This document shows, in pieces, positions 1 through 64,000 of a stretch of 64,000 nucleotides of DNA. The first letter of the stretch is position 1. Each line of letters starts with the position of its first letter. Below the pieces are notes generated by a model, which made no database searches, was not told the DNA's origin, and saw only the letters and a list, made by a program, of their open reading frames with translations. The translations under genes and the position numbers were made by a program. The stretch is from an uncultured Verrucomicrobia subdivision 3 bacterium (GTDB lineage: Bacteria; Verrucomicrobiota; Verrucomicrobiia; Limisphaerales; UBA11358), in contig CAIQKM010000108.1 in NCBI GenBank assembly GCA_903872345.1, forward strand, positions 1-64,000. Direction: 5' to 3'.

Positions 1-13
1 ATTTACACGTTAG

Positions 14-604
14 TTGTATTTCGTCGCTGCGCGCACGTCTCCGCTCCACTCCGTTGCGCTCCGCGTGACGAACACCTCACTCAAAGAATCTTACTCGAAA
101 ACCTCACTTCCAGTTGACAACCCTCATAGGAGCTCCGGCGTCAGCTACGTGCAGAATTACCGGTTGAGCTGGCTGAATTCAAGCGGAGCCACCATCAGCG
201 CCATCGGCTACACCAGTTTCAGCGGCGGCAACGGCGCCTGGGCGCAGGTCGTCGTCACCAACCTCGTCGCCCCCGCCGGCACCGCCAAGGCGCTCATCGA
301 AATCTATGGCACCACCGGTGCCGTGCAAAGTGGCTATGGCGAAGTCTTGCTGGACGACCTCGCGCTCGGCCTGAACACCCCCGGCACCACCAACCTCCTG
401 GCCGTCACCGCGCACCCGGCCAATCAAATCACCTGGCGCTCGATCAGCACGGAAACCTATCAAGTCCAAGCCAGCACCAACGTCACCCCGGGCGCAACGT
501 GGACCAACCTCGGCAGCGCCATCCCCGGCGACGGCAGTGTCAAAACCGTGATCGATCCGGCGGTGTCATCGGCCAAGTTTTACCGCCTCACGCAGCAGCC
601 TTGA
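14..604 (+). pseudogene. C-terminal remnant of a secreted verrucomicrobial protein
   Basis: The frame opens with TTG directly after an in-frame TAG at 11-13, so the protein does not continue upstream in this frame. The first 40 or so codons look like spacer DNA rather than protein. From about residue 42 it reads as a beta-sandwich-like stretch, and it ends in a Y-x-V-x-A-S-T-N ... W-T-N-L ... F-Y-R-L module. The same kind of module closes three other secreted proteins in this window (ends at 29026, 33113 and 35124). No catalytic domain is visible. The most likely reading is the 3' end of a large exported protein whose 5' part was lost by rearrangement. It could instead be a short complete protein, but no signal peptide is seen. 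Confidence 0.5.
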
Positions 605-690
605 GCCAGCCGGGGTGCCGGGTATTTACGCAAAGGCGCAGTCGCAAAGGGGAAATATACTTCTACCAGTTGCATTTTGAAATCGCCTTG

Positions 691-717
691 GAGCAATGAC
701 CAAAGTGATATAGCGGC
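691..717 (+). repeat. Solo MITE end
   Basis: This stretch starts GAGCAATGAC and ends TATAGCGGC. It matches 23 of 27 positions of the left end of the MITE at 1388-1576. No matching right end was found in the following 500 bases, so it looks like a truncated copy or an isolated end. Confidence 0.55.
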
Positions 718-754
718 CTTATTTCATAACCCACACGGAACTCGCGTTTCTTCT

Positions 755-781
755 CCCTCTCCTCGCCCAACGAGGAGAGGG
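755..781. repeat. Perfect 11-bp hairpin repeat
   Basis: Arms CCCTCTCCTCG (755-765) and CGAGGAGAGGG (771-781) are perfectly complementary around a 5-base loop. There is no U-tract after it, so it is more like a REP-type palindrome than a terminator. Confidence 0.6.
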
Positions 782-1035
782 CCGGGGTGAGGAGCCGAGA
801 CTCAAAACCGGCCCGGCCCCATCCTCCATCCTCGCCCTCATGTTGCCCCGTAGGAGACGAGGTCACGAGACTCCATCTCATCCGCGAATCCCAACGGGAT
901 TCCGGCCCGAAGCCCATCGTGGCCCCATCCGTCCCCTCCTTTATGTGTTCTCTGTTCTTTGCTGTTAATACCCATTGCCGTTTGAAACTGCACTACGATC
1001 CCCGTACATCAGGGTTGCCCCCGCGAGGCGCGAGC

Positions 1036-1139
1036 GGAGCGCGGCGTTCACGCCGCTTCAGCGTCCATAATGAAGGCGGGCTGGCTCGTGCTGGCGCTTG
1101 ACCGTTTGGGTCATTGCAGCGGGCTGAAGCCCGCGCTCC
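1036..1139. repeat. GGAGCGCGG inverted-repeat element, copy 1
   Basis: The left arm GGAGCGCGGCGTTCACGCCG runs on to CTTCA (1036-1060). The right arm around GCGGGCTGAAGCCCGCGCTCC (to 1139) is its imperfect reverse complement. The unit is 104 bp, the same length as the copy at 7674-7777, with the same left arm and a different interior. Each arm is also a small hairpin. No transposase accompanies it. Confidence 0.75.
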
Positions 1140-1294
1140 TTCCGAGCCCGCCGCTGCCATTCCAAACTGGAAGTGGTTTTATGTGTTCTCTGTGATCTTT
1201 GCGGTTAAATGACGGACTACCTCATCTCCAACCGGCTCCGCAACCGCAACCCCATTGAATTCCTCGGCATCTGGGAGCGGCTCAACAACCCCGG

Positions 1295-1326
1295 TTTTAA
1301 TCCCATCGAATTCGATGGGATTAAAA
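1295..1326. repeat. Perfect 32-bp palindrome
   Basis: TTTTAATCCCATCGAA followed directly by TTCGATGGGATTAAAA is a perfect palindrome with no spacer, centred on an EcoRI-like GAATTC at 1308-1313. It lies inside the KilA-N remnant where the codons still spell the family's F-N-P-I-E-F-D-G-I-K segment. Confidence 0.85.
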
Positions 1327-1387
1327 AACAGGCGGGGCTGAATAGCTTCAAGCCAGTCTCGTCTATGCCAACGAAGCCGACCTGCTA

Positions 1388-1576
1388 GAGCAATGACAGA
1401 AATGATGTAGCGGCAGGCAGCGAGGATTTTTGGGGTTGGGCGAGGCTTTGGCGAAGGCGCAGGTTAAATAGAACCTTAAATAGAACCTGTAACTGAGCCG
1501 AAACGAAGCCCAACCCCAAAAAGACCGCTGTCGGCACGACTTGCAGCCTGCCGCTACAGCATTGCTGGAATTGCTC
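1388..1576. mobile_element. 189-bp MITE with 32-bp inverted ends and TA target duplication
   Basis: The ends GAGCAATGACAGAAATGATG... and the reverse complement of ...CAGCATTGCTGGAATTGCTC match at 28 of 32 positions when the flanking A is counted, including an identical GTAGCGGCAGGC inner block. TA at 1386-1387 and TA at 1577-1578 flank the element. Removing it restores the CTG CTA AAC GTG reading of the KilA-N family. TA duplication is typical of IS630/Tc1-mariner transposases, so this is best read as a non-autonomous derivative of such an element. No transposase gene lies in the window. A related solo end is at 691-717. Confidence 0.82.
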
Positions 1577-1883
1577 TAAACGTGGCCCTCTTTGGCCAGA
1601 CCGCCAGGCAGTGGCGCGACGCCCACCCCGACGCCGAGGGCAACCTCCGCGACCACGCCCCGCTGGAGCAGCTCGTCGTCCTGACCAATCTCGAAAGCCT
1701 CAACTCCGTGCTGGTCCGTCAAGGACTGTCCCAGCCGGAACGCCTGCTCAAGCTCAATGAAATCGCCATCACCCAGATGCGCTCGCTGCTGGCCGACCAC
1801 AATATCAAACGGCTGAAGTGATGGCCGCCCAATCGTCAATTCGCTCCGCCCCCCCCAAGGACTGAAAGTCCGTCATGTTATAG

Positions 1884-1915
1884 CCCAGGGTGAAACGCGC
1901 AGCGCAAGCCCTGGG
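1884..1915. repeat. CCCAGGG/CCCTGGG inverted-repeat element
   Basis: CCCAGGG (1884-1890) and CCCTGGG (1909-1915) flank an 18-base centre rich in GCGC. Partly complementary flanks (GTTAT before, ATAAC after) extend it. It sits exactly where the N-terminal part of the SIR2 gene should be, so it marks the edge of the deletion. Confidence 0.5.
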
Positions 1916-1949
1916 ACAATTGTCATAACGCGTCGTTATTTGGCCGGCT

Positions 1950-2324
1950 TCAACCAAGTATCGAGAGACACAACTTGACCCCTATGCTCAACTGGCATCC
2001 CATGCACGAAATGTCCTCCGACCAAGAGATGGCACGCAGCGAGTCCTTGCAGTCTGTGGTTACAAGTTTGGAGATTCGCACATCAACATCGAACTTGACC
2101 ATGCACTGCGTGAATCCCGAGACCTGACAATGGTCGTATTTTGGTCGGACGACACCTTGGATCTAACATTAAAGAATTGGCACGACGATGCTGCTGTTCG
2201 TGACCAAGTCTTGATCTACGGCAAACGCGGCTTTTGGCACGGCGACACCGTTGATTTAGCTACAGCCGATTTACCATGGTGGAAATTTGAAAACATTACG
2301 CGGTTACTCGGAGGTGAAAGATGA
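1950..2324 (+). pseudogene. SIR2-family protein, C-terminal stub (partner of HerA)
   Basis: In frame from about 1950 the translation reads T-K-Y-R-E-T-Q, then L-A-V-C-G-Y-K-F-G-D-S-H-I-N, and ends K-F-E-N-I-T-R-L-L-G-G. This is the C-terminal part of the SIR2-like NADase family (the G-Y-x-F-G-D-x-H-I-N segment is characteristic). An in-frame TAA at 1926-1928 and a repeat element lie just upstream. The N-terminal two-thirds of the Rossmann-type domain, with the catalytic His and the NAD-binding loops, is absent. Its stop overlaps the start of the HerA gene (ATGA at 2321-2324), the arrangement of SIR2-HerA anti-phage operons. The enzyme should be dead. A 64-residue product could start at ATG 2130. 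Confidence 0.75.
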
Positions 2325-4087
2325 GCACAGATCTACGCAATCCGAACGATACAATTGACAATCTCGCCATCGGCAAGATTATTGAAGTTGATGGTTCACA
2401 CATTGTTGCCGAACTTGAGCCAAATCTGTCTGAGCTTTCGCGCGTTTATGCAGGTGAGACGTATCCAATTGGCCAGTTCGGCTCGATTGTCAAAATCCAC
2501 TTCGGCCGGCGTCTCATCTTTGCTTTTGTCGGCCGCCTGCGCATGAAGGCGGAGTATGAAGCGGAACGTGGAATCACGCCGCAGGCTTCTGGCGACGAGC
2601 GCATCGTAGAAGCGGATCTCTTCGGCGAAGGAGAATGGGTTCTGGATTCTGCGGCTACCCCGCCCAAGTGGTCGTTGAAGTTTGAGCGCGGTGTTGCCAC
2701 ATATCCTCTCCCGCAGCAAACCGTTTACCTCACGCCCAAAGCCGAACTCCGCCATATCTACGGCCAGGGAAAGGGAAAGACGGTTCGCCTTGGGGAACAT
2801 GTCGGTTCGGGCGGAACACCCTGTTACGCTGAAATGAATGAGTTGCTTGGCAAGCACACGGCAATTCTTGGTTCAACTGGCGCAGGAAAATCAGGGGCAG
2901 TCGCAGCGATACTCCACAGCGTTCTTGAACGTGGGGCAACCGCTCCCCACCCAAAATGGCAGCCAACAATTATTATTCTCGACCCTCACAACGAATATGG
3001 AAGCGCTTTCCAGAATCACAAACGCCTCTCAACTGATGAAGGCACGTTGTCTCTGCCTTACTGGATGCTTAATTTGGACGAAACGATTGCCTTGTTTATC
3101 GGCAAAACTGAATACGCCGCGACGTCGCAATCCAATATCGTAAAAAACGCTTTACTCGCCGCGCGCCGAGCAGGCGCTCAGAAGATTCAAGGACTAGACA
3201 TCGCGAAATTGACGGTTGACGCACCTGTGCCCTACCTGCTTGGCGACCCTACTGGTTTAGATGAATTCGGAAAAGTGAATGGTGCAAATTACGATGTCGG
3301 TTTTGTTGGCGCGGTGAATGCTCAACGCCCAAACAACAGCAACAAAAAGGATCACGAAGATTACAACAAGGTCTTGAGAAAGTTGGATTCATTACTCAAA
3401 GATGGCCGCGTTCAATTCATGATGAAGCCATGGGACGGATTGGCCGACCCTCTTCCAGACGTTCTCGGACAATTGCTGGGCGGCGCGCAACCGTTACGCA
3501 TCGTCGATTTGTCGGGTGTGCCAAACGAAGTCGCTGGGACTGCAAGCGCGGCGATTGCACGAACACTTTTTCTGCTAAAGGTATGGCAAACCCCAGCGGA
3601 ACGAGAGGCCAGTCCCGTCCTGTTGGTGTGTGAGGAAGCTCATCGCTATGTGCCCAATGTCGGCGCAGCGCAATACGAAGCAGCTCAAGAAGCAGTGCGT
3701 CGGATAGCAAAGGAGGGCCGTAAATACGGGCTTGGGCTGCTCCTTGTCTCGCAACGGCCAAGTGAGGTTGAAGCGACCGTTCTCTCGCAGTGCAACAGTT
3801 GGGTGGTGCTTCGCATCACGAACGATGCTGACCGAGAACACGTTCGTTCCATCCTTCCGGACTCGATGGCTGGGTTGACTAAGATGCTGTCGGGATTGCG
3901 GCGACAGGAAGCGATTTTTGTTGGGCAGGCGGCTATGTTGCCATCGCGCATCATTGTGAGGACGCTTGCACAAGAACAACTTCCGAGGTCGCACGACATT
4001 GACTTCGACAGCGGATGGCAAAATGACGCGATGACCACGGAGCAGCTAAAAACAGTCGCCGGTCGTTGGCGTTACCAGCAACGATGA
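2321..4087 (+). CDS. herA: HerA-type ATPase of a SIR2-HerA defence pair
   Basis: This 588-residue HerA/FtsK-superfamily ATPase has an N-terminal barrel-like (HAS-barrel) region in residues 1-100. The Walker A motif G-S-T-G-A-G-K-S is at 184-191, and the Walker B-like V-L-L-V-C-E-E-A-H is near 433-441, followed by the conserved G-R-K-Y-G-L-G-L-L-L-V-S-Q-R-P block. HerA enzymes form hexameric DNA translocases. With SIR2 they form an anti-phage complex that depletes NAD or degrades nucleic acid after infection. The start overlaps the stop of the SIR2 stub by four bases, so the two were translationally coupled. The frame is full length and intact, but its partner is truncated, so it is probably an orphan. 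A housekeeping HerA role is less likely, since no NurA is nearby. Confidence 0.88.
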   Translation: MSTDLRNPNDTIDNLAIGKIIEVDGSHIVAELEPNLSELSRVYAGETYPIGQFGSIVKIHFGRRLIFAFVGRLRMKAEYEAERGITPQASGDERIVEADLFGEGEWVLDSAATPPKWSLKFERGVATYPLPQQTVYLTPKAELRHIYGQGKGKTVRLGEHVGSGGTPCYAEMNELLGKHTAILGSTGAGKSGAVAAILHSVLERGATAPHPKWQPTIIILDPHNEYGSAFQNHKRLSTDEGTLSLPYWMLNLDETIALFIGKTEYAATSQSNIVKNALLAARRAGAQKIQGLDIAKLTVDAPVPYLLGDPTGLDEFGKVNGANYDVGFVGAVNAQRPNNSNKKDHEDYNKVLRKLDSLLKDGRVQFMMKPWDGLADPLPDVLGQLLGGAQPLRIVDLSGVPNEVAGTASAAIARTLFLLKVWQTPAEREASPVLLVCEEAHRYVPNVGAAQYEAAQEAVRRIAKEGRKYGLGLLLVSQRPSEVEATVLSQCNSWVVLRITNDADREHVRSILPDSMAGLTKMLSGLRRQEAIFVGQAAMLPSRIIVRTLAQEQLPRSHDIDFDSGWQNDAMTTEQLKTVAGRWRYQQR

Positions 4088-4451
4088 ACGAAGCATCATA
4101 AAGGGGTGTCCATAATCCGGACTGATTTTGCCCCCCCGTCTTTAGAATCAAGGCAAAGCCACCGGGATGGGGTAAATATCACCTGTGCGATTGCATTTCA
4201 CGCGCTTCCGGGAGGAAGCGTGATCAATACAAAACGGGGACGAGCCGTCCCCGCCCCGGCGCGGGGTGGGGACGGCCCCGTAACCACTTCCCATTCCCGC
4301 CCCCGCCTCCGCGCGGCGGCATTGGATGTTGGCGGATTGGCGTCCGAACTAGCCCGCTTGACGGCGGCGGCTCTGTGCGGAAGATTCCCAAAAGGTGTCA
4401 GTCAATGTTTTTGACAACTCCCCTTGCCACCCGTTTGGCCGGGACACGGTT
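4088..4451. other. Gene-free spacer carrying direct-repeat copy 1
   Basis: No gene is seen. The stretch holds the first 123-bp direct repeat (4268-4390), preceded by a GC-rich tandem-like run (GGGGACG and GCCGTCCCC motifs at about 4230-4275). The flank before the repeat (GCATTTCACGCGC, then ACAAAACGGGGACG) also recurs before the second copy near 5520-5557. Confidence 0.6.
4268..4390 (+). repeat. 123-bp direct repeat flanking the Fic locus, copy 1
   Basis: It runs from GGGGACGGCCCCGT to AAGATTCCCA and matches 5557-5679 over the whole 123 bases with two differences (A/C after CCGT, and T/A in GAAC-T/A-AGCCC). Both copies have the same orientation, about 1.29 kb apart. Confidence 0.9.
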
Positions 4452-5197
4452 TCATGGGTTTTGCGGCGCGGCGGTAAATCGCTGTTGCCAGATTTGAATG
4501 AGCGGCTGCCAGTCGGCGCGGTCGGCGGCTTCCAGCGCCTGAAAGTAGGTTTGCCGGTCGGCTTCGGATTCCGGGGCCAGCGTGACGCGGGGCAAATCCA
4601 GCCGACGGAGCAGTTCCAGCAGGAACAGGCGGATGGTGCGGCCGTTGAAATCCTGAAACGGATGGATGCTCAGGAACCGGCCTTCGGCAAAGGCCAGCAA
4701 TTCCAAGGTGAAATCTCCGGGCGCGGCGGCGGCCGCCGGCCAGCGCGCCAGCAGATCCGCCCCGTAATTCCGCATGAGGACGGGGACCTGATGCGGTTGC
4801 GGCGGTGTGAGATTGCCCACCCGCACTTCGATGCTCCGCCACCGCCCAGCCCAATCAGGCACGAGGTCGTGGCAAATCCGGCGGTGAAATTCAGCGGGGA
4901 GTCGTTCGTCAGCCGGCCACGAATCAAATTCCGACTGGTAAAGGGAGGCTTCCACGCGCAAGACGCGCTCGGCCAGCAGCGGGGCTAATTCGGAATAGGC
5001 AAGGACGCCGCGAGCGGTTTCGATGAAACGGGTGGCGCGATCTGGTCGAGTATTTCTTGCAGGCGGTGCAACTCCACCGGTTCCTGCTCGAAGGCCATGC
5101 TCTGGGCCACATCCTGGGGAATGGCCTGCCAGCGCCGGCGGAGTTTGTCCGCCGCCGGGAGTTGGCGCCATGCTTGGATGGTCTCGATCCAGTTCAT
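4452..5197 (-). pseudogene. fic: Fic-family AMP-transferase with a frameshift
   Basis: Two reading frames together make one Fic protein. The N-terminal part, M-N-W-I-E-T-I-Q, starts at 5197 and runs to about 5040. The rest, R-F-I-E-T-A-R-G-V-L-A-Y onward, is in another frame to 4452. The core motif H-P-F-Q-D-F-N-G-R-T-I-R (complement of about 4632-4663) is the H-P-F-x-[DE]-x-N-G-R-x-x-R signature, with F in place of the usual first G. An S-x-x-x-E pattern (S-M-A-F-E-Q) near residue 33 resembles the autoinhibitory helix. Fic enzymes transfer AMP or related groups to target proteins. The start overlaps the stop of a 55-residue frame by one base. The shift near 5040 breaks the gene unless it is a sequencing error. 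It is flanked by 123-bp direct repeats. Confidence 0.8.
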
Positions 5198-5364
5198 CAG
5201 CCATAAGTTACCTCATGCAAACGGATTTTCAAGCCAGGAGAGCGGCATTCGGCGAATTGGGCGGCATCGGGCCAAGGCACAACCGCCAGCGGCTGCCATT
5301 GGACAGAGGATTCTGGCAGCGGTTTCCCGTTTTCATCTTCCGCAGTGTGCGCGTAAAATTTCAC
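5197..5364 (-). CDS. 55-residue frame coupled to fic; N-terminus resembles Cas3 HD proteins
   Basis: A GTG start at 5364 follows an AGGGAAA ribosome-binding-like run, and the stop shares one base with the fic ATG (TGATG), so the two are probably cotranscribed. The first 27 residues (K-F-Y-A-H-T-A-E-D-E-N-G ... W-Q-P-L-A) resemble the opening of Cas3-type HD nucleases. The remaining 28 do not continue that family. It may be a fossil fusion or a small unrelated protein, possibly an antitoxin by position, although it does not look like known Fic antitoxins. No cas genes or CRISPR array accompany it. Confidence 0.35.
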   Translation of the reverse strand: MKFYAHTAEDENGKPLPESSVQWQPLAVVPWPDAAQFAECRSPGLKIRLHEVTYG

Positions 5365-5681
5365 TTCAAATTTCCCTTTTTGGCTGCTTCAAATTCGTAT
5401 CGCTTTGGGGTTCTGACAACAAGCCATATTTGCGTCTATTTCATGTAAAAGATGGCCCGAAAAGGCGGCTCCCCATGCTTTTGACAACCAAAGGGGGGCA
5501 CACTCTATTTGCGACATTGCATTTCACGCGCCTCCGGAGGGAAGGCAAAACAAAACGGGGACGGCCCCGTCACCACTTCCCATTCCCGCCCCCGCCTCCG
5601 CGCGGCGGCATTGGATGTTGGCGGATTGGCGTCCGAACAAGCCCGCTTGACGGCGGCGGCTCTGTGCGGAAGATTCCCAAC
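5365..5681. other. Spacer with direct-repeat copy 2
   Basis: No gene is recognised. The distal part holds the second 123-bp direct repeat (5557-5679). The TA antitoxin frame opens three bases after the repeat ends. Confidence 0.55.
5557..5679 (+). repeat. 123-bp direct repeat flanking the Fic locus, copy 2
   Basis: It matches 4268-4390 over 123 bases with two differences and the same orientation. Upstream similarity (GCATTTCACGCGC and CAAAACGGGGACG) extends the relationship with small gaps. Confidence 0.9.
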
Positions 5682-5927
5682 GTGGTTCAGGTTCTTACTA
5701 CAAAAATAGATGATCGCTACCGTCCGGGTGCGTTGAACGGGTTGGTTGAACCCGGACAACGCTACCAGGTGGAAAGAATTTCCGACACGGAACTGCGGTT
5801 CCGCCTGTTGGTAGTCTCGGAACGTCCGCCCGCAACCATCGTGCGTGAAGGCGATTTGCTTGTGCTGGATTCCGACCGCGTGCTGACCCAGGCGGAGGTG
5901 GACAAAGCCCTTGAGGATTTTCCGTGA
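5682..5927 (+). CDS. Putative antitoxin of the PIN-domain toxin
   Basis: An 81-residue protein, from GTG at 5682, begins V-V-Q-V-L-T-T-K-I-D-D-R. It has an acidic C-terminal half with L-D-S-D-R-V-L-T-Q-A-E-V-D-K-A-L. Its TGA overlaps the GTG start of the PIN gene by four bases, the usual antitoxin-toxin layout. No named antitoxin family was recognised; a DNA-binding N-terminus and toxin-binding C-terminus would be expected. The start is uncertain because the direct repeat ends at 5679 and may have replaced the original 5' end and promoter. Confidence 0.55.
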   Translation: MVQVLTTKIDDRYRPGALNGLVEPGQRYQVERISDTELRFRLLVVSERPPATIVREGDLLVLDSDRVLTQAEVDKALEDFP

Positions 5928-6295
5928 TTTATCTTTTGGACGTGTCGGCGCTGCTGGCCTTGCTCTTGAGAAAACATCAGAACCATGACCGGATGCTGGA
6001 ATGGCAGGTCGGCAAGGAGTTGGCCCTTTGTCCGATTGTGGAACTTGGCTTCCTGAGAGTTTTCGTTTTGGTTTACAAAGCGAGGATGGACGAAGCCAGA
6101 AAAATTTTGGCTGATTTCAAGGAACGGAAGCAAATCCGGTTTCTGCCGGACAGCATCAGCGCGTTGGATGGCCACGCCGCACCCGATGCCAAAAAAAGCA
6201 CGGCCTGGTATCTGGCCAACTTGGCTCAAGCCCACGGCATGAAATGGGCCACGTTCGACACCCGTTCGGATCATCCCGCCGCCGAAGTGATTTAA
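5924..6295 (+). CDS. PIN-domain ribonuclease toxin, VapC-like
   Basis: This 123-residue PIN-domain protein has the acidic metal ligands in order: D6 in Y-L-L-D-V-S-A-L-L, the Glu in C-P-I-V-E-L-G-F-L-R, and Asp near the C-terminus in W-A-T-F-D-T. PIN toxins cut RNA (often tRNA or rRNA) with Mg and are blocked by a cognate antitoxin, here the overlapping gene upstream. GTG at 5924 is chosen because of the coupled overlap and because it puts the first Asp at the usual distance. The length is normal for the family and the gene is intact. Confidence 0.8.
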   Translation: MIYLLDVSALLALLLRKHQNHDRMLEWQVGKELALCPIVELGFLRVFVLVYKARMDEARKILADFKERKQIRFLPDSISALDGHAAPDAKKSTAWYLANLAQAHGMKWATFDTRSDHPAAEVI

Positions 6296-6742
6296 AAACT
6301 CCCAACAAAAAATCCTCCCCGGGCGCTTGCATTTTAAAACCCCGGTGCCATATTGATCCCGTTGGAAGTTTACATGGTAAACTCACCGTCACGGCCAAAT
6401 TCGCGCCCGGATGCCCCGCCCGCCCCTGTGGACTGCGGCGGCCTGACGCCGCATTGGCACCGGGAGCCCTGTCTCCCCGTCCAACGCACCGGCCGGCTCC
6501 CTCCGCCCGCAATCAGACCAAATCAAACCAAATCAAACCATGTCGTCCCTTTCGCGTATTTCGCGGTTACCCTCCGCGATCTCCGATTTCCGCTCAATCA
6601 AGGCAGAAAACCCCAGCAATCAAGGCTAATCGTGCCTAATCAAGCCTCATCAAGGCAAACGATGAATTATTTAATGGTCCTCCCGCCACCGGTTGCCATT
6701 TTTAATTTAGCCTTTAGCCTTCAGCATTGGGCCTTTTACCCC

Positions 6743-6979
6743 AAAACCCCTGTAATCGTGCCTCATCAAGGCATATCAAGGCATACGCCAAAAAAACCTA
6801 TCCCCCTTGAACACTCCTCAGGCGCTTGCAGGTTGCCATTGGGAATCTCCTGGCCCCATCCTCTTTGCGACTTTGCGACTCCGCGCCTTTGCGTTAAAAA
6901 AACCAGTCATCAAGGCCCAATCAAGGCAAAAACCCCTGTAATCGTGCTTAATCAAGCCTCATCAAGGCAAACGCCAAAA
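6743..6979 (+). repeat. Long direct repeat in the microrepeat region, copy A
   Basis: It opens AAAACCCCTGTAATCGTG, passes through GGAATCTCCTGGCCCCATCC, and ends at ACGCCAAAA. It matches 7199-7437 with only scattered substitutions and a few indels. Confidence 0.88.
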
Positions 6980-7198
6980 ATCCGCAGCGTGCCCGTCCCC
7001 GGGCGCGGCACCGACCCAACCTGCCAGCCGCCCCACCATGCCCGCAAATCCGGAATCCGGGAAGCAAGACCCGGTTTTCCCAAGCAATCAAACCAAATCA
7101 GACCAAATCAAACCATCTCGCCCGCTTTCACCTCGTTCGCGGTCCCCCCGATCTCCGAAACCCGAAATCCGTGCCCAATTCACCCCCAATCAAGGCAG

Positions 7199-7437
7199 AA
7201 AACCCCTGTAATCGTGCCTCATCAAGGCATATCAAGGCATCCGCCGAAAAAAAGCCTATCCCCCTCGAACGCTCCTCAGGCGCTTGCAGGTTGGCATTGG
7301 GAATCTCCTGGCCCCATCCTCTTTGCGACTTTGCGACTCCGCGCCTTTGCGTTAAAAAAACCAGGCATCAAGGCCCAATCAAGGCAAAAACCCCTGTAAT
7401 CGTGCTTAATCAAGCCTCATCAAGGCATCCGCCAAAA
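7199..7437 (+). repeat. Long direct repeat in the microrepeat region, copy B
   Basis: Second copy of the block at 6743-6979, in the same orientation. The similarity continues upstream in weaker form (AATCAAGGCAGAAAACCCC precedes both regions). Confidence 0.88.
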
Positions 7438-7673
7438 TTTACCTGCCCCTTTTACCTTCCGCCCCGTCCACGCGCCCATATCGTCGCCCGTGCGGAAGAC
7501 CTTGCTGCGGGGAGTGGGGTTGGGTAAAAGATGGCCGCCACATGGCCATACAACCAGACATTACCCGGAGTGGGGACGGCAGCCTCGCAGATCGCCGGCT
7601 AGAGGCGAGCCATTGGACAGGTAGTCGCGGTGGCGGCGATCATACCAGCAAGTTGCCCGCAGGAAACGCTAGC

Positions 7674-7777
7674 GGAGCGCGGCGTTCACGCCGCTTCAAT
7701 GTCCGAACCAAAGGCGGGCTGGAACTTGCCTGCGCCTGGCGGGGTTGGACACTGAAGCGGGCTGAAGCCCGCGCTCC
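7674..7777. repeat. GGAGCGCGG inverted-repeat element, copy 2
   Basis: The left arm (7674-7698) is identical to that at 1036-1060, and the right arm TGAAGCGGGCTGAAGCCCGC runs on to GCTCC (ending 7777). Total length is again 104 bp with a different interior. It ends about 50 bp before the SNF2 gene and might affect its leader transcript. Confidence 0.8.
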
Positions 7778-7830
7778 TTTCCGCGAAGCTGCGCGCCGCG
7801 AGCATTTGCCAATGATGGCCGAAGGAATTT

Positions 7831-10800
7831 ATGGCCGCTGAACTGACCGAGGCATTGCTGGTAAAAGCGGCGGGCTGGGAGGTAATCAAGCGCGCGCGGG
7901 CTTACTTGGAGCAGGGCCAGGTTCTGAGTTCCTATTGGGAGCCGCCGCTGTTGCGCGGGGTGGTGCAGACGGAAGGGATGTCGTTCCGGGCTTCGATGGT
8001 GATTCACAACGGCATTGATATTGAGAATCTCTGCAACTGCCGCGATGCCCGGCAGTGGGGCAAAATCTGCGCGCACGGCGTGGCCGTGGGTTTGCACTGG
8101 CTGAAGGCGCAGTCGCCGGCCACCGCTCCAACTCCGACCGCCGACCGCCGGTCAGGCTCATCGACCACGCTGGCCACGCCGCCAGCGCCGCCGGCCCGGA
8201 AAACGCCGTCGCTGCTGCGTGCCGAAGCGGGCGAGCCGGCGGAGTTATTTTTGATTTTGCCGCCGAATTTTGAGCAGGCGGCGGTGCGGGGCCGACTGAT
8301 GCTGGTGGTGGAGGCGCGTTGGGGCGGCGGACGGTGTCCGCTGAACGCGCTGCCCAAGGGACGCACGTTCGCATTTTCGGCATTGGACACTGCGGTGCTG
8401 GATGCGTTTGACGTCATCACAAATGGCGAGACACCAGCCATCCTGCAATTGGAGACGAAGGATTTTGCGGCGCTGCTGCCGGCGCTGGCGGGTCATCCGA
8501 ATGTGACCCTGGGCAAGGCCATGGCGGTGACGATCAGTAAAACGCCCGCGCCCCTGCCCCTGGCGGCAACGCTGGAGGCGAACGGGGAAATCGTGGTGAA
8601 GCTGCGCGGTCAAGGCGCGCCGCCGGTGATGGTCGGTGATTGGGTGTGGCGGAACAACACGTTGCAACCGCTGGCATTGCCGCCGGTGTTGAAAGAAATA
8701 TTCCGTGCGCCGGTGCGGGTGGCACGACCGCAGGTGCCGGTGTTTCTGAGCCAGCACTGGCCGCAGTTGCAGGCGGCGGGGAATCTGGAGGCGAATTTCA
8801 AGCTGGCCGATTTCACGCTGGAACCGCAGGCGCCGCGCTTTCTGCTGGAGCTCAAGGGCGGCACCACGCAACTGAGCGCGCGGCTGCAATGCGCCTATGG
8901 CTCGCGCATCATGACGCTCGGCGTGACGGAAGCCAACGAAGGCGTGTGGTTGCCGGACCCGGAGGTGGCCACGCGGTATTCGACGCGTGATTACGGCGCG
9001 GAAAACGGCGCGAAGGCGCGGTTGCAGCGCAGCGGATTTACGGGGCCGGACAGCCAGGGGAAATTGTCGTTGTCCGGACAGAATAGCGTGCTGAATTTTT
9101 TGGCGCGGGAGTTTCCAAAATTGCAGCGCGAATGGAGCGTGACGCTGGATGAGCAATTGGAGAATCGCACGCTAAAGAACATTGAGCGGGTGGAACCACA
9201 GTTTCAAATAACGCCGTCGGGCGTGCAATGGTTTGACCTGGGCGTGGTGTTTGCGGCGGGGAGCGGCGAGACGTTTTCGGCGGCGGAAATTCAGCGGTTG
9301 ATTTTGTCGGGTCAGAGCCATGTGCGGCTGAAGAACGGCAAGACGGCGGTAATTGACACGGGGGCGGTGGAGGAATTGCAGGAGGTGCTGCTGGATTGCG
9401 CGCCGCAACAGAATGCGGCGGGCTACCGGATGAACAACGCGCAGGCGGGTTTTCTGGAAGCGACACTGCGGCAGCACGGTAAATGGAAAGTTACCGCACC
9501 CTCGGCCTGGCGCGACCGCGCGGCGAAGCAAAGCGGCGAGGCGACGCTGGAGTGTCCGCCGCTGGGGACATTGGAAGGCGTGCTGCGTCCGTACCAGAAA
9601 ACCGGCGTGGCGTGGCTGCACTTTTTGCGGACGAACGGATTTGGCGGCATTCTGGCAGATGAAATGGGGCTGGGCAAAACGTTGCAGACGCTGGCGTTTC
9701 TCCGGTTTGTGCGACAGCAATCCGCCGGCGGCGCGCCGATGCTGATTGTGTGTCCCACGAGCCTGGTGTTCAACTGGGTGGCGGAGGTGAAGAAATTCAC
9801 GCCGGAGCTCAAGGTGCTGGCGCTGCATGGTCCGGACCGGCACGGTCGGTTTGACCAGATTGCGGCGAGCGACGTTGTGGTGACCAGTTACGCCCTGATC
9901 CGGCGGGATGCGGAGCGGTATCGCGGCCTGGAATTTGACACGACGGTGCTGGACGAAGCGCAGCACATCAAGAACCGGCAGACGCAAAATGCGCAGGCGG
10001 TGAAGGCGGTGCGATCCAAGCACCGGCTGGTGCTCACGGGCACGCCGCTGGAAAACTCGGTGCTGGATCTGTGGTCCATCTTCGACTTTCTGATGCCGGG
10101 ATATTTGGGGTCGGCGAAAGATTTCCGCGAGCGGTACGAACTGCCGATTGCGAAGGAGAAAAATGCGGAGGCGCAGAAACGCCTGGCGAGGCGGCTGCGT
10201 CCGTTCATGCTGCGCCGGCTCAAGCAGGAAGTGGCGGCGGATTTGCCGGCGAAGATCGAACAGGTTTCGTACTGCGAACTAACGCCGGATCAGCGCGGCG
10301 TTTACCAGCAGGTGATCGAGGCGAGTCGCAAGGAAGTCCTGGCGGCCGAGGGCGAGGCCGGGCTGGCGAAGAGCCGGATGGTGGTGCTGAGCGCGCTGCT
10401 GCGACTGCGGCAGATTTGCTGCGATTTGCGGCTGCTGAAACTCGAGAACGTGAAGCCGACGAACGCCTCCGGCAAGCTGGACATGTTTGCGGAACTGCTG
10501 GAGGAAGTGATCGATGGCGGCCATCGCGTGCTGGTGTTCAGCCAGTTTGTGACCATGCTCACGCTGCTGAAAGAACGGCTGACGGAGGATGGCATTGAGT
10601 ATTGTTATCTGGACGGATCTACCACCGATCGCGGTGCAGTCGTGGAAAAGTTTCAGACCAACGCGGCGATTCCCGTGTTTCTGATCAGCCTCAAGGCCGG
10701 CGGCACCGGGCTGAACCTGACGGGCGCGGACACGGTGATTCACTTTGACCCGTGGTGGAATCCGGCGGTGGAAGCGCAGGCCACGGACCGCGCGCATCGC

Positions 10801-10974
10801 CTGGGTCAGACGAAGGTGGTGACGAGTTACAAGCTAATCACGCGCGACACGGTGGAGGAAAAGATTTTAATCCTGCAAAACCGCAAGCGGGAGATCATCC
10901 AGGCCACGCTGGGCGGCGAGGAGGAATTCGCGGCGGCACTGAATTGGGAGGAGATCCAGGAGTTGTTGAGTTAA
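7831..10974 (+). CDS. SWIM zinc-finger SNF2/RapA-type helicase
   Basis: A 1047-residue DNA-dependent ATPase. A SWIM zinc finger (C68-x-C70 ... C80-x-H82) is followed by a long uncharacterised middle region. Next comes the SNF2 ATPase core, with D-E-M-G-L-G-K-T at 610-617, D-E-A-Q at about 708-711 and L-T-G-T-P-L-E-N-S. The C-terminal helicase lobe has F-S-Q-F, S-L-K-A-G-G-T-G-L-N-L-T and A-H-R-L-G-Q. Bacterial SNF2 proteins of this build remodel protein-DNA or RNA-polymerase complexes. The ATG at 7831 has AAGGAA seven bases upstream. It stands alone and converges on the next gene, with overlapping stops (10971-10974). It is complete, and its specific target is unknown. Confidence 0.93.
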   Translation: MAAELTEALLVKAAGWEVIKRARAYLEQGQVLSSYWEPPLLRGVVQTEGMSFRASMVIHNGIDIENLCNCRDARQWGKICAHGVAVGLHWLKAQSPATAPTPTADRRSGSSTTLATPPAPPARKTPSLLRAEAGEPAELFLILPPNFEQAAVRGRLMLVVEARWGGGRCPLNALPKGRTFAFSALDTAVLDAFDVITNGETPAILQLETKDFAALLPALAGHPNVTLGKAMAVTISKTPAPLPLAATLEANGEIVVKLRGQGAPPVMVGDWVWRNNTLQPLALPPVLKEIFRAPVRVARPQVPVFLSQHWPQLQAAGNLEANFKLADFTLEPQAPRFLLELKGGTTQLSARLQCAYGSRIMTLGVTEANEGVWLPDPEVATRYSTRDYGAENGAKARLQRSGFTGPDSQGKLSLSGQNSVLNFLAREFPKLQREWSVTLDEQLENRTLKNIERVEPQFQITPSGVQWFDLGVVFAAGSGETFSAAEIQRLILSGQSHVRLKNGKTAVIDTGAVEELQEVLLDCAPQQNAAGYRMNNAQAGFLEATLRQHGKWKVTAPSAWRDRAAKQSGEATLECPPLGTLEGVLRPYQKTGVAWLHFLRTNGFGGILADEMGLGKTLQTLAFLRFVRQQSAGGAPMLIVCPTSLVFNWVAEVKKFTPELKVLALHGPDRHGRFDQIAASDVVVTSYALIRRDAERYRGLEFDTTVLDEAQHIKNRQTQNAQAVKAVRSKHRLVLTGTPLENSVLDLWSIFDFLMPGYLGSAKDFRERYELPIAKEKNAEAQKRLARRLRPFMLRRLKQEVAADLPAKIEQVSYCELTPDQRGVYQQVIEASRKEVLAAEGEAGLAKSRMVVLSALLRLRQICCDLRLLKLENVKPTNASGKLDMFAELLEEVIDGGHRVLVFSQFVTMLTLLKERLTEDGIEYCYLDGSTTDRGAVVEKFQTNAAIPVFLISLKAGGTGLNLTGADTVIHFDPWWNPAVEAQATDRAHRLGQTKVVTSYKLITRDTVEEKILILQNRKREIIQATLGGEEEFAAALNWEEIQELLS

Positions 10975-11603
10975 TTATCCGCCACATCTCCGGATTCCAT
11001 CTTGGGGGCGAGGAGCATGAGGAGGCCTTTTAGAAACAGCCAGGCGCCGAAGAGTCCCACCGCGATGGCGATTCCCATGAGTTTGATGGGGATGACGCCG
11101 AAATGGGCAAAGATGAAATAGGCGATCACGGGTACCAGCATGAGGCCGCCCCCTTGCAACATTTTGGAGATGCCGTTGGAGCGGACGGTGGCAAGGCGTT
11201 CCAGATAGAGGTTCTGCACAAAGGCGGTGGCCTCGGGGACGGTGAAGCCATTCAGCATGAGAAATTTGATGACGTCTTCCTGCGCATCGCCCCAGGAGAT
11301 TTTGGCGCGGGCTTCATTCTCGGCGGTGGCGCGATCCACGAGGCCGAGGGCTTTGGGGTCCACCATGATGGGCGGCGGGGTGGCCGGGGCGGGCGCGGCA
11401 ATGCCGGAGATGCGGAGGCTCCCGGTGGCGGCGGACGGGGCCGGGGCGGGTGGATGGCTGCGCGCGATAATTTCGTTGGCCACGGAGGTGCCGTCGGCGC
11501 CGCAGGTGGGACAGGCGACGGGGAAGCCTATCTGTCCGTTCACGGGTTCGACATCGAAGGCGTAATGTTGTCCGCACCCACATTCAATTTTGACGGCGAC
11601 CAT
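10971..11603 (-). CDS. Zinc-ribbon protein with C-terminal membrane segments
   Basis: A 210-residue protein starts at the ATG at 11603, preceded by GGGAAAGGGT. A zinc-ribbon (C-G-C-G near residues 7-10, C-P-T-C-G about 25 residues later) is followed by a Pro/Ala-rich linker, a predicted helical segment, and two hydrophobic stretches near the C-terminus (G-L-M-L-V-P-V-I-A-Y-F-I-F and A-I-A-V-G-L-F-G-A-W-L-F). No enzyme motif is visible and the family was not recognised. Its stop overlaps that of the SNF2 gene in convergent orientation. An in-frame start further upstream (to 11690) lacks a good ribosome-binding site. Confidence 0.7.
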   Translation of the reverse strand: MVAVKIECGCGQHYAFDVEPVNGQIGFPVACPTCGADGTSVANEIIARSHPPAPAPSAATGSLRISGIAAPAPATPPPIMVDPKALGLVDRATAENEARAKISWGDAQEDVIKFLMLNGFTVPEATAFVQNLYLERLATVRSNGISKMLQGGGLMLVPVIAYFIFAHFGVIPIKLMGIAIAVGLFGAWLFLKGLLMLLAPKMESGDVADN

Positions 11604-11957
11604 GGTTTGACCCTTTCCCGGTTGAATTAATCCGTTGGAGAGATTCCACTTAAACCGTAAATACGAAATAAGACAAGGGAAAATATCCAACGCCCCACAT
11701 CCAGTGATCGAGGCAGGTCATCAGGATATTTCTTTATCACGAGATAATTTAGATTTGATTTCCGTTTTGAGCCTGTTAAGGTGGCCGCCGCTGCGTCGGA
11801 CTGGCGCGGACACCTATGGAAACGGAGCATTGCAACCTTCGACGACACACCGGGTGTGCCGCCCGCCAAAGGTGTCTCCGGAACTTCACAACGGGCCGGG
11901 CAATACGAAATCGGCGGGAGCCGCTTTCACTTTCAACTTCACCGTCTCGCTGATTCT
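11604..11957. other. Divergent intergenic region before the sulfatase locus
   Basis: 354 bases between the zinc-ribbon gene and the DUF3472-like gene; it must hold promoters for both directions. It is AT-richer near 11640-11770. No operator, riboswitch or repeat was recognised. Confidence 0.5.
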
Positions 11958-13715
11958 ATGAACCCGGCAACCCGCCTCGCCCTGGCACTAACCCTGGTTA
12001 TCCCGGGTGGCAGCTTCGGCTTGCACGCCAATCCGGCGGACGTGAGTGCGCCGGCGGATGACGGGCTGGGCCAATTGACCGCGCCGGTGGAAACGATTTC
12101 TTTACGGCAGGAGGCGGCGCGTGAGGTTTGCATTTTGGGACAGCACGCGCATGGTGGGCGGCTGGTGCTGACGCCGGATTCATGTTTTTTCCACGGGCGG
12201 CTGCACCTGACCGGCGAAGTGACTCCCCAATATCCCGGCGCGGAATTCAACGGCAACAAGAGTTGGACAAGCATTGATGGATTGTCCGAGTCAGGCACAC
12301 GGGTGGTATGGCCATTGTGGCTGCCGCAAGCGGCGACTCTCAAGCTGGCGATCACACTGGAGGTGCCGGCGGCGGCGGTCGGGACAACACTGGAGATCGG
12401 CTTGGGGGAGGCAAAACAGAAGGTGACGTTGCAGGCGGCCGATGGTTCGGGTCCGCAACCGGGACCGGTGGAATTGGCGGTAACAAAGCCGGGCCTTTAT
12501 GAGCTGGCGCTTTCATTGGGCCAAACGAGCGCGGCCGGAGCGGGTATCGCGGTGCGGCAGGTGGTGGTGACGGGGCCGGGGGTGGAATCGGCGGTGCTGG
12601 TGCGTTCGCGCTGGCGGGCGGCGGCGATTCACGCGAAGTTCGGCAGCTCGGAACTGTCGGCGGCGCAGGCAGAGAGCCGGCTGTGGGTGATGGAGGCACG
12701 GCCGCTGCCGGGGGAAGCTTCCATGTATGCGCCCATCACGACGCCATTCGGCTATTTTGGTTCACCATTTGAACCGGGCGGGAAAAGCAGCGGCATCAAT
12801 TTTTCCATGTGGTCATTTGGGAAGGGCGATGCGGAGCCGCCGGTGGAGCGGCTATCGCATTTACTGGCGCTGGGGGATCCGCGTCAGGAGTTTGGGGGCT
12901 TCGATCATGAAGGGACGGGCGTAAAACCGCGCGGCTGGAATCCGTTTGCGGGGCAAACCATAGCTTCGGCGGGTCTGGCCTTGAAGCTGGAGCCGGGCGA
13001 ACCGTACGACACGTACACGGGTTATTTTCTGGATCCCGCGACGCACCATTGGAAATTGTACGCCGCCGGCCGGAAATGGCATGAAGCGGGGCGGTCCGGC
13101 CACAATCTGCTGCCGGGAGCATTCGTGGAAGTGCCGGGACCGCCGGATGTGCAGCGCAGCGCGGAGATTATGCGGGGCGTGGATTTCCGGGGCTGGTGCC
13201 GCGATGCGCACGGCGCGTGGCATGCGCTGGATGAAATGACGGTGGGCGATATCAAGGCGGGCGAACCGCTGCAAAAGACGGCGCAACTCGCGCCGGACGG
13301 CTGGTTTCGCCTGGCGATGGGCGGCCTCGAACAATATCGCTATGCGAACTCGAAACCGGTAATCCGCTCCCAACCGGGACAGCCGCCGGATTATCTGGCC
13401 CCGGACCGGGTGGCGGAACTGGACGCGATGCCAGCCACGGTGGCGGTGACAGCGGTTCAAAAAAACGCCGCCGGCGTGAGCGTGACCTTTGACATCAGCG
13501 GGTCCAAACAACCGGCGAAGGTGACGGTATTTTACGGGCCGAAGGAAGAGATGACGTTTACGGAGCGCTGGGCGCATCACCTGGAGCCGGCGGCGCTTGC
13601 TTCCGGAATGCATACGGTGGAGATTCCGGGGGCGGGAGCAACGGGGACGTGCCGGGTGCTGGTGCAGGGCGAATTTGGCTCTGTGTGGAGCGAGTCGCCG
13701 GCTACTTGGAAATAA
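11958..13715 (+). CDS. Secreted DUF3472-domain protein
   Basis: A 585-residue protein with a signal peptide (N-P-A-T-R-L-A-L-A-L-T-L-V-I-P-G then an L-H-A-N cleavage region). The middle part resembles DUF3472 (W-V-M-E-A, F-G-Y-F-G-S-P-F, G-F-D-H-E-G-T-G, and Y-D-T-Y-T-G-Y-F with K-L-Y-A-A). The N-terminal part looks like a carbohydrate-binding beta-sandwich. No catalytic residues can be assigned. It stands 32 bases before the first sulfatase and probably heads that operon, so a role in binding or processing the polysaccharide is likely. ATG 11958 is chosen for the signal peptide; the frame is open further upstream. Confidence 0.72.
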   Translation: MNPATRLALALTLVIPGGSFGLHANPADVSAPADDGLGQLTAPVETISLRQEAAREVCILGQHAHGGRLVLTPDSCFFHGRLHLTGEVTPQYPGAEFNGNKSWTSIDGLSESGTRVVWPLWLPQAATLKLAITLEVPAAAVGTTLEIGLGEAKQKVTLQAADGSGPQPGPVELAVTKPGLYELALSLGQTSAAGAGIAVRQVVVTGPGVESAVLVRSRWRAAAIHAKFGSSELSAAQAESRLWVMEARPLPGEASMYAPITTPFGYFGSPFEPGGKSSGINFSMWSFGKGDAEPPVERLSHLLALGDPRQEFGGFDHEGTGVKPRGWNPFAGQTIASAGLALKLEPGEPYDTYTGYFLDPATHHWKLYAAGRKWHEAGRSGHNLLPGAFVEVPGPPDVQRSAEIMRGVDFRGWCRDAHGAWHALDEMTVGDIKAGEPLQKTAQLAPDGWFRLAMGGLEQYRYANSKPVIRSQPGQPPDYLAPDRVAELDAMPATVAVTAVQKNAAGVSVTFDISGSKQPAKVTVFYGPKEEMTFTERWAHHLEPAALASGMHTVEIPGAGATGTCRVLVQGEFGSVWSESPATWK

Positions 13716-13747
13716 TTTTGCAGCCTAACTTTTTAACGATAAAAATT

Positions 13748-15256
13748 ATGAAACGGATTTTACCATTGCTGGTAGCGAGCCTGTTCGTGGCGGGCCTTCA
13801 CGCGGCCGAACCGGGACGCAAACCGAACATCATTTTCGTGCTGGCGGATGACTTGGGCTATGGGGACCTCGGGGCGTTCGGGCAGAAGATCATCCACACG
13901 CCGACGCTGGACAAGTTCGCGGCGGAGGGGATGAAGTTCACGCAGCATTATGCGGGGAGTCCGGTGTGCGCGCCGGCGCGGTGTGTGCTGATGACGGGGC
14001 GGCATCCGGGCCATGCATTTGTGCGGGACAATCACGAGATCGGGTCGTGGTACTCGTTTCAGGGGCAGATCCCGATTCCGGCGGACGAGCCGAGTCTGGC
14101 GGCGGTGATGAAGGCGGCGGGCTATGCAACGGCGGCATTCGGCAAGTGGGGCTTGGGCGGGGTGGGTTCCACGGGTGATCCGCTGAAGCACGGGTTTGAC
14201 CATTTCTTCGGCTTCAACGATCAGCGGCAGGCGCACAATTATTTTCCGCAGTACCTGAACGACGACGAAGGGAAGTTTGTGCTGACGGGCAACGGGAATG
14301 TTTCGGAAAAGGAAGGCCTCTCGATTCCGGCGGGCAGTGATTCCAACAATCCGGCCAGCTATGCGGCGTTCATCGGCAAACAGTACGCGCCGGATTTGTG
14401 CTGCGAGCGGGCGTTGAAGTTTATCAAGGACAACCGGGACAAGCCGTTCTTCCTGTATTATCCGACGACGGTGCCGCATTTGGCGTTGCAGGTGCCGGAG
14501 GATTCGCTGGCGGAATACAAGGGCAAGCTGGGCGACAAACCGTACACCGGCGGGGATGGTTATCTGCCGCATCAATATCCACACGCGGCGTACGCGGCGA
14601 TGATCACGCGGATGGACCGGGACATCGGGCGGCTGCATCAATTGGTGTCGGACCTGGGGCTGGACGGCGATACGATTTTCATTTTCACCTCGGATAACGG
14701 GGCGGTGTATCCGCTGTCCGGATTCGACCCGGTTTATTTTCATTCGAATGGCGATCTGCATGGTTACAAGGGCGACATCTATGAAGGCGGTATGCGCGAG
14801 CCGCTGATTGTGCGCTGGCCGGGGCATGTGCCGGCGGGGACGACGTCGCCGTTTGTGACGGGGTTTGAAGACTGGATGCCAACGCTGCTGGAACTGGCGG
14901 GCGCGACGAACCTGGTGCCGGCGACGGCGGACGGCATCAGCTTTGCGGCGACGCTGCGGGGCGAGGTGCAGGAGCCACGGCCGTTTCTGTACCGGGAATT
15001 TCACGGGTACGGCGGACAGCAAGCGATCCGGGTGGGCGATTGGAAATTGCTGCGGCGGAATCTGCTGGGCACGCCGAAAAAACCGGCGGCACCGACGCTG
15101 GAACTTTATAATCTGTCGGCGGACCCGATGGAAACGACCAACGTGGCGGCGGCGCATCCGGAGCTGGTGGAAAAACTGTCCGCCATGATGCGGGCGCAGC
15201 ATGTGGCGTCGCCGGAATTTCCGTGTCCGCTGCTGGATCATCCGGACAAATCATAA
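13748..15256 (+). CDS. Secreted S1-family sulfatase 1
   Basis: A 502-residue alkaline-phosphatase-fold sulfatase with signal peptide (K-R-I-L-P-L-L-V-A-S-L-F-V-A-G-L-H-A). The metal site begins P-N-I-I-F-V-L-A-D-D. The formylglycine motif is C74-A-P-A-R, and F-T-S-D-N-G-A supplies further ligands. In place of the usual G-K-W-H-L it has G-K-W-G-L, a change at the His that lines the active site in many family members. Sulfatases cleave O-sulfate esters after Cys-to-formylglycine maturation; no maturase is in the window. It is first of four closely spaced sulfatase genes; ATG 13748 fits the signal peptide. Confidence 0.9.
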   Translation: MKRILPLLVASLFVAGLHAAEPGRKPNIIFVLADDLGYGDLGAFGQKIIHTPTLDKFAAEGMKFTQHYAGSPVCAPARCVLMTGRHPGHAFVRDNHEIGSWYSFQGQIPIPADEPSLAAVMKAAGYATAAFGKWGLGGVGSTGDPLKHGFDHFFGFNDQRQAHNYFPQYLNDDEGKFVLTGNGNVSEKEGLSIPAGSDSNNPASYAAFIGKQYAPDLCCERALKFIKDNRDKPFFLYYPTTVPHLALQVPEDSLAEYKGKLGDKPYTGGDGYLPHQYPHAAYAAMITRMDRDIGRLHQLVSDLGLDGDTIFIFTSDNGAVYPLSGFDPVYFHSNGDLHGYKGDIYEGGMREPLIVRWPGHVPAGTTSPFVTGFEDWMPTLLELAGATNLVPATADGISFAATLRGEVQEPRPFLYREFHGYGGQQAIRVGDWKLLRRNLLGTPKKPAAPTLELYNLSADPMETTNVAAAHPELVEKLSAMMRAQHVASPEFPCPLLDHPDKS

Positions 15257-15263
15257 GCGGCCC

Positions 15264-16640
15264 ATGAAAACCCGAATTTTATTTGGCCTGGCGCTGGCGT
15301 TGCTGATGGCGGGCCATGTGCAGGCAGGGCCGGTTGGGACCAAGCCCAACCTGTTGCTGATCGTCTCGGACGACGCGGGCTATGCTGATTTTGGGTTTCA
15401 AGGGTGCAAGGACATTCCCACGCCGAAGCTGGATCAGTTGGCGGCGGAAGGGTTGCGGTTCACACAAGGCTATGTGCCGGGGCCGGTGTGCAGTCCTTCG
15501 CGCGCGGGGATGATGAGCGGCAAGACGCCGGCGCGGATTGGGCATGAAAACAATATTTCGGGCGAGGGCGGGATTGATCCGGCCACGAGCCTGCTGCCGG
15601 CGCGGCTGAAGGCGCTGGGCTATCACACGGGCATGATTGGCAAATGGCATCTGGGCAATAAAAAACCGTATTTGCCCTGGGAGCGCGGGTTTGACAACTT
15701 CTACGGGTTTCTCGGCGGCATGAACAAATACCTTGCGCCGGCCGGCAAGGCGAATGTGATGCTGCGGAACGGCCAGCCGGTGGCGGAGCCGGAATATCTC
15801 ACGGACGCGTTTGCGCGGGAGGCGGAGGCGTTCATCCGGACGAACACGGCGGGGCCGTGGTTCCTCTATCTGGCCTTCAACGCGGTGCATGAACCGATGC
15901 AGGCCAAGCCGGCGGAGCTGGAAAAAATTGCGGGCATCAAGAATAAGGATCGACGCGTGCTGGCGGCGATGACGGTATCACTGGACCAGGGCGTGGGACG
16001 GGTGCTGGCGGCCTTGGAGTCGGCGGGGATGGTTTCCAACACGCTGGTGGTGTTCATCAATGACAACGGCGGGGCGACGTACAGCAAGTTTTACAACACG
16101 CCGTTGCGCGGTCACAAGGGGACGCTGTTTGAGGGCGGCATTCGCGTGCCGCTGCTGATGCGCTGGCCGGGGGTGTTGCCGGTGGGAAAAACGTTTGATG
16201 CGCCGGCCAGCGGATTGGATCTGCTGCCCACCTTGCTGGCGGCAGGCGGAGCGCAACCGCCGGCGTGGGCGGATAGCGATGGAGTGAACCTGCTGCCGTA
16301 TTTGACGGGGCAAAATATGGAGCATCCGCACAACACGTTGTTCTGGCGTTTTAATGTGGTGGCGGCAGTGCGCGACGGGGATTGGAAGCTGATCCGCATT
16401 CAGGGAGCGCCGCCGCTGCTGTTTAATCTGGCCGATGATTTGCGGGAGAAAAATAATCTGGCGGCGGAATATCCGGAACGGGTGGCCAGCCTGCTGGCGA
16501 AACTGGCGGCGTGGGAAAAACCGTTTCCAGAACCCCGCTGGCATGAGGGGACCAATTGGGACCGGATCCATTTCGAGGATCACACCGGGCCGCCGAAGTA
16601 TCAGGGGCCGGTGAATGAAGCCATTGTAAACATGGAATAG
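15264..16640 (+). CDS. Secreted S1-family sulfatase 2
   Basis: A 458-residue sulfatase with signal peptide (K-T-R-I-L-F-G-L-A-L-A-L-L-M-A-G). Metal ligands are in L-I-V-S-D-D-A-G-Y, the formylglycine motif is C76-S-P-S-R, the active-site block is G-K-W-H-L, and the second metal block is F-I-N-D-N-G-G. It starts only 7 bases after sulfatase 1, so cotranscription is almost certain. Substrate is not deducible from motifs alone; exo-acting release of sulfate from glycan ends is the family norm. Confidence 0.92.
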   Translation: MKTRILFGLALALLMAGHVQAGPVGTKPNLLLIVSDDAGYADFGFQGCKDIPTPKLDQLAAEGLRFTQGYVPGPVCSPSRAGMMSGKTPARIGHENNISGEGGIDPATSLLPARLKALGYHTGMIGKWHLGNKKPYLPWERGFDNFYGFLGGMNKYLAPAGKANVMLRNGQPVAEPEYLTDAFAREAEAFIRTNTAGPWFLYLAFNAVHEPMQAKPAELEKIAGIKNKDRRVLAAMTVSLDQGVGRVLAALESAGMVSNTLVVFINDNGGATYSKFYNTPLRGHKGTLFEGGIRVPLLMRWPGVLPVGKTFDAPASGLDLLPTLLAAGGAQPPAWADSDGVNLLPYLTGQNMEHPHNTLFWRFNVVAAVRDGDWKLIRIQGAPPLLFNLADDLREKNNLAAEYPERVASLLAKLAAWEKPFPEPRWHEGTNWDRIHFEDHTGPPKYQGPVNEAIVNME

Positions 16641-16668
16641 GCGTACCGGGGCGGAGAATATTGATTAT

Positions 16669-18117
16669 ATGAAACTCATGAAACGGATGCTCTTATTCCT
16701 GGCGCTGGGCTGGGTGGCGATCAGCGTGTCTGCGGCGGCACCGGTGAAGCCGAATATTGTTTTCATCCTGATTGATGACATGGGGTGGAAGGACATTGGC
16801 GCGAACGGGAGCAAATATTATCGCACGCCGCAGATTGACGCGCTGGCGGCGTCCGGGGTGCGCTTCACCTCGGCGTACGCGGCGTGCGCGGTGTGCTCGC
16901 CGACGCGGGCGGCGTTGATGACGGGGAAATATCCGGCGCGGCTGCATATCACGGACTGGATTGCGGGCGAGGGTGCGCCGAAGAACAGCCGGTTTCTGTT
17001 GCCGGACTGGCAGCAACATCTGCCGCTGGAGGAAACGACGCTGGCAACGGCGTTGAAGCGGGCGGGCTACGTGACGGGTCACATCGGGAAATGGCATCTG
17101 GGCGGCGGTGAATTTCTGCCGCAGCATCAGGGGTTTGATACCAACATTGCGGGCGGTGAGACGGGGCATCCGGCGTCGTATTTCTGGCCGTACGGGCCGG
17201 AGAAGAATCCGAATCATGTGCCGGGACTGGCGGCGCGCGGCGGGGTGAAGGGAAGTTACCTCACCGACCAGCTCACGGACGAGGCATTGAATTTTATCGA
17301 GCAGAACAAGGATCATCCGTTTTACCTGAACTTCTGTCATTACGCGGTGCATGCGCCGTTGATGGGCAAGCAGGAGCTGATTGATGCGGCGGCGGACCGG
17401 CCGGGCGCGGATGGTCAGAATAATGCGGTGTATTCGGCGATGGTGAGCAGCGTGGATGAGAGTGTGGGGCGAATTATGAAGAAACTGGCGGAGCTGCATC
17501 TCACGGAGAAGACGCTGGTTGTTTTCACTTCGGACAACGGGGGCGCGGTGCATTTTGGAAAACCGCCGGCGACGTCGAATCTGCCGTTGCGAAATGGAAA
17601 AGGGTCGGCATACGAAGGTGGATTGCGCGTGCCGCTGCTGATAAAGATTCCGGGGCTGACGACGGCCGGCCGGGTTTGTGATACGCCGGTGATCACGATG
17701 GATTTTTTCCCGACACTGCTGGAGCTGGCGGGCGCGGACAGGTCGGCCAGCCACACGGCGGTGGATGGCGTAAGTCTGGTGCCGCTGCTGCGCGGCGAGG
17801 CGGTGCCGCCGCATCCGGAACTGTTCTGGCATTATCCGCACTATTGGAATGGCGGAAAGATTTCGCCGTACAGCGTGGCGCACGTGGGCGACTGGAAACT
17901 GATCCGGTTTTATGAGAGCGGCCGGGAGGAAGTTTATAATTTGAAGGCGGATCTTTCGGAGACGAATGATCTGGCGGCGGCCCAACCGGAGAAACGCCGG
18001 GAACTGGACGCGCGACTGGATGCGTGGCTGAAGGACGTGGGCGCGCAACTGCCGGTGCCGAATCCGGACTATGTGCCAAGCGGCACGGTGCCAGCTAAAA
18101 CGGGAGCCACGGAATAA
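16669..18117 (+). CDS. Secreted S1-family sulfatase 3
   Basis: A 482-residue sulfatase with signal peptide ending A-A-A. Motifs are F-I-L-I-D-D-M-G-W, C76-S-P-T-R, G-K-W-H-L-G and F-T-S-D-N-G-G. The C-terminal subdomain carries the usual D-W-K-L-I-R-F and V-Y-N-L-K-A-D-L-S-E-T-N-D-L pattern. It lies 28 bases after sulfatase 2. A 265-base gap with a repeat element follows, so it may end the first sulfatase transcript. Confidence 0.92.
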   Translation: MKLMKRMLLFLALGWVAISVSAAAPVKPNIVFILIDDMGWKDIGANGSKYYRTPQIDALAASGVRFTSAYAACAVCSPTRAALMTGKYPARLHITDWIAGEGAPKNSRFLLPDWQQHLPLEETTLATALKRAGYVTGHIGKWHLGGGEFLPQHQGFDTNIAGGETGHPASYFWPYGPEKNPNHVPGLAARGGVKGSYLTDQLTDEALNFIEQNKDHPFYLNFCHYAVHAPLMGKQELIDAAADRPGADGQNNAVYSAMVSSVDESVGRIMKKLAELHLTEKTLVVFTSDNGGAVHFGKPPATSNLPLRNGKGSAYEGGLRVPLLIKIPGLTTAGRVCDTPVITMDFFPTLLELAGADRSASHTAVDGVSLVPLLRGEAVPPHPELFWHYPHYWNGGKISPYSVAHVGDWKLIRFYESGREEVYNLKADLSETNDLAAAQPEKRRELDARLDAWLKDVGAQLPVPNPDYVPSGTVPAKTGATE

Positions 18118-18382
18118 CGTCCATCCGCCAGACAAATATAATGACTCGGCGACATGGTAAAACATCCTGCCGGCGGAGCGCGGTTTGTCGCAAATCGCAG
18201 CGCGTGGCCAGGCCAGATGGTTGCATGTTCACGCACAGTGTGTTGCGCAGAACGGCGGGGCGTGAGCAGTTCAACCCGGCCAGGCTTGGCGGCACGCTGC
18301 GGCTGAGACAGCCGCGCTCCGGCTAGATGGCGATCGGCGGGAAGTGTCAAGATGCGCCCCAACGGCGGTATGAAACAACCTG
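18118..18382. other. Gap between the two sulfatase groups
   Basis: 265 bases without a gene; it contains inverted-repeat element copy 3 (18175-18320). A promoter for the second sulfatase group could lie here, but none can be named from the sequence. Confidence 0.45.
18175..18320. repeat. GGAGCGCGG inverted-repeat element, copy 3 (variant)
   Basis: GGAGCGCGGTTTGTCGCAAA opens the left arm, and CTGCGGCTGAGACAGCCGCG runs on to CTCC at 18320. The outermost bases are complementary and match the arms of copies 1 and 2. The unit is longer (146 bp) and each arm again contains its own small hairpin. Confidence 0.55.
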
Positions 18383-19924
18383 ATGCAACCATTTAACGTT
18401 TCGGCACGTCTTATGCCTTTCATGTACCAACGTATTTGTGTTATCGCGGGGCTGGCAACGGCCATGCTAGCCGGGTTTTCCGCAACCGGCGCGCCGGATC
18501 CGAGCCGGCCGAACATCGTGATTGTGTTCACGGACGACCAGGGATACGCGGATGTGGGCAAGTTTGGCGCGGAGGGATTTCAGACGCCGAATCTGGATCG
18601 CATGGCGGATGAGGGCGCGGTGTTCCGGAATTTCCACGTGGCGCAGCCGGTGTGCTCGGCGTCTCGCGCGGCGCTGCTGACGGGATGCTATCCGAACCGC
18701 ATCGGCATACACGGGGCGCTGGGACCGCATACGAAGGTGGGGATTGGCGATCAGGAAATGACGCTGGCGCAACTGGTGAAGCAGCGGGGTTATGCGACGG
18801 CGATGTTCGGCAAGTGGCACCTGGGCGACGCGCCTTCCTTCATGCCGCTGCGGCACGGGTTTGATGAATTCTTCGGGCTGCCGCTGTCGGTGGACTACTG
18901 GCCGGGGCATCCGGATTTGATCACGAACCTGCCTTCGGCGATGGCGGCCATCAAACGCGAATATCCGAACCTGCCGATTTATGACGGCGAGAAAAAGTTC
19001 CGGACGGAGATGTCCATTGACGACTTGAATCACCTGACGACCTGGTACACGGAACGGGCGGTGAAGTTTATTGAGGCAAACAAGGATCATCCATTTTTCC
19101 TCTACCTGGCGCAGAGCATGCCGCATGTGCCGCTGGGGGTGAGCGACAAATTTCGGGGCAAAACGGCGCGGGGATTGTACGGCGATGTGATCGAGGAGAT
19201 TGACTGGTCGGTGGGCCAGATTCTGGCGGCGTTGAAACAGAACGGGTTGGATGACAATACGTGGGTGATATTCACATCGGACAACGGACCGTGGCTGTGC
19301 TACGGCAATCATGCGGGGTCGGCGAAACCGTTGCGCGAAGGCAAGGGCACGAACTGGGAGGGCGGCACGCGCGAGCCGTGCATCATGCGCTGGCCGGGTC
19401 ATATTCCGGCGGGCGCGGACACGTGGGACATGCTGATGTCCATTGACCTGTTTCCGACGATTGCCCGGCAGGTGGGCGCGCCATTGCCGTCACGCCACAT
19501 TGACGGTCTGGACGTGTGGCCGATTATTTCCCGCGCGCCGGGCGCGAAGAATCCACACGATGCGTACTGGTTTTATTACGAGGTGAACCAGTTGCAGGCG
19601 GTGACGACCAGTGACGGGCGGTGGAAATTGCAACTGCCGCATACATACCAAACCCTGGCGGGCCACCCGGGCGGACGCGACGGCGTGCCGGTGGCGTATT
19701 CGTACCGCAAGTTACTGAAGGAGGAACTGTACGATCTGACGAAGGACATTGGCGAAACGACGGATGTTTCCGCGCAGCATCCGGACGTGGTAAAACAGCT
19801 CGAAGCCGAAGTGGAAAAAGCGCGGGCGGATCTGGGCGATACTTCGGTGAAACAGCCGGGAGCAGGCCGGCGCGAGCCGGGGCATCTGCCGGCGAGTGCG
19901 GCGGGTGAAACGAACAAAACATGA
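18383..19924 (+). CDS. Secreted S1-family sulfatase 4 with a C-S-A-S-R motif
   Basis: A 513-residue sulfatase if read from ATG 18383. ATG 18413 or 18422 would give a cleaner signal peptide (M-Y-Q-R-I-C-V-I-A-G-L-A-T-A-M-L-A-G), and the ribosome-binding sites do not decide. Motifs are V-F-T-D-D-Q-G-Y, C91-S-A-S-R (formylglycine motif with Ala at the usual Pro), G-K-W-H-L-G-D and F-T-S-D-N-G-P. C-x-A-x-R is tolerated by anaerobic maturases. The tail K-Q-P-G-A-G-R-R-E-P resembles arylsulfatase A-like members. The next gene overlaps by four bases (ATGA), so translation is coupled. Confidence 0.9.
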   Translation: MQPFNVSARLMPFMYQRICVIAGLATAMLAGFSATGAPDPSRPNIVIVFTDDQGYADVGKFGAEGFQTPNLDRMADEGAVFRNFHVAQPVCSASRAALLTGCYPNRIGIHGALGPHTKVGIGDQEMTLAQLVKQRGYATAMFGKWHLGDAPSFMPLRHGFDEFFGLPLSVDYWPGHPDLITNLPSAMAAIKREYPNLPIYDGEKKFRTEMSIDDLNHLTTWYTERAVKFIEANKDHPFFLYLAQSMPHVPLGVSDKFRGKTARGLYGDVIEEIDWSVGQILAALKQNGLDDNTWVIFTSDNGPWLCYGNHAGSAKPLREGKGTNWEGGTREPCIMRWPGHIPAGADTWDMLMSIDLFPTIARQVGAPLPSRHIDGLDVWPIISRAPGAKNPHDAYWFYYEVNQLQAVTTSDGRWKLQLPHTYQTLAGHPGGRDGVPVAYSYRKLLKEELYDLTKDIGETTDVSAQHPDVVKQLEAEVEKARADLGDTSVKQPGAGRREPGHLPASAAGETNKT

Positions 19925-21483
19925 AACAATTGATCCACGCTTTTCTGGCGGGACTGCTGTTGCCGGTGGCGGCATTGGCGGCACCGGCGCGACCGAACAT
20001 TTTGTTCATCATGGCGGATGACCATGCCTGGCAGGCGGTGAGCGCGTATGGCGAGGGGCGGCATTTGATCCAGACGCCAAACATTGACCGGCTGGCGCAC
20101 GAAGGGATGCGGTTTGACGGCTGCCTGGTAAATAATTCATTGTGCGGGCCGGCGCGGGCTTCGATTCTTACCGGCACGTACAGTCACATCAACGGGTTTT
20201 ACAACAACGGCAACTGCCGCTTTGACGGCGCGCAAACAACGTTTCCCAAATTGTTGCAGGCGGCGGGTTACACGACGGCGGTAATTGGCAAATGGCATTT
20301 GGAAACCGATCCGACGGGATTCGACCATTGGGAAATTCTGCCGGGTCAGGGAATTTATTATAATCCGGTGTTGATTCGCCAAGGCCAGCGGGTGCGGCAT
20401 CCGGGGTACGTGACGGACATCATCACGGACCTGTCGCTGGACTGGCTGAAGCAGCGCGATACGAACAAGCCGTTCATGTTGTTGTGCTGGCAAAAGGCGC
20501 CGCACCGGCCGTGGGAACCGGCGCTGCGTGATTTGGATTTTGATCATGACCGCACCTATCCGCTGCCGGACAGTTTGTTCGATGATTACGCGGGTCGCGG
20601 CGAGGCGGAACACAACCAGAACATGACAATCGCCAATACCATGCGATTGAATGAAGACAGCAAGCTGACCGTGCCGCCGGATCTGTCGCCGGAGCAGAAA
20701 AAAATCTGGGAGGCTTATTATGATCCGCGCAATGAGGCGTTCCTGAAAAAGAATCTTACCGGGCGGGCGTTGACGGAATGGAAATACAACCGGTTCATGC
20801 ATGATTATTTGGGATGCATCAAGAGCGTGGACGATAATGTTGGCCGGCTGTTGAAGTATCTCGATGACACGGGGCTGGCGAGTAATACGATTGTGATTTA
20901 TTCCTCGGACCAGGGCTTTTTTCTCGGCGAACACGGTTGGTTCGACAAGCGGTGGATTTTCCAGGAATCGGCGCGCACGCCGCTGCTGGTCCGGTGGCCG
21001 GGCGTGACTCCGGCGGGGAGTGTGAACAAGGATGTGGTGTCCAGTCTGGATCTGCCGGAGACCTTCCTGGAGACGGCCGGACTGCCCATTCCCGAACGCA
21101 TGCAGGGGCGCAGCCTGCTGCCGGTCTTTCACGGCACGACGCCGGCCGACTGGCGCACGGCATTTTATTATCATTACTACGAGTATCCGGCAGACCACCA
21201 TGTGCGGCCGCATTACGGGGTGATTACCAGTCGCTATACGCTGTCACATTTTTACAAACCCACCGTGTTTGAGCCGGAGCAAAAGGCGATTGCGAACATC
21301 CCGGACGATTATTGGGAGCTGTTTGACCGCGAAAAAGACGCGGGCGAAATGCGCAGTGTATTTGGCGATCCCGCGTATGCGGCGGTGCAAACCAAGCTGA
21401 TGCAGGAAGTGTTCCGGCAGCGAGTCAATTTGAAGGAGCCGGCGCAGGACGATCCAAAAGCGTATGGCTCCCCGGCCCGCTAA
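19921..21483 (+). CDS. Secreted sulfatase 5, GlcNAc-6-sulfatase-like
   Basis: A 520-residue sulfatase with signal peptide (K-Q-L-I-H-A-F-L-A-G-L-L-L-P-V-A-A-L-A-A). It has I-M-A-D-D-H-A-W-Q-A in the first metal site, formylglycine C75-G-P-A-R, G-K-W-H-L, and S-S-D-Q-G-F-F-L-G-E-H-G-W-F-D-K-R. That last block, with DUF4976-like C-terminal features, is characteristic of N-acetylglucosamine-6-sulfatase-like enzymes (S1_11 type, by memory). Such enzymes remove 6-sulfate from hexosamine ends, which fits the GH20 gene in the same locus. It overlaps sulfatase 4 by ATGA. Confidence 0.9.
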   Translation: MKQLIHAFLAGLLLPVAALAAPARPNILFIMADDHAWQAVSAYGEGRHLIQTPNIDRLAHEGMRFDGCLVNNSLCGPARASILTGTYSHINGFYNNGNCRFDGAQTTFPKLLQAAGYTTAVIGKWHLETDPTGFDHWEILPGQGIYYNPVLIRQGQRVRHPGYVTDIITDLSLDWLKQRDTNKPFMLLCWQKAPHRPWEPALRDLDFDHDRTYPLPDSLFDDYAGRGEAEHNQNMTIANTMRLNEDSKLTVPPDLSPEQKKIWEAYYDPRNEAFLKKNLTGRALTEWKYNRFMHDYLGCIKSVDDNVGRLLKYLDDTGLASNTIVIYSSDQGFFLGEHGWFDKRWIFQESARTPLLVRWPGVTPAGSVNKDVVSSLDLPETFLETAGLPIPERMQGRSLLPVFHGTTPADWRTAFYYHYYEYPADHHVRPHYGVITSRYTLSHFYKPTVFEPEQKAIANIPDDYWELFDREKDAGEMRSVFGDPAYAAVQTKLMQEVFRQRVNLKEPAQDDPKAYGSPAR

Positions 21484-21518
21484 CCGATAGAATCCATTCA
21501 GTAACCAGACCACGAATC

Positions 21519-22835
21519 ATGAAATCCATTGCCCTCATCGGTTGCGCCCTGTTGCCGGCGCTGTTACTGCCGGGGGCGCCGGTGGCCGGGGTGTCGGCCC
21601 GGCCGAACATCGTGCTGATTGTGGCGGATGATCTCGGCTACGGTGATGTGGGCTGTTTTGGCTGCAAAGATATTCCCACGCCCAATCTGGACCAACTGGC
21701 TCATGACGGCGTGCGGTTCAGCCAGGCGTATGCGTACAATGTCTGCTCGCCGACCCGTGCTTCGCTGATCACTGGATGCTATGCGGAGCGCAATGGCATC
21801 CGCACGGTGCTGATGGGTGACAGTGTTCCGCAGTTTGCGAAGGCCATTACGGTGGCGTCGGTCTTGCACCAGGCTGGCTATGTGACCGGCCTGGTGGGCA
21901 AATGGCATCTGGGGTATGAAGGTAATGTGCTGCCCACCCGCATGGGGTTTGACGAATTTTTCGGATTCCACGGCGGCAAAATTGATTACTTCAAGCACAC
22001 CGATTCGACGCAGAAAAATGGCACGCCCGAGGGCAAACATGATCTTTGGGAAGGGACCACGGAAATTTTCCGGCAGGGATACAGCACGGATCTGTTCACC
22101 GAACGGGCCCGGCAGTTCATTCGTGACCATGCCCAAACGCCATTTTTTCTGGAACTGACTTATAACGCCCCGCACTATGCGACCCACAACGGAGTGTATC
22201 AGGCGCCGGCGGCATACCTGAAACGGTTTGGGGTGGAAAATCAGCCCGATAACACCCGGGGCGGGTATGCGGCCATGGTCAGTTGCATGGATGATGGCAT
22301 CGGCCGGGTGCTGGCGGAACTCAAGTCGCAACATCTGGATGCCAAAACCCTGGTGATCTTTATCAGCGATAACGGAGCCGAAGACGCCGGGTCCAACCTG
22401 CCTTTTTCCGGCGGCAAACACTCGAACAAGGAGGGCGGCATCCGCGTGCCGTGGATCGCGCGCTGGCCGGGCGTCATTCCGCCGGCAACGGTGCGGTCCG
22501 ATACGGTGCATGTGATGGATCTTATGCCCACGCTGCTATCGGCGGCCCATGTTGTCCCCCCGGCCGAATGTCAGTTTGACGGGACCAATATCTGGTCCGC
22601 CTTCGCGGGCACAGACCCGGTGGCGGGTCGCGCCATTTGCTTTCCGCCGAACGCCATCCGGGAGGGCCGATGGAAGCTGATCGGGAACAAGCTATTCGAT
22701 CTGGCGACGGATCCGGCGGAGCGGAGCGACGTCGCGGCGCAGCACGCGGAAGTGTGCGCACAGTTGTCCCGGGAACGGACCGTCTGGCAGCAGACGATGA
22801 AGATTCCAACGACAGCACACGCCGCAATCCCATAA
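21519..22835 (+). CDS. Secreted S1-family sulfatase 6
   Basis: A 438-residue sulfatase, the shortest of the set, with signal peptide (K-S-I-A-L-I-G-C-A-L-L-P-A-L-L-L). Motifs are L-I-V-A-D-D-L-G-Y-G-D, C76-S-P-T-R, G-K-W-H-L-G-Y and F-I-S-D-N-G-A. It is 35 bases after sulfatase 5 and 40 before sulfatase 7, so part of one transcript. The C-terminal subdomain is compact (K-L-I-G-N-K-L-F-D-L-A-T-D). Substrate is unknown. Confidence 0.92.
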   Translation: MKSIALIGCALLPALLLPGAPVAGVSARPNIVLIVADDLGYGDVGCFGCKDIPTPNLDQLAHDGVRFSQAYAYNVCSPTRASLITGCYAERNGIRTVLMGDSVPQFAKAITVASVLHQAGYVTGLVGKWHLGYEGNVLPTRMGFDEFFGFHGGKIDYFKHTDSTQKNGTPEGKHDLWEGTTEIFRQGYSTDLFTERARQFIRDHAQTPFFLELTYNAPHYATHNGVYQAPAAYLKRFGVENQPDNTRGGYAAMVSCMDDGIGRVLAELKSQHLDAKTLVIFISDNGAEDAGSNLPFSGGKHSNKEGGIRVPWIARWPGVIPPATVRSDTVHVMDLMPTLLSAAHVVPPAECQFDGTNIWSAFAGTDPVAGRAICFPPNAIREGRWKLIGNKLFDLATDPAERSDVAAQHAEVCAQLSRERTVWQQTMKIPTTAHAAIP

Positions 22836-22875
22836 CCGGGCGACGCAGGCGGCAACCATAAAATAGAAACCCATC

Positions 22876-24402
22876 ATGAAAAACCATCAGAACCCATTTT
22901 ACCACCTGTCACTGGCCGGCCTGCTGATCGCGGGCGTCCTTGGATCAGGGCATCGGACGAGTGCGGCCGCCGTTCCGGCCCGGCCCAATATCGTGCTCAT
23001 CCTCGCGGATGACCTGGGCTTTGGCGACACGGGGTGCTACGGGGCGACAAAGATTCCAACGCCCAACGTGGACCGGCTGGGCCGGGAAGGCTTGCGGTTT
23101 ACGGATGCGCACGCCACTTCCGCCACCTGTACGCCGTCGCGCTACGCGCTGCTTACGGGCCAATATCCCTGGCGCAAAGCCGGCACGGGCGTGCTGCCCG
23201 GCAATGCGCCGCTGATCATTGACCCGAACCACGCGACGCTGGCCTCGATTTTGAAACACGGCGGCTACCGGACGGGCATCGTGGGCAAATGGCATCTGGG
23301 TCTGGGCGGACCGGGCGGCGCGGATTGGAACGGCGACATCCGGCCGGGGCCGAACGAACTGGGGTTTGATTACAGCTTCATCATGGCGGCCACGGGCGAC
23401 CGCGTGCCGTGTGTGTACATTGAAAATCATTCCGTGGCGGGACTGGATCCGAAGGACCCGATCTCGGTCAGCTACGGCACACAAGTGGGCGATGAGCCAA
23501 CGGGGCGGGAACATCCGGAGTTGTTGAAGATGGGGCTGTCGCAAGGGCATGACGGCACCATCATTGAGGGGATCAGCCGCATCGGTTTCATGACCGGCGG
23601 CAAGGCGGCGCGGTGGAAGGACGAAGACAAGGCGGACGTGCTGACGGGCAAGGCGGTGGATTTTATCAAGCAGAGCACGAACGGCCCGTTCTTCCTGTAT
23701 TTTGCGACGCATGATCCGCATGTGCCGCGGGTGCCGCATCCGCGCTTTGTGGGCAAGAGCGGCTGCGGGGTGCGGGGCGATGTGATTGTGGAGTTCGACT
23801 GGTGCGTGGGTGAAGTCATGGCCACGCTGGACCGGCTGAACCTGGCGTCCAACACGATCGTCATTTTATCGAGCGACAACGGGCCGGTGCTGGATGACGG
23901 CTATGCGGACGGCGCGGTGGAGAATCTGAACGGCCACACGCCGGCGGGACCGTTGCGCGGGGGAAAATATTCGATTTATGAAGGCGGCACGCGCGTGCCG
24001 TTTCTGGTGCGGTGGCCGGGGCGGGTGAAACCGGGCGTCTCGGACGCGCTAATTTGCCTGATGGATTTTCCGGCGTCCTTCGCGGCGCTGGCCGGGGAGA
24101 AAATTCCGGCCGGGGACGCGCCGGACAGCGTGAACGTGCTGCCGGCTTTATTGGGCGATGCGCCGAACGGTCGTGAAAAACTCGTGGAACATGACGGCAC
24201 GCGGCTGCTGGGTTTTCGCGAGGGGACGTGGAAATTTATTGAGCCGGCGAAATTTAACCGGCCAGCGCTGGGATTTTCCAAGCAGCCACAGCTTTACGAC
24301 CTGGTCCATGACCTGGGTGAGACGAATGATTTGCACGCGATACAGCCAAAGACGGGCGCGCGGCTTTCGCAGGAGCTGGAGTCCGTGCGGCAGGCGCATT
24401 AA
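22876..24402 (+). CDS. Secreted sulfatase 7, galactosamine-6-sulfatase-like
   Basis: A 508-residue sulfatase with a signal region ending near A-A-V-P-A. Motifs are L-I-L-A-D-D-L-G-F-G-D, C85-T-P-S-R (TGT codon), G-K-W-H-L-G-L-G-G, and L-S-S-D-N-G-P. The insertion F-D-Y-S-F-I-M-A-A-T-G-D-R-V-P-C-V-Y-I-E-N resembles S1_15-type enzymes, some of which remove the 6-sulfate of N-acetylgalactosamine in chondroitin sulfate. This is recollection and not a search result. It is the last sulfatase, followed by a 290-base gap. Confidence 0.9.
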   Translation: MKNHQNPFYHLSLAGLLIAGVLGSGHRTSAAAVPARPNIVLILADDLGFGDTGCYGATKIPTPNVDRLGREGLRFTDAHATSATCTPSRYALLTGQYPWRKAGTGVLPGNAPLIIDPNHATLASILKHGGYRTGIVGKWHLGLGGPGGADWNGDIRPGPNELGFDYSFIMAATGDRVPCVYIENHSVAGLDPKDPISVSYGTQVGDEPTGREHPELLKMGLSQGHDGTIIEGISRIGFMTGGKAARWKDEDKADVLTGKAVDFIKQSTNGPFFLYFATHDPHVPRVPHPRFVGKSGCGVRGDVIVEFDWCVGEVMATLDRLNLASNTIVILSSDNGPVLDDGYADGAVENLNGHTPAGPLRGGKYSIYEGGTRVPFLVRWPGRVKPGVSDALICLMDFPASFAALAGEKIPAGDAPDSVNVLPALLGDAPNGREKLVEHDGTRLLGFREGTWKFIEPAKFNRPALGFSKQPQLYDLVHDLGETNDLHAIQPKTGARLSQELESVRQAH

Positions 24403-24695
24403 GGCAAATTCCTATCGGCGAACCGCCCCGCCACAACCGCTGACAGTGGCTTGGAAATGAAACCATGGAGCATATTCATGGGATGATTTTTCGGTTTCTT
24501 CCGACGGACATATCCAGCCTGATTTCCAGGCTTTTGTTTTCTTTATAAAAGCCATAACAGGCATATAAAACAGGTATATTCTTGCTTCCTTGAGCGGAAA
24601 ATACCGGGCGGGGTGGAGCATCTTTATGCCTCTATTCATTTTGAACGGCTGACGTATGATCACCATTGCCATCCATAATCAGGTGGCTGCTTACT
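24403..24695. other. Gap before the pilin-like gene
   Basis: 293 bases without a gene, markedly AT-richer than the flanks (TTTTCTTTATAAAAGCC and CATATAAAACAGGTATATTC near 24535-24580). This is the most plausible promoter area for the following secreted-protein genes. No clear -35/-10 pair was assigned. Confidence 0.4.
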
Positions 24696-25487
24696 ATGAT
24701 CAATACCCGAGAAAATAAGGAAGCCAAACATCCGGTTTCGGCGTTTACATTAATTGAATTGCTGGTTGTGATCGCCATCATCGCCATCTTGGCAGCCATG
24801 CTGCTGCCGGCCCTGGCCAAGGCCAAAGACCGGGCCAAACGCATCGCCTGCTGCAACAACCTCCGGCAGGTAGGCATCGGCATGAACGTCTATGCCGGCG
24901 ACAATAACGATTTCGTCCTTTCAGCGCGGGCGACCAGCGGTTCGTACAATCTGCTGGCCATGAACGATCCCGGGGCACAGGCGAGTGCAACCTTGGGGCT
25001 GGCCATCACCCAAACCAATGGCAGTTCCATCTGGGCCTGCCCTTCGCTCAATGGAAAGGGATTTCCCGCCTATGATAGCAATGTAACCCCGGCACAATGG
25101 AGCCTGGGCAGCTACGCGTATATGGGCGGGGTTAGCGTATGGTCAAATCCGCTCTACACGGGAACTTCCTGCAGCCCGGTCAAGCTGGGCAATGCCAAGC
25201 CGGGATGGGTGCTGGCGGCGGAAAATGTGTCCAAGGACAATGAATACAATTCCGGCTGGAGCAAGAACCACCCCCGGCCCGGGACCACCCATCCAGATGG
25301 CGGCAATGAGGTGATGGTGGATGGCTCCGCGGGCTGGTATAAGTGGGAAAACATGCTGTTCCTTTCCTCCTGGACCACTTCCTGGCCGATTTTCTGGCAC
25401 CAGGATGACCTGCCTTCCGGGATGACATCCGGAAGCGGATTTGGCACTGCGCCTTCGCTTTCCACCCTGTCACCGACAAAATACTGA
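24696..25487 (+). CDS. Type II/IV pilin-like protein with H-X9-DG motif
   Basis: A 263-residue protein with a class III signal (S-A then [18 protein letters not shown]), carrying the invariant Glu at +5 but Ala in place of the usual Gly at -1. The C-terminal part has [12 protein letters not shown], which fits the H-X9-DG pattern of the pilin-like family abundant in planctomycetes and verrucomicrobia. Such proteins are thought to be processed by prepilin peptidase and displayed at the envelope. The position between sulfatases and secreted repeat proteins suggests a role in surface handling of polysaccharide, by inference only. ATG 24696 gives the normal short leader; a TTG at 24666 is in frame. 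Confidence 0.82.
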
Positions 25488-25615
25488 TTATTGACGCCCG
25501 CGAAACCATTTGCACGTTAAGGGAAAATGGCGCGGCAGACTGCTGTGCTGGATTATTCAATAATTAACAGCCCAACAACCTTCTGAGCACTACAAACGCA
25601 AATCCAACCCAAAAA

Positions 25616-28600
25616 ATGAAAATGATTGACCTTAATAATCCGTTTCAACCGCGCCGGGCGTTCCGCTCCGGGTGGTTTAAGTTCTGTCTGGCGGCGCTGA
25701 CGGTGCCGGCCGCCGCCTTTGGCACCCCCACCAACACTTGGAACGGCGCCAGCAGCACGGGCGCCAACTGGAGTGACGCCGCCAACTGGGGCGGCACGGC
25801 GGTGGCCAGCGGGAATGTTCTGTATTTTAGCGGCAGCACCCGCACCACCAACACGAATGACGTCTCCGGCCTGAGCCTCGCAGGGGTAACACTGACCAAC
25901 AGCCTGTGGACCATCCGGGGCAATGCGGTGACGCTCAGCGGCGGCACATTTGCCGCCAGTGTGGCCGGAACCAGCACATGGGCATTGGACAGCGCCTTGA
26001 GCAGCACACCCTCGTTCACGCAGGTGGCGGGAACGGATATCCTGAATCTGGCCGGCGTCCTATCGGGCAGCGGTGGCATTACCAAATCCGCCGGCAGTGC
26101 CGGGCAGGGCGTGGTTTTCCTGTCCAACACGAACAACAGTTTCACCGGCCAGGTGAATATCCGCTCGGGCATTGTCCAGTTTTCCAGTCTGGCTCCCGGT
26201 GGGCAGAATAGTTCGCTGGGCTCCGGTTCCGGCTCGATCCTGGTGGGCTACACCGGCACTTCCTATGCCGGGTCATTGGTTTATGCAGGCACCAACAACG
26301 GCGCCACCGATCGCGCGCTCGCCTTTGCCAACCTGACCACGTCGTCGGTAAACTTCAGCAACAACAGCCCGAACAATTCGAGCCTGACGTTTGACAGCAC
26401 GGTGCCGGTGGCCATGACGGATGGCACGACGGGCATGGTCTTTCCGCTGACGCTGGCCGGAACTTCGACCGGAACCAACCTGTTTACGACGCAATTTGGC
26501 GCTTCCCTGTGGGGCGGCAGCCTGCAGATCGCCGGGCCGGGCACCTGGGCGTTTAGCAATGTGTTCAATTTCACCGGCACGATGAATGTGGCCACGAATT
26601 CGCACGTGGTGCTCCTGTACAACGCCAGTCTCGGGGATCCGCGTTCAGATGTCCCCGGCTTCTCCCAGATCAGCTTCAGCCCGGGGTCCACGCTGGATGT
26701 CAGCTCCTTTGACACGAATGCCAGCACCTACACGCTGGCCAATTACGGCGGCTATCCCCAGATTCTTGTGGCGGGTCGCACCAACACCCCGGCCACGGAT
26801 ATCAACGGCAGTCTGAGTCTGGCGGGCGCCGGCGGCGCCACCCTGAATGTGGCCGGCAGCAGCATTCCCGGCACGCTGACCATCAGCAGCAATTTCATTC
26901 CCGCCTCGGGCACCATCAAGATGGATCTCAGCACCAATACCACGGTCGGTTCGGCGGTCAACGACCTGATTCTGGTGGGCGGCAATCTGGATTTGAGCCA
27001 GGGTAACACGCTCATTGCCGTAAATGCCTTCAAGGGCGCGGTCAAAACCAACACCCCGTACACCATCATCTCCTACACCGGCACACTGACCGGTGATGCC
27101 TCCGGTCTGAGTGTGCCGGCTCCGAGCCGCACCTTGAATCCCGGGGTGGTTTCCACGGCGGTGCCCGGCTTGGTGCAGGTGACGTTTTATCCCAGCGGCC
27201 AGACGAATGCCAACCTGGTCTGGTCCGGCTACTCCGGCCCCAACTGGGACCTGGATACCACGCTCAACTGGCTGAACGGCGGCAGTGGCGATTATTTCTT
27301 CAATGCGGACAATGTAACCTTCAACGATTCCGCCAGCCAGACGGCGGTCAATCTGGTCGGACCGCTGGTGCCCGGCAGCATGGTGGTTTCCAACAGTGTG
27401 AACCCCTACGTGTTTGCCACCACCGGCAGCGGTTATATTGGCGGCGGCTCACTGCTCAAGCAGGGGACGGCGGAACTGCAGATCAACACGGCGAATAGCT
27501 ACTCCGGTGGCACGACCGTCAGCGCGGGTACGGTTTCGGCGGGGAATGGCTTGGCCCTGGGATCGGGTCCGGTCACACTGGGTGACGCCAACACCGGCGC
27601 CAATTCGGTGAGTCTGCTGGTGACGAACGGGGCGGCGATTACCAACGCCATAACGGTCAGTTCGAGCATCGGTGGCACGGCGGTGATCGGTTATGAAGGC
27701 GGCGCCAATGGCACGCTCGACGGCCCCATTGTCCTGCAACACAACCTCACCATCTACACCACCAACGCCACGACGAGCTATTCGCTGCTCATGCAGGGCG
27801 GCATTACCGGCACCGGCAATGTAACGATAACGGGCGGTGGCACCGTGAAATGGCAGAATAATGTGGCGGCCGGCTTCACGAATCCGTTCGCGTTCGCGGG
27901 CAACCTTTACCTGACGCCGGGAACCAATCCCGCGCCCGCCCTGAACACGACGTACCTGGGCATCAACGATGTCATTTCCAACACGGTCAACATTTCGGTG
28001 GCCGCCAACACGGTTCTGGCCGACATCAATTCCGCACCGTTCAATGTCCTGAGCGGGGCCGGCTGGGTGGAACCCGGCATCGGCGCCGCTTATTCCCCCA
28101 CCGTCATCATTGGCAGCACGGGCGGATCGGGAACCTTCTCCGGCTCGTTCACCACCAACTCCGGCGGCTACTCCTGCGCGCTCATCAAGAATGGCGCCGG
28201 AACGGAAACCTTCACCGGAGACAATAGCGTTTCCACCGGCAACACGACCATCAACGCCGGCACGCTGGCCGTCAACAACACCACCGGGTACGGCCTGGGG
28301 GTGGGCGGCGTGGGGGTGGGCACCAACGGCACGCTGGCGGGCACCGGGATCATTTATGCCGCCAGCAACAGCACGTTCAGCATCACCGGCGTCATTTCGG
28401 TTGGCAACGCCGGTGACACGACCGGCCAGACCTTCACGCTCACAAACACGGCGGGGCTCTACATCAACTCCGGCGGAGCATTGAATGTGGATCTGTTCAG
28501 TGGCGCCGGTGCGGGCAACAACACCGGCACGGCGGCGGCGGCGGACACCCTGATCGCCCAATGCCCGGTGACCTTGCGGACCAATTCCATCCTGAACGTG

Positions 28601-29026
28601 GGGAATCCCAAAAACCTGACGGCCTGGGCCGTGGGCGACAAGTGGAAAATTGCGAGCTGGAATTCCACCCCGACCAATGGTTTCTCTACCTTCAATCTGC
28701 CGACGTTGCCCTCCAATCTGGCCTGGGACACGTCAAGTCTGTACAGCGCCGGCGTGATCGGCATCGTGGCCGGCGGACCGACAAAGGCGGCAAGCATCCT
28801 CGGTTCCAGCATCATTGGAACGGACTTTATCATCAGCGGCACGAACCTCAATGGCGGCGCCAGCTTCCATTATGCGGTGCTGACCACGACGAATCTGGCC
28901 ATTCCGTTGACGAACTGGATGGTGCTGACCACCAACTCGTTTAACGCGGACGGGTCGTTCACCTTTACCAACGCGATCAACGCGACGCAACCGCAAAAGT
29001 TCTTTGATGTTAGGGCGGTGCAGTAA
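25616..29026 (+). CDS. Large secreted PATR (autotransporter-associated beta-strand) protein
   Basis: An 1136-residue protein. After a charged N-terminus and signal anchor (F-C-L-A-A-L-T-V-P-A-A-A-F-G) it opens with T-W-N-G-A ... W-S-D-A-A-N-W-G-G. It then continues as Gly/Thr/Asn-rich beta-helix repeats (for example N-S-Y-S-G-G-T-T-V-S-A-G-T-V and G-D-N-S-V-S-T-G-N-T-T-I-N-A-G-T-L). It has no autotransporter barrel and ends in the roughly 75-residue module shared with other secreted proteins here (Y-A-V-L-T-T-T-N ... L-T-N-W ... K-F-F-D-V-R). Probably a cell-surface or extracellular fibre-like protein, with no enzymatic motif. A strong terminator follows at 29050. Confidence 0.85.
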   Translation: MKMIDLNNPFQPRRAFRSGWFKFCLAALTVPAAAFGTPTNTWNGASSTGANWSDAANWGGTAVASGNVLYFSGSTRTTNTNDVSGLSLAGVTLTNSLWTIRGNAVTLSGGTFAASVAGTSTWALDSALSSTPSFTQVAGTDILNLAGVLSGSGGITKSAGSAGQGVVFLSNTNNSFTGQVNIRSGIVQFSSLAPGGQNSSLGSGSGSILVGYTGTSYAGSLVYAGTNNGATDRALAFANLTTSSVNFSNNSPNNSSLTFDSTVPVAMTDGTTGMVFPLTLAGTSTGTNLFTTQFGASLWGGSLQIAGPGTWAFSNVFNFTGTMNVATNSHVVLLYNASLGDPRSDVPGFSQISFSPGSTLDVSSFDTNASTYTLANYGGYPQILVAGRTNTPATDINGSLSLAGAGGATLNVAGSSIPGTLTISSNFIPASGTIKMDLSTNTTVGSAVNDLILVGGNLDLSQGNTLIAVNAFKGAVKTNTPYTIISYTGTLTGDASGLSVPAPSRTLNPGVVSTAVPGLVQVTFYPSGQTNANLVWSGYSGPNWDLDTTLNWLNGGSGDYFFNADNVTFNDSASQTAVNLVGPLVPGSMVVSNSVNPYVFATTGSGYIGGGSLLKQGTAELQINTANSYSGGTTVSAGTVSAGNGLALGSGPVTLGDANTGANSVSLLVTNGAAITNAITVSSSIGGTAVIGYEGGANGTLDGPIVLQHNLTIYTTNATTSYSLLMQGGITGTGNVTITGGGTVKWQNNVAAGFTNPFAFAGNLYLTPGTNPAPALNTTYLGINDVISNTVNISVAANTVLADINSAPFNVLSGAGWVEPGIGAAYSPTVIIGSTGGSGTFSGSFTTNSGGYSCALIKNGAGTETFTGDNSVSTGNTTINAGTLAVNNTTGYGLGVGGVGVGTNGTLAGTGIIYAASNSTFSITGVISVGNAGDTTGQTFTLTNTAGLYINSGGALNVDLFSGAGAGNNTGTAAAADTLIAQCPVTLRTNSILNVGNPKNLTAWAVGDKWKIASWNSTPTNGFSTFNLPTLPSNLAWDTSSLYSAGVIGIVAGGPTKAASILGSSIIGTDFIISGTNLNGGASFHYAVLTTTNLAIPLTNWMVLTTNSFNADGSFTFTNAINATQPQKFFDVRAVQ

Positions 29027-29049
29027 AACAATTGGTGTTGTTGAGGGGG

Positions 29050-29088
29050 CGGCAACCGGTGCGTGGGTTCACCGGTTGCCGTTTTTTT
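29050..29088 (+). terminator. Rho-independent terminator after the PATR gene
   Basis: The 12-bp perfect stem CGGCAACCGGTG (29050-29061) / CACCGGTTGCCG (29070-29081) has an 8-base loop and is followed by seven T. It lies 24 bases after the stop of the PATR gene. Confidence 0.93.
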
Positions 29089-29249
29089 ATGGTCCAAACG
29101 CCCGCGCGCCAGACGGAAATACCGCCATCCATGGCACCGGCCCGGGCCGCCGGCGGGAGAGCAGGATTCCCGTTTTTCAGAGCACAAACATGCCCTAGAG
29201 AAAAGCCCGGTTTTAGGTTACCTTCACCCGTTAAACCGACTTGAATTGA

Positions 29250-32200
29250 ATGATGCCAAACCGCTTGGAAAAACTGCTGCCGGTCCGGGCGGTCATTTGC
29301 GGATTGCTCCTGCTGGCGGGCAACCTGCGGGCGGACCCGTTTGACACGCTGCGGCTCTACTGGCAAAACCAGTTGACGGGCACCAACATCAGTTCCTCCA
29401 CCCTCGCCAGCCGGGCCAATACAGCCAACTCTTACTGGGGCACGCTGAACACCAATTCCTCCCGCACGAACCTGTGGAGCGATCTGCCGCTGGGCGGCAC
29501 CTCGGCGAATCTCACCTCCAGTTTCAGCCGGCTGGAACAGATGGCGCTGGCGTGGGCCTCGCCGGGCTGCTCCCTGCAAGGCAACTCCAGCCTGGCCACG
29601 GCGATTGCCGGCGGGCTCGACTGGCTGGCGGCCAATGCCTACACGGCCACGGCGAGCGAATATGACAACTGGTGGGACTGGGAAATCGGCGGGCCCCAGC
29701 AATTCAACAACGCGGTGGTGCTGATGTATCCGGCTTTGACCGCAACCGAGCTCACCAATTACAACAACTCGGTGGATCATTTTAGCCCGCCCACCAAAAG
29801 CTGGGATACCGGGGCCAATCTGACCGATAAATGCAAGGTGGTGCTGCTCCGGGCCATCATCGGCAAAAACAGCACAAAGATGGGTTTGGGCCAGACGAAC
29901 CTGAGTCCGGTGTTTCCGTACGTGACGAATAGCGACGGGTTTTACCGCGACGGTTCATTCGTTCAGCACTCCGTGATCGCCTATACGGGCACCTATGGGA
30001 ATGTGCTGTTGAGCGACGTGGCGCAACTGGTGAATTTGCTGAACGGTTCGACATGGCAGATCACCGATCCCAACCTGACGAATGTTTACAACTGGGTAAC
30101 GAGTTCGTTTGAACCGCTGATTTACAACGGGGCGATGATGGACATGATGCGCGGGCGGGCGATTTCGCGGTCGTCGGAAACGGAATATTCGGACGGTGGC
30201 GGGGTGATTAACTCGGTACGGTCCATCGCCAATTTTGCCCCGGCGGCCACGGCGGCGGCGTTTACGAACTGGGCAAATTCGCCGCAAGTCGGTCCCGGGC
30301 AATACCAGTTTGCGAGCATGGACCGCGTGGTGGCGCTGCGTTCGGGTTTCGGCGTGGGGCTGAGCATGTCATCGAGCCGCATTGCGAACTATGAATCCAT
30401 CAATAACGAAAATCTGCACGGCTGGTTCACGGGCGATGGCATGACCTATCTGTATCTCGGCGGCACGGACACCCAATTTACCGGCGATTTCTGGCCGACG
30501 GTGGATCCGTATCATCTGCCGGGAACCACGGTGGAGGTGTTTGCGCGCACCAATGCCGCCGGTCAATCCACTACGACCGGGCAGACCTGGGTGGGCGGGG
30601 CGCAAGTGGCGAACACCTACGGGGCGGCAGGTATGTCCCTGGCGGCCAACGCCACGACCTTGGTGGCAAAAAAATCCTGGTTCATGCTGGATAACGAAAT
30701 CGTGTGTCTCGGCGCGGGCATCACCTGCGGGGGCGGCTACGAAATTGACACGACGGTGGAAGACCGGCTGCTGGGCCCGTCGCCAACGGCGAATTTTACG
30801 GTAAACGGAACCGCCTACGGCCCGGTGATGGGCTGGAGCGCCAGCCTCACCAACGCCTCCTGGTGCGCGTTGGATGGCGTGGCAGGCTATTATTTTCCCG
30901 GCGGGGCGACCAATTTGCAGGCGTCTTTCGTCACAAACACGGGGTCGTGGTCACAGATCAACACCGGCTATTCCACCAATCTTTACACGGATGATTACCT
31001 GAAACTCTGGTACAACCACGGATTGAAGCCGACGAACGCGACGTACGCGTATGTGGTGGTGCCCAATGCGACTGCGAGCAGCATGAGCAGCTACGCGGCC
31101 AATCCGGATATGGTGGTGCTGACCAACACGCCAACGGTGCAGGCGGCCAGCAAACCGACCTTGGGCGTGGTCGCCGCCAACTTTTGGGTGGATGGCACCA
31201 ATGCCGCCGACTTGATTACGGTCAATCGCAAGGCTTCGGTGATCTCTTGGGAAACTTTTTCCGGCATTTCGGTGGGCGTGTCCGATCCCACCCAGACGAA
31301 CAAGGCCACGATCACCGTGACGTTGAACCGCGCGGCCACCAGCACGATCTCGGCAGACCCCGGGGTGACGGTGGTTCAACTCTCGCCCCAAATCGTGTTG
31401 TCGGTAAATGTCAACGGCTCGCTCGGCCAAACCTATCAGGCCTCATTTGCGTATGCACCGCCCACCGTGACGTGGGATGCGAACACCGGCACCACGGGCG
31501 CGCAAGACGGCACCGGCTACTGGGATTATGGCTACTGGTGGACGGGCACGAGCGATGTGGGCTGGAGCGATGCACCACCGTATGTGGCGGTATTGGGGGC
31601 CGGCGGCACGGCCGGAAGGGTGACGCTGTTGAATTCGCATACTGCCTACGGACTGACGTTTAATCCGGTGAGCAGCGGGGCGTATGCGCTGGCGGGCATC
31701 GGGTCGCTGACGCTCACCAATGGCATCACGGCGAATGCCTCGGCCACGGTGGGCGTGCCCGTGATCGTGGGAGCCAATCAGACGTGGTCGGTGACCAGCA
31801 ACCAGGTGCTCACGGTGAATGGTGCGATCGGCGGCAATGGCACCCTGACGGTAAACGCGGCGGGGGGAACACTGGTGTTGAGCGGCATCAATACCTTTAC
31901 CAACAATGTGACGGTGACGGCGGGCTCGGTGTGGATCAACAACAGCAGTGCCCTCGGCGGCGGCGGCAAAACCGTGACCTTGAACAACGGCACGGCGGGC
32001 CAACCCGGGTTGCACCTGAATGGCACCAATGGAAACATTCTGCTGCCGGCGGGCATCGGCTATCTGACCAGTTGCACGAGTGGCTCCCTGTTCAATGAGG
32101 CGGGCAGCAATGAATTGGACGGGCCAATCACTCTGACCAGTGGCGGCGGCGACACCTATATTTATGCCAATAGCGGGACGCTCACGCTGGCGGGCGGCCT

Positions 32201-33113
32201 GGCGCCCAATACATCGGCCCGCAATCTGCGGCTGTGCGGTGCGGGCACCGGGAGAGTGACCGGGGTGATTGCGGATGGATCTGGTTATCCGCTGGCCGGT
32301 CTCTTCAAACAGGATGCGGGCACTTGGACGCTCGCCAATACGAACACGTTTTCGGGCGGGACGACGGTGAACGGCGGCACGTTGCTGGTGAATGGTTCGC
32401 TCAGTACGAATGCGGTCACGGTGGCGGCGGCCGGAACGTTGGGCGGCACCGGCACGATCACCGGGCCCGTGACATTGACCGGCACGATTTCACCTGGCGG
32501 TAACAGCGTGGGCACGCTGACCACCGGCACTGAAGCGTGGAACAGTGGCGGCACGTACCAGTTTAATTTAAGCAATGCGACGAACAGTTCCGGCTTGAGT
32601 TTGCTGAACATCAATGGTTTGCTCAATGTGTCGGCCGGCACCGGCAGTCCGGTAACCATTAAACTGATATCCATGAATACGAATGCCACGGCCGGTCCGA
32701 TAACCGGCTTTGCCAGCGGTAATTCGTACACTTGGCCGCTGGCGGTGGCCAGCGGGGGCCTGACGAATTTCAGTCCGGCGAAGTTTACGGTGAACACCAA
32801 CGGTTTTCGCAATGCCACCACCGGCACGTTTAGCGTGAGCACCAATGGCAATTCATTGGTGCTGATCTATGCCGGACCAACCTTGACCATGCCGGTGCTG
32901 AACAGTTCCGCCAGCCTGACGGCGGGCGTATTCAATTTGAGTTTCAGCGGGCCGAACGGGCAGAGTTACCGCGTGCTGGAAACCACCAACATAACGTTGC
33001 CGCTGACGAACTGGCTGGCCCTGACCAACGGTGTGTTCGGCACGGGTATGGTTAATTTTGCCGATCCGACGGCCACCAATCTCCAGCGGTTTTATCGGGT
33101 CACTTCACCGTAA
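29250..33113 (+). CDS. PL8-family polysaccharide lyase fused to PATR repeats
   Basis: A 1287-residue secreted protein with signal peptide (V-I-C-G-L-L-L-L-A-G-N-L-R-A). Residues 30-750 form a PL8 lyase (chondroitin AC/hyaluronate lyase family). Candidate catalytic residues are N190, H240, Y249 and R303/R307 (R-G-R-A-I-S-R), with E387 in N-N-E-N. Their spacing agrees with my recollection of the Flavobacterium chondroitinase AC set. PL8 enzymes cut uronic-acid glycans by beta-elimination. From about residue 760, PATR beta-helix repeats appear (N-T-F-S-G-G-T-T-V-N-G-G-T-L), then the shared C-terminal F-Y-R-V module. The GH18 gene follows 13 bases later. The substrate is inferred to be chondroitin or hyaluronan. 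Confidence 0.88.
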   Translation: MMPNRLEKLLPVRAVICGLLLLAGNLRADPFDTLRLYWQNQLTGTNISSSTLASRANTANSYWGTLNTNSSRTNLWSDLPLGGTSANLTSSFSRLEQMALAWASPGCSLQGNSSLATAIAGGLDWLAANAYTATASEYDNWWDWEIGGPQQFNNAVVLMYPALTATELTNYNNSVDHFSPPTKSWDTGANLTDKCKVVLLRAIIGKNSTKMGLGQTNLSPVFPYVTNSDGFYRDGSFVQHSVIAYTGTYGNVLLSDVAQLVNLLNGSTWQITDPNLTNVYNWVTSSFEPLIYNGAMMDMMRGRAISRSSETEYSDGGGVINSVRSIANFAPAATAAAFTNWANSPQVGPGQYQFASMDRVVALRSGFGVGLSMSSSRIANYESINNENLHGWFTGDGMTYLYLGGTDTQFTGDFWPTVDPYHLPGTTVEVFARTNAAGQSTTTGQTWVGGAQVANTYGAAGMSLAANATTLVAKKSWFMLDNEIVCLGAGITCGGGYEIDTTVEDRLLGPSPTANFTVNGTAYGPVMGWSASLTNASWCALDGVAGYYFPGGATNLQASFVTNTGSWSQINTGYSTNLYTDDYLKLWYNHGLKPTNATYAYVVVPNATASSMSSYAANPDMVVLTNTPTVQAASKPTLGVVAANFWVDGTNAADLITVNRKASVISWETFSGISVGVSDPTQTNKATITVTLNRAATSTISADPGVTVVQLSPQIVLSVNVNGSLGQTYQASFAYAPPTVTWDANTGTTGAQDGTGYWDYGYWWTGTSDVGWSDAPPYVAVLGAGGTAGRVTLLNSHTAYGLTFNPVSSGAYALAGIGSLTLTNGITANASATVGVPVIVGANQTWSVTSNQVLTVNGAIGGNGTLTVNAAGGTLVLSGINTFTNNVTVTAGSVWINNSSALGGGGKTVTLNNGTAGQPGLHLNGTNGNILLPAGIGYLTSCTSGSLFNEAGSNELDGPITLTSGGGDTYIYANSGTLTLAGGLAPNTSARNLRLCGAGTGRVTGVIADGSGYPLAGLFKQDAGTWTLANTNTFSGGTTVNGGTLLVNGSLSTNAVTVAAAGTLGGTGTITGPVTLTGTISPGGNSVGTLTTGTEAWNSGGTYQFNLSNATNSSGLSLLNINGLLNVSAGTGSPVTIKLISMNTNATAGPITGFASGNSYTWPLAVASGGLTNFSPAKFTVNTNGFRNATTGTFSVSTNGNSLVLIYAGPTLTMPVLNSSASLTAGVFNLSFSGPNGQSYRVLETTNITLPLTNWLALTNGVFGTGMVNFADPTATNLQRFYRVTSP

Positions 33114-33126
33114 AACACATCCGCCA

Positions 33127-35124
33127 ATGAGCCCATCACGTCATCCACTGGCCAGGCTGATCATTATGGGCATACTGCTGAACCGCCTGGTGTCGGCATG
33201 GGCGGGCGGCTGGCCGGCGCAATTGTTTGCCCCTTACGCGGATTTCACCGCGTGGCCGCCGTATGATCTGATGGGCGCGGCCACGAACAGCGGCCTGCGT
33301 TATGCCACACTGGCATTCATCGTGGCGGATCCCTCCCAGAATGCGGCCACCGCCCCGGTGACCAATCTGCCGGCGTGGGGCGGGTTTACCGCGTACTCGG
33401 CGGCGAGCGGATACCGGGTGGGCGATATCGCCGCGTTTCGCGCGCTGGGCGGCGACGTGGTGGTTTCTTTCGGCGGCGAGGCGGGCACGGAACTGGCGGT
33501 TTATGTCACGGACACCAACCGGTTGAAGGCGGCGTACCAATTTGTGATCAACACCTACAGCGCCACGCGGATTGATTTTGATATTGAAGGCTCGTGGGTG
33601 GCGGATGCGCCTTCCATCAACCGGCGCTCGGCGGTGCTGGCGGCGCTCCAAGCGGACGCGGCAACAGCCGGACGCACGTTGCAAATTTCCCTGACGCTGC
33701 CGGTGCTGCCATCGGGATTGGACAACAACGGGCTTTATGTGCTGCAATCGGCGGTGAGCAATCACGTGAACCTCGCCGCCGTGAACATCATGGCCATGGA
33801 TTACGGAGATAATGCGGCGCCGAATCCGGCCGGACACATGGGCGATTATGCGATCATGGCGGCGACGAATCTGTTCAACCAGCTCAAATCGGTTTATGCG
33901 GCGGCCAACCTTTCCAAAACGGACGCACAACTCTGGCAGATGATCGGCGTGACGCCCATGCTGGGAGTGAATGATGCGCAGGATGAAATCTTTGATCAGA
34001 CTGCGGCGGCAAAACTGGTCGGCTACGCGGAAAATAAGAGCTTCGGCGAGCTGGCGTTTTGGTCGTTGAACCGCGATCAGCCGGGCGATTCGGGCATTAC
34101 GCAAACGGCGTTTCAATTCACGGAAACCTTTCTGCCGTTCGGCGGCGGGGTTGCCCCGGCACCCGTGATTTCACCGGCCAATGCGGGAGTCATTGTACCG
34201 GCCACGGGAACGACCAACTTGGTTTTTCCGGTCACCTTGTCCACCACATCCACCGGCGCGGTGAGCGTGGCGTATTTCACAAGCGACGGGTCGGCGACGG
34301 CGACGGGTGATTATCGGTCCACCAACGGGACGCTGGTTTTTGCCCCGGGTCAAACGGCGGGAACCATTGCCGTCGTTGTGCCGGGAACAACCAATGCGGG
34401 GCCGAACAAATATTTTTATCTCAACCTAACCAATGCCACGGGGGCGAATCTGTTTATCACGCAGGTGACGGGCACGATTACCAATAACTATTCCAATGGC
34501 GGCGGCGGTGGGCAGACCAATGGCAGCGGCACCGGGGGCGAGTGCGCCATCACGACGCAATGGGTGGTGACGTACGACAGCGGCGCGGCGTTTCAGGCGA
34601 TTCAGACGCTTAACAACCCGAACAGCACGAATATCACCCTGACTAGTTTTGCCTTCAACGCGGCGTTCACGAACATTGACTGGATTGACGCCGGAAGCAC
34701 GAGCGGCTGGGTGATACCGGCGCGCAGTGGCAACCATTACACCATCGGCAGCGGCTGGTCGGTGCCGGCGGTGATCCCGGCGGGCGGCAGTTTGCAACTG
34801 ACGTATCAGGGTGAACCGGGCGGCGGTCCGCCCGCGCCAACAAATCTGGTTATCAACGGCGTGACGGTGGGAAATTGCGGCAATGGAACGCCCGTATATT
34901 TCACTTCCGTGATCCGCAGCGGAAACAGTATTGCACTGACGTGGAAGACGCTGGGTGGCAGCACCAATTGGGTGCAGGCCGCCGGTGTTCCTCTCTCGGG
35001 CTGGACCAACCTGAGCGGGCCGCTGGTGATTTCCGGCAGCGGGAGCGTTTCCACAAACTGGACGGAGATCGGCGGGGCGACGAATGGTCGGGCCAGATTT
35101 TACCGGGTACTGGTCAATTATTGA
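33127..35124 (+). CDS. GH18 glycosidase-like protein with Calx-beta and carbohydrate-binding domains
   Basis: A 665-residue secreted protein. Residues 30-340 are a GH18 barrel with the D150-x-D152-x-E154 catalytic signature (I-D-F-D-I-E) and M-A-M-D-Y-G-D. A Calx-beta-like domain follows (about 345-455), then a Gly-rich linker, a CBM2-like beta-sandwich (W-V-V-T-Y-D-S-G ... W-S-V-P-A-V-I-P-A-G-G-S), and the shared C-terminal module ending F-Y-R-V. GH18 enzymes hydrolyse chitin-type beta-1,4-GlcNAc bonds with substrate assistance. The catalytic Glu is present, so it should be active. It starts 13 bases after the PL8 gene. The last 11 bases overlap the convergent GH20 gene. Confidence 0.85.
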   Translation: MSPSRHPLARLIIMGILLNRLVSAWAGGWPAQLFAPYADFTAWPPYDLMGAATNSGLRYATLAFIVADPSQNAATAPVTNLPAWGGFTAYSAASGYRVGDIAAFRALGGDVVVSFGGEAGTELAVYVTDTNRLKAAYQFVINTYSATRIDFDIEGSWVADAPSINRRSAVLAALQADAATAGRTLQISLTLPVLPSGLDNNGLYVLQSAVSNHVNLAAVNIMAMDYGDNAAPNPAGHMGDYAIMAATNLFNQLKSVYAAANLSKTDAQLWQMIGVTPMLGVNDAQDEIFDQTAAAKLVGYAENKSFGELAFWSLNRDQPGDSGITQTAFQFTETFLPFGGGVAPAPVISPANAGVIVPATGTTNLVFPVTLSTTSTGAVSVAYFTSDGSATATGDYRSTNGTLVFAPGQTAGTIAVVVPGTTNAGPNKYFYLNLTNATGANLFITQVTGTITNNYSNGGGGGQTNGSGTGGECAITTQWVVTYDSGAAFQAIQTLNNPNSTNITLTSFAFNAAFTNIDWIDAGSTSGWVIPARSGNHYTIGSGWSVPAVIPAGGSLQLTYQGEPGGGPPAPTNLVINGVTVGNCGNGTPVYFTSVIRSGNSIALTWKTLGGSTNWVQAAGVPLSGWTNLSGPLVISGSGSVSTNWTEIGGATNGRARFYRVLVNY

Positions 35125-36703
35125 CTGCGGTGGCGGGGTGGGACGGTTTTTCCCGTTGAGCCGATTGGGCGGTCGGCTGATTCGCATTATGCAAGGAACC
35201 GGCGGGATCGGTTTCATCGTAATAATGAATGCCGGTCTCGTGATACTGTTGCAGGAAGGGTTTCAGGCAACCATCAAAGCGGGCGAAATCGCGCGCCTCT
35301 TCGGGAGTCCACGCCATTTCGGACAAGGCAGCCAGCCGCGGCAAGGTCATGAATTCCAAATAGGACGTGGTGGCAATGTGCTCGGTCCAGACACAGCCTT
35401 CCACGCCGAGAATGTGCTGACGCTGCGCGGGCGTGATGGTTTTAGGAATTTCAGGTCCACGATAGACGGCATCCAACGTATTGAACAACTTGCGGCCTTT
35501 GACGGGGTAAGTGAGGTCTTGGGGATAGTCAAAGTAGCATGGCGCACGCGGCGCGAGCACCACGTCATAACCAGCGGCCAGGGCTTGGTCGAGCACTTCG
35601 GGGCGGTCATGCCGCCACCAGAAAATCAGCGTGTTCCTTACCGGTTTGGCGGCGGCCACCTCGTCCCAACCGACGGGAGTGCGGCCATGGTCCTGGATGA
35701 ATGCGGCCATGCGACGGATGAAACTTTGCTCCAACTGCTGCGGGGATTTCAAACCGTCGGCCTGCAATTTTTTGGCGACGGTGGGGTCGGTGTTCCAGAC
35801 GCTGCAATCCACTTCGTCGCCACCGAGGTGAATCCATGGTGAAGGAAAGGTGTCCATGACATCCAGCAGCACATTTTGGAGGAAGTCATAGGTATCGTCG
35901 CGGCCGGGATTGAAAGTGTGGACTCCGCCATCGAGTTGCGGATAGGTGCGGGTGGCGGCGCTGGCGTGGCCGGGCATGTCGATTTCCGGCACCACCACAA
36001 TATGCCGCGCCTGCGCATAGGCAATGATCTGGCGCATGGCTTCGCGGGTGAAATAAGCGGCGGGGGCGTTGGAATCCGAAAAATTACCGCGCGCGCCGGT
36101 GCGGGTGAGTTCCGGATATTTTTGAATCTCCAGACGCCAGGCGGGATCATCGGTCAGATGCAGGTGCAGGCGGTTGAGTTTGTAGCCGGCCAGCCAGTCA
36201 ATTTCACGCTGGATGGTGGGTTGATCAAAAAAATGCCGGCTGACATCCAGCATGAAACCGCGCCAGGCATAGCGCGGGGCGTCGGTAATCTTCACGGCGG
36301 GCACCGTGCGGGTCGAAGCATCAAGGAGTTGCCGCAAGGTCTGGCAGCCATAGAAGGCGCCGGCGGAAGTGGCGGCCCGGATGGTGATACCTTCAGGCGC
36401 AACCTCCAATTGATACGCTTCTTCGGCCAGGCCCTGAGCGCCACGCGTGGTCAGTTCAATCCGATTTTTGGAGGCGGATGCGGTGTTGGTCAGATGCAGG
36501 GTCTCGGACAATGCGGCGGCTTCGCCGGCAAAGGCGTGATCGGCAACCACGGCGGTCTGGTCATTCAGGGCAAACTGGCCGTCCTGCTGCGTGATCCGGG
36601 CGGGCCAGGGAATCAGGTGCAGTTCGGCGGCGGCCACCGCCGGAACGGCGCCGGCCAAAAACACGACCGCCAGCAAATTCAAAATGAGTTTCGTTTTTTT
36701 CAT
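35114..36703 (-). CDS. GH20 beta-N-acetylhexosaminidase
   Basis: A 529-residue exported enzyme with signal peptide (K-K-T-K-L-I-L-N-L-L-A-V-V-F-L-A-G). An N-terminal GH20b domain (residues 20-140) is followed by the catalytic barrel, with the neighbouring pair D296-E297 in H-L-G-G-D-E-V and the W-R-G-F-M-L-D-V-S-R-H entry motif. It removes terminal GlcNAc or GalNAc from oligosaccharides, which fits the sulfatase and PL8 genes nearby. ATG 36703 is favoured by AGGTGG upstream. It is the only minus-strand gene of the locus and diverges from the sensor kinase. Confidence 0.93.
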   Translation of the reverse strand: MKKTKLILNLLAVVFLAGAVPAVAAAELHLIPWPARITQQDGQFALNDQTAVVADHAFAGEAAALSETLHLTNTASASKNRIELTTRGAQGLAEEAYQLEVAPEGITIRAATSAGAFYGCQTLRQLLDASTRTVPAVKITDAPRYAWRGFMLDVSRHFFDQPTIQREIDWLAGYKLNRLHLHLTDDPAWRLEIQKYPELTRTGARGNFSDSNAPAAYFTREAMRQIIAYAQARHIVVVPEIDMPGHASAATRTYPQLDGGVHTFNPGRDDTYDFLQNVLLDVMDTFPSPWIHLGGDEVDCSVWNTDPTVAKKLQADGLKSPQQLEQSFIRRMAAFIQDHGRTPVGWDEVAAAKPVRNTLIFWWRHDRPEVLDQALAAGYDVVLAPRAPCYFDYPQDLTYPVKGRKLFNTLDAVYRGPEIPKTITPAQRQHILGVEGCVWTEHIATTSYLEFMTLPRLAALSEMAWTPEEARDFARFDGCLKPFLQQYHETGIHYYDETDPAGSLHNANQPTAQSAQREKPSHPATAVNN

Positions 36704-36929
36704 CACATCCACCTGCAAATTAAAATCGGTCCATGATGCTTCCCTTTATCCGGAGACCGGCCAGGGGGCGCAATAGCCCGGCGATTTATGCCGGAATTAT
36801 CCCATCTTTACGATTGATTCAAAGGGCATAAAGATGCTCTTAGCCCCGCGCGGTTTATCGCCTACCATGGTGGAAATCCATTCACATATATTGCCCTTGA
36901 ATGCTGCCAAGACTTATGCTGGGATTCAG

Positions 36930-39900
36930 ATGATGTGTTTTCGCCTGCGCCAGATTGCGTTGGCCGGCCTGCTGATGCTGGCCCGGGGAAACCTGCTGCC
37001 GGCGGCGGCGCAGGAGGCGGCCAACCCGGCAACCCCCTTTCTGGTGCGCTCCTGGCAGACGGATCAGGGGCTGCCCAACAACACGGTCAACGCCATCACC
37101 CAAACCCGCGACGGCTATCTCTGGCTGGGAACCGACAACGGGCTGGTACGGTTTGACGGGGTGCATTGCCGGGTGCTGGGGTTGCCGGAAGGGCTGAGCA
37201 GCCTGCAAATCTCGGCGCTGCTGGAAGATCATCTCGGCGCCTTGTGGGTGGGCACGACCGGCGGCGGGCTGAACCGGCTGTTTCATGGCCAAATTGAAAA
37301 CTTCACCATTAAAGACGGACTGGCGGGCAATTCCATCCAGACCGTCTTGGAAGCAACCAACGGCGACATTTGGGTGGCGACCTCGACGGGCCTGAGTCGC
37401 CGGAGCAACGGCCGGTTTGAGGTGATGGGGCATAATCTGGGCCTGGTCTATGATCTGGCGCGCGATCGGCGGGGCAACCTCTGGGCAGCCACCCTGCACA
37501 ATGGTCTGGCATGTTTCCGGGATGACGGTTTTTCAACCAACAACCGGCCGATGGATATTCGTGATTTTAATCCCCGCTGCCTCTTGGTGGACCGCCAGGA
37601 TCGCTTGTGGGTCGGAGCCCGCGAAAAATGCATATACTGTTTGGAAAATGGAACGTGGACCCGCTATGGTACGAATGAAGGGTTCCCGGAAATCGTGTTG
37701 AACCGGCTGGCGGAAACCGCTGATGGCGCGGTTTGGGCGGCCTCGTTAAATGAGGGCGTGTATTATCTGCAAAACGGCCGGTTCAATGCTTTGCGCATGC
37801 AGGACGGCCTGCCGGATGATGCGGTGCTGTCCCTGTTTGCCGATGCCCAATTCCTCTGGGCGGGCAGCCAGTCGGGCGGCCTGAGCCGGATCGGGCCGAA
37901 GCGGCTGTCCGTTTATCATGCGCTGGAAGGTTCCTCCGAATGCCAGTTGCGTTCCCTGACCGAAACCACCAACGGCGATTTGTGGGTGGGCACTTATGGG
38001 CAAGGCATTTACCGGCAACCGGCCGGGCAGGCGGAAATGACGCAGATGACCGGGAAACCTTTTCATGATCACGTGATTGTGGAGGCGATGCTGGGCACTG
38101 CCGATGGCAGCCTGTGGTGGGGTGCCGGGCCGGTGCTGTACCAATGGCGCGACGGCCAGATGCAATTCAAATTTGGCGAAGGCGTCCTGGCCGGGGACCG
38201 GATCTGGTGCTTGTGCGAAGCGCCGGGCGGCGACATGTGGGTGGGAACTTACAACGGCCAGTTGTTGCATTTGGAGCAGGGCAAAGTTTCGGCGCTCAAA
38301 GGCCTGTCCGGCCGGCCGGTAACATCGCTGGCAAGGTCGGCCGACGGCACTTTGTGGATCGGCTCATTGGGCGGCGGGCTGGGCCGGTGGCAAAATAGGA
38401 AACTGACCACCTTGACGACGCGGGACGGATTGCGCAGCAATCTGATCCGCACGCTGCGGCTCGATGCGGAGGGGACCTTATGGATCGGGATGGACGGCGG
38501 CGGACTGGCGCGGTGGTCGCATGAACAACTGGTGAATTTCACTTCGCAGGAGGGTCTGATCGACGACACCATTCTCCAAATTTTGGATGATGACAACGGC
38601 AGCCTGTGGCTGGGTTCCAACCGGGGCATCTACCGGATGTACAAGCGGGGACTGAATGATGTGGCGGAAGGCCGGATGACCGGTGTGCATACGCTGGTGT
38701 TTGGCCGTTCAGACGGGATGCCCTCGGAGGCCTGCGTGGGCAATTTCGGGGCGGCCTTGAAAACGCAGGCGGGGCAGCTTTGCTTTTCCACCGCCAAAGG
38801 CATCGTGGTGATTGATCCCCGGCATCAGGTGAACAATACCGTGCCGCCCACCGTGCTGATGGAAGATGTTTACCTGGATGGCCGGGGGCTGACCAACCGG
38901 CCGGCCGGTCCGCCGGCTTCCCCCCTGACCGCCCTGGCTTCGGCGATTGATTTTCCGGGCGGGGCCGGACTGCAAATTCCACCGGGCCGGCACAGTTTTG
39001 AATTTCATTACACGGCGCTGAGTTTTGACGCCCCGGAAAAGATCCAGTTTAAATACCAGCTCGCCGGACTGGATTCGCACTGGATTGAAGCGGGGAATAT
39101 CCGGGTGGCGCATTATGGTTACGTGCCGCCGGGCAGCTACCGCTTCCGCGTGCTGGCCAGCAATGGCAACGGCCAATGGAATGAGACCGGGGCGGAAATC
39201 TCGTTCACCGTGCTGCCCTATTTCTGGCAGATGGCCTGGTTTGAGTTGCTGCTGGCGCTGGCGGGGTTGGGGCTGTTCGCCGGCGGCATCCGGTATGTGG
39301 AACGCCGCCGGTACCGGGCGCGACTCAAACGCCTCGAACGGGAACGGGCGATGACCACCGAGCGCGAGCGCATCGCCTGCGATTTGCACGATGAACTGGG
39401 GTCGAGCCTCAATTACATTTCCATGTCGGTAAGCGATCTGGGCCGGTCACGCGGCGGGGACGCGGAACAATTGAAGGCGCGGTTGGAAAAGGTTTCGGCG
39501 TTTGCGGTGCGCACCGCCCGGTCGCTGGATGAAATCGTCTGGGCGGTGAATCCGCAAAACGATTCGCTGCGCAGCCTGGTGGAATATCTCACGCAGCTCG
39601 CCCGCGAACTGTTTGAAGACACGGGCATCCGCTGCCGCTTTCAAATTCAGGAGGATCTGCCGGCGCTGCCGCTGCCGCCGGAGATGCGGCATCATCTGTT
39701 CCTGACGGTGAAAGAGGCGCTGAACAATGCTTTGAAACATGCCCAACCCACGGAAATCGTGCTGGGGGCGAACACGGCCGGGCGGCAGATGGAGATTTTC
39801 ATCCAGGACAATGGCGCTGGCTTTGATGCCGCCGCCGTGGCGGCGGGCAGTGAACGTAACGGATTAAAAAACATGCGCCGCCGCATTGAAAAGCTCGGCG

Positions 39901-40004
39901 GCCGGCTGTCGGTGGACACCAAACCCGGCGGCGGCACGACTATCCGGTTGACAGTGAGTTACCCCACCGGCTACAAACCTGAGAGTCCTGAAAGTACCAA
40001 ATGA
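36930..40004 (+). CDS. Reg_prop beta-propeller sensor histidine kinase
   Basis: A 1024-residue sensor has a signal peptide (A-L-A-G-L-L-M-L-A-R-G-N), then about twelve Reg_prop blades (G-Y-L-W-L-G-T-D-N-G-L and many W-V/I-G variants), and a Y_Y_Y domain (Y-Q-L-A-G-L-D-S-H-W-I-E). One transmembrane segment near residue 770 precedes a HisKA_3 domain with phospho-acceptor H820 (D-L-H-D-E-L-G-S) and a HATPase domain (N-N-A-L-K-H, D-N-G-A-G-F-D). This is the architecture of bacterial sensors of polysaccharide breakdown products. ATG 36930 is preferred because it begins the signal peptide. The response regulator overlaps by ATGA, so the two form one system and may control the locus. Confidence 0.92.
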   Translation: MMCFRLRQIALAGLLMLARGNLLPAAAQEAANPATPFLVRSWQTDQGLPNNTVNAITQTRDGYLWLGTDNGLVRFDGVHCRVLGLPEGLSSLQISALLEDHLGALWVGTTGGGLNRLFHGQIENFTIKDGLAGNSIQTVLEATNGDIWVATSTGLSRRSNGRFEVMGHNLGLVYDLARDRRGNLWAATLHNGLACFRDDGFSTNNRPMDIRDFNPRCLLVDRQDRLWVGAREKCIYCLENGTWTRYGTNEGFPEIVLNRLAETADGAVWAASLNEGVYYLQNGRFNALRMQDGLPDDAVLSLFADAQFLWAGSQSGGLSRIGPKRLSVYHALEGSSECQLRSLTETTNGDLWVGTYGQGIYRQPAGQAEMTQMTGKPFHDHVIVEAMLGTADGSLWWGAGPVLYQWRDGQMQFKFGEGVLAGDRIWCLCEAPGGDMWVGTYNGQLLHLEQGKVSALKGLSGRPVTSLARSADGTLWIGSLGGGLGRWQNRKLTTLTTRDGLRSNLIRTLRLDAEGTLWIGMDGGGLARWSHEQLVNFTSQEGLIDDTILQILDDDNGSLWLGSNRGIYRMYKRGLNDVAEGRMTGVHTLVFGRSDGMPSEACVGNFGAALKTQAGQLCFSTAKGIVVIDPRHQVNNTVPPTVLMEDVYLDGRGLTNRPAGPPASPLTALASAIDFPGGAGLQIPPGRHSFEFHYTALSFDAPEKIQFKYQLAGLDSHWIEAGNIRVAHYGYVPPGSYRFRVLASNGNGQWNETGAEISFTVLPYFWQMAWFELLLALAGLGLFAGGIRYVERRRYRARLKRLERERAMTTERERIACDLHDELGSSLNYISMSVSDLGRSRGGDAEQLKARLEKVSAFAVRTARSLDEIVWAVNPQNDSLRSLVEYLTQLARELFEDTGIRCRFQIQEDLPALPLPPEMRHHLFLTVKEALNNALKHAQPTEIVLGANTAGRQMEIFIQDNGAGFDAAAVAAGSERNGLKNMRRRIEKLGGRLSVDTKPGGGTTIRLTVSYPTGYKPESPESTK

Positions 40005-40636
40005 GCAAAACCATCAAAATCGCCATCGTCGAAGATCATGAAGAGTTCCGCAGCAAGTTGACGGAGCTCCTCGGCGAAGCGACCGAATTGAATCTGGTGG
40101 GCACTTTCAAGGATGGTCCGGCGGCGCTCAAAGGCATTCCCCAAGTAAAGCCGGATGTGGTGGTGATGGATATCCAGCTCCCGGGCGTCGATGGCGTGGA
40201 ATGCGTACGCGAACTTAAAGCGGCGATGCCGGCCACGAATTTTCTGATGCTGACGGCGTATGAAGACAGCGACCGGCTGTTCGAATCGCTCAAGGCCGGC
40301 GCCGGTGGTTATCTACTGAAGCGAACCTCCTCGGTGCGATTGTTGCAGGCCATTCAAGAACTGCACGCCGGCGGGTCACCGATGACCCCGCAGATTGCGC
40401 GGCGCGTGGTGCAGTTTTTTTCCGGGCCCGCCAAAAGTTCGCCGTCCGGCATGGAGGATCTGACGGCCGGCCAAAAGAAATTTCTCGAGGAACTGGCGCA
40501 GGGTTACAGCTACAAGGAAATCGCCGACCACCTGGGCATCACCGTACACGGCGTGCGAAACTACATCCGCAAGATTTACGAAAAACTGCACGTCCACTCG
40601 AAGGTGGAGGCGATTAACAAGTATCTCGGGCGATAA
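40001..40636 (+). CDS. NarL/LuxR-type response regulator
   Basis: A 211-residue regulator. The receiver domain has E11-D12, phospho-acceptor D57 (V-V-M-D-I-Q-L-P-G) and the conserved T and K later in the domain. The C-terminal LuxR-type helix-turn-helix includes G-Y-S-Y-K-E-I-A-D-H-L-G-I-T-V-H-G-V-R-N-Y-I-R-K-I-Y-E-K-L. It is translationally coupled to the kinase and should be phosphorylated by it. Likely targets are the polysaccharide genes nearby. The stop is 9 bases from the end of the convergent kinase-peptidase gene. Confidence 0.94.
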   Translation: MSKTIKIAIVEDHEEFRSKLTELLGEATELNLVGTFKDGPAALKGIPQVKPDVVVMDIQLPGVDGVECVRELKAAMPATNFLMLTAYEDSDRLFESLKAGAGGYLLKRTSSVRLLQAIQELHAGGSPMTPQIARRVVQFFSGPAKSSPSGMEDLTAGQKKFLEELAQGYSYKEIADHLGITVHGVRNYIRKIYEKLHVHSKVEAINKYLGR

Positions 40637-40645
40637 CCGTTCAGC

Positions 40646-43489
40646 CTACTTGATATAGTACCCGGCAGATTTCCAACTGCCATCCGCTTCCTGCATGAAG
40701 GTGACGGTTTCTACGGTGGACGTCGCATGTTCAAAGGACGTTCCAAACTGGATCAGCACATATTCACCGGCGGGTGCGCCGGGCAAATTATGCAGTTGTC
40801 TGGCTGATTTCAAAGTGCGCGTCTGTAGCGAACCCAGCGGCGGACGGACGCTTTTTATGGCGGCGGTCCAATCCGATTCGCCGACCCCGGCCTGGAATGC
40901 GGTGCCGGCGGCTTGCCAGCTTTCGGCATAGCGGCCGGCATCTATCAATGCCAGCCAGGTTTGGGCCTCGACCACCACGGTTTTCTCCACCTCCGTAAGC
41001 TCGTTGCGATTGGTTTCCGTGCCGGGTGAGACAAGATATCCCGCAACTTTCCAACTGCCGTCGGTTTCGCGCGAACACACGACGGTTTCCAACGCCGGAG
41101 AAAAACTGGCAAAGGCGCTGTTGAATGTGGTCACATAACCGTCACCGGCGGGCAGGCCGGGATAATTGGTGGCGACCCGGCTGGATTGGAGTTTGCGTGA
41201 CTGCACACTTCCCAATGACTGAACGGTTTGCTTTGCCTTGGCGACCCAGTCGGCCTGGGGAATGGCTTGGTGAAAGCTCGTGGATGCGGTCTCCCACGTT
41301 TTGACATAATCACCGTGATCCATCAGGGACAGCCAGGCGGTCACCGCCGCCGTAACCATATCGGCAACAGTGTTTGTTGAGTCGGTCACAACCGGGGCGG
41401 GTTGAACAATGATGTGGTCATTGCGCCGCACAAAGAAGGGTGACTGCGCAAGCGCGTGACCGGCGCGCATGACGGTGGCGTTCTGAAACAGGATCGGCCA
41501 GGTTTTCACAGGAGTGAGCATAAACTTGGGCTGATTCTGGACTTGGAGATGGAGATGAGGGTGGCTCGTATTACCGGAATGACCACACTTGGCCACCGGC
41601 TGACCGGTGTGCAGGGTTTCGCCGAGGGTTACGAGCACGCTGCCCTTTTGCAAGTGCGCCATGACCACGTAATGTCCCTGCCCAATATCGATGACGAGGT
41701 GGTTGCCGGCGATATGTTCGAGGTCGGTTTGCCCGATGGGACTGTCTGCCAAATCGCCGACCACTTCGGTGACCTTGCCGGCGGCCGGGGCATAGAGTGT
41801 TTCACCCCATGACGGATAGGACGTGAGCTGGCCGGGGTTGCCGGTGCGCTCCTGGCCATTCACAATGCGCTCGATGTCCAGGGCATCCCGCTGATTGCTG
41901 AAATGGTAGTGGGCGTTGACCAGGGGACTGCGACCGCCGTGAACCACCACCCATTCGCCGCAGAAAGGCGCGGACAGGACCACGCCATCCACTTTGGCTT
42001 CCGGCCAGTAAATCCGCACCAGTTGCGTGGCCATAAAAATGGCACCGGCCGCGAAAACAAAATTGGTGGCGACATAAACACGTTTGCCCGGCAGCAGTTC
42101 CACCAACAACAGCGCGATGACGGCGCCCCAGTACAACAGGTGCATGGTGGTGTATTCACCCGGGGAAAATTGCACGGGGACCAGACACGCTCCCAGCACC
42201 AACGCCGCGAGCAACCAAAATGTCCAGCGAATCAATAGCTGCGCACGTTGTTTGCCCATTCCCGGCGCGAAGAGGTTGCGCCAAAAATTCAATTCCAGCG
42301 AACCGGTCACACTGCGTCCCGCCGCCAGCATGATGAGGGCTGGCACCATGAACAGGACGTAAAAGTACAGGACGTTGAAGAAGATTTCCGTCTCGTACGC
42401 CAGCCAGCCGGTGAAGGCGAGCAAACCGGCCAGCACCACGTTGGCCAACGTGAGCAGAATGTTTTGAAAGCGGGAAAGTTTGGGCGGCACCGGAACAACT
42501 GCACGTTGACCGGGTGTTTTTCCCGGGCGGCCGGCGATGGTTTCCACCTCGGTCTTGAACGTGCTGGCCTGCTGGTAGCGGAGTTCGGGTTGGTTTTCCA
42601 AGGCGCGCAGAACCACTTCATCCAGCCGCACATCCACCTGAACTTTGCGGGAGGGCAGCTCGATTTTTTTGCCGGGCAGTTCGCCGGTGAGCATTTCGTA
42701 AAACACCACGCCGAGCGAATAAATGTCGGCCCGGCTGTCCACGCGCTGCGGGTCGGTACGCTGTTCCGGGGCGCTGTAGCCCGGAGTGCCCACAGCGTTT
42801 TGCGTGGCATCGGCGGCGGGGGCCGGCGCGCCGGCGATTTCGTTTCCCGGGCCGGCGCCCAGCATTTTGGCGATGCCGAAATCGGCGATTTTGACGCGGC
42901 CGGTCTTGTCGAGCAGCAGGTTCTCGGGCTTGATGTCGCGATGCACAATGCCGCGGTCATGGGCAAATTGCAGGGCGTCGCAAAGCGTCGGGACAATGGC
43001 CAGCGCCTCCTCGGGCGTGAATTTGCGGGCGCGCAACAACTGCCGGAGATTCGCGCCATCCACAAATTCCATCAGCAGAAAATAAAAGCCGCCGGCCTGG
43101 CCGAAATCGTGAATCGTAACGATGTTCGGGTGATTCAACGCGGCGAGCGCCTGGGCCTCCCGCGTGAAGCGTTCGGCAAACTTGGGGTCGTTGACGCGTT
43201 CGGGAGCCAACAGTTTGAGGGCCACCAAACGGTTGAGGGTTCTCTGGCGAGCCTGGTACACCACCCCCATGCCGCCGCGACCGAGCAGTTCAAGAATTTC
43301 CAACTGAGGGAAAAACGGGGCGATTTGTTCCGGGGTCAGCGGCGCCTGCGCGGGAGCGGCATCGCCAGTGCAGGCGGTTTCCGTTTGCAAATTGAGCGCC
43401 ATCAGACAGCGCGGGCACAGCCCGGCGGGCGCGCGTTCCGTCAGCGGCGCGCCACATTGCGGACATTTGATCGAGGACTCGTTGCTCAT
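40646..43489 (-). CDS. Ser/Thr kinase fused to an M23 peptidase and two DUF4019 domains
   Basis: A 947-residue multidomain membrane protein. An N-terminal zinc-ribbon (C-P-Q-C ... C-P-R-C) is followed by a Hanks-type kinase (about 68-310) with G-R-G-G-M-G, V-A-L-K near 90, H-R-D-I-K-P-E-N near 181, D-F-G-I-A-K and S-A-P-E-Q. Several transmembrane segments follow (about 340-500), then an M23/LytM-like domain (about 520-650) with a H-L-Q-K-G stretch and the H-P-H-L-H-L metal motif. Two tandem DUF4019 domains end the protein (W-L-S-L-M-D ... and W-L-A-L-I-D ..., both closing D-G-S-W-K). Kinase motifs look complete. The neighbouring upstream sigma factor is probably cotranscribed and could be its partner. 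The order suggests a kinase inside and a peptidase and DUF4019 outside the membrane. Confidence 0.85.
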   Translation of the reverse strand: MSNESSIKCPQCGAPLTERAPAGLCPRCLMALNLQTETACTGDAAPAQAPLTPEQIAPFFPQLEILELLGRGGMGVVYQARQRTLNRLVALKLLAPERVNDPKFAERFTREAQALAALNHPNIVTIHDFGQAGGFYFLLMEFVDGANLRQLLRARKFTPEEALAIVPTLCDALQFAHDRGIVHRDIKPENLLLDKTGRVKIADFGIAKMLGAGPGNEIAGAPAPAADATQNAVGTPGYSAPEQRTDPQRVDSRADIYSLGVVFYEMLTGELPGKKIELPSRKVQVDVRLDEVVLRALENQPELRYQQASTFKTEVETIAGRPGKTPGQRAVVPVPPKLSRFQNILLTLANVVLAGLLAFTGWLAYETEIFFNVLYFYVLFMVPALIMLAAGRSVTGSLELNFWRNLFAPGMGKQRAQLLIRWTFWLLAALVLGACLVPVQFSPGEYTTMHLLYWGAVIALLLVELLPGKRVYVATNFVFAAGAIFMATQLVRIYWPEAKVDGVVLSAPFCGEWVVVHGGRSPLVNAHYHFSNQRDALDIERIVNGQERTGNPGQLTSYPSWGETLYAPAAGKVTEVVGDLADSPIGQTDLEHIAGNHLVIDIGQGHYVVMAHLQKGSVLVTLGETLHTGQPVAKCGHSGNTSHPHLHLQVQNQPKFMLTPVKTWPILFQNATVMRAGHALAQSPFFVRRNDHIIVQPAPVVTDSTNTVADMVTAAVTAWLSLMDHGDYVKTWETASTSFHQAIPQADWVAKAKQTVQSLGSVQSRKLQSSRVATNYPGLPAGDGYVTTFNSAFASFSPALETVVCSRETDGSWKVAGYLVSPGTETNRNELTEVEKTVVVEAQTWLALIDAGRYAESWQAAGTAFQAGVGESDWTAAIKSVRPPLGSLQTRTLKSARQLHNLPGAPAGEYVLIQFGTSFEHATSTVETVTFMQEADGSWKSAGYYIK

Positions 43490-43535
43490 GCACGTTACTT
43501 ACCGGTTTGGGACGGATTGTTACCTGAATATTGTC

Positions 43536-44276
43536 CTACCCTCCGGCCAGCGCGGCGGCGAGATGGCGCAATTCGGCGTCCAAATCGGCACCGTCCGCCA
43601 GGGTCTGGGATATTTCCTCGCGATAGATTTCGCGGAACCGCTTCCGCAAACGGTGTACGGCCACGCGGGCGGCCCCTTCATTCACACCGAGTTGTTGCGC
43701 CACGCCAGCGTAGTCAATCGCCCCGCGTTCCGCCATGAGGCATTGTTTGAGGATGTCAAAGTCTGCGCCCCGCCCGGCGGCCTGGAACTCCGCCTGCAAG
43801 CGTTTGACCGTCAGATCGAGCAGGGTCAGGGCCCATTGCTGATCGTAGGTTTCATCCGGGGCGAGGGCCTGCGGGTCGGCGGCCAGGCGGGTTTCGGCCA
43901 GCGTGGTATCGAAGGGCACACACGCCTGGCCGCCGCCCCGGCGCTGCGCGGAATGGCGACGCCATTCCTTGTTCATGAAATGTTTCAGCGCCACGATCAG
44001 GTAGGCGCGCAGCTTGCCTTTTTCCGGATCGGCGGCATCGAGCCAGCGTTTCTCGAGGAGCCGGCAGAAAAATTCCTGCGTGAGATCCTGGGCGTCCGGA
44101 GGCGACTGGCCGCAGCGACGGACGTAGGCATAGAGCGGATACCAGTAGTCGCGGCAGATGGTTTCCAGCGCCGCCGCCGAGGCGGGCGACGTCGTTTGCC
44201 GCGCGGCCAACACCACCGACCACCGGGTGTTCGGAAACAGGCGCGGCCCTTCGCTGGAGGCTTCCCGGCGGCTCAT
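43536..44276 (-). CDS. ECF-like RNA polymerase sigma factor
   Basis: A 246-residue sigma-70-like regulator. The sigma2 region is Y-W-Y-P-L-Y-A-Y-V-R-R ... D-A-Q-D-L-T-Q-E-F-F, and the sigma4-like helix-turn-helix near the C-terminus includes Y-A-G-V-A-Q-Q-L-G-V-N-E-G-A-A-R-V-A-V-H-R-L-R-K-R. Such factors next to Ser/Thr kinases are common in this phylum and are regulated by phosphorylation, by inference. Its stop lies 46 bases upstream of the kinase start in the same direction. The start at 44276 (M-S-R-R-E) removes an upstream stretch that looks non-coding; the frame is open to 44384. Confidence 0.85.
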   Translation of the reverse strand: MSRREASSEGPRLFPNTRWSVVLAARQTTSPASAAALETICRDYWYPLYAYVRRCGQSPPDAQDLTQEFFCRLLEKRWLDAADPEKGKLRAYLIVALKHFMNKEWRRHSAQRRGGGQACVPFDTTLAETRLAADPQALAPDETYDQQWALTLLDLTVKRLQAEFQAAGRGADFDILKQCLMAERGAIDYAGVAQQLGVNEGAARVAVHRLRKRFREIYREEISQTLADGADLDAELRHLAAALAGG

Positions 44277-44413
44277 GCGGATAACATATCCCTCTGAATG
44301 ACCGGAAACGAGGGCGTTGTTACGGGAAATTTTTCCCCCGTCATCGAGCCAAGCGATATGGGCCGAAACATTTTCAATTATCACCCGGCGGCGAAAAGGC
44401 GTATAAGAGAAAC

Positions 44414-45595
44414 ATGAAGACCGAGGATATTCACAAAATTTGCGAGGCCGGACTGATCACGGCGGATCAGCGCGACCGGATTATTGCGCATTTTAACCTC
44501 AAAGATGATGGAGTTAAATTCCTGGCCATCGTCTCTTTCATCGGAGCAACGTTGATAACGGCGGGGATTGTGCTGCTCATTTCCGCGCATTGGAATGAGA
44601 TTCCCGGCGGGATAAAGATCGCCGCCGGATTGCTGCTGATGTTAGGCGCACATGGGGGCGGCTGGTGGTTGCGGGAAGTGCAGGGGCGCCATCGCAAGAC
44701 CGGCGAGGCGTTGCAACTCGCCGGCTCGGTGATGTTTCTCGCGAACATCGCCTTGGTGGGCCAGATTTACCAGCTCTCCTCGCGCCCGCCCAATGCCCTG
44801 CTGCTCTGGCTGGCGGGCATTGCGGCCCTGCCCTGGCTGCTAAATTCCCGGGCGCAGTTTGTATTGTTTCTGGCCGCGCTGTCCGTGTGGTTTGGCTGCG
44901 AGATTAACGAGCGGGACAGCCTGATTTACTGCGGCAATGAATCGCAGGTGGTTGCCTACGCCCTGCTGGGCCTGAATTTTATCGGAGCCGGCCTGTGGCT
45001 GCGGAAGTCGGCCTTTGCCGATTTTGCGCCCGTGGCCGAAAAACTCGGAGCGCTGGGCCTGCTGGTCTTTGCCTTTCCGCTGACGTGGGCCGGGGTTCTG
45101 GATTGGAGACATGATGACACCTGCCACTGGTTCATTCCGGCCCTGGCGGTTTCAGCCATGCTGACCACCGCCGCCGGGGTTCGTCATTTGCCCGGGCTCA
45201 ACCGGCAATGGCGGCTGACCTGGGGTGCCACGCTGGCAACCTCGGCGGCCCTCTTGTGTGCGGCTTTCTTTACCCCCCGCGAACATGGCTGGGTTTGGAT
45301 CGGGACTTTTGACACCGTAAACGCCGCCGCAAGCATCGGCCTGTTTGTCTTTTGTCTGCTGCAAATCCAGACAGGTTTGCAGACCGGTTCGCGCTATTTG
45401 GTAAATCTGGGCGTGGCTTTTATCGGACTGGACATTGTATCCGCCTATTTCGGCCTGTTCGGCACCATGGCCCGCACCGGCTTGATGTTCATCGTATCCG
45501 GACTTTTCCTGATGGTCTTCGGCGTGTATCTGGAAAGGAAACGGCGCAACCTGCTGCACCAAATGAAAACCCTCAACCAATCGGAGGTCGCATGA
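44414..45595 (+). CDS. DUF2157 multi-spanning membrane protein
   Basis: A 393-residue membrane protein. A short N-terminal helix (residues 1-35) leads into the DUF2157 region (F-L-A-I-V-S-F-I-G-A-T-L-I-T-A-G-I-V-L-L-I), followed by about ten hydrophobic segments to the C-terminus. The function is unknown. It is paired with a GDYXXLXY protein that overlaps by ATGA, an arrangement often seen for these two families, so they probably act as one unit. It stands divergently from the sigma-factor operon. Confidence 0.88.
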   Translation: MKTEDIHKICEAGLITADQRDRIIAHFNLKDDGVKFLAIVSFIGATLITAGIVLLISAHWNEIPGGIKIAAGLLLMLGAHGGGWWLREVQGRHRKTGEALQLAGSVMFLANIALVGQIYQLSSRPPNALLLWLAGIAALPWLLNSRAQFVLFLAALSVWFGCEINERDSLIYCGNESQVVAYALLGLNFIGAGLWLRKSAFADFAPVAEKLGALGLLVFAFPLTWAGVLDWRHDDTCHWFIPALAVSAMLTTAAGVRHLPGLNRQWRLTWGATLATSAALLCAAFFTPREHGWVWIGTFDTVNAAASIGLFVFCLLQIQTGLQTGSRYLVNLGVAFIGLDIVSAYFGLFGTMARTGLMFIVSGLFLMVFGVYLERKRRNLLHQMKTLNQSEVA

Positions 45596-46140
45596 AACGG
45601 AAACTGATTATCCTGGTGCTCGCCCTGCAAACCGTCTGGGTGCTCGGCACGGTCATGCAACAAGAGTATGGGCTGCGCCATGGGCGAACCGTGCTGCTGG
45701 CAACTCGACCGGTGGATCCCCGGGATCCGTTGCGCGGTGATTATGTGCGGCTGAATTATGATATCAGCGATGTGCCGCTGGAAAAATTTTCACCGCCCGT
45801 CACCGGCGATCTGCCGGTGGGCACCAAGGTGTTCGTCGCCTTGGCGGCCGGCACGAATCAATTCTGGCAGGTCACCCGGGCAAGTACCGATGACTTCGTC
45901 CCGGCAAATAATGAGATTCGGCTGACCGGCAAAACCGCTTGGTGGTGGGGCAGGAATGGCAACGGTCAACCAATTCATGTTCAATACGGTATTGAACAGT
46001 ATTTTGTCGCCGAAGGGACGGGCAATCCCGTCGGGAAACTGACGGTGGAAGCGGCAGTCTCAGTATCCGGTCAGGCCCGGATCAAAGAGGTTTATGCCGA
46101 TGGCAAACCCTACGCCGAGGTGATGAAAGAGAGGCAGTGA
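45592..46140 (+). CDS. GDYXXLXY-domain protein
   Basis: A 182-residue protein with an N-terminal membrane anchor (I-I-L-V-L-A-L-Q-T-V-W-V-L-G) and the diagnostic motif G-D-Y-V-R-L-N-Y following the D-P-R-D-P-L-R box near residues 41-55. The rest is a beta-rich periplasmic domain. The start overlaps the stop of the DUF2157 gene (ATGA). No enzymatic function is known; it is convergent with the hicBA pair. Confidence 0.92.
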   Translation: MKRKLIILVLALQTVWVLGTVMQQEYGLRHGRTVLLATRPVDPRDPLRGDYVRLNYDISDVPLEKFSPPVTGDLPVGTKVFVALAAGTNQFWQVTRASTDDFVPANNEIRLTGKTAWWWGRNGNGQPIHVQYGIEQYFVAEGTGNPVGKLTVEAAVSVSGQARIKEVYADGKPYAEVMKERQ

Positions 46141-46222
46141 GCCGGCCGCCATGCCCATTTTCGGCGGCGCGCCGAAATACGTTTCCGAAATTGGCCGGGT
46201 CTTTGCCGCCAGCCACCCAAAT

Positions 46223-46441
46223 TTATCGGAAATCTGCCACATCCAAACCGCTGCCTTCAATGATACTTTTGAGCGTGCCGAGGGGAATGGGTTTGCTGCC
46301 ATGCATAGCTACAATCACCTGGCGGCCATTTTCATGCCGCCATTTCTGGTGGCTGCCGGATTGTGCAATCAAAATAAAACCGTGGTGTCGCAAAACTTTG
46401 ACGACTTCCTTGGCATTGCGAACTGGAAACCGCTGGCTCAC
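46223..46441 (-). CDS. hicA: HicA-type mRNA interferase toxin
   Basis: A 72-residue HicA protein with the double-stranded RNA-binding-like fold. The catalytic H31 lies in G-S-H-Q-K-W-R. The ATG overlaps the hicB stop by four bases, so the antitoxin is translated first. HicA cuts mRNA and tmRNA when free of HicB. Intact and of normal length. Confidence 0.9.
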   Translation of the reverse strand: MSQRFPVRNAKEVVKVLRHHGFILIAQSGSHQKWRHENGRQVIVAMHGSKPIPLGTLKSIIEGSGLDVADFR

Positions 46442-46641
46442 GGCAAGGCAAGTTCCACCAGTTTGGCACCTTTGTTCAGTTTGACGGGCGAGGGTTCAAA
46501 CCAAAGGGATAGCGCTTCTTTTGCGTTGGCGACGGCTTCGGCTTCCGTGTCGCCGGCGGACGCGCAGCCGGGCAGTTCGGGAAAGACCGCCGACCAGCGA
46601 TTGGTTTCCGAGTCTAATTCGACCAACAAACGCAATTTCAT
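46438..46641 (-). CDS. hicB: HicB-type antitoxin
   Basis: A 67-residue HicB-like antitoxin opening K-L-R-L-L-V-E-L-D and containing the partially degraded RNase H-like core W-S-A-V-F-P-E-L-P-G-C-A-S-A-G-D-T. The C-terminal DNA-binding tail found in longer HicB proteins is short or missing, so autoregulation may be weak. It lies directly upstream of, and overlaps, hicA. Confidence 0.85.
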   Translation of the reverse strand: MKLRLLVELDSETNRWSAVFPELPGCASAGDTEAEAVANAKEALSLWFEPSPVKLNKGAKLVELALP

Positions 46642-46809
46642 GGGGGCAATTTAACTCCTATTGTCCGGCGGGGCAAGGCATCGTCCAACCCCAAACTGCC
46701 ATTGGCCGGATCTGGGTAGTGCCCGGCGCGGATTTTCCAAATCCACAGCGCGTCGCCAGACCAACCGGCTTTGAACTCATTCCAGCCGTCTCCCGTCATG
46801 CCACCCGCT

Positions 46810-46828
46810 GCGAGTTGGGACAACTCGC
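46810..46828. repeat. Small palindrome at the 3' end of the nuo operon
   Basis: GCGAGTTG (46810-46817) and CAACTCGC (46821-46828) form a perfect 8-bp hairpin with a 3-base loop, 26 bases after the nuoN stop on the operon's strand. There is no U-run, so it could be a repeat or a weak terminator. Confidence 0.4.
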
Positions 46829-46853
46829 ACTCCGACCGGCCACCCTCAATATT

Positions 46854-48311
46854 TTACACACCCAGCGATTTGGCCGCCTCGTTGGCGAGATCCAGAATCG
46901 TGTTGGGGAACAGACCGAGCCAGAAAATGCCCGCCACGCACAGGGCGAGGGAAACTTTGGCGGGACCATCCAGTTCGATGGGGGTCAAATCGGCCGTCTC
47001 GCGGCTCCAGTAAATGGCCCGAACGACGCCAAAATAATAGTACATCGAGATAACCACGCCCACGAGGGTGATGGCCGCGAGCCAGTAATAGCCATGGTCA
47101 TGGGTGGCGGCACCCTGGGCAATGACCGCTTTCAGCAGCAGGAACTTGCCGAAGAACCCGGCCAGCGGCGGAATACCGGCCAGTGAAACCATCGCAAAGG
47201 TCATGGAAGCGGCCAGAAACGGCGAGCGCTGGCTCAATCCGGCGAGACCGGAGATTTCTTCGCTTTCGAGATTCTTGAACACAATCGCGATGACCGTGAA
47301 GGCCGCGAGCACCGTGAACAGATAACCGGCGAAATAGTACAGAATGGCGGCAATGCCGGCCGTGTTCAGCGCGGCAACACCCAGCAACAGGTAACCCGCG
47401 TGCGAAATGCTGGAGTAGGCGAGCAGGCGCTTGAGATTCCGCTGGGGCAGCGCGCAGAGGTTGCCGTACAGGATGGTGATGCAGGAAATGATGATCAGCA
47501 GGCTGGACCAATGGGTCGTGAGACAAGGCACTGCGGTGAAAAGAAAACGCAGGAGCAGGACAAACCCGGCGGCTTTGGAACCGATGGCCAGAAATGCGGT
47601 GGTCGGGGTGGGCGCGCCTTGATAAACGTCCGGCGCCCAGATTTGGAACGGAAACGCGGCGATTTTGAAACCAAGACCGGACAGCACCAGCAGCACGCCG
47701 AGCACAAACAGCTTGCTGGTGGCAAACTGCGGAGCGACGGCGGCGAGGTCGTTGAAATTCAATTTACCGGTCGTGCCCCAAATGAGCGCGATGCCGAAAA
47801 TCATGAAGGACGAGGACAGGGCGCCAAGAATAAGGTACTTCACACCCGCTTCAAGCGACGCAATCTTCGAGCGCTGAAAGCTGGTCAGCACATAGAAGGT
47901 GATGGTGATAAGTTCGATGGAGACGAACAGCATCGGGAAATCATTGGCCGAGGCGGCAAACAACATGCCGGCGAGGGCGAACAGCACCAGCGAGTAATAT
48001 TCACTGATGGCCCCGGGAACGCGGCTGGAAAACTGGAGCACCACAAAGAGCACCAGAATGGCCGCCGTCAAAAACAGCCGCTTAAAGAACACCGCCAAGG
48101 CGTCATTCACGAACGAGCCATGAAAGGCCGAACCGCCCAGACTGCAAACTCCCTGGCCGCTGAAGCTGATGACAAGCAGACCGGTCAGCGCGGCGATGGC
48201 CGCATAGGCGAGGTATTTCTTGCGCTCGGCGGGGACCCAGAAATCCGCCAGCAGCAACGCGGTGCCGAGGGCGATTACGCACAATTCAAGTGTGATCAAG
48301 GAAGCGTTCAT
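46854..48311 (-). CDS. nuoN: NADH-quinone oxidoreductase subunit N
   Basis: A 485-residue antiporter-like membrane subunit of complex I, with about 14 hydrophobic segments and the family's conserved Lys/Glu in the membrane core (for example Y-S-S-I-S-H-A-G-Y). It pumps protons coupled to NADH oxidation. Last gene of the operon; its start overlaps the nuoM stop by one base. Confidence 0.95.
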   Translation of the reverse strand: MNASLITLELCVIALGTALLLADFWVPAERKKYLAYAAIAALTGLLVISFSGQGVCSLGGSAFHGSFVNDALAVFFKRLFLTAAILVLFVVLQFSSRVPGAISEYYSLVLFALAGMLFAASANDFPMLFVSIELITITFYVLTSFQRSKIASLEAGVKYLILGALSSSFMIFGIALIWGTTGKLNFNDLAAVAPQFATSKLFVLGVLLVLSGLGFKIAAFPFQIWAPDVYQGAPTPTTAFLAIGSKAAGFVLLLRFLFTAVPCLTTHWSSLLIIISCITILYGNLCALPQRNLKRLLAYSSISHAGYLLLGVAALNTAGIAAILYYFAGYLFTVLAAFTVIAIVFKNLESEEISGLAGLSQRSPFLAASMTFAMVSLAGIPPLAGFFGKFLLLKAVIAQGAATHDHGYYWLAAITLVGVVISMYYYFGVVRAIYWSRETADLTPIELDGPAKVSLALCVAGIFWLGLFPNTILDLANEAAKSLGV

Positions 48312-49846
48312 CAGTTGCGGACTCCAGAAATTTCAGCCTGCGCGACCAGTTTCGCGGGGACGGTGACGTTCGCGAGGTTCACGACCTTCTGCGCGTCAGG
48401 ATTGATCTTCGAGGTGAGCAGGGACGGCACAAAACCGAACACCAGCAGGCTCACGAGCAGCAGCGCGTAAGGCAGTTTGCGCCAGGCGTTGGCATCGGGC
48501 AGCGTGTTCCAGCGTTCGGGCAGGGGGCCGTGCAAAATCTGGCGCATGGCACGGGTCATGTAAACGCCACCGATAACGAGGGCGCCCCACAGACCGATAA
48601 CCGTCACCGCCGGGAAGATTTTCCACGCGCCGAAAAATACGGTGGCTTCACCCACAAAGTTGGCAAAACCGGGAAGGCCGCAACCGGCCATCGCCGCCAT
48701 CAACAGAGCGGTACCGATAAAGGGCAGCTTGCGGCAAAGGCCGCCGAGGTCGTTCATCTGGAGCGTACCCGTCTGCTGGTAGATATAACCACTCAGGGCA
48801 AAAGTCAGTGCCGCCAGGAAACCGTGTGCCACCATGATGAGCACCGCGCCGGTGATACCTATGAGGTTCAGGCTGGCAATACCCAGGAAAATGAAACCCA
48901 TGTGCGCCACGCTGGAATTACCAATCAGGAGGTTCAAATCCTTTTGGCGCATCGCCACCCAGCCGACATACAGGATGTTGCCGACGCAGAGCCAGGCGAT
49001 AATGTGCGCCCAGTGCTGGGCCGCCTGCGGCAGGAGCGGCAGGGCGACGCGGATCAGACCGTAGAGACCGAATTTCTTGAGCACGCCGGCATGCAACATG
49101 GCGGTGGGCGACGGCGCCACACCATAACCCAGCGGCGCCCAGGAATGGAACGGCCAGAGCGAAACCAGGATGCCGAAACCGAATAGCAGCAGCGGGAAGA
49201 TGAAGTTCTGCACATTCACCGCCAGCGGATTGGCCTGCACATGCTTGATGATGGCCGGGATATCGAAGGTGTTCGCACCACTCTGCAAATACAGGGCGAT
49301 CAGGCCGATCAAGGCAATCAGCGCACCGATGCTCAGATAAATCGTGATCTGGAAGGTGGCGAAGTTCTTCTTTTCGCCGCGGCCCCAGACGCCAATCATT
49401 ATAAAGGTCGGCACCAGCGCCAGTTCATGGAGGAAATAGAAGAAGAACAGATCCAGCGAGGCGAACGCCCCGAGGATGCCGCCGGTCATGATGAGCAGCA
49501 GCACGTAAAATTCCTTTTCGCGGGACTGGATTTCCCACGCGCAGAGCGTGGCGGCCAGACCGACGATCGCGCCCATCAGAATCAAACCGACATTTAAACC
49601 ATCCACGCCGACGTGATAGCTGATGCCAAGGGATTGAACCCAAGGAATTTGCTGCACAAACCGGAAGCCATCGGCATCCACGGGCGCGGACGAGTACTGG
49701 CAGAACATCCATACGGCGGACACGGCGGAGAGCAGGGTGCCCAAGATGGCGACGGCGCGGATGATGACGCGATAATTGCGCGGGATAAAGACCAGCGCCA
49801 ATGCCGCCAGCAGCGGCCAACCTGCGATGTAAGTCAGAATGGACAT
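48311..49846 (-). CDS. nuoM: NADH-quinone oxidoreductase subunit M
   Basis: A 511-residue antiporter-like subunit of complex I. It includes S-S-V-A-H-M-G-F-I and L-W-P-F-H-S-W-A-P, both typical of NuoM. The start at 49846 follows the nuoL stop directly and has GGAAAA at a good distance; an in-frame start at 49858 overlaps nuoL and is less likely. Confidence 0.95.
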   Translation of the reverse strand: MSILTYIAGWPLLAALALVFIPRNYRVIIRAVAILGTLLSAVSAVWMFCQYSSAPVDADGFRFVQQIPWVQSLGISYHVGVDGLNVGLILMGAIVGLAATLCAWEIQSREKEFYVLLLIMTGGILGAFASLDLFFFYFLHELALVPTFIMIGVWGRGEKKNFATFQITIYLSIGALIALIGLIALYLQSGANTFDIPAIIKHVQANPLAVNVQNFIFPLLLFGFGILVSLWPFHSWAPLGYGVAPSPTAMLHAGVLKKFGLYGLIRVALPLLPQAAQHWAHIIAWLCVGNILYVGWVAMRQKDLNLLIGNSSVAHMGFIFLGIASLNLIGITGAVLIMVAHGFLAALTFALSGYIYQQTGTLQMNDLGGLCRKLPFIGTALLMAAMAGCGLPGFANFVGEATVFFGAWKIFPAVTVIGLWGALVIGGVYMTRAMRQILHGPLPERWNTLPDANAWRKLPYALLLVSLLVFGFVPSLLTSKINPDAQKVVNLANVTVPAKLVAQAEISGVRN

Positions 49847-49847
49847 T

Positions 49848-51719
49848 TTATTTTCCAAAAACCAAAACCCAATAGAGCACCACGGCCACGCCCGTCACAA
49901 ACATGAAGGCGTACCATTGGAGATTGCCGCTTTGCAACAAACGCAAACCGCGGCCAAAGATGTCGGTGCCGCCGCGAACACCACCGATGACGACACCTTC
50001 CAAAATCCAGCGATCCACAAACCAAGCCACCCAGGCAATGGCATCATGCGCCCGGATGAAGGTGGCTTCGTAGATTTCGTCAAAATAGAACCGGTTCTTC
50101 ATGGCCGTGGCCAGGGGACCCAGCTTGGCCGGCAACGGGTCGGTGGCGGCATTCTTATAGAGGCTGAAAGCGGCCAGAAAACCAACAACTACCGCACCCA
50201 GACCGCAGGCCAAACCAACGGGCGCGTGGATGGGCTCAAGGATCTGCTGGATAATCGAAAGGGATTCGGCATTCGGCTTGAATTGCGAATTGTAAACATT
50301 GACCACGCCAATAAATCCGCCAGCCACCGCCAGCACTGCCAGCGCAATCAGCGGGAAGGACATGACGGCCGGAGATTCATGCGCATGCTTGGCCTTTTCG
50401 GTGCGGGGGTTGCCCACAAACGCCACGAAGAACAGGCGGAACATGTAGAACGTGGTGAGGGCGGCGACAAACACGGCCACGCCGAACAGGAGGAAATTCT
50501 TCTGTTCCAAAGCCAGGCCCAAAATCGAATCCTTGGAATAGAAACCGCTGAATATAGGAACCCCGCACAAGGCCAGCGTACCAAACAGGAACGTATAGAA
50601 CGTGATGGGCATCTTCTGCTTCAGCGCACCCATCTTCCAGATGTCCTGTTCTTCATGCAGCGCGTGAATCACGGAACCGGCGCCGAGGAACAGCAGCGCC
50701 TTGAAGAAGGCGTGCGTGGTCAAATGGAACATCGCCGGCGTAGGCCCGGTCAGACCGACCGCCATGACCATGTAACCGAGCTGGGAGAGTGTCGAATAAG
50801 CGAGGATGCGCTTGATGTCGTTTTGCTGGACGGCGATCAGGGCCGCGAGCAGGGCGGTGAATCCGCCAACATAGGAAATCACATGCAGCGCTTCCGCGTT
50901 GAACAGCACAAACGTGCGGCACAGCATATAAACACCGGCGGCCACCATCGTGGCGGCATGGATCAAAGCGGACACGGGCGTGGGACCTTCCATCGCGTCC
51001 GCGAGCCAGACGTGCAGCGGGAACTGGGCCGATTTGCCGAGCGTGCCGCAGAAGATCAATAGTCCGGCCAGTGTGGCGCAGCCGCCGAGCGCGACGGGAT
51101 TGGTCAGGAACTGGGCACTGATTTCACCAAAGTTCAGGGTGCCAAGCACGCCCCAAACCATCAGGATACCGAACAGAAAACCGAAGTCGCCAAGGCGATT
51201 CGTGATGAACGCCTTCTTGGCCGCATCGCCGGCGCTGGGTTTTTCAAACCAGAAACCGATGAGCAGATAGCTGGACACACCGACCAATTCCCAGAAGATG
51301 AACATCTGGAGGAAGTTGTTCGCCAGCACAATGCCGAGCATCGAGAACGTGAACAGACTCAGGAAGGCAAAGAAACGCGCCATGCTGCGGTCTTCGTGCA
51401 TGTAGCCAAAAGAATATATATGGATCGCACCACCCACGCCGGTGACAATGAGCATCATCATCAAACTAAGGGCATCGAGCTTCAGGCCGAAATCCACGTG
51501 CAAAGTATCAATCGAAAGCCAAGAGGTGGCTGTTTCCGTCACGGCGGGATGAAAACCGTTCGCGCCGATGAAGCACACGGTCAGGATGAAGCCGGCCACG
51601 ATCGCCCCGATGGAGATGAGCGAGCTGAGCGTGCGACAACGCAGGGTAAATAGCGTTATCACCGCCGCTGACAACAGCGGCAGGAACAAAATAATCCAGG
51701 GCAGAGCTTCTAATTTCAT
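49848..51719 (-). CDS. nuoL: NADH-quinone oxidoreductase subunit L
   Basis: A 623-residue largest antiporter-like subunit, with the W-E-L-V-G-V-S-S-Y-L-L-I-G-F-W segment, H-V-W-L-A-D-A-M-E-G-P-T-P-V-S-A-L-I-H-A, and a long C-terminal lateral-helix extension. Ends at the start of nuoM. It is of normal length and intact. Confidence 0.96.
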   Translation of the reverse strand: MKLEALPWIILFLPLLSAAVITLFTLRCRTLSSLISIGAIVAGFILTVCFIGANGFHPAVTETATSWLSIDTLHVDFGLKLDALSLMMMLIVTGVGGAIHIYSFGYMHEDRSMARFFAFLSLFTFSMLGIVLANNFLQMFIFWELVGVSSYLLIGFWFEKPSAGDAAKKAFITNRLGDFGFLFGILMVWGVLGTLNFGEISAQFLTNPVALGGCATLAGLLIFCGTLGKSAQFPLHVWLADAMEGPTPVSALIHAATMVAAGVYMLCRTFVLFNAEALHVISYVGGFTALLAALIAVQQNDIKRILAYSTLSQLGYMVMAVGLTGPTPAMFHLTTHAFFKALLFLGAGSVIHALHEEQDIWKMGALKQKMPITFYTFLFGTLALCGVPIFSGFYSKDSILGLALEQKNFLLFGVAVFVAALTTFYMFRLFFVAFVGNPRTEKAKHAHESPAVMSFPLIALAVLAVAGGFIGVVNVYNSQFKPNAESLSIIQQILEPIHAPVGLACGLGAVVVGFLAAFSLYKNAATDPLPAKLGPLATAMKNRFYFDEIYEATFIRAHDAIAWVAWFVDRWILEGVVIGGVRGGTDIFGRGLRLLQSGNLQWYAFMFVTGVAVVLYWVLVFGK

Positions 51720-51723
51720 TGCT

Positions 51724-52029
51724 TCACAGTTTCATGCTCGTCAGATCCTCGACATGCGCGGACTGGCGTTTGCGATACAGGGCGACAATCAGCGCGAGGC
51801 CGACCGCCACTTCGGCGGCCGCCACGGTGATGATGAAAAACACCAACACCTGGCCGTCCAGCTTGCCGTTGTACCGCGAAAAGGAGACCAGCGCCAGGTT
51901 GGCGGAGTTCAGCATCAGCTCCAGTGACATGTAAATCACGAGCAGGTTGCGCCGGAGGATCACGCCGAGCAGCCCCAGGCTGAACAGCAGGAAACTCACG
52001 GTCAGATAATGTTCGAGTCCAACGTGCAT
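51724..52029 (-). CDS. nuoK: NADH-quinone oxidoreductase subunit K
   Basis: A 101-residue three-helix membrane subunit with the conserved Glu in Y-M-S-L-E-L-M-L-N-S-A-N-L and a second one in A-A-A-E-V-A-V-G-L-A. It lies four bases before nuoL and is cotranscribed with it. Confidence 0.95.
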   Translation of the reverse strand: MHVGLEHYLTVSFLLFSLGLLGVILRRNLLVIYMSLELMLNSANLALVSFSRYNGKLDGQVLVFFIITVAAAEVAVGLALIVALYRKRQSAHVEDLTSMKL

Positions 52030-52071
52030 GTTAAATTTATTATTCCGCTAGGCTTATGGCCTGGCGACGGT

Positions 52072-52578
52072 TCATTCCAGTTTCTTTTTGCACAGCAAAA
52101 TGACACCCACCATCGCCACCAGCAGCAGCACGGAGACGACTTCAAACGGCAGGGTGTATTGCGTGAACAACAGTTTGCCCAGCGAGGCGGTATCGCCATC
52201 GCCTGCGGGATTATTTGCATCCGGCGCGGCGCTCTTCAGCGACTTCAGCATGATGAAAACAATCGCGGCAAAGGAAATCAGACCGGCGCCAATGCCAAAG
52301 AACTTGAACTTGCGCCGGGCTTCTTCCTTCAGGTCCAGCAACATGATGACGAACAGGAAGAGCACCATCACGGCACCCGCATAAACAATGATCTGGACAA
52401 TGCCGAGGAAAAACGCGTGCAGCAGCACGAACAGGCCGGACATCGAAATGATGGTCAGCACCAAAAACATGGCACTGGTGACCGGGCTGCGGCTCAACGG
52501 GTTCGCGACGACCAAGACGCCGCACAACAGCGTCAGGGCTGCAAATACATAAAACAGGATGTCGGGCAATGCTGGCAT
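52072..52578 (-). CDS. nuoJ: NADH-quinone oxidoreductase subunit J
   Basis: A 168-residue membrane subunit with five hydrophobic segments and the family stretch I-V-Y-A-G-A-V-M-V-L-F-L-F-V-I-M-L-L. It starts three bases after nuoI and is followed by a 42-base gap before nuoK. Confidence 0.94.
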   Translation of the reverse strand: MPALPDILFYVFAALTLLCGVLVVANPLSRSPVTSAMFLVLTIISMSGLFVLLHAFFLGIVQIIVYAGAVMVLFLFVIMLLDLKEEARRKFKFFGIGAGLISFAAIVFIMLKSLKSAAPDANNPAGDGDTASLGKLLFTQYTLPFEVVSVLLLVAMVGVILLCKKKLE

Positions 52579-52581
52579 GGA

Positions 52582-53145
52582 TCAGACTTTCACGGGAAAA
52601 CTTTCCTGCGCCTTGGCTTCCTCCAGTTTGTGTTTCCACTTCTGGATGCCGCCGTGCGTGCCGCCGAGCGCGAGAAGCTTTTCCTTGTTATAAATCATTT
52701 CACTACGGTTATGGGCGATATGAGACCAGTCTTTCTGCAGAAAAATCGCCTCTTCCGGACAAACTTCCTGGCACATGCCGCAATAAATGCAGCGCAGCAT
52801 GTTGATCTCAAATTCCTTGGGCATCTTCTCCGCGTTGGCGCGATCCGCAGCCTGCCCGTCCTGACCGGGGGGCGTGATGCGAATGGCCTTCGGAGGGCAG
52901 ACAAATTCACAGAGCTGGCAGGACACGCACTTGGTGCTGCCATCCTGGTCTTTCACCAAATAAGGCGCGCCACGGTAATTTTGCGGCAGGGTCCAGCGCT
53001 GCTCCGGATATTCCATCGTCACCTGCTTGCCTTGGAACAGCGAGCCGTAGGCGTGCTTGATGGTCACTTGCAACCCGCCGGCGATGGCCGGCAGATAAAG
53101 CTTTTCCCAGAACGATAGCGGTTTGCGGTTGACGGTAATTGCCAT
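52582..53145 (-). CDS. nuoI: NADH-quinone oxidoreductase subunit I (two 4Fe-4S clusters)
   Basis: A 187-residue ferredoxin-like subunit with two cluster motifs, C-V-S-C-Q-L-C-E-F-V-C-P and C-I-Y-C-G-M-C-Q-E-V-C-P. These relay electrons to the quinone-reducing end. A roughly 20-residue insertion between the motifs is charged and Ala-rich. One base separates it from nuoH. Confidence 0.95.
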   Translation of the reverse strand: MAITVNRKPLSFWEKLYLPAIAGGLQVTIKHAYGSLFQGKQVTMEYPEQRWTLPQNYRGAPYLVKDQDGSTKCVSCQLCEFVCPPKAIRITPPGQDGQAADRANAEKMPKEFEINMLRCIYCGMCQEVCPEEAIFLQKDWSHIAHNRSEMIYNKEKLLALGGTHGGIQKWKHKLEEAKAQESFPVKV

Positions 53146-53146
53146 A

Positions 53147-54214
53147 TCAACTCCTCAGGTACAGCCAGACGGCCGTAATCAAAATGTTTACCAAGGCGAG
53201 CGGTAAAAACCGGCGCCAGCCCAAGTCCATCAACTGGTCATAGCGGAAACGCGGGAACATCCAGCGCACCCAAATGAACAGCACCATGAAAAACAACAGC
53301 TTGGCTACGAAAATCAGGATATGGGCAATGCCCAGGCCCAGCGAACCGGGACCCGCGACGTGATCCAGACCGAAGAACGGCAGGGACCAGCCGCCAAAGA
53401 ACAGCGTCACCATCATCGCCGAAGACGCCACCATGTTTGAATATTCCGCCAGGAAGAACAGCGCAAATTTCATGGAGCTATACTCCGTATGATAGCCGCC
53501 GACCAGTTCGGTTTCAGCTTCCGGCAAGTCGAAAGGTGTGCGGTTCGTTTCTGCAAACGAAGCGACCATGAAAATAACAAACGAAATTGGCGCGTACATT
53601 ACCAGCCAGCCGTGGGTGGACTGCCAGTTGATGATCTGGCTCAGATTCAGGTTGCCGACGATGAGCAGCACCGGGATGATGGACATGCCCATGGAGATTT
53701 CATAGGAAATCATCTGCGCGCTCGAACGGATACCACCAAAGAAAGGATACTTGGAATTGGCCGCATAACCCGCCAGCACAATGCCATACACACCCAGCGA
53801 AACAATGCCGAACGTGTACAGGATGCCGACATTCAGGTCGGCGATCACCATGTGCTGATTGCCAATCTGGGAACCGAACGGAATGACCGCCACGGTGAGC
53901 ATGGCCGGAACCACGGCAATGGCCGGAGCGAGCCAGAAATAAATCTTCCGGACACCCGCCGGGGTGAAGTCTTCCTTGAACATGAACTTCAGACCGTCCG
54001 CCAAAGGCTGGAAAATACCGAGACGCGTCAGGAACGGACCCAGCACCGGGATATACTTCATGAACGGCGGCGCAGCCCGGTTCGGGCCCACGCGATCCTG
54101 AATCCAAGCCGAGATTTTGCGCTCGGCCAACACCGAGTAAGCCACCATGCCCTGCACGACGCCGACTACCACGGCGATCTTGACCAGGCTAAAGATGATG
54201 AAATTCCAGTCCAT
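53147..54214 (-). CDS. nuoH: NADH-quinone oxidoreductase subunit H
   Basis: A 355-residue membrane subunit that forms part of the quinone pocket. It has A-E-R-K-I-S-A-W-I-Q-D-R-V-G-P-N-R near residue 35 and the L-P-E-A-E-T-E-L-V-G-G-Y-H-T-E-Y loop. Its start is one base from the nuoG stop. Confidence 0.96.
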   Translation of the reverse strand: MDWNFIIFSLVKIAVVVGVVQGMVAYSVLAERKISAWIQDRVGPNRAAPPFMKYIPVLGPFLTRLGIFQPLADGLKFMFKEDFTPAGVRKIYFWLAPAIAVVPAMLTVAVIPFGSQIGNQHMVIADLNVGILYTFGIVSLGVYGIVLAGYAANSKYPFFGGIRSSAQMISYEISMGMSIIPVLLIVGNLNLSQIINWQSTHGWLVMYAPISFVIFMVASFAETNRTPFDLPEAETELVGGYHTEYSSMKFALFFLAEYSNMVASSAMMVTLFFGGWSLPFFGLDHVAGPGSLGLGIAHILIFVAKLLFFMVLFIWVRWMFPRFRYDQLMDLGWRRFLPLALVNILITAVWLYLRS

Positions 54215-54215
54215 G

Positions 54216-55901
54216 TTAAATTTGCACCGTCACGCCGGTATCTCCCAAGGCCGCCCAGCTCAAACCATTGAACGCGGGCACGTCCTTTGCCATTTCGTTG
54301 AACAAACCTTCGATCGTTACAAAACCGTTCTGACCGGTGATGTTATGCACCAGCTCATGCAGGAATTCCCATTCCGCACGGGCGTCGCCAGGCGCTTCGA
54401 CCGCCTTCATGAATTTCTGCACACGACCCTTGGTGTTCGTAAAGGAACCGCGCTTTTCCGCATGGGCGGCGCCGGGCAGCACATAATGCGCCAGCTTGAC
54501 CGTCTCATTGGGCAGAATGTCACTGACAATCAACGTTTCCAGCTTACCCAGCAAGTCGGCACCGATGCCATGCTTGGTGACATCTTCACCGAAAACAATC
54601 AGCGTGCGAATCTTGCCGCTCTGGATGCCCGCCGCAATCTGCGGCAGGTTGGAACCGATTTCCGTGAAGCAAATGCCGGTCAGGCGCGCACCGTTCGTGT
54701 TCGGATTTTTGTCCGCGCTCACGAGCAGTTTGTCAGCTTCGCCAAAGCGGGCCACGGAATCGCTGACGGCACCGAGCTTGGCCTTCAGCTTGGAAATCAA
54801 CCACAACTCTTCGTTGGTCTGGCGCGCGGAGGCGATGATCGCCACGGAGCCGGCTTGGGCGCGCTTAAGCCGGTCGGTAATCTGGTACAACGCGGCGGCC
54901 CAGGTGTTTTTCTTGCCGAATACTTGGACTTCCTTAAGCCGATCATCGCGTTGAATCCACTTGTAATTCAAGCGGCCGGCATCGCACATCCACGGGCCGT
55001 TCACGGCGGCGTTGTCGCGCGGCGTGTAGCGGAACAATTTTTCTTCGCGGGAACCGAGCAGAGTACTGCAACCGGTGCCGCAACTCGTGCAAAGACTCTT
55101 GGTTTCCTTGAGAAACCAGACGCGCATCTGGAAACGGAAATCTTTCGAGGTCAGCGCACCCACGGGGCAGATGTCCACCGTGTTCAGCGTGTAATTGTTG
55201 TCAAACGGCGTACCGGGGAACGTCGAAATGGTGTTGTAGCTGCCGCGATTGATAATGCCCAGCTTGTCGTCACCGGCGATGTCGCGGGTGAAACGGATGC
55301 AACGGGTGCAAAGCACGCAACGTTCGGCATCCAGCATGATCCGCGGTCCGAGGTCAACGGCCTTCGGCTTGTGCACCTTGGCTTCCACAAAGCGGCTCGT
55401 GCTCTGGCCGTAATCCACGGAATATTCCTGCAGCTTGCATTCGCCGGCCTGGTCGCAAATCGGGCAGTCCAACGGATGGTTGATCAGCAGGGATTCCAGC
55501 ACGCCTTCGCGCATCTGCTTCACCGCCGGGGTGGTGGTGTAAATTTCCATCCCGGGTGAAATCGGGGTGGCGCAGGCAATGGCCGGGCGCGGGGACTTCG
55601 CAATTTTCGCCGTGCCGTCAGGATTGATGACCGGCTTGCGGTCGGGGCCCATCGCCGGCGTGCCAAACTCCACGAGACACATGCGGCAGTTGCCGGCGAC
55701 CGGCAACTGGGGATGCCAGCAGTAATGCGGCACATCGGTCTTGGCCTGTTCGCAGGCCTGGATCATGGTCGTCGGCGTGAGTTTGCCGGACCAGTCGGCC
55801 GTCAGACGCGGCACTTCAATTTCGCGCCCGTCCACCTTCACCTTGATTTTTTCAATCGCGGGTGCGGCGGGCTTCGTTTCAGTTGTGGCGACGGTGGACA
55901 T
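54216..55901 (-). CDS. nuoG: NADH-quinone oxidoreductase subunit G
   Basis: A 561-residue iron-sulfur subunit. An N-terminal 2Fe-2S region (C-W-H-P-Q-L-P-V-A-G-N-C-R-M-C) leads to 4Fe-4S motifs (C-P-I-C-D-Q-A-G-E-C; C-V-L-C-T-R-C-I-R-F; C-T-S-C-G-T-G-C). It is then truncated relative to the roughly 900-residue Escherichia form, as in many non-proteobacterial versions. The start at 55901 lies five bases after a toxin gene that interrupts the operon. Confidence 0.94.
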   Translation of the reverse strand: MSTVATTETKPAAPAIEKIKVKVDGREIEVPRLTADWSGKLTPTTMIQACEQAKTDVPHYCWHPQLPVAGNCRMCLVEFGTPAMGPDRKPVINPDGTAKIAKSPRPAIACATPISPGMEIYTTTPAVKQMREGVLESLLINHPLDCPICDQAGECKLQEYSVDYGQSTSRFVEAKVHKPKAVDLGPRIMLDAERCVLCTRCIRFTRDIAGDDKLGIINRGSYNTISTFPGTPFDNNYTLNTVDICPVGALTSKDFRFQMRVWFLKETKSLCTSCGTGCSTLLGSREEKLFRYTPRDNAAVNGPWMCDAGRLNYKWIQRDDRLKEVQVFGKKNTWAAALYQITDRLKRAQAGSVAIIASARQTNEELWLISKLKAKLGAVSDSVARFGEADKLLVSADKNPNTNGARLTGICFTEIGSNLPQIAAGIQSGKIRTLIVFGEDVTKHGIGADLLGKLETLIVSDILPNETVKLAHYVLPGAAHAEKRGSFTNTKGRVQKFMKAVEAPGDARAEWEFLHELVHNITGQNGFVTIEGLFNEMAKDVPAFNGLSWAALGDTGVTVQI

Positions 55902-55905
55902 GTTT

Positions 55906-56202
55906 TTAGTTCAAACGGCCTCGCCAGCCATCAGGCCGGCGGCCGGAATGATACACGGCAATAATTTGAATGCGATCCGGTAATTCGCGGTATAACAACC
56001 GGTACGGAAATGGAAATGCGCGGCAGCCGCGCACAGGCGCGTCAAAGACAGGCCACCACTCCGGATTCCGGCGAATCTTTTCGCCGGCTTCCCGAATGGC
56101 ATCCAGAAACAAATTCCCAACACCTGGCTGTCTTTCGTCATAAAATTTGGCCGCTTCTGCCATTTCCGTTTCCGCAATGGACAGATAGGTCAACCGCTTC
56201 AT
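55906..56202 (-). CDS. ParE/RelE-type toxin inside the nuo operon
   Basis: A 98-residue RelE/ParE-superfamily protein (K-F-Y-D-E-R-Q-P-G-V-G-N-L-F-L-D ... Y-R-L-L-Y-R-E ... I-I-A-V-Y-H-S-G-R-R-P-D-G-W). The start overlaps the antitoxin stop by four bases. It belongs either to DNA-gyrase inhibitors or to ribosome-dependent RNases; the sequence does not decide. It lies five bases upstream of nuoG and in the same direction, so it should be carried on the nuo transcript. Confidence 0.85.
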   Translation of the reverse strand: MKRLTYLSIAETEMAEAAKFYDERQPGVGNLFLDAIREAGEKIRRNPEWWPVFDAPVRGCRAFPFPYRLLYRELPDRIQIIAVYHSGRRPDGWRGRLN

Positions 56203-56432
56203 TTCACTTTGCGATAGGCGTCGTTTAAGACGTCTGCCGCGTCACGTTCCGTCAATTGCCCGGCATCAAATGCCTGGCACCGGTCCAGCACTTCGCGCTT
56301 CCACGCCGCTTCGATTTCCGGCGAGCCGGCTTCCGGCTCAAAACTCAATAACAACTTTTCCACCAAACTTGCCCGCTCTTTCAGCGGCAAGGCCAGCGCT
56401 TCAATAAAGACCGTGTCCGTATTCGCGCTCAT
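56199..56432 (-). CDS. Addiction-module antitoxin inside the nuo operon
   Basis: A 77-residue addiction-module component starts at ATG 56432 (a TTG at 56444 is also in frame and overlaps nuoF). It has the signature L-A-L-P-L-K-E-R-A-S-L-V-E-K-L-L-L-S-F and a C-terminal charged tail. It is eight bases after the nuoF stop and pairs with the downstream ParE-like toxin. Confidence 0.83.
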   Translation of the reverse strand: MSANTDTVFIEALALPLKERASLVEKLLLSFEPEAGSPEIEAAWKREVLDRCQAFDAGQLTERDAADVLNDAYRKVK

Positions 56433-56440
56433 GGTTTCAT

Positions 56441-57865
56441 TCAATGATGCGCTTCCGCCAGCGATTTCGGCTGGCCGGCTTCCTTCGCCCGACGCTCTTC
56501 ATCTGCGGCGCCTTTGGCGACAAAATCGTCCTTGAACTTGGCCAGAAAACTCTGGACCGGCCAGGAGCAGGCTTCGCCGAACGCGCAAATCGTGCGGCCG
56601 CCGGGAATATTGTCGGCGATCTTGCCGAGGTATTCGGCATCCTGCTTGCGGCCTTCCCCGTGGGTGAGGCGTTGCAGGGTCTTGTTCATCCACAGCGAAC
56701 CTTCGCGGCAGGGCGTGCACTGGCCGCAGCTTTCGTGGGCGTAAAATTCGGAGAGATTGGCCAGCGCTTCCACAATGTCCACGCTGTCGTCCATCACAAT
56801 GATGGCGCTCGAACCGCTCATGGTGCCGGCCTGCGCCAGCGAGTCAAAATCGTACGGCAGATCCAGCATGTCGGTTTCGACAATCACTTCCTTGCCGTCG
56901 GCGTCTTTCTTCTTCAGCTTGAACTTCTCGCCGGCTTTCAAAACCTTCGAGGAGGAGCCGCCGGGAATGATGGCCTTGAGCTTGCGACCGTCGCGCAGAC
57001 CGCCGCCAAATTTCGGATCGTTAATCAGTTCGCCGAGGGTGGCCTTGCCGACTTCAATTTCGTAATAGCCGGGGCGCTTCACCTGACCGCTGAGACTGAC
57101 GATGCGCGTGCCGGTGTTGTTCGGCGTGCCGAGCTTGGCAAACGCCGCGCCGCCCATTTCCACAATGTGCTTCACATTGCAGAGCGTCTCGACGTTGTTA
57201 ACAATCGTCGGGCACATCCACAGACCGAGCACCGCCGGAAAATACGGGGGCTTGATGCGGGGATACGGCCGTTTGCCTTCCAGCGATTCAATCAGGCCGG
57301 TTTCTTCGCCGCAAATATATGCGCCGGCACCGCGATGCACATGCATCTCCAGATCGTAGCCGGTGCCGAGAATGTTTTTGCCGAGGAAATTCTTCGCGCG
57401 GGCTTCCTTGAGCGCCTGATTCAGAATCTTCGCGCCTTCGGGCATTTCGCCGCGAATGTAAATGTAGGCCAGCTTCACGTCATTCGCGAAGCAGGAGATG
57501 ATCATGCCCTCGATGAGCTGATGCGGATCCTTGTGAATGATCTGGCGATCCTTGAACGTGCCGGGTTCGGATTCGTCGGCGTTGCAGATCAGATAAATCG
57601 GCTTGCCGCTGCGGCGATCCACGAAACTCCACTTGAGGCCGCAGGAGAAACCGGCACCGCCACGACCGCGCAGACCGGAAACCTTGACGTCCTCGCGAAT
57701 TTGTTCGGGACCGGAAAGCTTTTTGCCGTCCGCCAGATCCTTCGGCTGGATGGCGAGCGCCTTTTTCAGGCCCTCGTAGCCGCCATGACGCAGATAGCAT
57801 TCGATGTCCGGGGTGTAACCCGGTTCATCGGCATACTTCAAAATTAATTTGTATTCTTGCGCCAT
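56441..57865 (-). CDS. nuoF: NADH-quinone oxidoreductase subunit F (NADH/FMN binding)
   Basis: A 474-residue flavoprotein with the FMN/NADH-binding G-L-R-G-R-G-G-A-G-F-S and A-G-A-Y-I-C-G-E-E-T. The 4Fe-4S ligands are in E-S-C-G-Q-C-T-P-C-R-E-G, with a later Cys in I-C-A-F-G-E-A-C-S-W. It takes electrons from NADH into complex I and is followed by the inserted toxin-antitoxin pair. Confidence 0.96.
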   Translation of the reverse strand: MAQEYKLILKYADEPGYTPDIECYLRHGGYEGLKKALAIQPKDLADGKKLSGPEQIREDVKVSGLRGRGGAGFSCGLKWSFVDRRSGKPIYLICNADESEPGTFKDRQIIHKDPHQLIEGMIISCFANDVKLAYIYIRGEMPEGAKILNQALKEARAKNFLGKNILGTGYDLEMHVHRGAGAYICGEETGLIESLEGKRPYPRIKPPYFPAVLGLWMCPTIVNNVETLCNVKHIVEMGGAAFAKLGTPNNTGTRIVSLSGQVKRPGYYEIEVGKATLGELINDPKFGGGLRDGRKLKAIIPGGSSSKVLKAGEKFKLKKKDADGKEVIVETDMLDLPYDFDSLAQAGTMSGSSAIIVMDDSVDIVEALANLSEFYAHESCGQCTPCREGSLWMNKTLQRLTHGEGRKQDAEYLGKIADNIPGGRTICAFGEACSWPVQSFLAKFKDDFVAKGAADEERRAKEAGQPKSLAEAHH

Positions 57866-57913
57866 AGCAACTTGACTCTTCGTAAAATTTCTCTAATTTA
57901 AACGGCCCATCAA

Positions 57914-57987
57914 TGCCCGATGGTGTAACGGTAGCACAAGTGACTCTGAATCACTTTGTCATGGTTCAAATCCATGTCGGGCAGCCA
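57914..57987 (+). tRNA. tRNA-Gln (CTG anticodon)
   Basis: Acceptor arm TGCCCGA pairs with TCGGGCA, discriminator G and encoded CCA end the 74-nt gene. The anticodon stem loop GTGA-CTCTGAA-TCAC gives anticodon CTG, reading CAG (Gln). The T-arm is ATGG-TTCAAAT-CCAT and the D-loop is short, as usual. It sits on the opposite strand, between nuoF and the nucleotidyltransferase-like gene. Confidence 0.93.
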
Positions 57988-58025
57988 TTTCCCATTTTCG
58001 GTCCGGCATTTGCAATCCACCAGTT

Positions 58026-58481
58026 TCATTTTGTCATCCGCTTGGTCACGGCCAGCCGCTGCCGGATCAACTCAATATGCAACAAATCTTTCGGCCGTCC
58101 GATGGCGGCTTTGCTTTTCTGGATCAACTCCAGCGGCAGCACCGCCACATCAACACCCTGCAATTTCATTCGTTTTGCCCTGCTGATTACTTTCGCAAAA
58201 ACCGGCAGCCCCGTCACTTCATAAATGAAATTGACCAGCGTTCCGTCGGCCAGTTCCACCACCGTGTTCCGCACGGCTTGCGCGCCCAGACGCAGGGCCA
58301 AATTCACCGCCCGCATATAATCCCGCGCCGGCAAATCCAGCCACAAATCCACGTCAATCGTGGATCCGGGAACGCCCTGTATGCTTGCCGCCGCCATGCC
58401 AATCACCTGGAACCGAATTTTTTCAGCGCCGAGCGCCCCCAGCAATTCACCGAGCGGAGATAGTTCACGTTCATCTGCCAC
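58026..58481 (-). CDS. Nucleotidyltransferase-fold protein
   Basis: A protein of about 151 residues with the R-F-Q-V-I-G-M-A-A-A-S opening and the paired acidic T-I-D-V-D-L-W-L-D-L motif of Pol-beta-like nucleotidyltransferases (AbiEii/MNT style), ending R-P-K-D-L-L-H-I-E-L-I-R. The frame overlaps the preceding small gene by about 80 bases in another frame. The start is uncertain (GTG 58481 or TTG 58445), as no ATG is available. By context it could be the toxin or partner of the small upstream protein. Confidence 0.6.
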   Translation of the reverse strand: MADERELSPLGELLGALGAEKIRFQVIGMAAASIQGVPGSTIDVDLWLDLPARDYMRAVNLALRLGAQAVRNTVVELADGTLVNFIYEVTGLPVFAKVISRAKRMKLQGVDVAVLPLELIQKSKAAIGRPKDLLHIELIRQRLAVTKRMTK

Positions 58482-58603
58482 CGCTCGTCCGGCGTCGCGG
58501 CGGCGCACCGCGCGAACAGCACCTTTTCGTGCTCGTCCAGCCCGCTCATCCCGGCGATCCGCCGGTAAACTTTTGGCCAGTCTTTTAGGCTTGTGGCTTT
58601 CAC
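58403..58603 (-). CDS. 66-residue partner of the nucleotidyltransferase gene
   Basis: A short helical-looking protein (S-L-K-D-W-P-K-V-Y-R-R-I-A-G-M-S-G-L ... D-E-R-W-Q-M-N-V-N-Y-L-R-S). It lies 25 bases after the nuoE stop and overlaps the nucleotidyltransferase-like gene, in the same direction. No catalytic motif is seen; similar short genes next to nucleotidyltransferase-like genes are known by memory, possibly a toxin-antitoxin or defence pair. Confidence 0.55.
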   Translation of the reverse strand: MKATSLKDWPKVYRRIAGMSGLDEHEKVLFARCAAATPDERWQMNVNYLRSVNCWGRSALKKFGSR

Positions 58604-58628
58604 GTTTTGATTTGGCGGCCATCAGACT

Positions 58629-59114
58629 TCATTTGCACCCGGACAAAATTTCATCCGCTTTCTGGTGCGTGACGCCTTCGTAAAACTTTTCGCCCACCAT
58701 CATGACCGGCGCGGTGCCGCAGCTCGCCAGGCATTCCACAAATTCAACCGTGAACTTCCCGTCCTTGGTCGTTTGCGGGCCGTGCGCGTGGGCATCCAGG
58801 CCCAGACGGGTGCAAAACAGTTTGTGCAATTCGTACGCGCCACCCAGCGCGCAGCTCAGCGTGCGGCAGACCTTGATCGAATATTTTCCCTGCGGCTGCT
58901 GACGCAGCATCGGGTAAAACGTGACGATCTCGTACAAATTGATCGGCGGCAGCTCCAGCTTCTTCGCGGCCCATTCGACGGACTCCTGCGAAATCCACCC
59001 GTGCTCGGCTTGGATGGCGTGCAACACCATCAGGGACGCGGCCCGTTTCACCGGGTAGTGCGAAATCAATTCGTTCACTTCCGCTTCCAGACTGTCTGTG
59101 ACTTTAAAACTCAT
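58629..59114 (-). CDS. nuoE: NADH-quinone oxidoreductase subunit E
   Basis: A 161-residue thioredoxin-like subunit with 2Fe-2S ligands in C-R-T-L-S-C near residue 83 and C-L-A-S-C-G near residue 129. It works with NuoF in NADH oxidation. The stop is 25 bases before a non-nuo gene. Confidence 0.95.
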   Translation of the reverse strand: MSFKVTDSLEAEVNELISHYPVKRAASLMVLHAIQAEHGWISQESVEWAAKKLELPPINLYEIVTFYPMLRQQPQGKYSIKVCRTLSCALGGAYELHKLFCTRLGLDAHAHGPQTTKDGKFTVEFVECLASCGTAPVMMVGEKFYEGVTHQKADEILSGCK

Positions 59115-59132
59115 GTTATCCGGAATCTTGTT

Positions 59133-60404
59133 TTATCGGTCGCTTTCACCCATCACGAAATCCAGCGAGCCGAGGATGACCGGCACGTCGCTGATCATGC
59201 AGCCGGGCATCAGTTCGCCCAGAATGCTCAGATTTACGAATGAAGGGGCGCGGATCTTCAGGCGATACGGCACGCCGCCGCCCCGGCTGTTGATATAGAA
59301 GCCGAGCTCGCCCTTCGGATTTTCGTGGCCAAAATAAACTTCGCCGGGCGGACAGTTCACGCCTTCGGTCACCAGCATGAACTGGTGGATCAATTCTTCC
59401 ATGCTCGACAGCACCTTCTGCTTCGAGGGCAGCGTAATCTTGCCATCGGGAATGTTCACCGGTTCCTTGGACGCGTTGGCGCCGCCGCCGGGAATCTTGT
59501 CCACGCACTGGGCCAGGATGCGCATGCTCTGGCGCATTTCTTCCATGCGAACGAGATAACGGTCGTAGCAATCGCCCACCGAGCCTACGGGGATGTCAAA
59601 CTGCAAATCCTTGTAGCACAGATACGGCTGGTTTTTGCGGAGATCGTATTCCACGCCGCTGCCGCGCAGGTTCGGACCGCTCAGGCCGTAATCAATCGCC
59701 ATTTCCTTGGAGACCACCCCAAGATCGCGCAGACGGTCCACCCAGATGCGGTTGCGGGTGAGCAGCGTTTCCGCTTCGGCCAGCGCCACGGCAAATTCCT
59801 TGAGGAACTGGCGGACCTGATCACACCAGTTCGGCGGCACATCCCGCAGCAAACCGCCGATGCGAGTGTAGCTGGTCGTCAGACGAGCGCCGCTGGCCGC
59901 TTCGGCCAGGTTGTAAATTTTTTCGCGTTCTGTGAAGGTCAACAGGAACACCGTGACGGCACCCGTATCCATCGCGAAGGCGCCGAGACCGAGCAAATGC
60001 GCGGAGATGCGGGCCAGTTCGCAGCACATCACCCGGATGTACTGGCAGCGCGGGGTCAGCTTGTCATGCACGCCCAGCAGTTTTTCGACCGCGAGGGTGT
60101 AGGCGACGTTGTTCGCCAAGGGCGCGAGATAATCCAGCCGGTCCGTGTAAGGGATGAACTGGGTGTAGGTCATGTTCTCGGCGATCTTCTCATCGCCGCG
60201 ATGCAGGTACCCCACATCGGGATCCGCCTTGGTGATGACTTCGCCGTCCAGTTCGAGGACGATGCGGAGCACGCCGTGCGTGGCCGGATGCGACGGCCCC
60301 ATGTTCAGGACCATGCGTTCGCCCTGGACATCCTGCAGCTCATCCGCCGCCTGCGCAGCGCGCGCGGCGGAATCGCGAATTTCAATCTCTTGAACCGAGC
60401 TCAT
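59133..60404 (-). CDS. nuoD: NADH-quinone oxidoreductase subunit D
   Basis: A 423-residue 49-kDa-type subunit that lines the quinone site, with G-P-S-H-P-A-T-H-G near residue 38 and R-G-E-x-G-F-Y-like features near the C-terminus (K-G-E-L-G-F-Y). It is followed by an 18-base gap and nuoE. Confidence 0.96.
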   Translation of the reverse strand: MSSVQEIEIRDSAARAAQAADELQDVQGERMVLNMGPSHPATHGVLRIVLELDGEVITKADPDVGYLHRGDEKIAENMTYTQFIPYTDRLDYLAPLANNVAYTLAVEKLLGVHDKLTPRCQYIRVMCCELARISAHLLGLGAFAMDTGAVTVFLLTFTEREKIYNLAEAASGARLTTSYTRIGGLLRDVPPNWCDQVRQFLKEFAVALAEAETLLTRNRIWVDRLRDLGVVSKEMAIDYGLSGPNLRGSGVEYDLRKNQPYLCYKDLQFDIPVGSVGDCYDRYLVRMEEMRQSMRILAQCVDKIPGGGANASKEPVNIPDGKITLPSKQKVLSSMEELIHQFMLVTEGVNCPPGEVYFGHENPKGELGFYINSRGGGVPYRLKIRAPSFVNLSILGELMPGCMISDVPVILGSLDFVMGESDR

Positions 60405-60418
60405 TGATACAAAGCGTG

Positions 60419-60997
60419 TTATTCTTCCGGATTACGAACCCGGGGTTCGCGTCCGATCGAGTCCCCGCCACCGGCCACGGTGACGAATGGCCCGCCTTCG
60501 AGCGGGGCGGGTTTGGTAAAGGCCACATTGGGCAGATCCGTCGGCTTGCCGGCCAGCGGAAAATCCTTGCGCAACGGGTAATAGGGATACCCTTCCCACA
60601 TCAGAATCCGGCGCAGATCGGGATGGCCGCTGAAGCGGATGCCCATCATGTCGTAAATTTCGCGTTCGTGCCAGTTGGCCGAGCGCCAGACCGGAAGCAC
60701 GCTGGGCAGCTCGGATTTTTCCTCGCTGACATTTGTTTTGATGCGCAGCTCGGTGTTGGCAGTCATGCTGCGCAGGTGGTAAACCACCGTCCACCGGGGA
60801 TCTTCGCCGTAGTTGTCCACGCTGGTGATGTCCACCAGAAAGTCAAAGCCCAAGGTCTGCTTGGCAAAACCGGCCACTTCAAAAATCTTTTCGGCATCGG
60901 CCAGGCTGAGGCTGATTTCGCCGCGGAATTCCGTTGGTTCGGTGACGAGGTCGCCGAACTTGGCCTTGAGTTGGTTGGCAGATTCGAGGGCGGTCAC
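60419..60997 (-). CDS. nuoC: NADH-quinone oxidoreductase subunit C
   Basis: A 192-residue 30-kDa-type subunit with the family signature N-W-H-E-R-E-I-Y-D-M-M-G-I-R-F near residue 108. It is a separate gene, not fused to nuoD. It starts four bases after the nuoB stop. Confidence 0.95.
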   Translation of the reverse strand: MTALESANQLKAKFGDLVTEPTEFRGEISLSLADAEKIFEVAGFAKQTLGFDFLVDITSVDNYGEDPRWTVVYHLRSMTANTELRIKTNVSEEKSELPSVLPVWRSANWHEREIYDMMGIRFSGHPDLRRILMWEGYPYYPLRKDFPLAGKPTDLPNVAFTKPAPLEGGPFVTVAGGGDSIGREPRVRNPEE

Positions 60998-61001
60998 AGG
61001 A

Positions 61002-61535
61002 TCAGGATTTGTTTTGCCCGGTGAGGGTCTTGACGATGTTCAGGTCCTGGATGCAGGGCTGGCTGATGATCTTCTTCTGCAACTCCATCAGCGCGTCCAA
61101 CACGGCTTCCGGACGGGGCGGACAGCCGCTAATATACAAATCCACGGGCACAATGTTGTCCACGCCTTGCAACACCGCGTAGCTGCGATACATGCCGCCG
61201 GTCGAGGCGCAGGCGCCCATCGCGATCACCCACTTGGGTTCGGGCATCTGGTCGTAAATGCGCTTGAGCACGGCCGCCATCTTGTAGGTGACGGTGCCGG
61301 CCACAATCATGCAATCGGCCTGGCGCGGCGAAAAACGCATCACTTCGGAGCCAAAACGGGAAATATCAAAGCGACTCGCACCCACCGCCATCAGCTCGAT
61401 GGCGCAGCAGGCCAGACCCATGGGCATCGGCCACACGGAATTGGCACGAAACCAATTCAGGGCGGCATCGACGCGGGTGACTATGACATCCCCCTCTATC
61501 TTGGAATCGTAGGCGTAATCGCTTTGCGTCTGCAT
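61002..61535 (-). CDS. nuoB: NADH-quinone oxidoreductase subunit B
   Basis: A 177-residue subunit that carries cluster N2, with the tandem cysteines in [12 protein letters not shown], a further Cys in G-A-C-A-S-T-G-G, and C-P-P-R-P-E-A-V-L. It is first in the operon here. No nuoA lies upstream; instead a thymidylate kinase diverges. Confidence 0.96.
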
Positions 61536-61751
61536 TTTAATAAAAAAACGCCAGAAAGTAGGCGCACCTCAAGCCTACCCATGGGGGGGAGGCCGGGCAA
61601 GTTCAAATTTGTGATTTTTTTCACAAGCTGCGCTTGTGGCCCGCCTAATCACCCCTTATTAACTTGGAAATGACAATAAATGACGATCACAAGTAGGGCT
61701 TGTTACCGGCGGAAATTCCTCTACATTTTAACGCCACGCTGGTCGCAAGAA
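61536..61751. promoter_or_regulatory. Divergent promoter region of nuoB and the tmk pair
   Basis: 216 bases between the divergent starts of nuoB and the first thymidylate kinase. A short inverted stretch (TTGTGA ... TCACAA near 61610-61625) could be an operator. The region must hold promoters for both directions; the exact -10/-35 elements were not assigned. No RNA gene is seen. Confidence 0.35.
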
Positions 61752-62504
61752 ATGAAAACGTTTGCCGAATCTAATTTCCCGGGGCGCCTGATCGCCGTCG
61801 AAGGCCTGGACGGCTCCGGCAAGTCCACGCAAATCTACCTGCTCAAACGCTGGCTGGAGGCCGAGGGCATCAAGGTCTATTTCAGCGAGTGGAACTCCTC
61901 CGAACTCGTCAAATCCGCCACCAGCAAGGGCAAAAAACGCGAACTGCTCACCCCCACCACCTTCAGCCTCATTCATGCGACCGATTTTGCGGACCGCTAC
62001 GAACGGCATCTGGTTCCCCTGCTGCGCGCCGGCTATATCGTACTGTGCGACCGTTATGTCTTCACCGCCTTTGCCCGCGATGTCACCCGCGGCTGTCCGC
62101 CGGAATGGGTGCGCGGCAATTACAGCTTCGCCTGCGCCCCGGATTTGACCATGTTTTTCAAGGCCGACCTTGATGTCTCCTTGAACCGCATCTTGGAAGG
62201 CCGTCCTAAATTAAAGTTCTTCGAGGCCGGCATGGACCTGCGGCTGTCCCCGGATCCTTATCAAAGTTTCAAGATTTTCCAAGGCCGCATCCTTGACCAG
62301 TACCTGGCCATGAGCAAGGAATTCAATTTCATGATCATGGATGCCAACCAGCCCGTGGAAAAGCAGCAGGTGATTGTCCGCAAGCTGGTTAGCGAACACA
62401 TCGACCTGAAGCAATTCAAACGCCGCAGCCCGCTGCCACTGCCGCCGGCACTAACGGCGGATCGCGAACACCACAGCGAAGGGGAGGAGGACAAGGCCGC
62501 ATGA
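61752..62504 (+). CDS. tmk: Thymidylate kinase 1
   Basis: A 250-residue P-loop kinase with Walker A E-G-L-D-G-S-G-K24-S-T-Q, the D-R-Y motif in C-D-R-Y-V-F-T-A-F-A-R-D, and a LID-like G-R-P-K-L-K-F-F-E-A-G-M-D-L segment. It phosphorylates dTMP to dTDP. ATG 61752 fits the family start. The Pro-rich and acidic C-terminal tail (about 30 residues) is an extension. The stop overlaps the next paralogue by four bases. Confidence 0.88.
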   Translation: MKTFAESNFPGRLIAVEGLDGSGKSTQIYLLKRWLEAEGIKVYFSEWNSSELVKSATSKGKKRELLTPTTFSLIHATDFADRYERHLVPLLRAGYIVLCDRYVFTAFARDVTRGCPPEWVRGNYSFACAPDLTMFFKADLDVSLNRILEGRPKLKFFEAGMDLRLSPDPYQSFKIFQGRILDQYLAMSKEFNFMIMDANQPVEKQQVIVRKLVSEHIDLKQFKRRSPLPLPPALTADREHHSEGEEDKAA

Positions 62505-63202
62505 GTGACAAATCGACGCATCGTTTTTATGGACACGGCATTCCCGGAGTCAAATCCGAGGACTTGGGCGGCAAATTGATCGTCATGGAAGGGGCCGATG
62601 GCTCCGGCCGTTCCACCCAGATTGCCCAGTTGGTGGATTGGCTCGAAACCGGCGGCCGTCCCACCGTACAGGTCGGCCTTAAACGCTCCACCTTGGTGAG
62701 CGAGGAACTCCAGAAGGCACAGGAAGGCAATGTATTAAGCCGCACAACTTTGGGACTTTTTTACGCCACGGATTTTGCCGATCAGCTTGAAAATATCATT
62801 TTGCCCGCCCTCAAGGCCGGCTTCATTGTACTGGCCGACCGCTATATCTATACCTTGATGGCCCGGGACATGGTTCGCGGCATGGAAGAAGGCTGGCTGA
62901 AAAATCTGTACGGCATCGCCCCCATACCGGATGCGGTATTCTACCTTTCGGTGACCCCGGAAGAACTCGTGCAACGCAATCTGTCCAAAAACGCCACCTT
63001 GGATTACTGGGAAAGCGGCATGGACTTGGGCTTTTCCCGCGAAGTCTTCGACAGCTTCCTAAAATATCAGGCGGCCATGAGCGACGCCTTCCGCCAGCTC
63101 CAAAAGACCTACAAATTTGATATCGTGGACGCCAACCGTTCGGTCAATGTAGTGAACAAAGATCTGCGCAAGAAAATCAGCCTGCTGCTGAACAATGAAT
63201 AA
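62501..63202 (+). CDS. Thymidylate kinase paralogue with Arg in Walker A
   Basis: A 233-residue homologue of the preceding gene, with E-G-A-D-G-S-G-R37-S-T-Q where the invariant Walker A Lys is Arg. D-R-Y (A-D-R-Y-I-Y-T-L-M-A-R-D) and Y-W-E-S-G-M-D-L are kept, and an N-terminal extension of about 25 residues is present. The overlap (ATGA) suggests equal production and perhaps a heteromeric complex. Catalysis may be altered or lost. The gene is intact and followed by a terminator. Confidence 0.85.
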   Translation: MSDKSTHRFYGHGIPGVKSEDLGGKLIVMEGADGSGRSTQIAQLVDWLETGGRPTVQVGLKRSTLVSEELQKAQEGNVLSRTTLGLFYATDFADQLENIILPALKAGFIVLADRYIYTLMARDMVRGMEEGWLKNLYGIAPIPDAVFYLSVTPEELVQRNLSKNATLDYWESGMDLGFSREVFDSFLKYQAAMSDAFRQLQKTYKFDIVDANRSVNVVNKDLRKKISLLLNNE

Positions 63203-63238
63203 ACGGCCATTCTAACCACATTTCACGTTAAAGTGAAG

Positions 63239-63272
63239 AAACCAGCGGGGCAATCCGCTGGTTTTCTCTTTT
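63239..63272 (+). terminator. Rho-independent terminator after the tmk pair
   Basis: ACCAGCGG (63241-63248) pairs with CCGCTGGT (63255-63262), extended by A-A/T-T, with a six-base loop and a T-rich tail (TTTCTCTTTT). It lies 36 bases after the stop of the second kinase. Confidence 0.88.
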
Positions 63273-63335
63273 GAATGCCGCCGCAAAAATAAAACGCTTT
63301 AACGTTGCAGGTTGCCGATCTACCCACATTTAAGG

Positions 63336-63836
63336 TCAAATACCGACCAAATTGGTCTTAGCAGGTGGAGTATTCGTCGGCACCGTCATACTCGGCTGAT
63401 TGGTCGCCGGGGTAGGATGGTGTGGGCCGTTCGGCCGAAAGGGCTTCAGCAAATCGTCGTATTTTTTACGTTGGTCGGGCGTAAGCTGCTCGCGGATGTT
63501 ATGACTCACATCCACCATCACCTTGCGCATGGGCTCCTGGCCGGCGGCGATGATTTTATCAATGCACTTATGCTGCTCCGGCGTTAGTGCCAACGCTGTA
63601 TCCAGCTTGGAAAGGAAGGATTTGTTCAACACTTCCGAAAGCCGGATGGTCGCCGTCGCCGGATTGGTCCCCGAGGCCTGCACCGCCACATTCGTGCCGG
63701 GCGGCGGTTGGGCGGCGGTTTTATGCGTGCCGCCATGACGTTCGGAGAGATGGACGTAATTCACCAAAAGGCCGCCGGTAATGACACCGGCACCGAAAAT
63801 GATGACCGTGGCAAAAATGACTTTCCAGTTGTTCAC
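63336..63836 (-). CDS. Spy/CpxP-like periplasmic protein with membrane anchor
   Basis: A 166-residue protein with an N-terminal hydrophobic segment (V-I-F-A-T-V-I-I-F-G-A-G-V-I-T-G-G-L-L-V). A helical core carries two L-T-P-x-Q repeats (A-L-T-P-E-Q-H and Q-L-T-P-D-Q-R) and the tail is Pro/Thr-rich. L-T-x-x-Q repeats mark Spy/CpxP-type proteins, which act as periplasmic chaperones or stress sensors. The GTG start overlaps the upstream gene's TGA by four bases, so it is coupled to it. Confidence 0.7.
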   Translation of the reverse strand: MNNWKVIFATVIIFGAGVITGGLLVNYVHLSERHGGTHKTAAQPPPGTNVAVQASGTNPATATIRLSEVLNKSFLSKLDTALALTPEQHKCIDKIIAAGQEPMRKVMVDVSHNIREQLTPDQRKKYDDLLKPFRPNGPHHPTPATNQPSMTVPTNTPPAKTNLVGI

Positions 63837-64000
63837 GGCGCGTTGTCGCCCTGGTCAACCGAAGCCAGCAGCGTGTTTTGAAAATCCATGGAGAGATCAT
63901 CCGATGCCGGGGCACCCGCCGGCTCCAAAATCGTCCAGACGCCAAACAACATGGCGACAACGACGCACGACACGGCCGCGCGCCACAAACTGTGCGTCCA
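63833..64000 (-). CDS. Membrane protein, 5' end outside the window
   Basis: The visible 55 C-terminal residues begin within a hydrophobic segment (A-V-S-C-V-V-V-A-M-L-F-G-V-W-T-I-L) and end in an acidic tail. The gene continues beyond the window end. By context with a Spy-like gene downstream it may be an anti-sigma-like membrane protein; the sequence visible is too short to say. Confidence 0.5.
   Translation of the reverse strand, partial: WTHSLWRAAVSCVVVAMLFGVWTILEPAGAPASDDLSMDFQNTLLASVDQGDNAP

Follow-up and report, generated by a model that had tools for sequence, protein, structure and literature searches.

MITEs of bacteria are usually viewed as the relics of one transposon, with interiors of little weight. 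Among the closest described systems, RUP of Streptococcus pneumoniae is 107 bp long, has IS630-Spn1 as its proposed mobiliser, and belongs to a kind of MITE whose transcripts are described as long stem-loops (PMC2229807). Correia/NEMIS elements carry TA at their termini (PMC2229807), and both NEMIS and ERIC have been classed as MITEs (PMC3733652). Within the Verrucomicrobia, GTAG-tagged REP/REPIN repeats are described as enriched in O. terrae (PMC3733652).

Here we describe a MITE from an uncultured Verrucomicrobia subdivision 3 bacterium, located in a 64,000-nucleotide stretch of contig CAIQKM010000108.1 that is called the window below. The element lies inside the remnant of a KilA-N gene and represents the IS630 type within a group of MITEs built around one hairpin core. 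The features of the locus, with those of the core given as they stand on the structured strand, are as follows.

1211..1385, + strand: KilA-N remnant, 5′ part; its N-terminus is missing, and 293 bp are lost near 1350 compared with the homologue in genome G045
1386..1387, no strand: left TA, target duplication, read in the window sequence
1388..1576, + strand: 189-bp core-bearing MITE of type 1 (model R1, whose alignment includes the window copy: E 5e-43 at 178.6 bits when the window is searched)
1388..1418, + strand: left terminal inverted repeat, beginning GAGCAATGACAGAAATGATGTAGC...; 13-15/24 identical to four IS630 ends of G007 and G016
1419..1525, + strand: conserved hairpin core, whose structured strand is the + strand of the window (model R2, from whose alignment the window copy was left out: 92.9 bits, E 2.4e-21; other strand 31.7 bits)
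1425-1426/1523-1524, + strand: third tandem loop, a 2x2 loop
1427..1441, + strand: covarying inner stem, left arm; pairs with 1508-1522
1442-1444/1505-1507, + strand: G.A/A.A/G.G loop of the window copy
1453..1458, + strand: 5′ side of two internal loops that lie in tandem, opposite 1491-1496, with G.A/A.G in the majority of copies
1464..1487, + strand: 12-bp tandem duplication within the terminal loop that no other row of alignment A2 shows
1508..1522, + strand: covarying inner stem, right arm; pairs with 1427-1441
1530..1545, + strand: unpaired, sequence-variable spacer from the core to the right end, with the highest difference between and within subfamilies among the regions compared
1546..1576, - strand: right terminal inverted repeat; 15-17/24 identical to IS630 ends
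1577..1578, no strand: right TA, read in the window sequence
1579..1821, + strand: KilA-N remnant, 3′ part; 89% amino acid identity to the G045 homologue and 80% to that of G014, 92% DNA identity to G045

The insert at 1388-1576 is a MITE and a real miniature mobile element: it is short, it has terminal inverted repeats and a TA duplication, and several copies of it are dispersed in the genome. Its longest open reading frame encodes 50 amino acids from a GTG start (1385-1537, - strand), and it contains no transposase gene. The inverted arms (1386-1424/1540-1578) are 39 nt long and 85% complementary. The possibility of a chance palindrome was ruled out by the folding of the 193-nt stretch, which has a z score of −12.1 and was equalled by none of 200 shuffles. 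A preliminary description of this DNA had reported TA on both sides, a length of 189 bp, and 32-bp imperfect inverted ends. The two TA dinucleotides are present (1386-1387 and 1577-1578) and the length stands; the window copy measures 189 bp and not the typical ~177 bp because of the 12-bp tandem duplication at 1464-1487. The inverted ends are also real, but they match at 27 of 32 positions and not at 28.

The host gene owes the name KilA-N to the preliminary description and to homologous reading frames; at E 0.01, neither part of the remnant matches a Pfam family. The gene is a decayed remnant and not an intact gene. The insert aside, it is a pseudogene: where the G045 homologue has 293 bp in its middle part, the window has one base. 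The footprint of the insertion itself is exact. Six KilA-N homologues were found outside the genome of the window (G000), and four of these, all uninterrupted, were read at the site. When the insert and one TA are removed, the codons read D-L-L-N-V-A-L-F-G in the register of these four homologues, so that the L-L-N-V-A-L-F-G order predicted earlier is restored, and none of the four (0/4) carries the 189 bp as coding sequence. The codon at the insertion site is CTC in G045, G014 and G019, CTG in G031 and CTA in the window; the G045 homologue, for instance, reads CTGC-TC-AACG, and the target TA is found in none of the four.

The neighbourhood of the insert has further features of its own. A perfect 32-nt palindrome, TTTTAATCCCATCGAATTCGATGGGATTAAAA, lies in the KilA-N coding sequence at 1295-1326. 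It occurs at the same codons in homologues with arms that vary (TTATGG/CCATAA in L201, AGGTG/CACCT in L392), as does the peptide. Among 54 homologous loci examined (L199-L203, L363-L409), the motif was present in 28, representing 18 distinct sequences; perfect arms of at least 11 were found in 19 of these 28, compared with at most 4 at 560 random positions. This is a covarying palindrome within a coding sequence. Just past the KilA-N remnant, Rfam places an Acido-Lenti-1 RNA on the - strand (1858-1915; 39.6 bits, cut-off 37), and genes for a HerA-type (DUF87) ATPase (2321-4087, + strand) and a Fic/DOC family protein (4452-5204, - strand) are near the insert.

Further copies were found in G000, an assembly of 204 contigs that is 94.6% complete. 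Among the matches listed, at least 12 places hold the MITE: nine full-length copies and three pieces at contig ends, which may stem from fewer copies. Model R1 gives 24 matches in this genome, probably because the palindrome matches on both strands, as seen in the window. The nearest copy, on contig C112, is 91% identical to the window MITE, and TA is kept at both outer ends in seven of the nine full-length copies. A pattern for the ends (at most 3 mismatches) matched 22 times in G000, with no match for the reversed control. In the family, 29 of 49 genomes were matched by this pattern, the control giving one match each in four genomes, and R1 had matches at E <= 0.001 in 24 of the 49. The preliminary description had made its proposal depend on the existence of other copies with the same ends, and the at least nine full-length copies in G000, with more in the family, bear it out. 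A set of 64 pattern matches all lie in MAGs labelled Verrucomicrobia subdivision 3, Pedosphaera, Verrucomicrobia, Verrucomicrobiia, Limisphaerales or, in one case, ‘bacterium’. A wider spread in phages or plasmids found no support: blastn gave no match for the window element among phages and none for one type-2 element among plasmids.

Several elements depart from the common form. Two core-bearing elements of G022 (L076 and L077) are 388 and 453 bp long and have extra sequence in the middle. Four GAGC-ended elements of 103–116 bp in G005, G001 and G009 (L080, L081, L043, L064) have no match to the core profile at E <= 1 and are core-free relatives. In the window itself, a lone end-like sequence at 689-717, TGGAGCAATGACCAAAGTGATATAGCGGC, resembles the left end of the MITE and has no partner; with E <= 1 as the limit, no element is reported at this place by R1 or by R2.

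Empty sites, which had been suggested as a check, were found at TA in a separate, unrelated repeat, but not in the KilA-N homologues. The repeat, TTGACACTGCCCCGGGTTAAATAG...CACCTCACCCCGGCC, is dispersed in G000 with 19 unoccupied matches (L149-L167), of which 16 have TA at the insertion place; the typical unoccupied site, of which four were read, is ...CCCCGGGT-TA-AATAG.... Two further copies of this repeat (L011 and L012) hold the MITE at TA. Compared with the unoccupied repeats, their right junctions are exact, while a few bases deviate on the left side. A single insertion may underlie both occupied copies.

An IS630-type mobiliser had been proposed from the TA duplication. Complete IS630s with GAGC ends are present in two congeners, G007 (1004 bp) and G016 (1003 bp). 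They encode a two-ORF transposase, and their ends read TA followed by GAGC...TGTAGC or ..TATAGC. The outermost 24 nt of these IS630s are identical to those of two MITE subfamilies of the host genome at 17-21 positions and to the ends of the window copy at 13-17 positions, whereas no more than 13/24 is reached by 1285 other TA-adjacent 24-mers taken from the window's + strand. A search for an IS630 with the same ends was thus successful in two congeners as regards similar ends, but not identical ones. Transposases of the GAGC type (>=63% identity) were found in G007, G011, G013 and G016 only, with one GAGC-type end each beside the transposase in G011 and G013. The other resolved loci among 30 DDE_3 loci scanned for ends have ends different from those of G007 and G016, and the ends of type T7 resemble the IS630s of G027 and G045.

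The mobiliser was not found in the host genome. G000, as assembled to 94.6% completeness, has no match to the IS630 DDE_3 domain and, at E <= 1e-10, nothing related to the transposase of G007. Conversely, R1 has no match at E <= 0.001 in the four genomes with a GAGC-type transposase, and no such transposase was found in the MITE-rich genomes; transposase and MITE were therefore not seen together in one genome. In blastn comparisons, two MITE interiors had no match among 35 IS630 loci, and these loci contain no core. As such, the window MITE does not appear to have arisen from a GAGC-ended IS630 by deletion. The proposal of an IS630-type mobiliser retains the support of the similar-ended elements in G007 and G016 and of the TA duplication, but not that of such a transposase in G000, and insertion at TA with the help of an IS630-type transposase from elsewhere, in trans, is most likely.

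Within the order Limisphaerales, which belongs to Verrucomicrobiota, R1 matches 105 of 320 genomes (24 in the own family) and 52 of 118 genera. Twenty R1 places were fetched and 17 of them read; 10 of the 17 have other ends around the same inner hairpin. The core is ~95 nt long, and model R2 finds it at E <= 1e-4 in 35 of 40 genomes of the order, all of which were picked for having R1 matches. In an even sample of 387 genomes across the phylum, 20 have it at E <= 1e-5, namely the own genome, one congener, 12 others of the class and six of other classes. A profile that uses sequence only, built from nine type-1 cores of one family, matched 66 of 80 loci outside type 1 at E <= 1e-3 and none of the 80 when reversed; the rate of 66/80 is biased because these loci had been found by models partly trained on type-1 cores. 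With the 20 phylum-level loci, the 9-core profile finds seven and a 25-core profile 18, and neither finds any reversed locus. By these profiles, the homology of the core is judged not to be an artefact of hairpin shape, and the reversed control carries weight here. The core thus apparently recurs across the phylum Verrucomicrobiota in MITEs with unrelated-looking ends. Titles and the starts of abstracts in the literature, within a scope that excluded subscription papers and preprints, yielded no description of core-bearing MITEs.

The structure of the core was examined in an alignment of 50 copies (A2), in which conservation is inflated because the pattern used to retrieve 33 of the rows itself prescribes some of the core sequence. 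Standard pairs make up 95.2% of the inner hairpin. Thirteen of its 33 pairs change on both sides, compared with a mean of 6.0 in shuffled alignments, none of 500 of which did as well, and with 2-5 in slid versions of the structure; in the R2 core model, 17 of 25 pairs show at least one compensatory change. Three 2x2 loops interrupt the stems. On the + strand they are tandem G.A/A.G mismatches in most copies and in two of the three loops of the window copy, where the second of the two loops at 1453-1458/1491-1496 is G.A/C.A; on the opposite strand the same loops would be pyrimidine mismatches. Among the 37 copies found by other means than the pattern, the G.A mismatches are held in 20-37, depending on the position.

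These properties bear on the view that the element is an ordinary IS630 MITE with an incidental interior, whose arms stay paired by template switching or gene conversion. RUP, which is also of IS630 type, and other bacterial MITEs do have long stems (PMC2229807). However, arm-to-arm correction would be expected to remove mismatches, and the G.A loops persist amid covarying stems; furthermore, an incidental interior leaves the same core on dissimilar ends unexplained. We regard this explanation as already disfavoured and very improbable.

How dissimilar the ends are was assessed by clustering. The order yielded 92 loci with a core, 15 of which have no terminal repeat by a 16-mer rule, some due to a contig end. 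Of 20 phylum-level loci examined, 19 have repeats, and 17 of these entered the clustering together with the 69 order loci of at least eight words, the window and the G007 IS630, making 88 entries. Single linkage resolves these into 17 clusters, and none of 3000 shuffled pairs was linked. The pairs L254/L280, L259/L279 and L251/L262 each represent a single place that was retrieved twice. Since L251 and L262 are one type-1 place read at an offset, the number of clusters becomes 16. The clusters are dissimilar at the threshold used, and some of the ends may be distantly akin.

The target duplications differ as well among the end types, which we number T1-T14. A 3-bp TNA duplication is present at 25 of 34 readable loci of types T2 (7/9), T3 (6/12), T4 (6/6) and T8 (6/7), and a 2-bp TA duplication at 4/4 loci of T5 and 1/3 of T7. 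The TNA ends of T3 and T8 may be IS5/IS1031-like, a 3-bp TNA being the hallmark of that family. It is end sequence and duplication length on which we base the view that core-bearing MITEs would use different transposases. The placement of the core varies little by comparison: the distance from its start to the outer end of the element is 33-52 bp with a median of 40 at 56 loci of the order, and 30-40 bp at the 19 phylum-level loci.

A tree of 79 cores, which are short sequences with bootstrap values that are not settled, groups them by end type, with 17 label changes against 53.8 for shuffled labels. Because ends mostly accompany their cores, switching of ends would be infrequent. The tree supports one putative switch, in which T5 cores, associated with TA, lie inside T3 cores, associated with TNA (support 95/98).

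All end types might instead go back to one fast-diverging transposase lineage, with core and ends inherited together. The agreement between ends and cores on the tree, the narrow spacing from core to end, and an A/T-rich stretch ~13-17 nt in that is common to many ends are all in keeping with such co-inheritance. The division of the duplications into 2-bp TA and 3-bp TNA, the nesting of T5 in T3, and the presence within the genus of one IS630 set with T1-like and another with T7-like ends speak against it, and we consider a single lineage unlikely. That ends, duplications and hosts vary while the core and its spacing remain constant suggests instead that the core may act in cis as a module independent of the transposase.

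Taking these observations together, we favour, with a probability of roughly 0.7, a reading in which a MITE of IS630 type was inserted and its hairpin core is a cis module shared by many families of ends. A non-autonomous MITE was inserted at TA, most likely by means of an IS630-type transposase supplied in trans, into a KilA-N gene of which a remnant is left today. Its interior is the ~95-nt hairpin core, which sits over the host's phylum between terminal repeats that belong to many dissimilar families; the GAGC ends of IS630 type are one such family. Acting in cis as a structured module, the core would help an element whose ends are recognised by a transposase to be copied or tolerated.

Whether such a module works as DNA or as RNA affects the reading of its structure. 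As RNA, the core would be part of transcripts that run into the MITE from its neighbourhood, in which the stable hairpin of the GA-rich strand would protect, terminate or buffer the transcript, so that hosts tolerate the elements. Several properties fit this proposal. The tandem G.A loops are confined to one strand in most copies, and the + strand of the window is the one with the more stable fold in 21 of 23 copies. An upstream ORF is oriented with the structured strand in 34 of 51 cases by rough ORF calls. The elements fall into short (162-228 bp) and long (270-289 bp) ones, and 17 of 28 long elements but no short one have a second core in the opposite orientation (E <= 1e-3); many long elements would therefore present one folded core from either direction of transcription. 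In the outer stem, G.U pairs exceed A.C mismatches (58:30, 48:25 and 22:15). However, the inner stem, which is common to all types, has no such excess, its G.U:A.C ratios being 12:10 and 17:17, and 6:12 in young copies of single genomes. For the elements, no Rfam 15 family was found above its gathering score in nine sources, the window included. One match in L269, to MIR5998, was dismissed, as it scored 39.8 bits against a cut-off of 180.

We consider action as RNA possible though doubtful. Pairing of the inner stem seems to be maintained at the level of lineages and not in every single copy. Because this pairing is kept across lineages and young copies decay with no preference for wobble pairs, the DNA level is slightly favoured, and action of the cis module as a hairpin or cruciform near the ends would be a little more likely.

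A broader version of the cis-module reading, which we put forward as tentative, has the hairpin cassette as the unit that persists. It would acquire new ends from unrelated IS families, exert its cis function ~40 bp from the end, and have become phylum-wide by changing vehicles. Our guess is that new ends are acquired when one element inserts into the palindrome of another; a hint of this is L262, where a type-1 element is framed by a further inverted repeat. If the core is indeed common to MITEs with dissimilar ends, the interiors of such elements can be selected and can change vehicles, and the reason why some MITEs spread to high copy numbers becomes directly testable.

The described systems can now be set beside the window MITE. 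The IS630s of G007 and G016 share TA with it, and their ends are close to those of the two subfamilies of the host genome (17-21/24) and less so to those of the window copy (13-17/24); they differ from it in their length of 1003-1004 bp, their two-ORF transposase and an interior without the core. RUP resembles it, by description only, in being short, in its TA target and in its IS630-like ends, and differs in that the part of the description available to us mentions no core common to elements with other ends (PMC2229807). Correia/NEMIS and ERIC elements, again by description only, are like it in being small palindromic MITEs with transcripts that fold (PMC2229807). Finally, the REP/REPIN sequences share with it the form of palindromic repeats present in high copy number, from which the REPs differ by their described length of 20-40 bp (PMC3733652).
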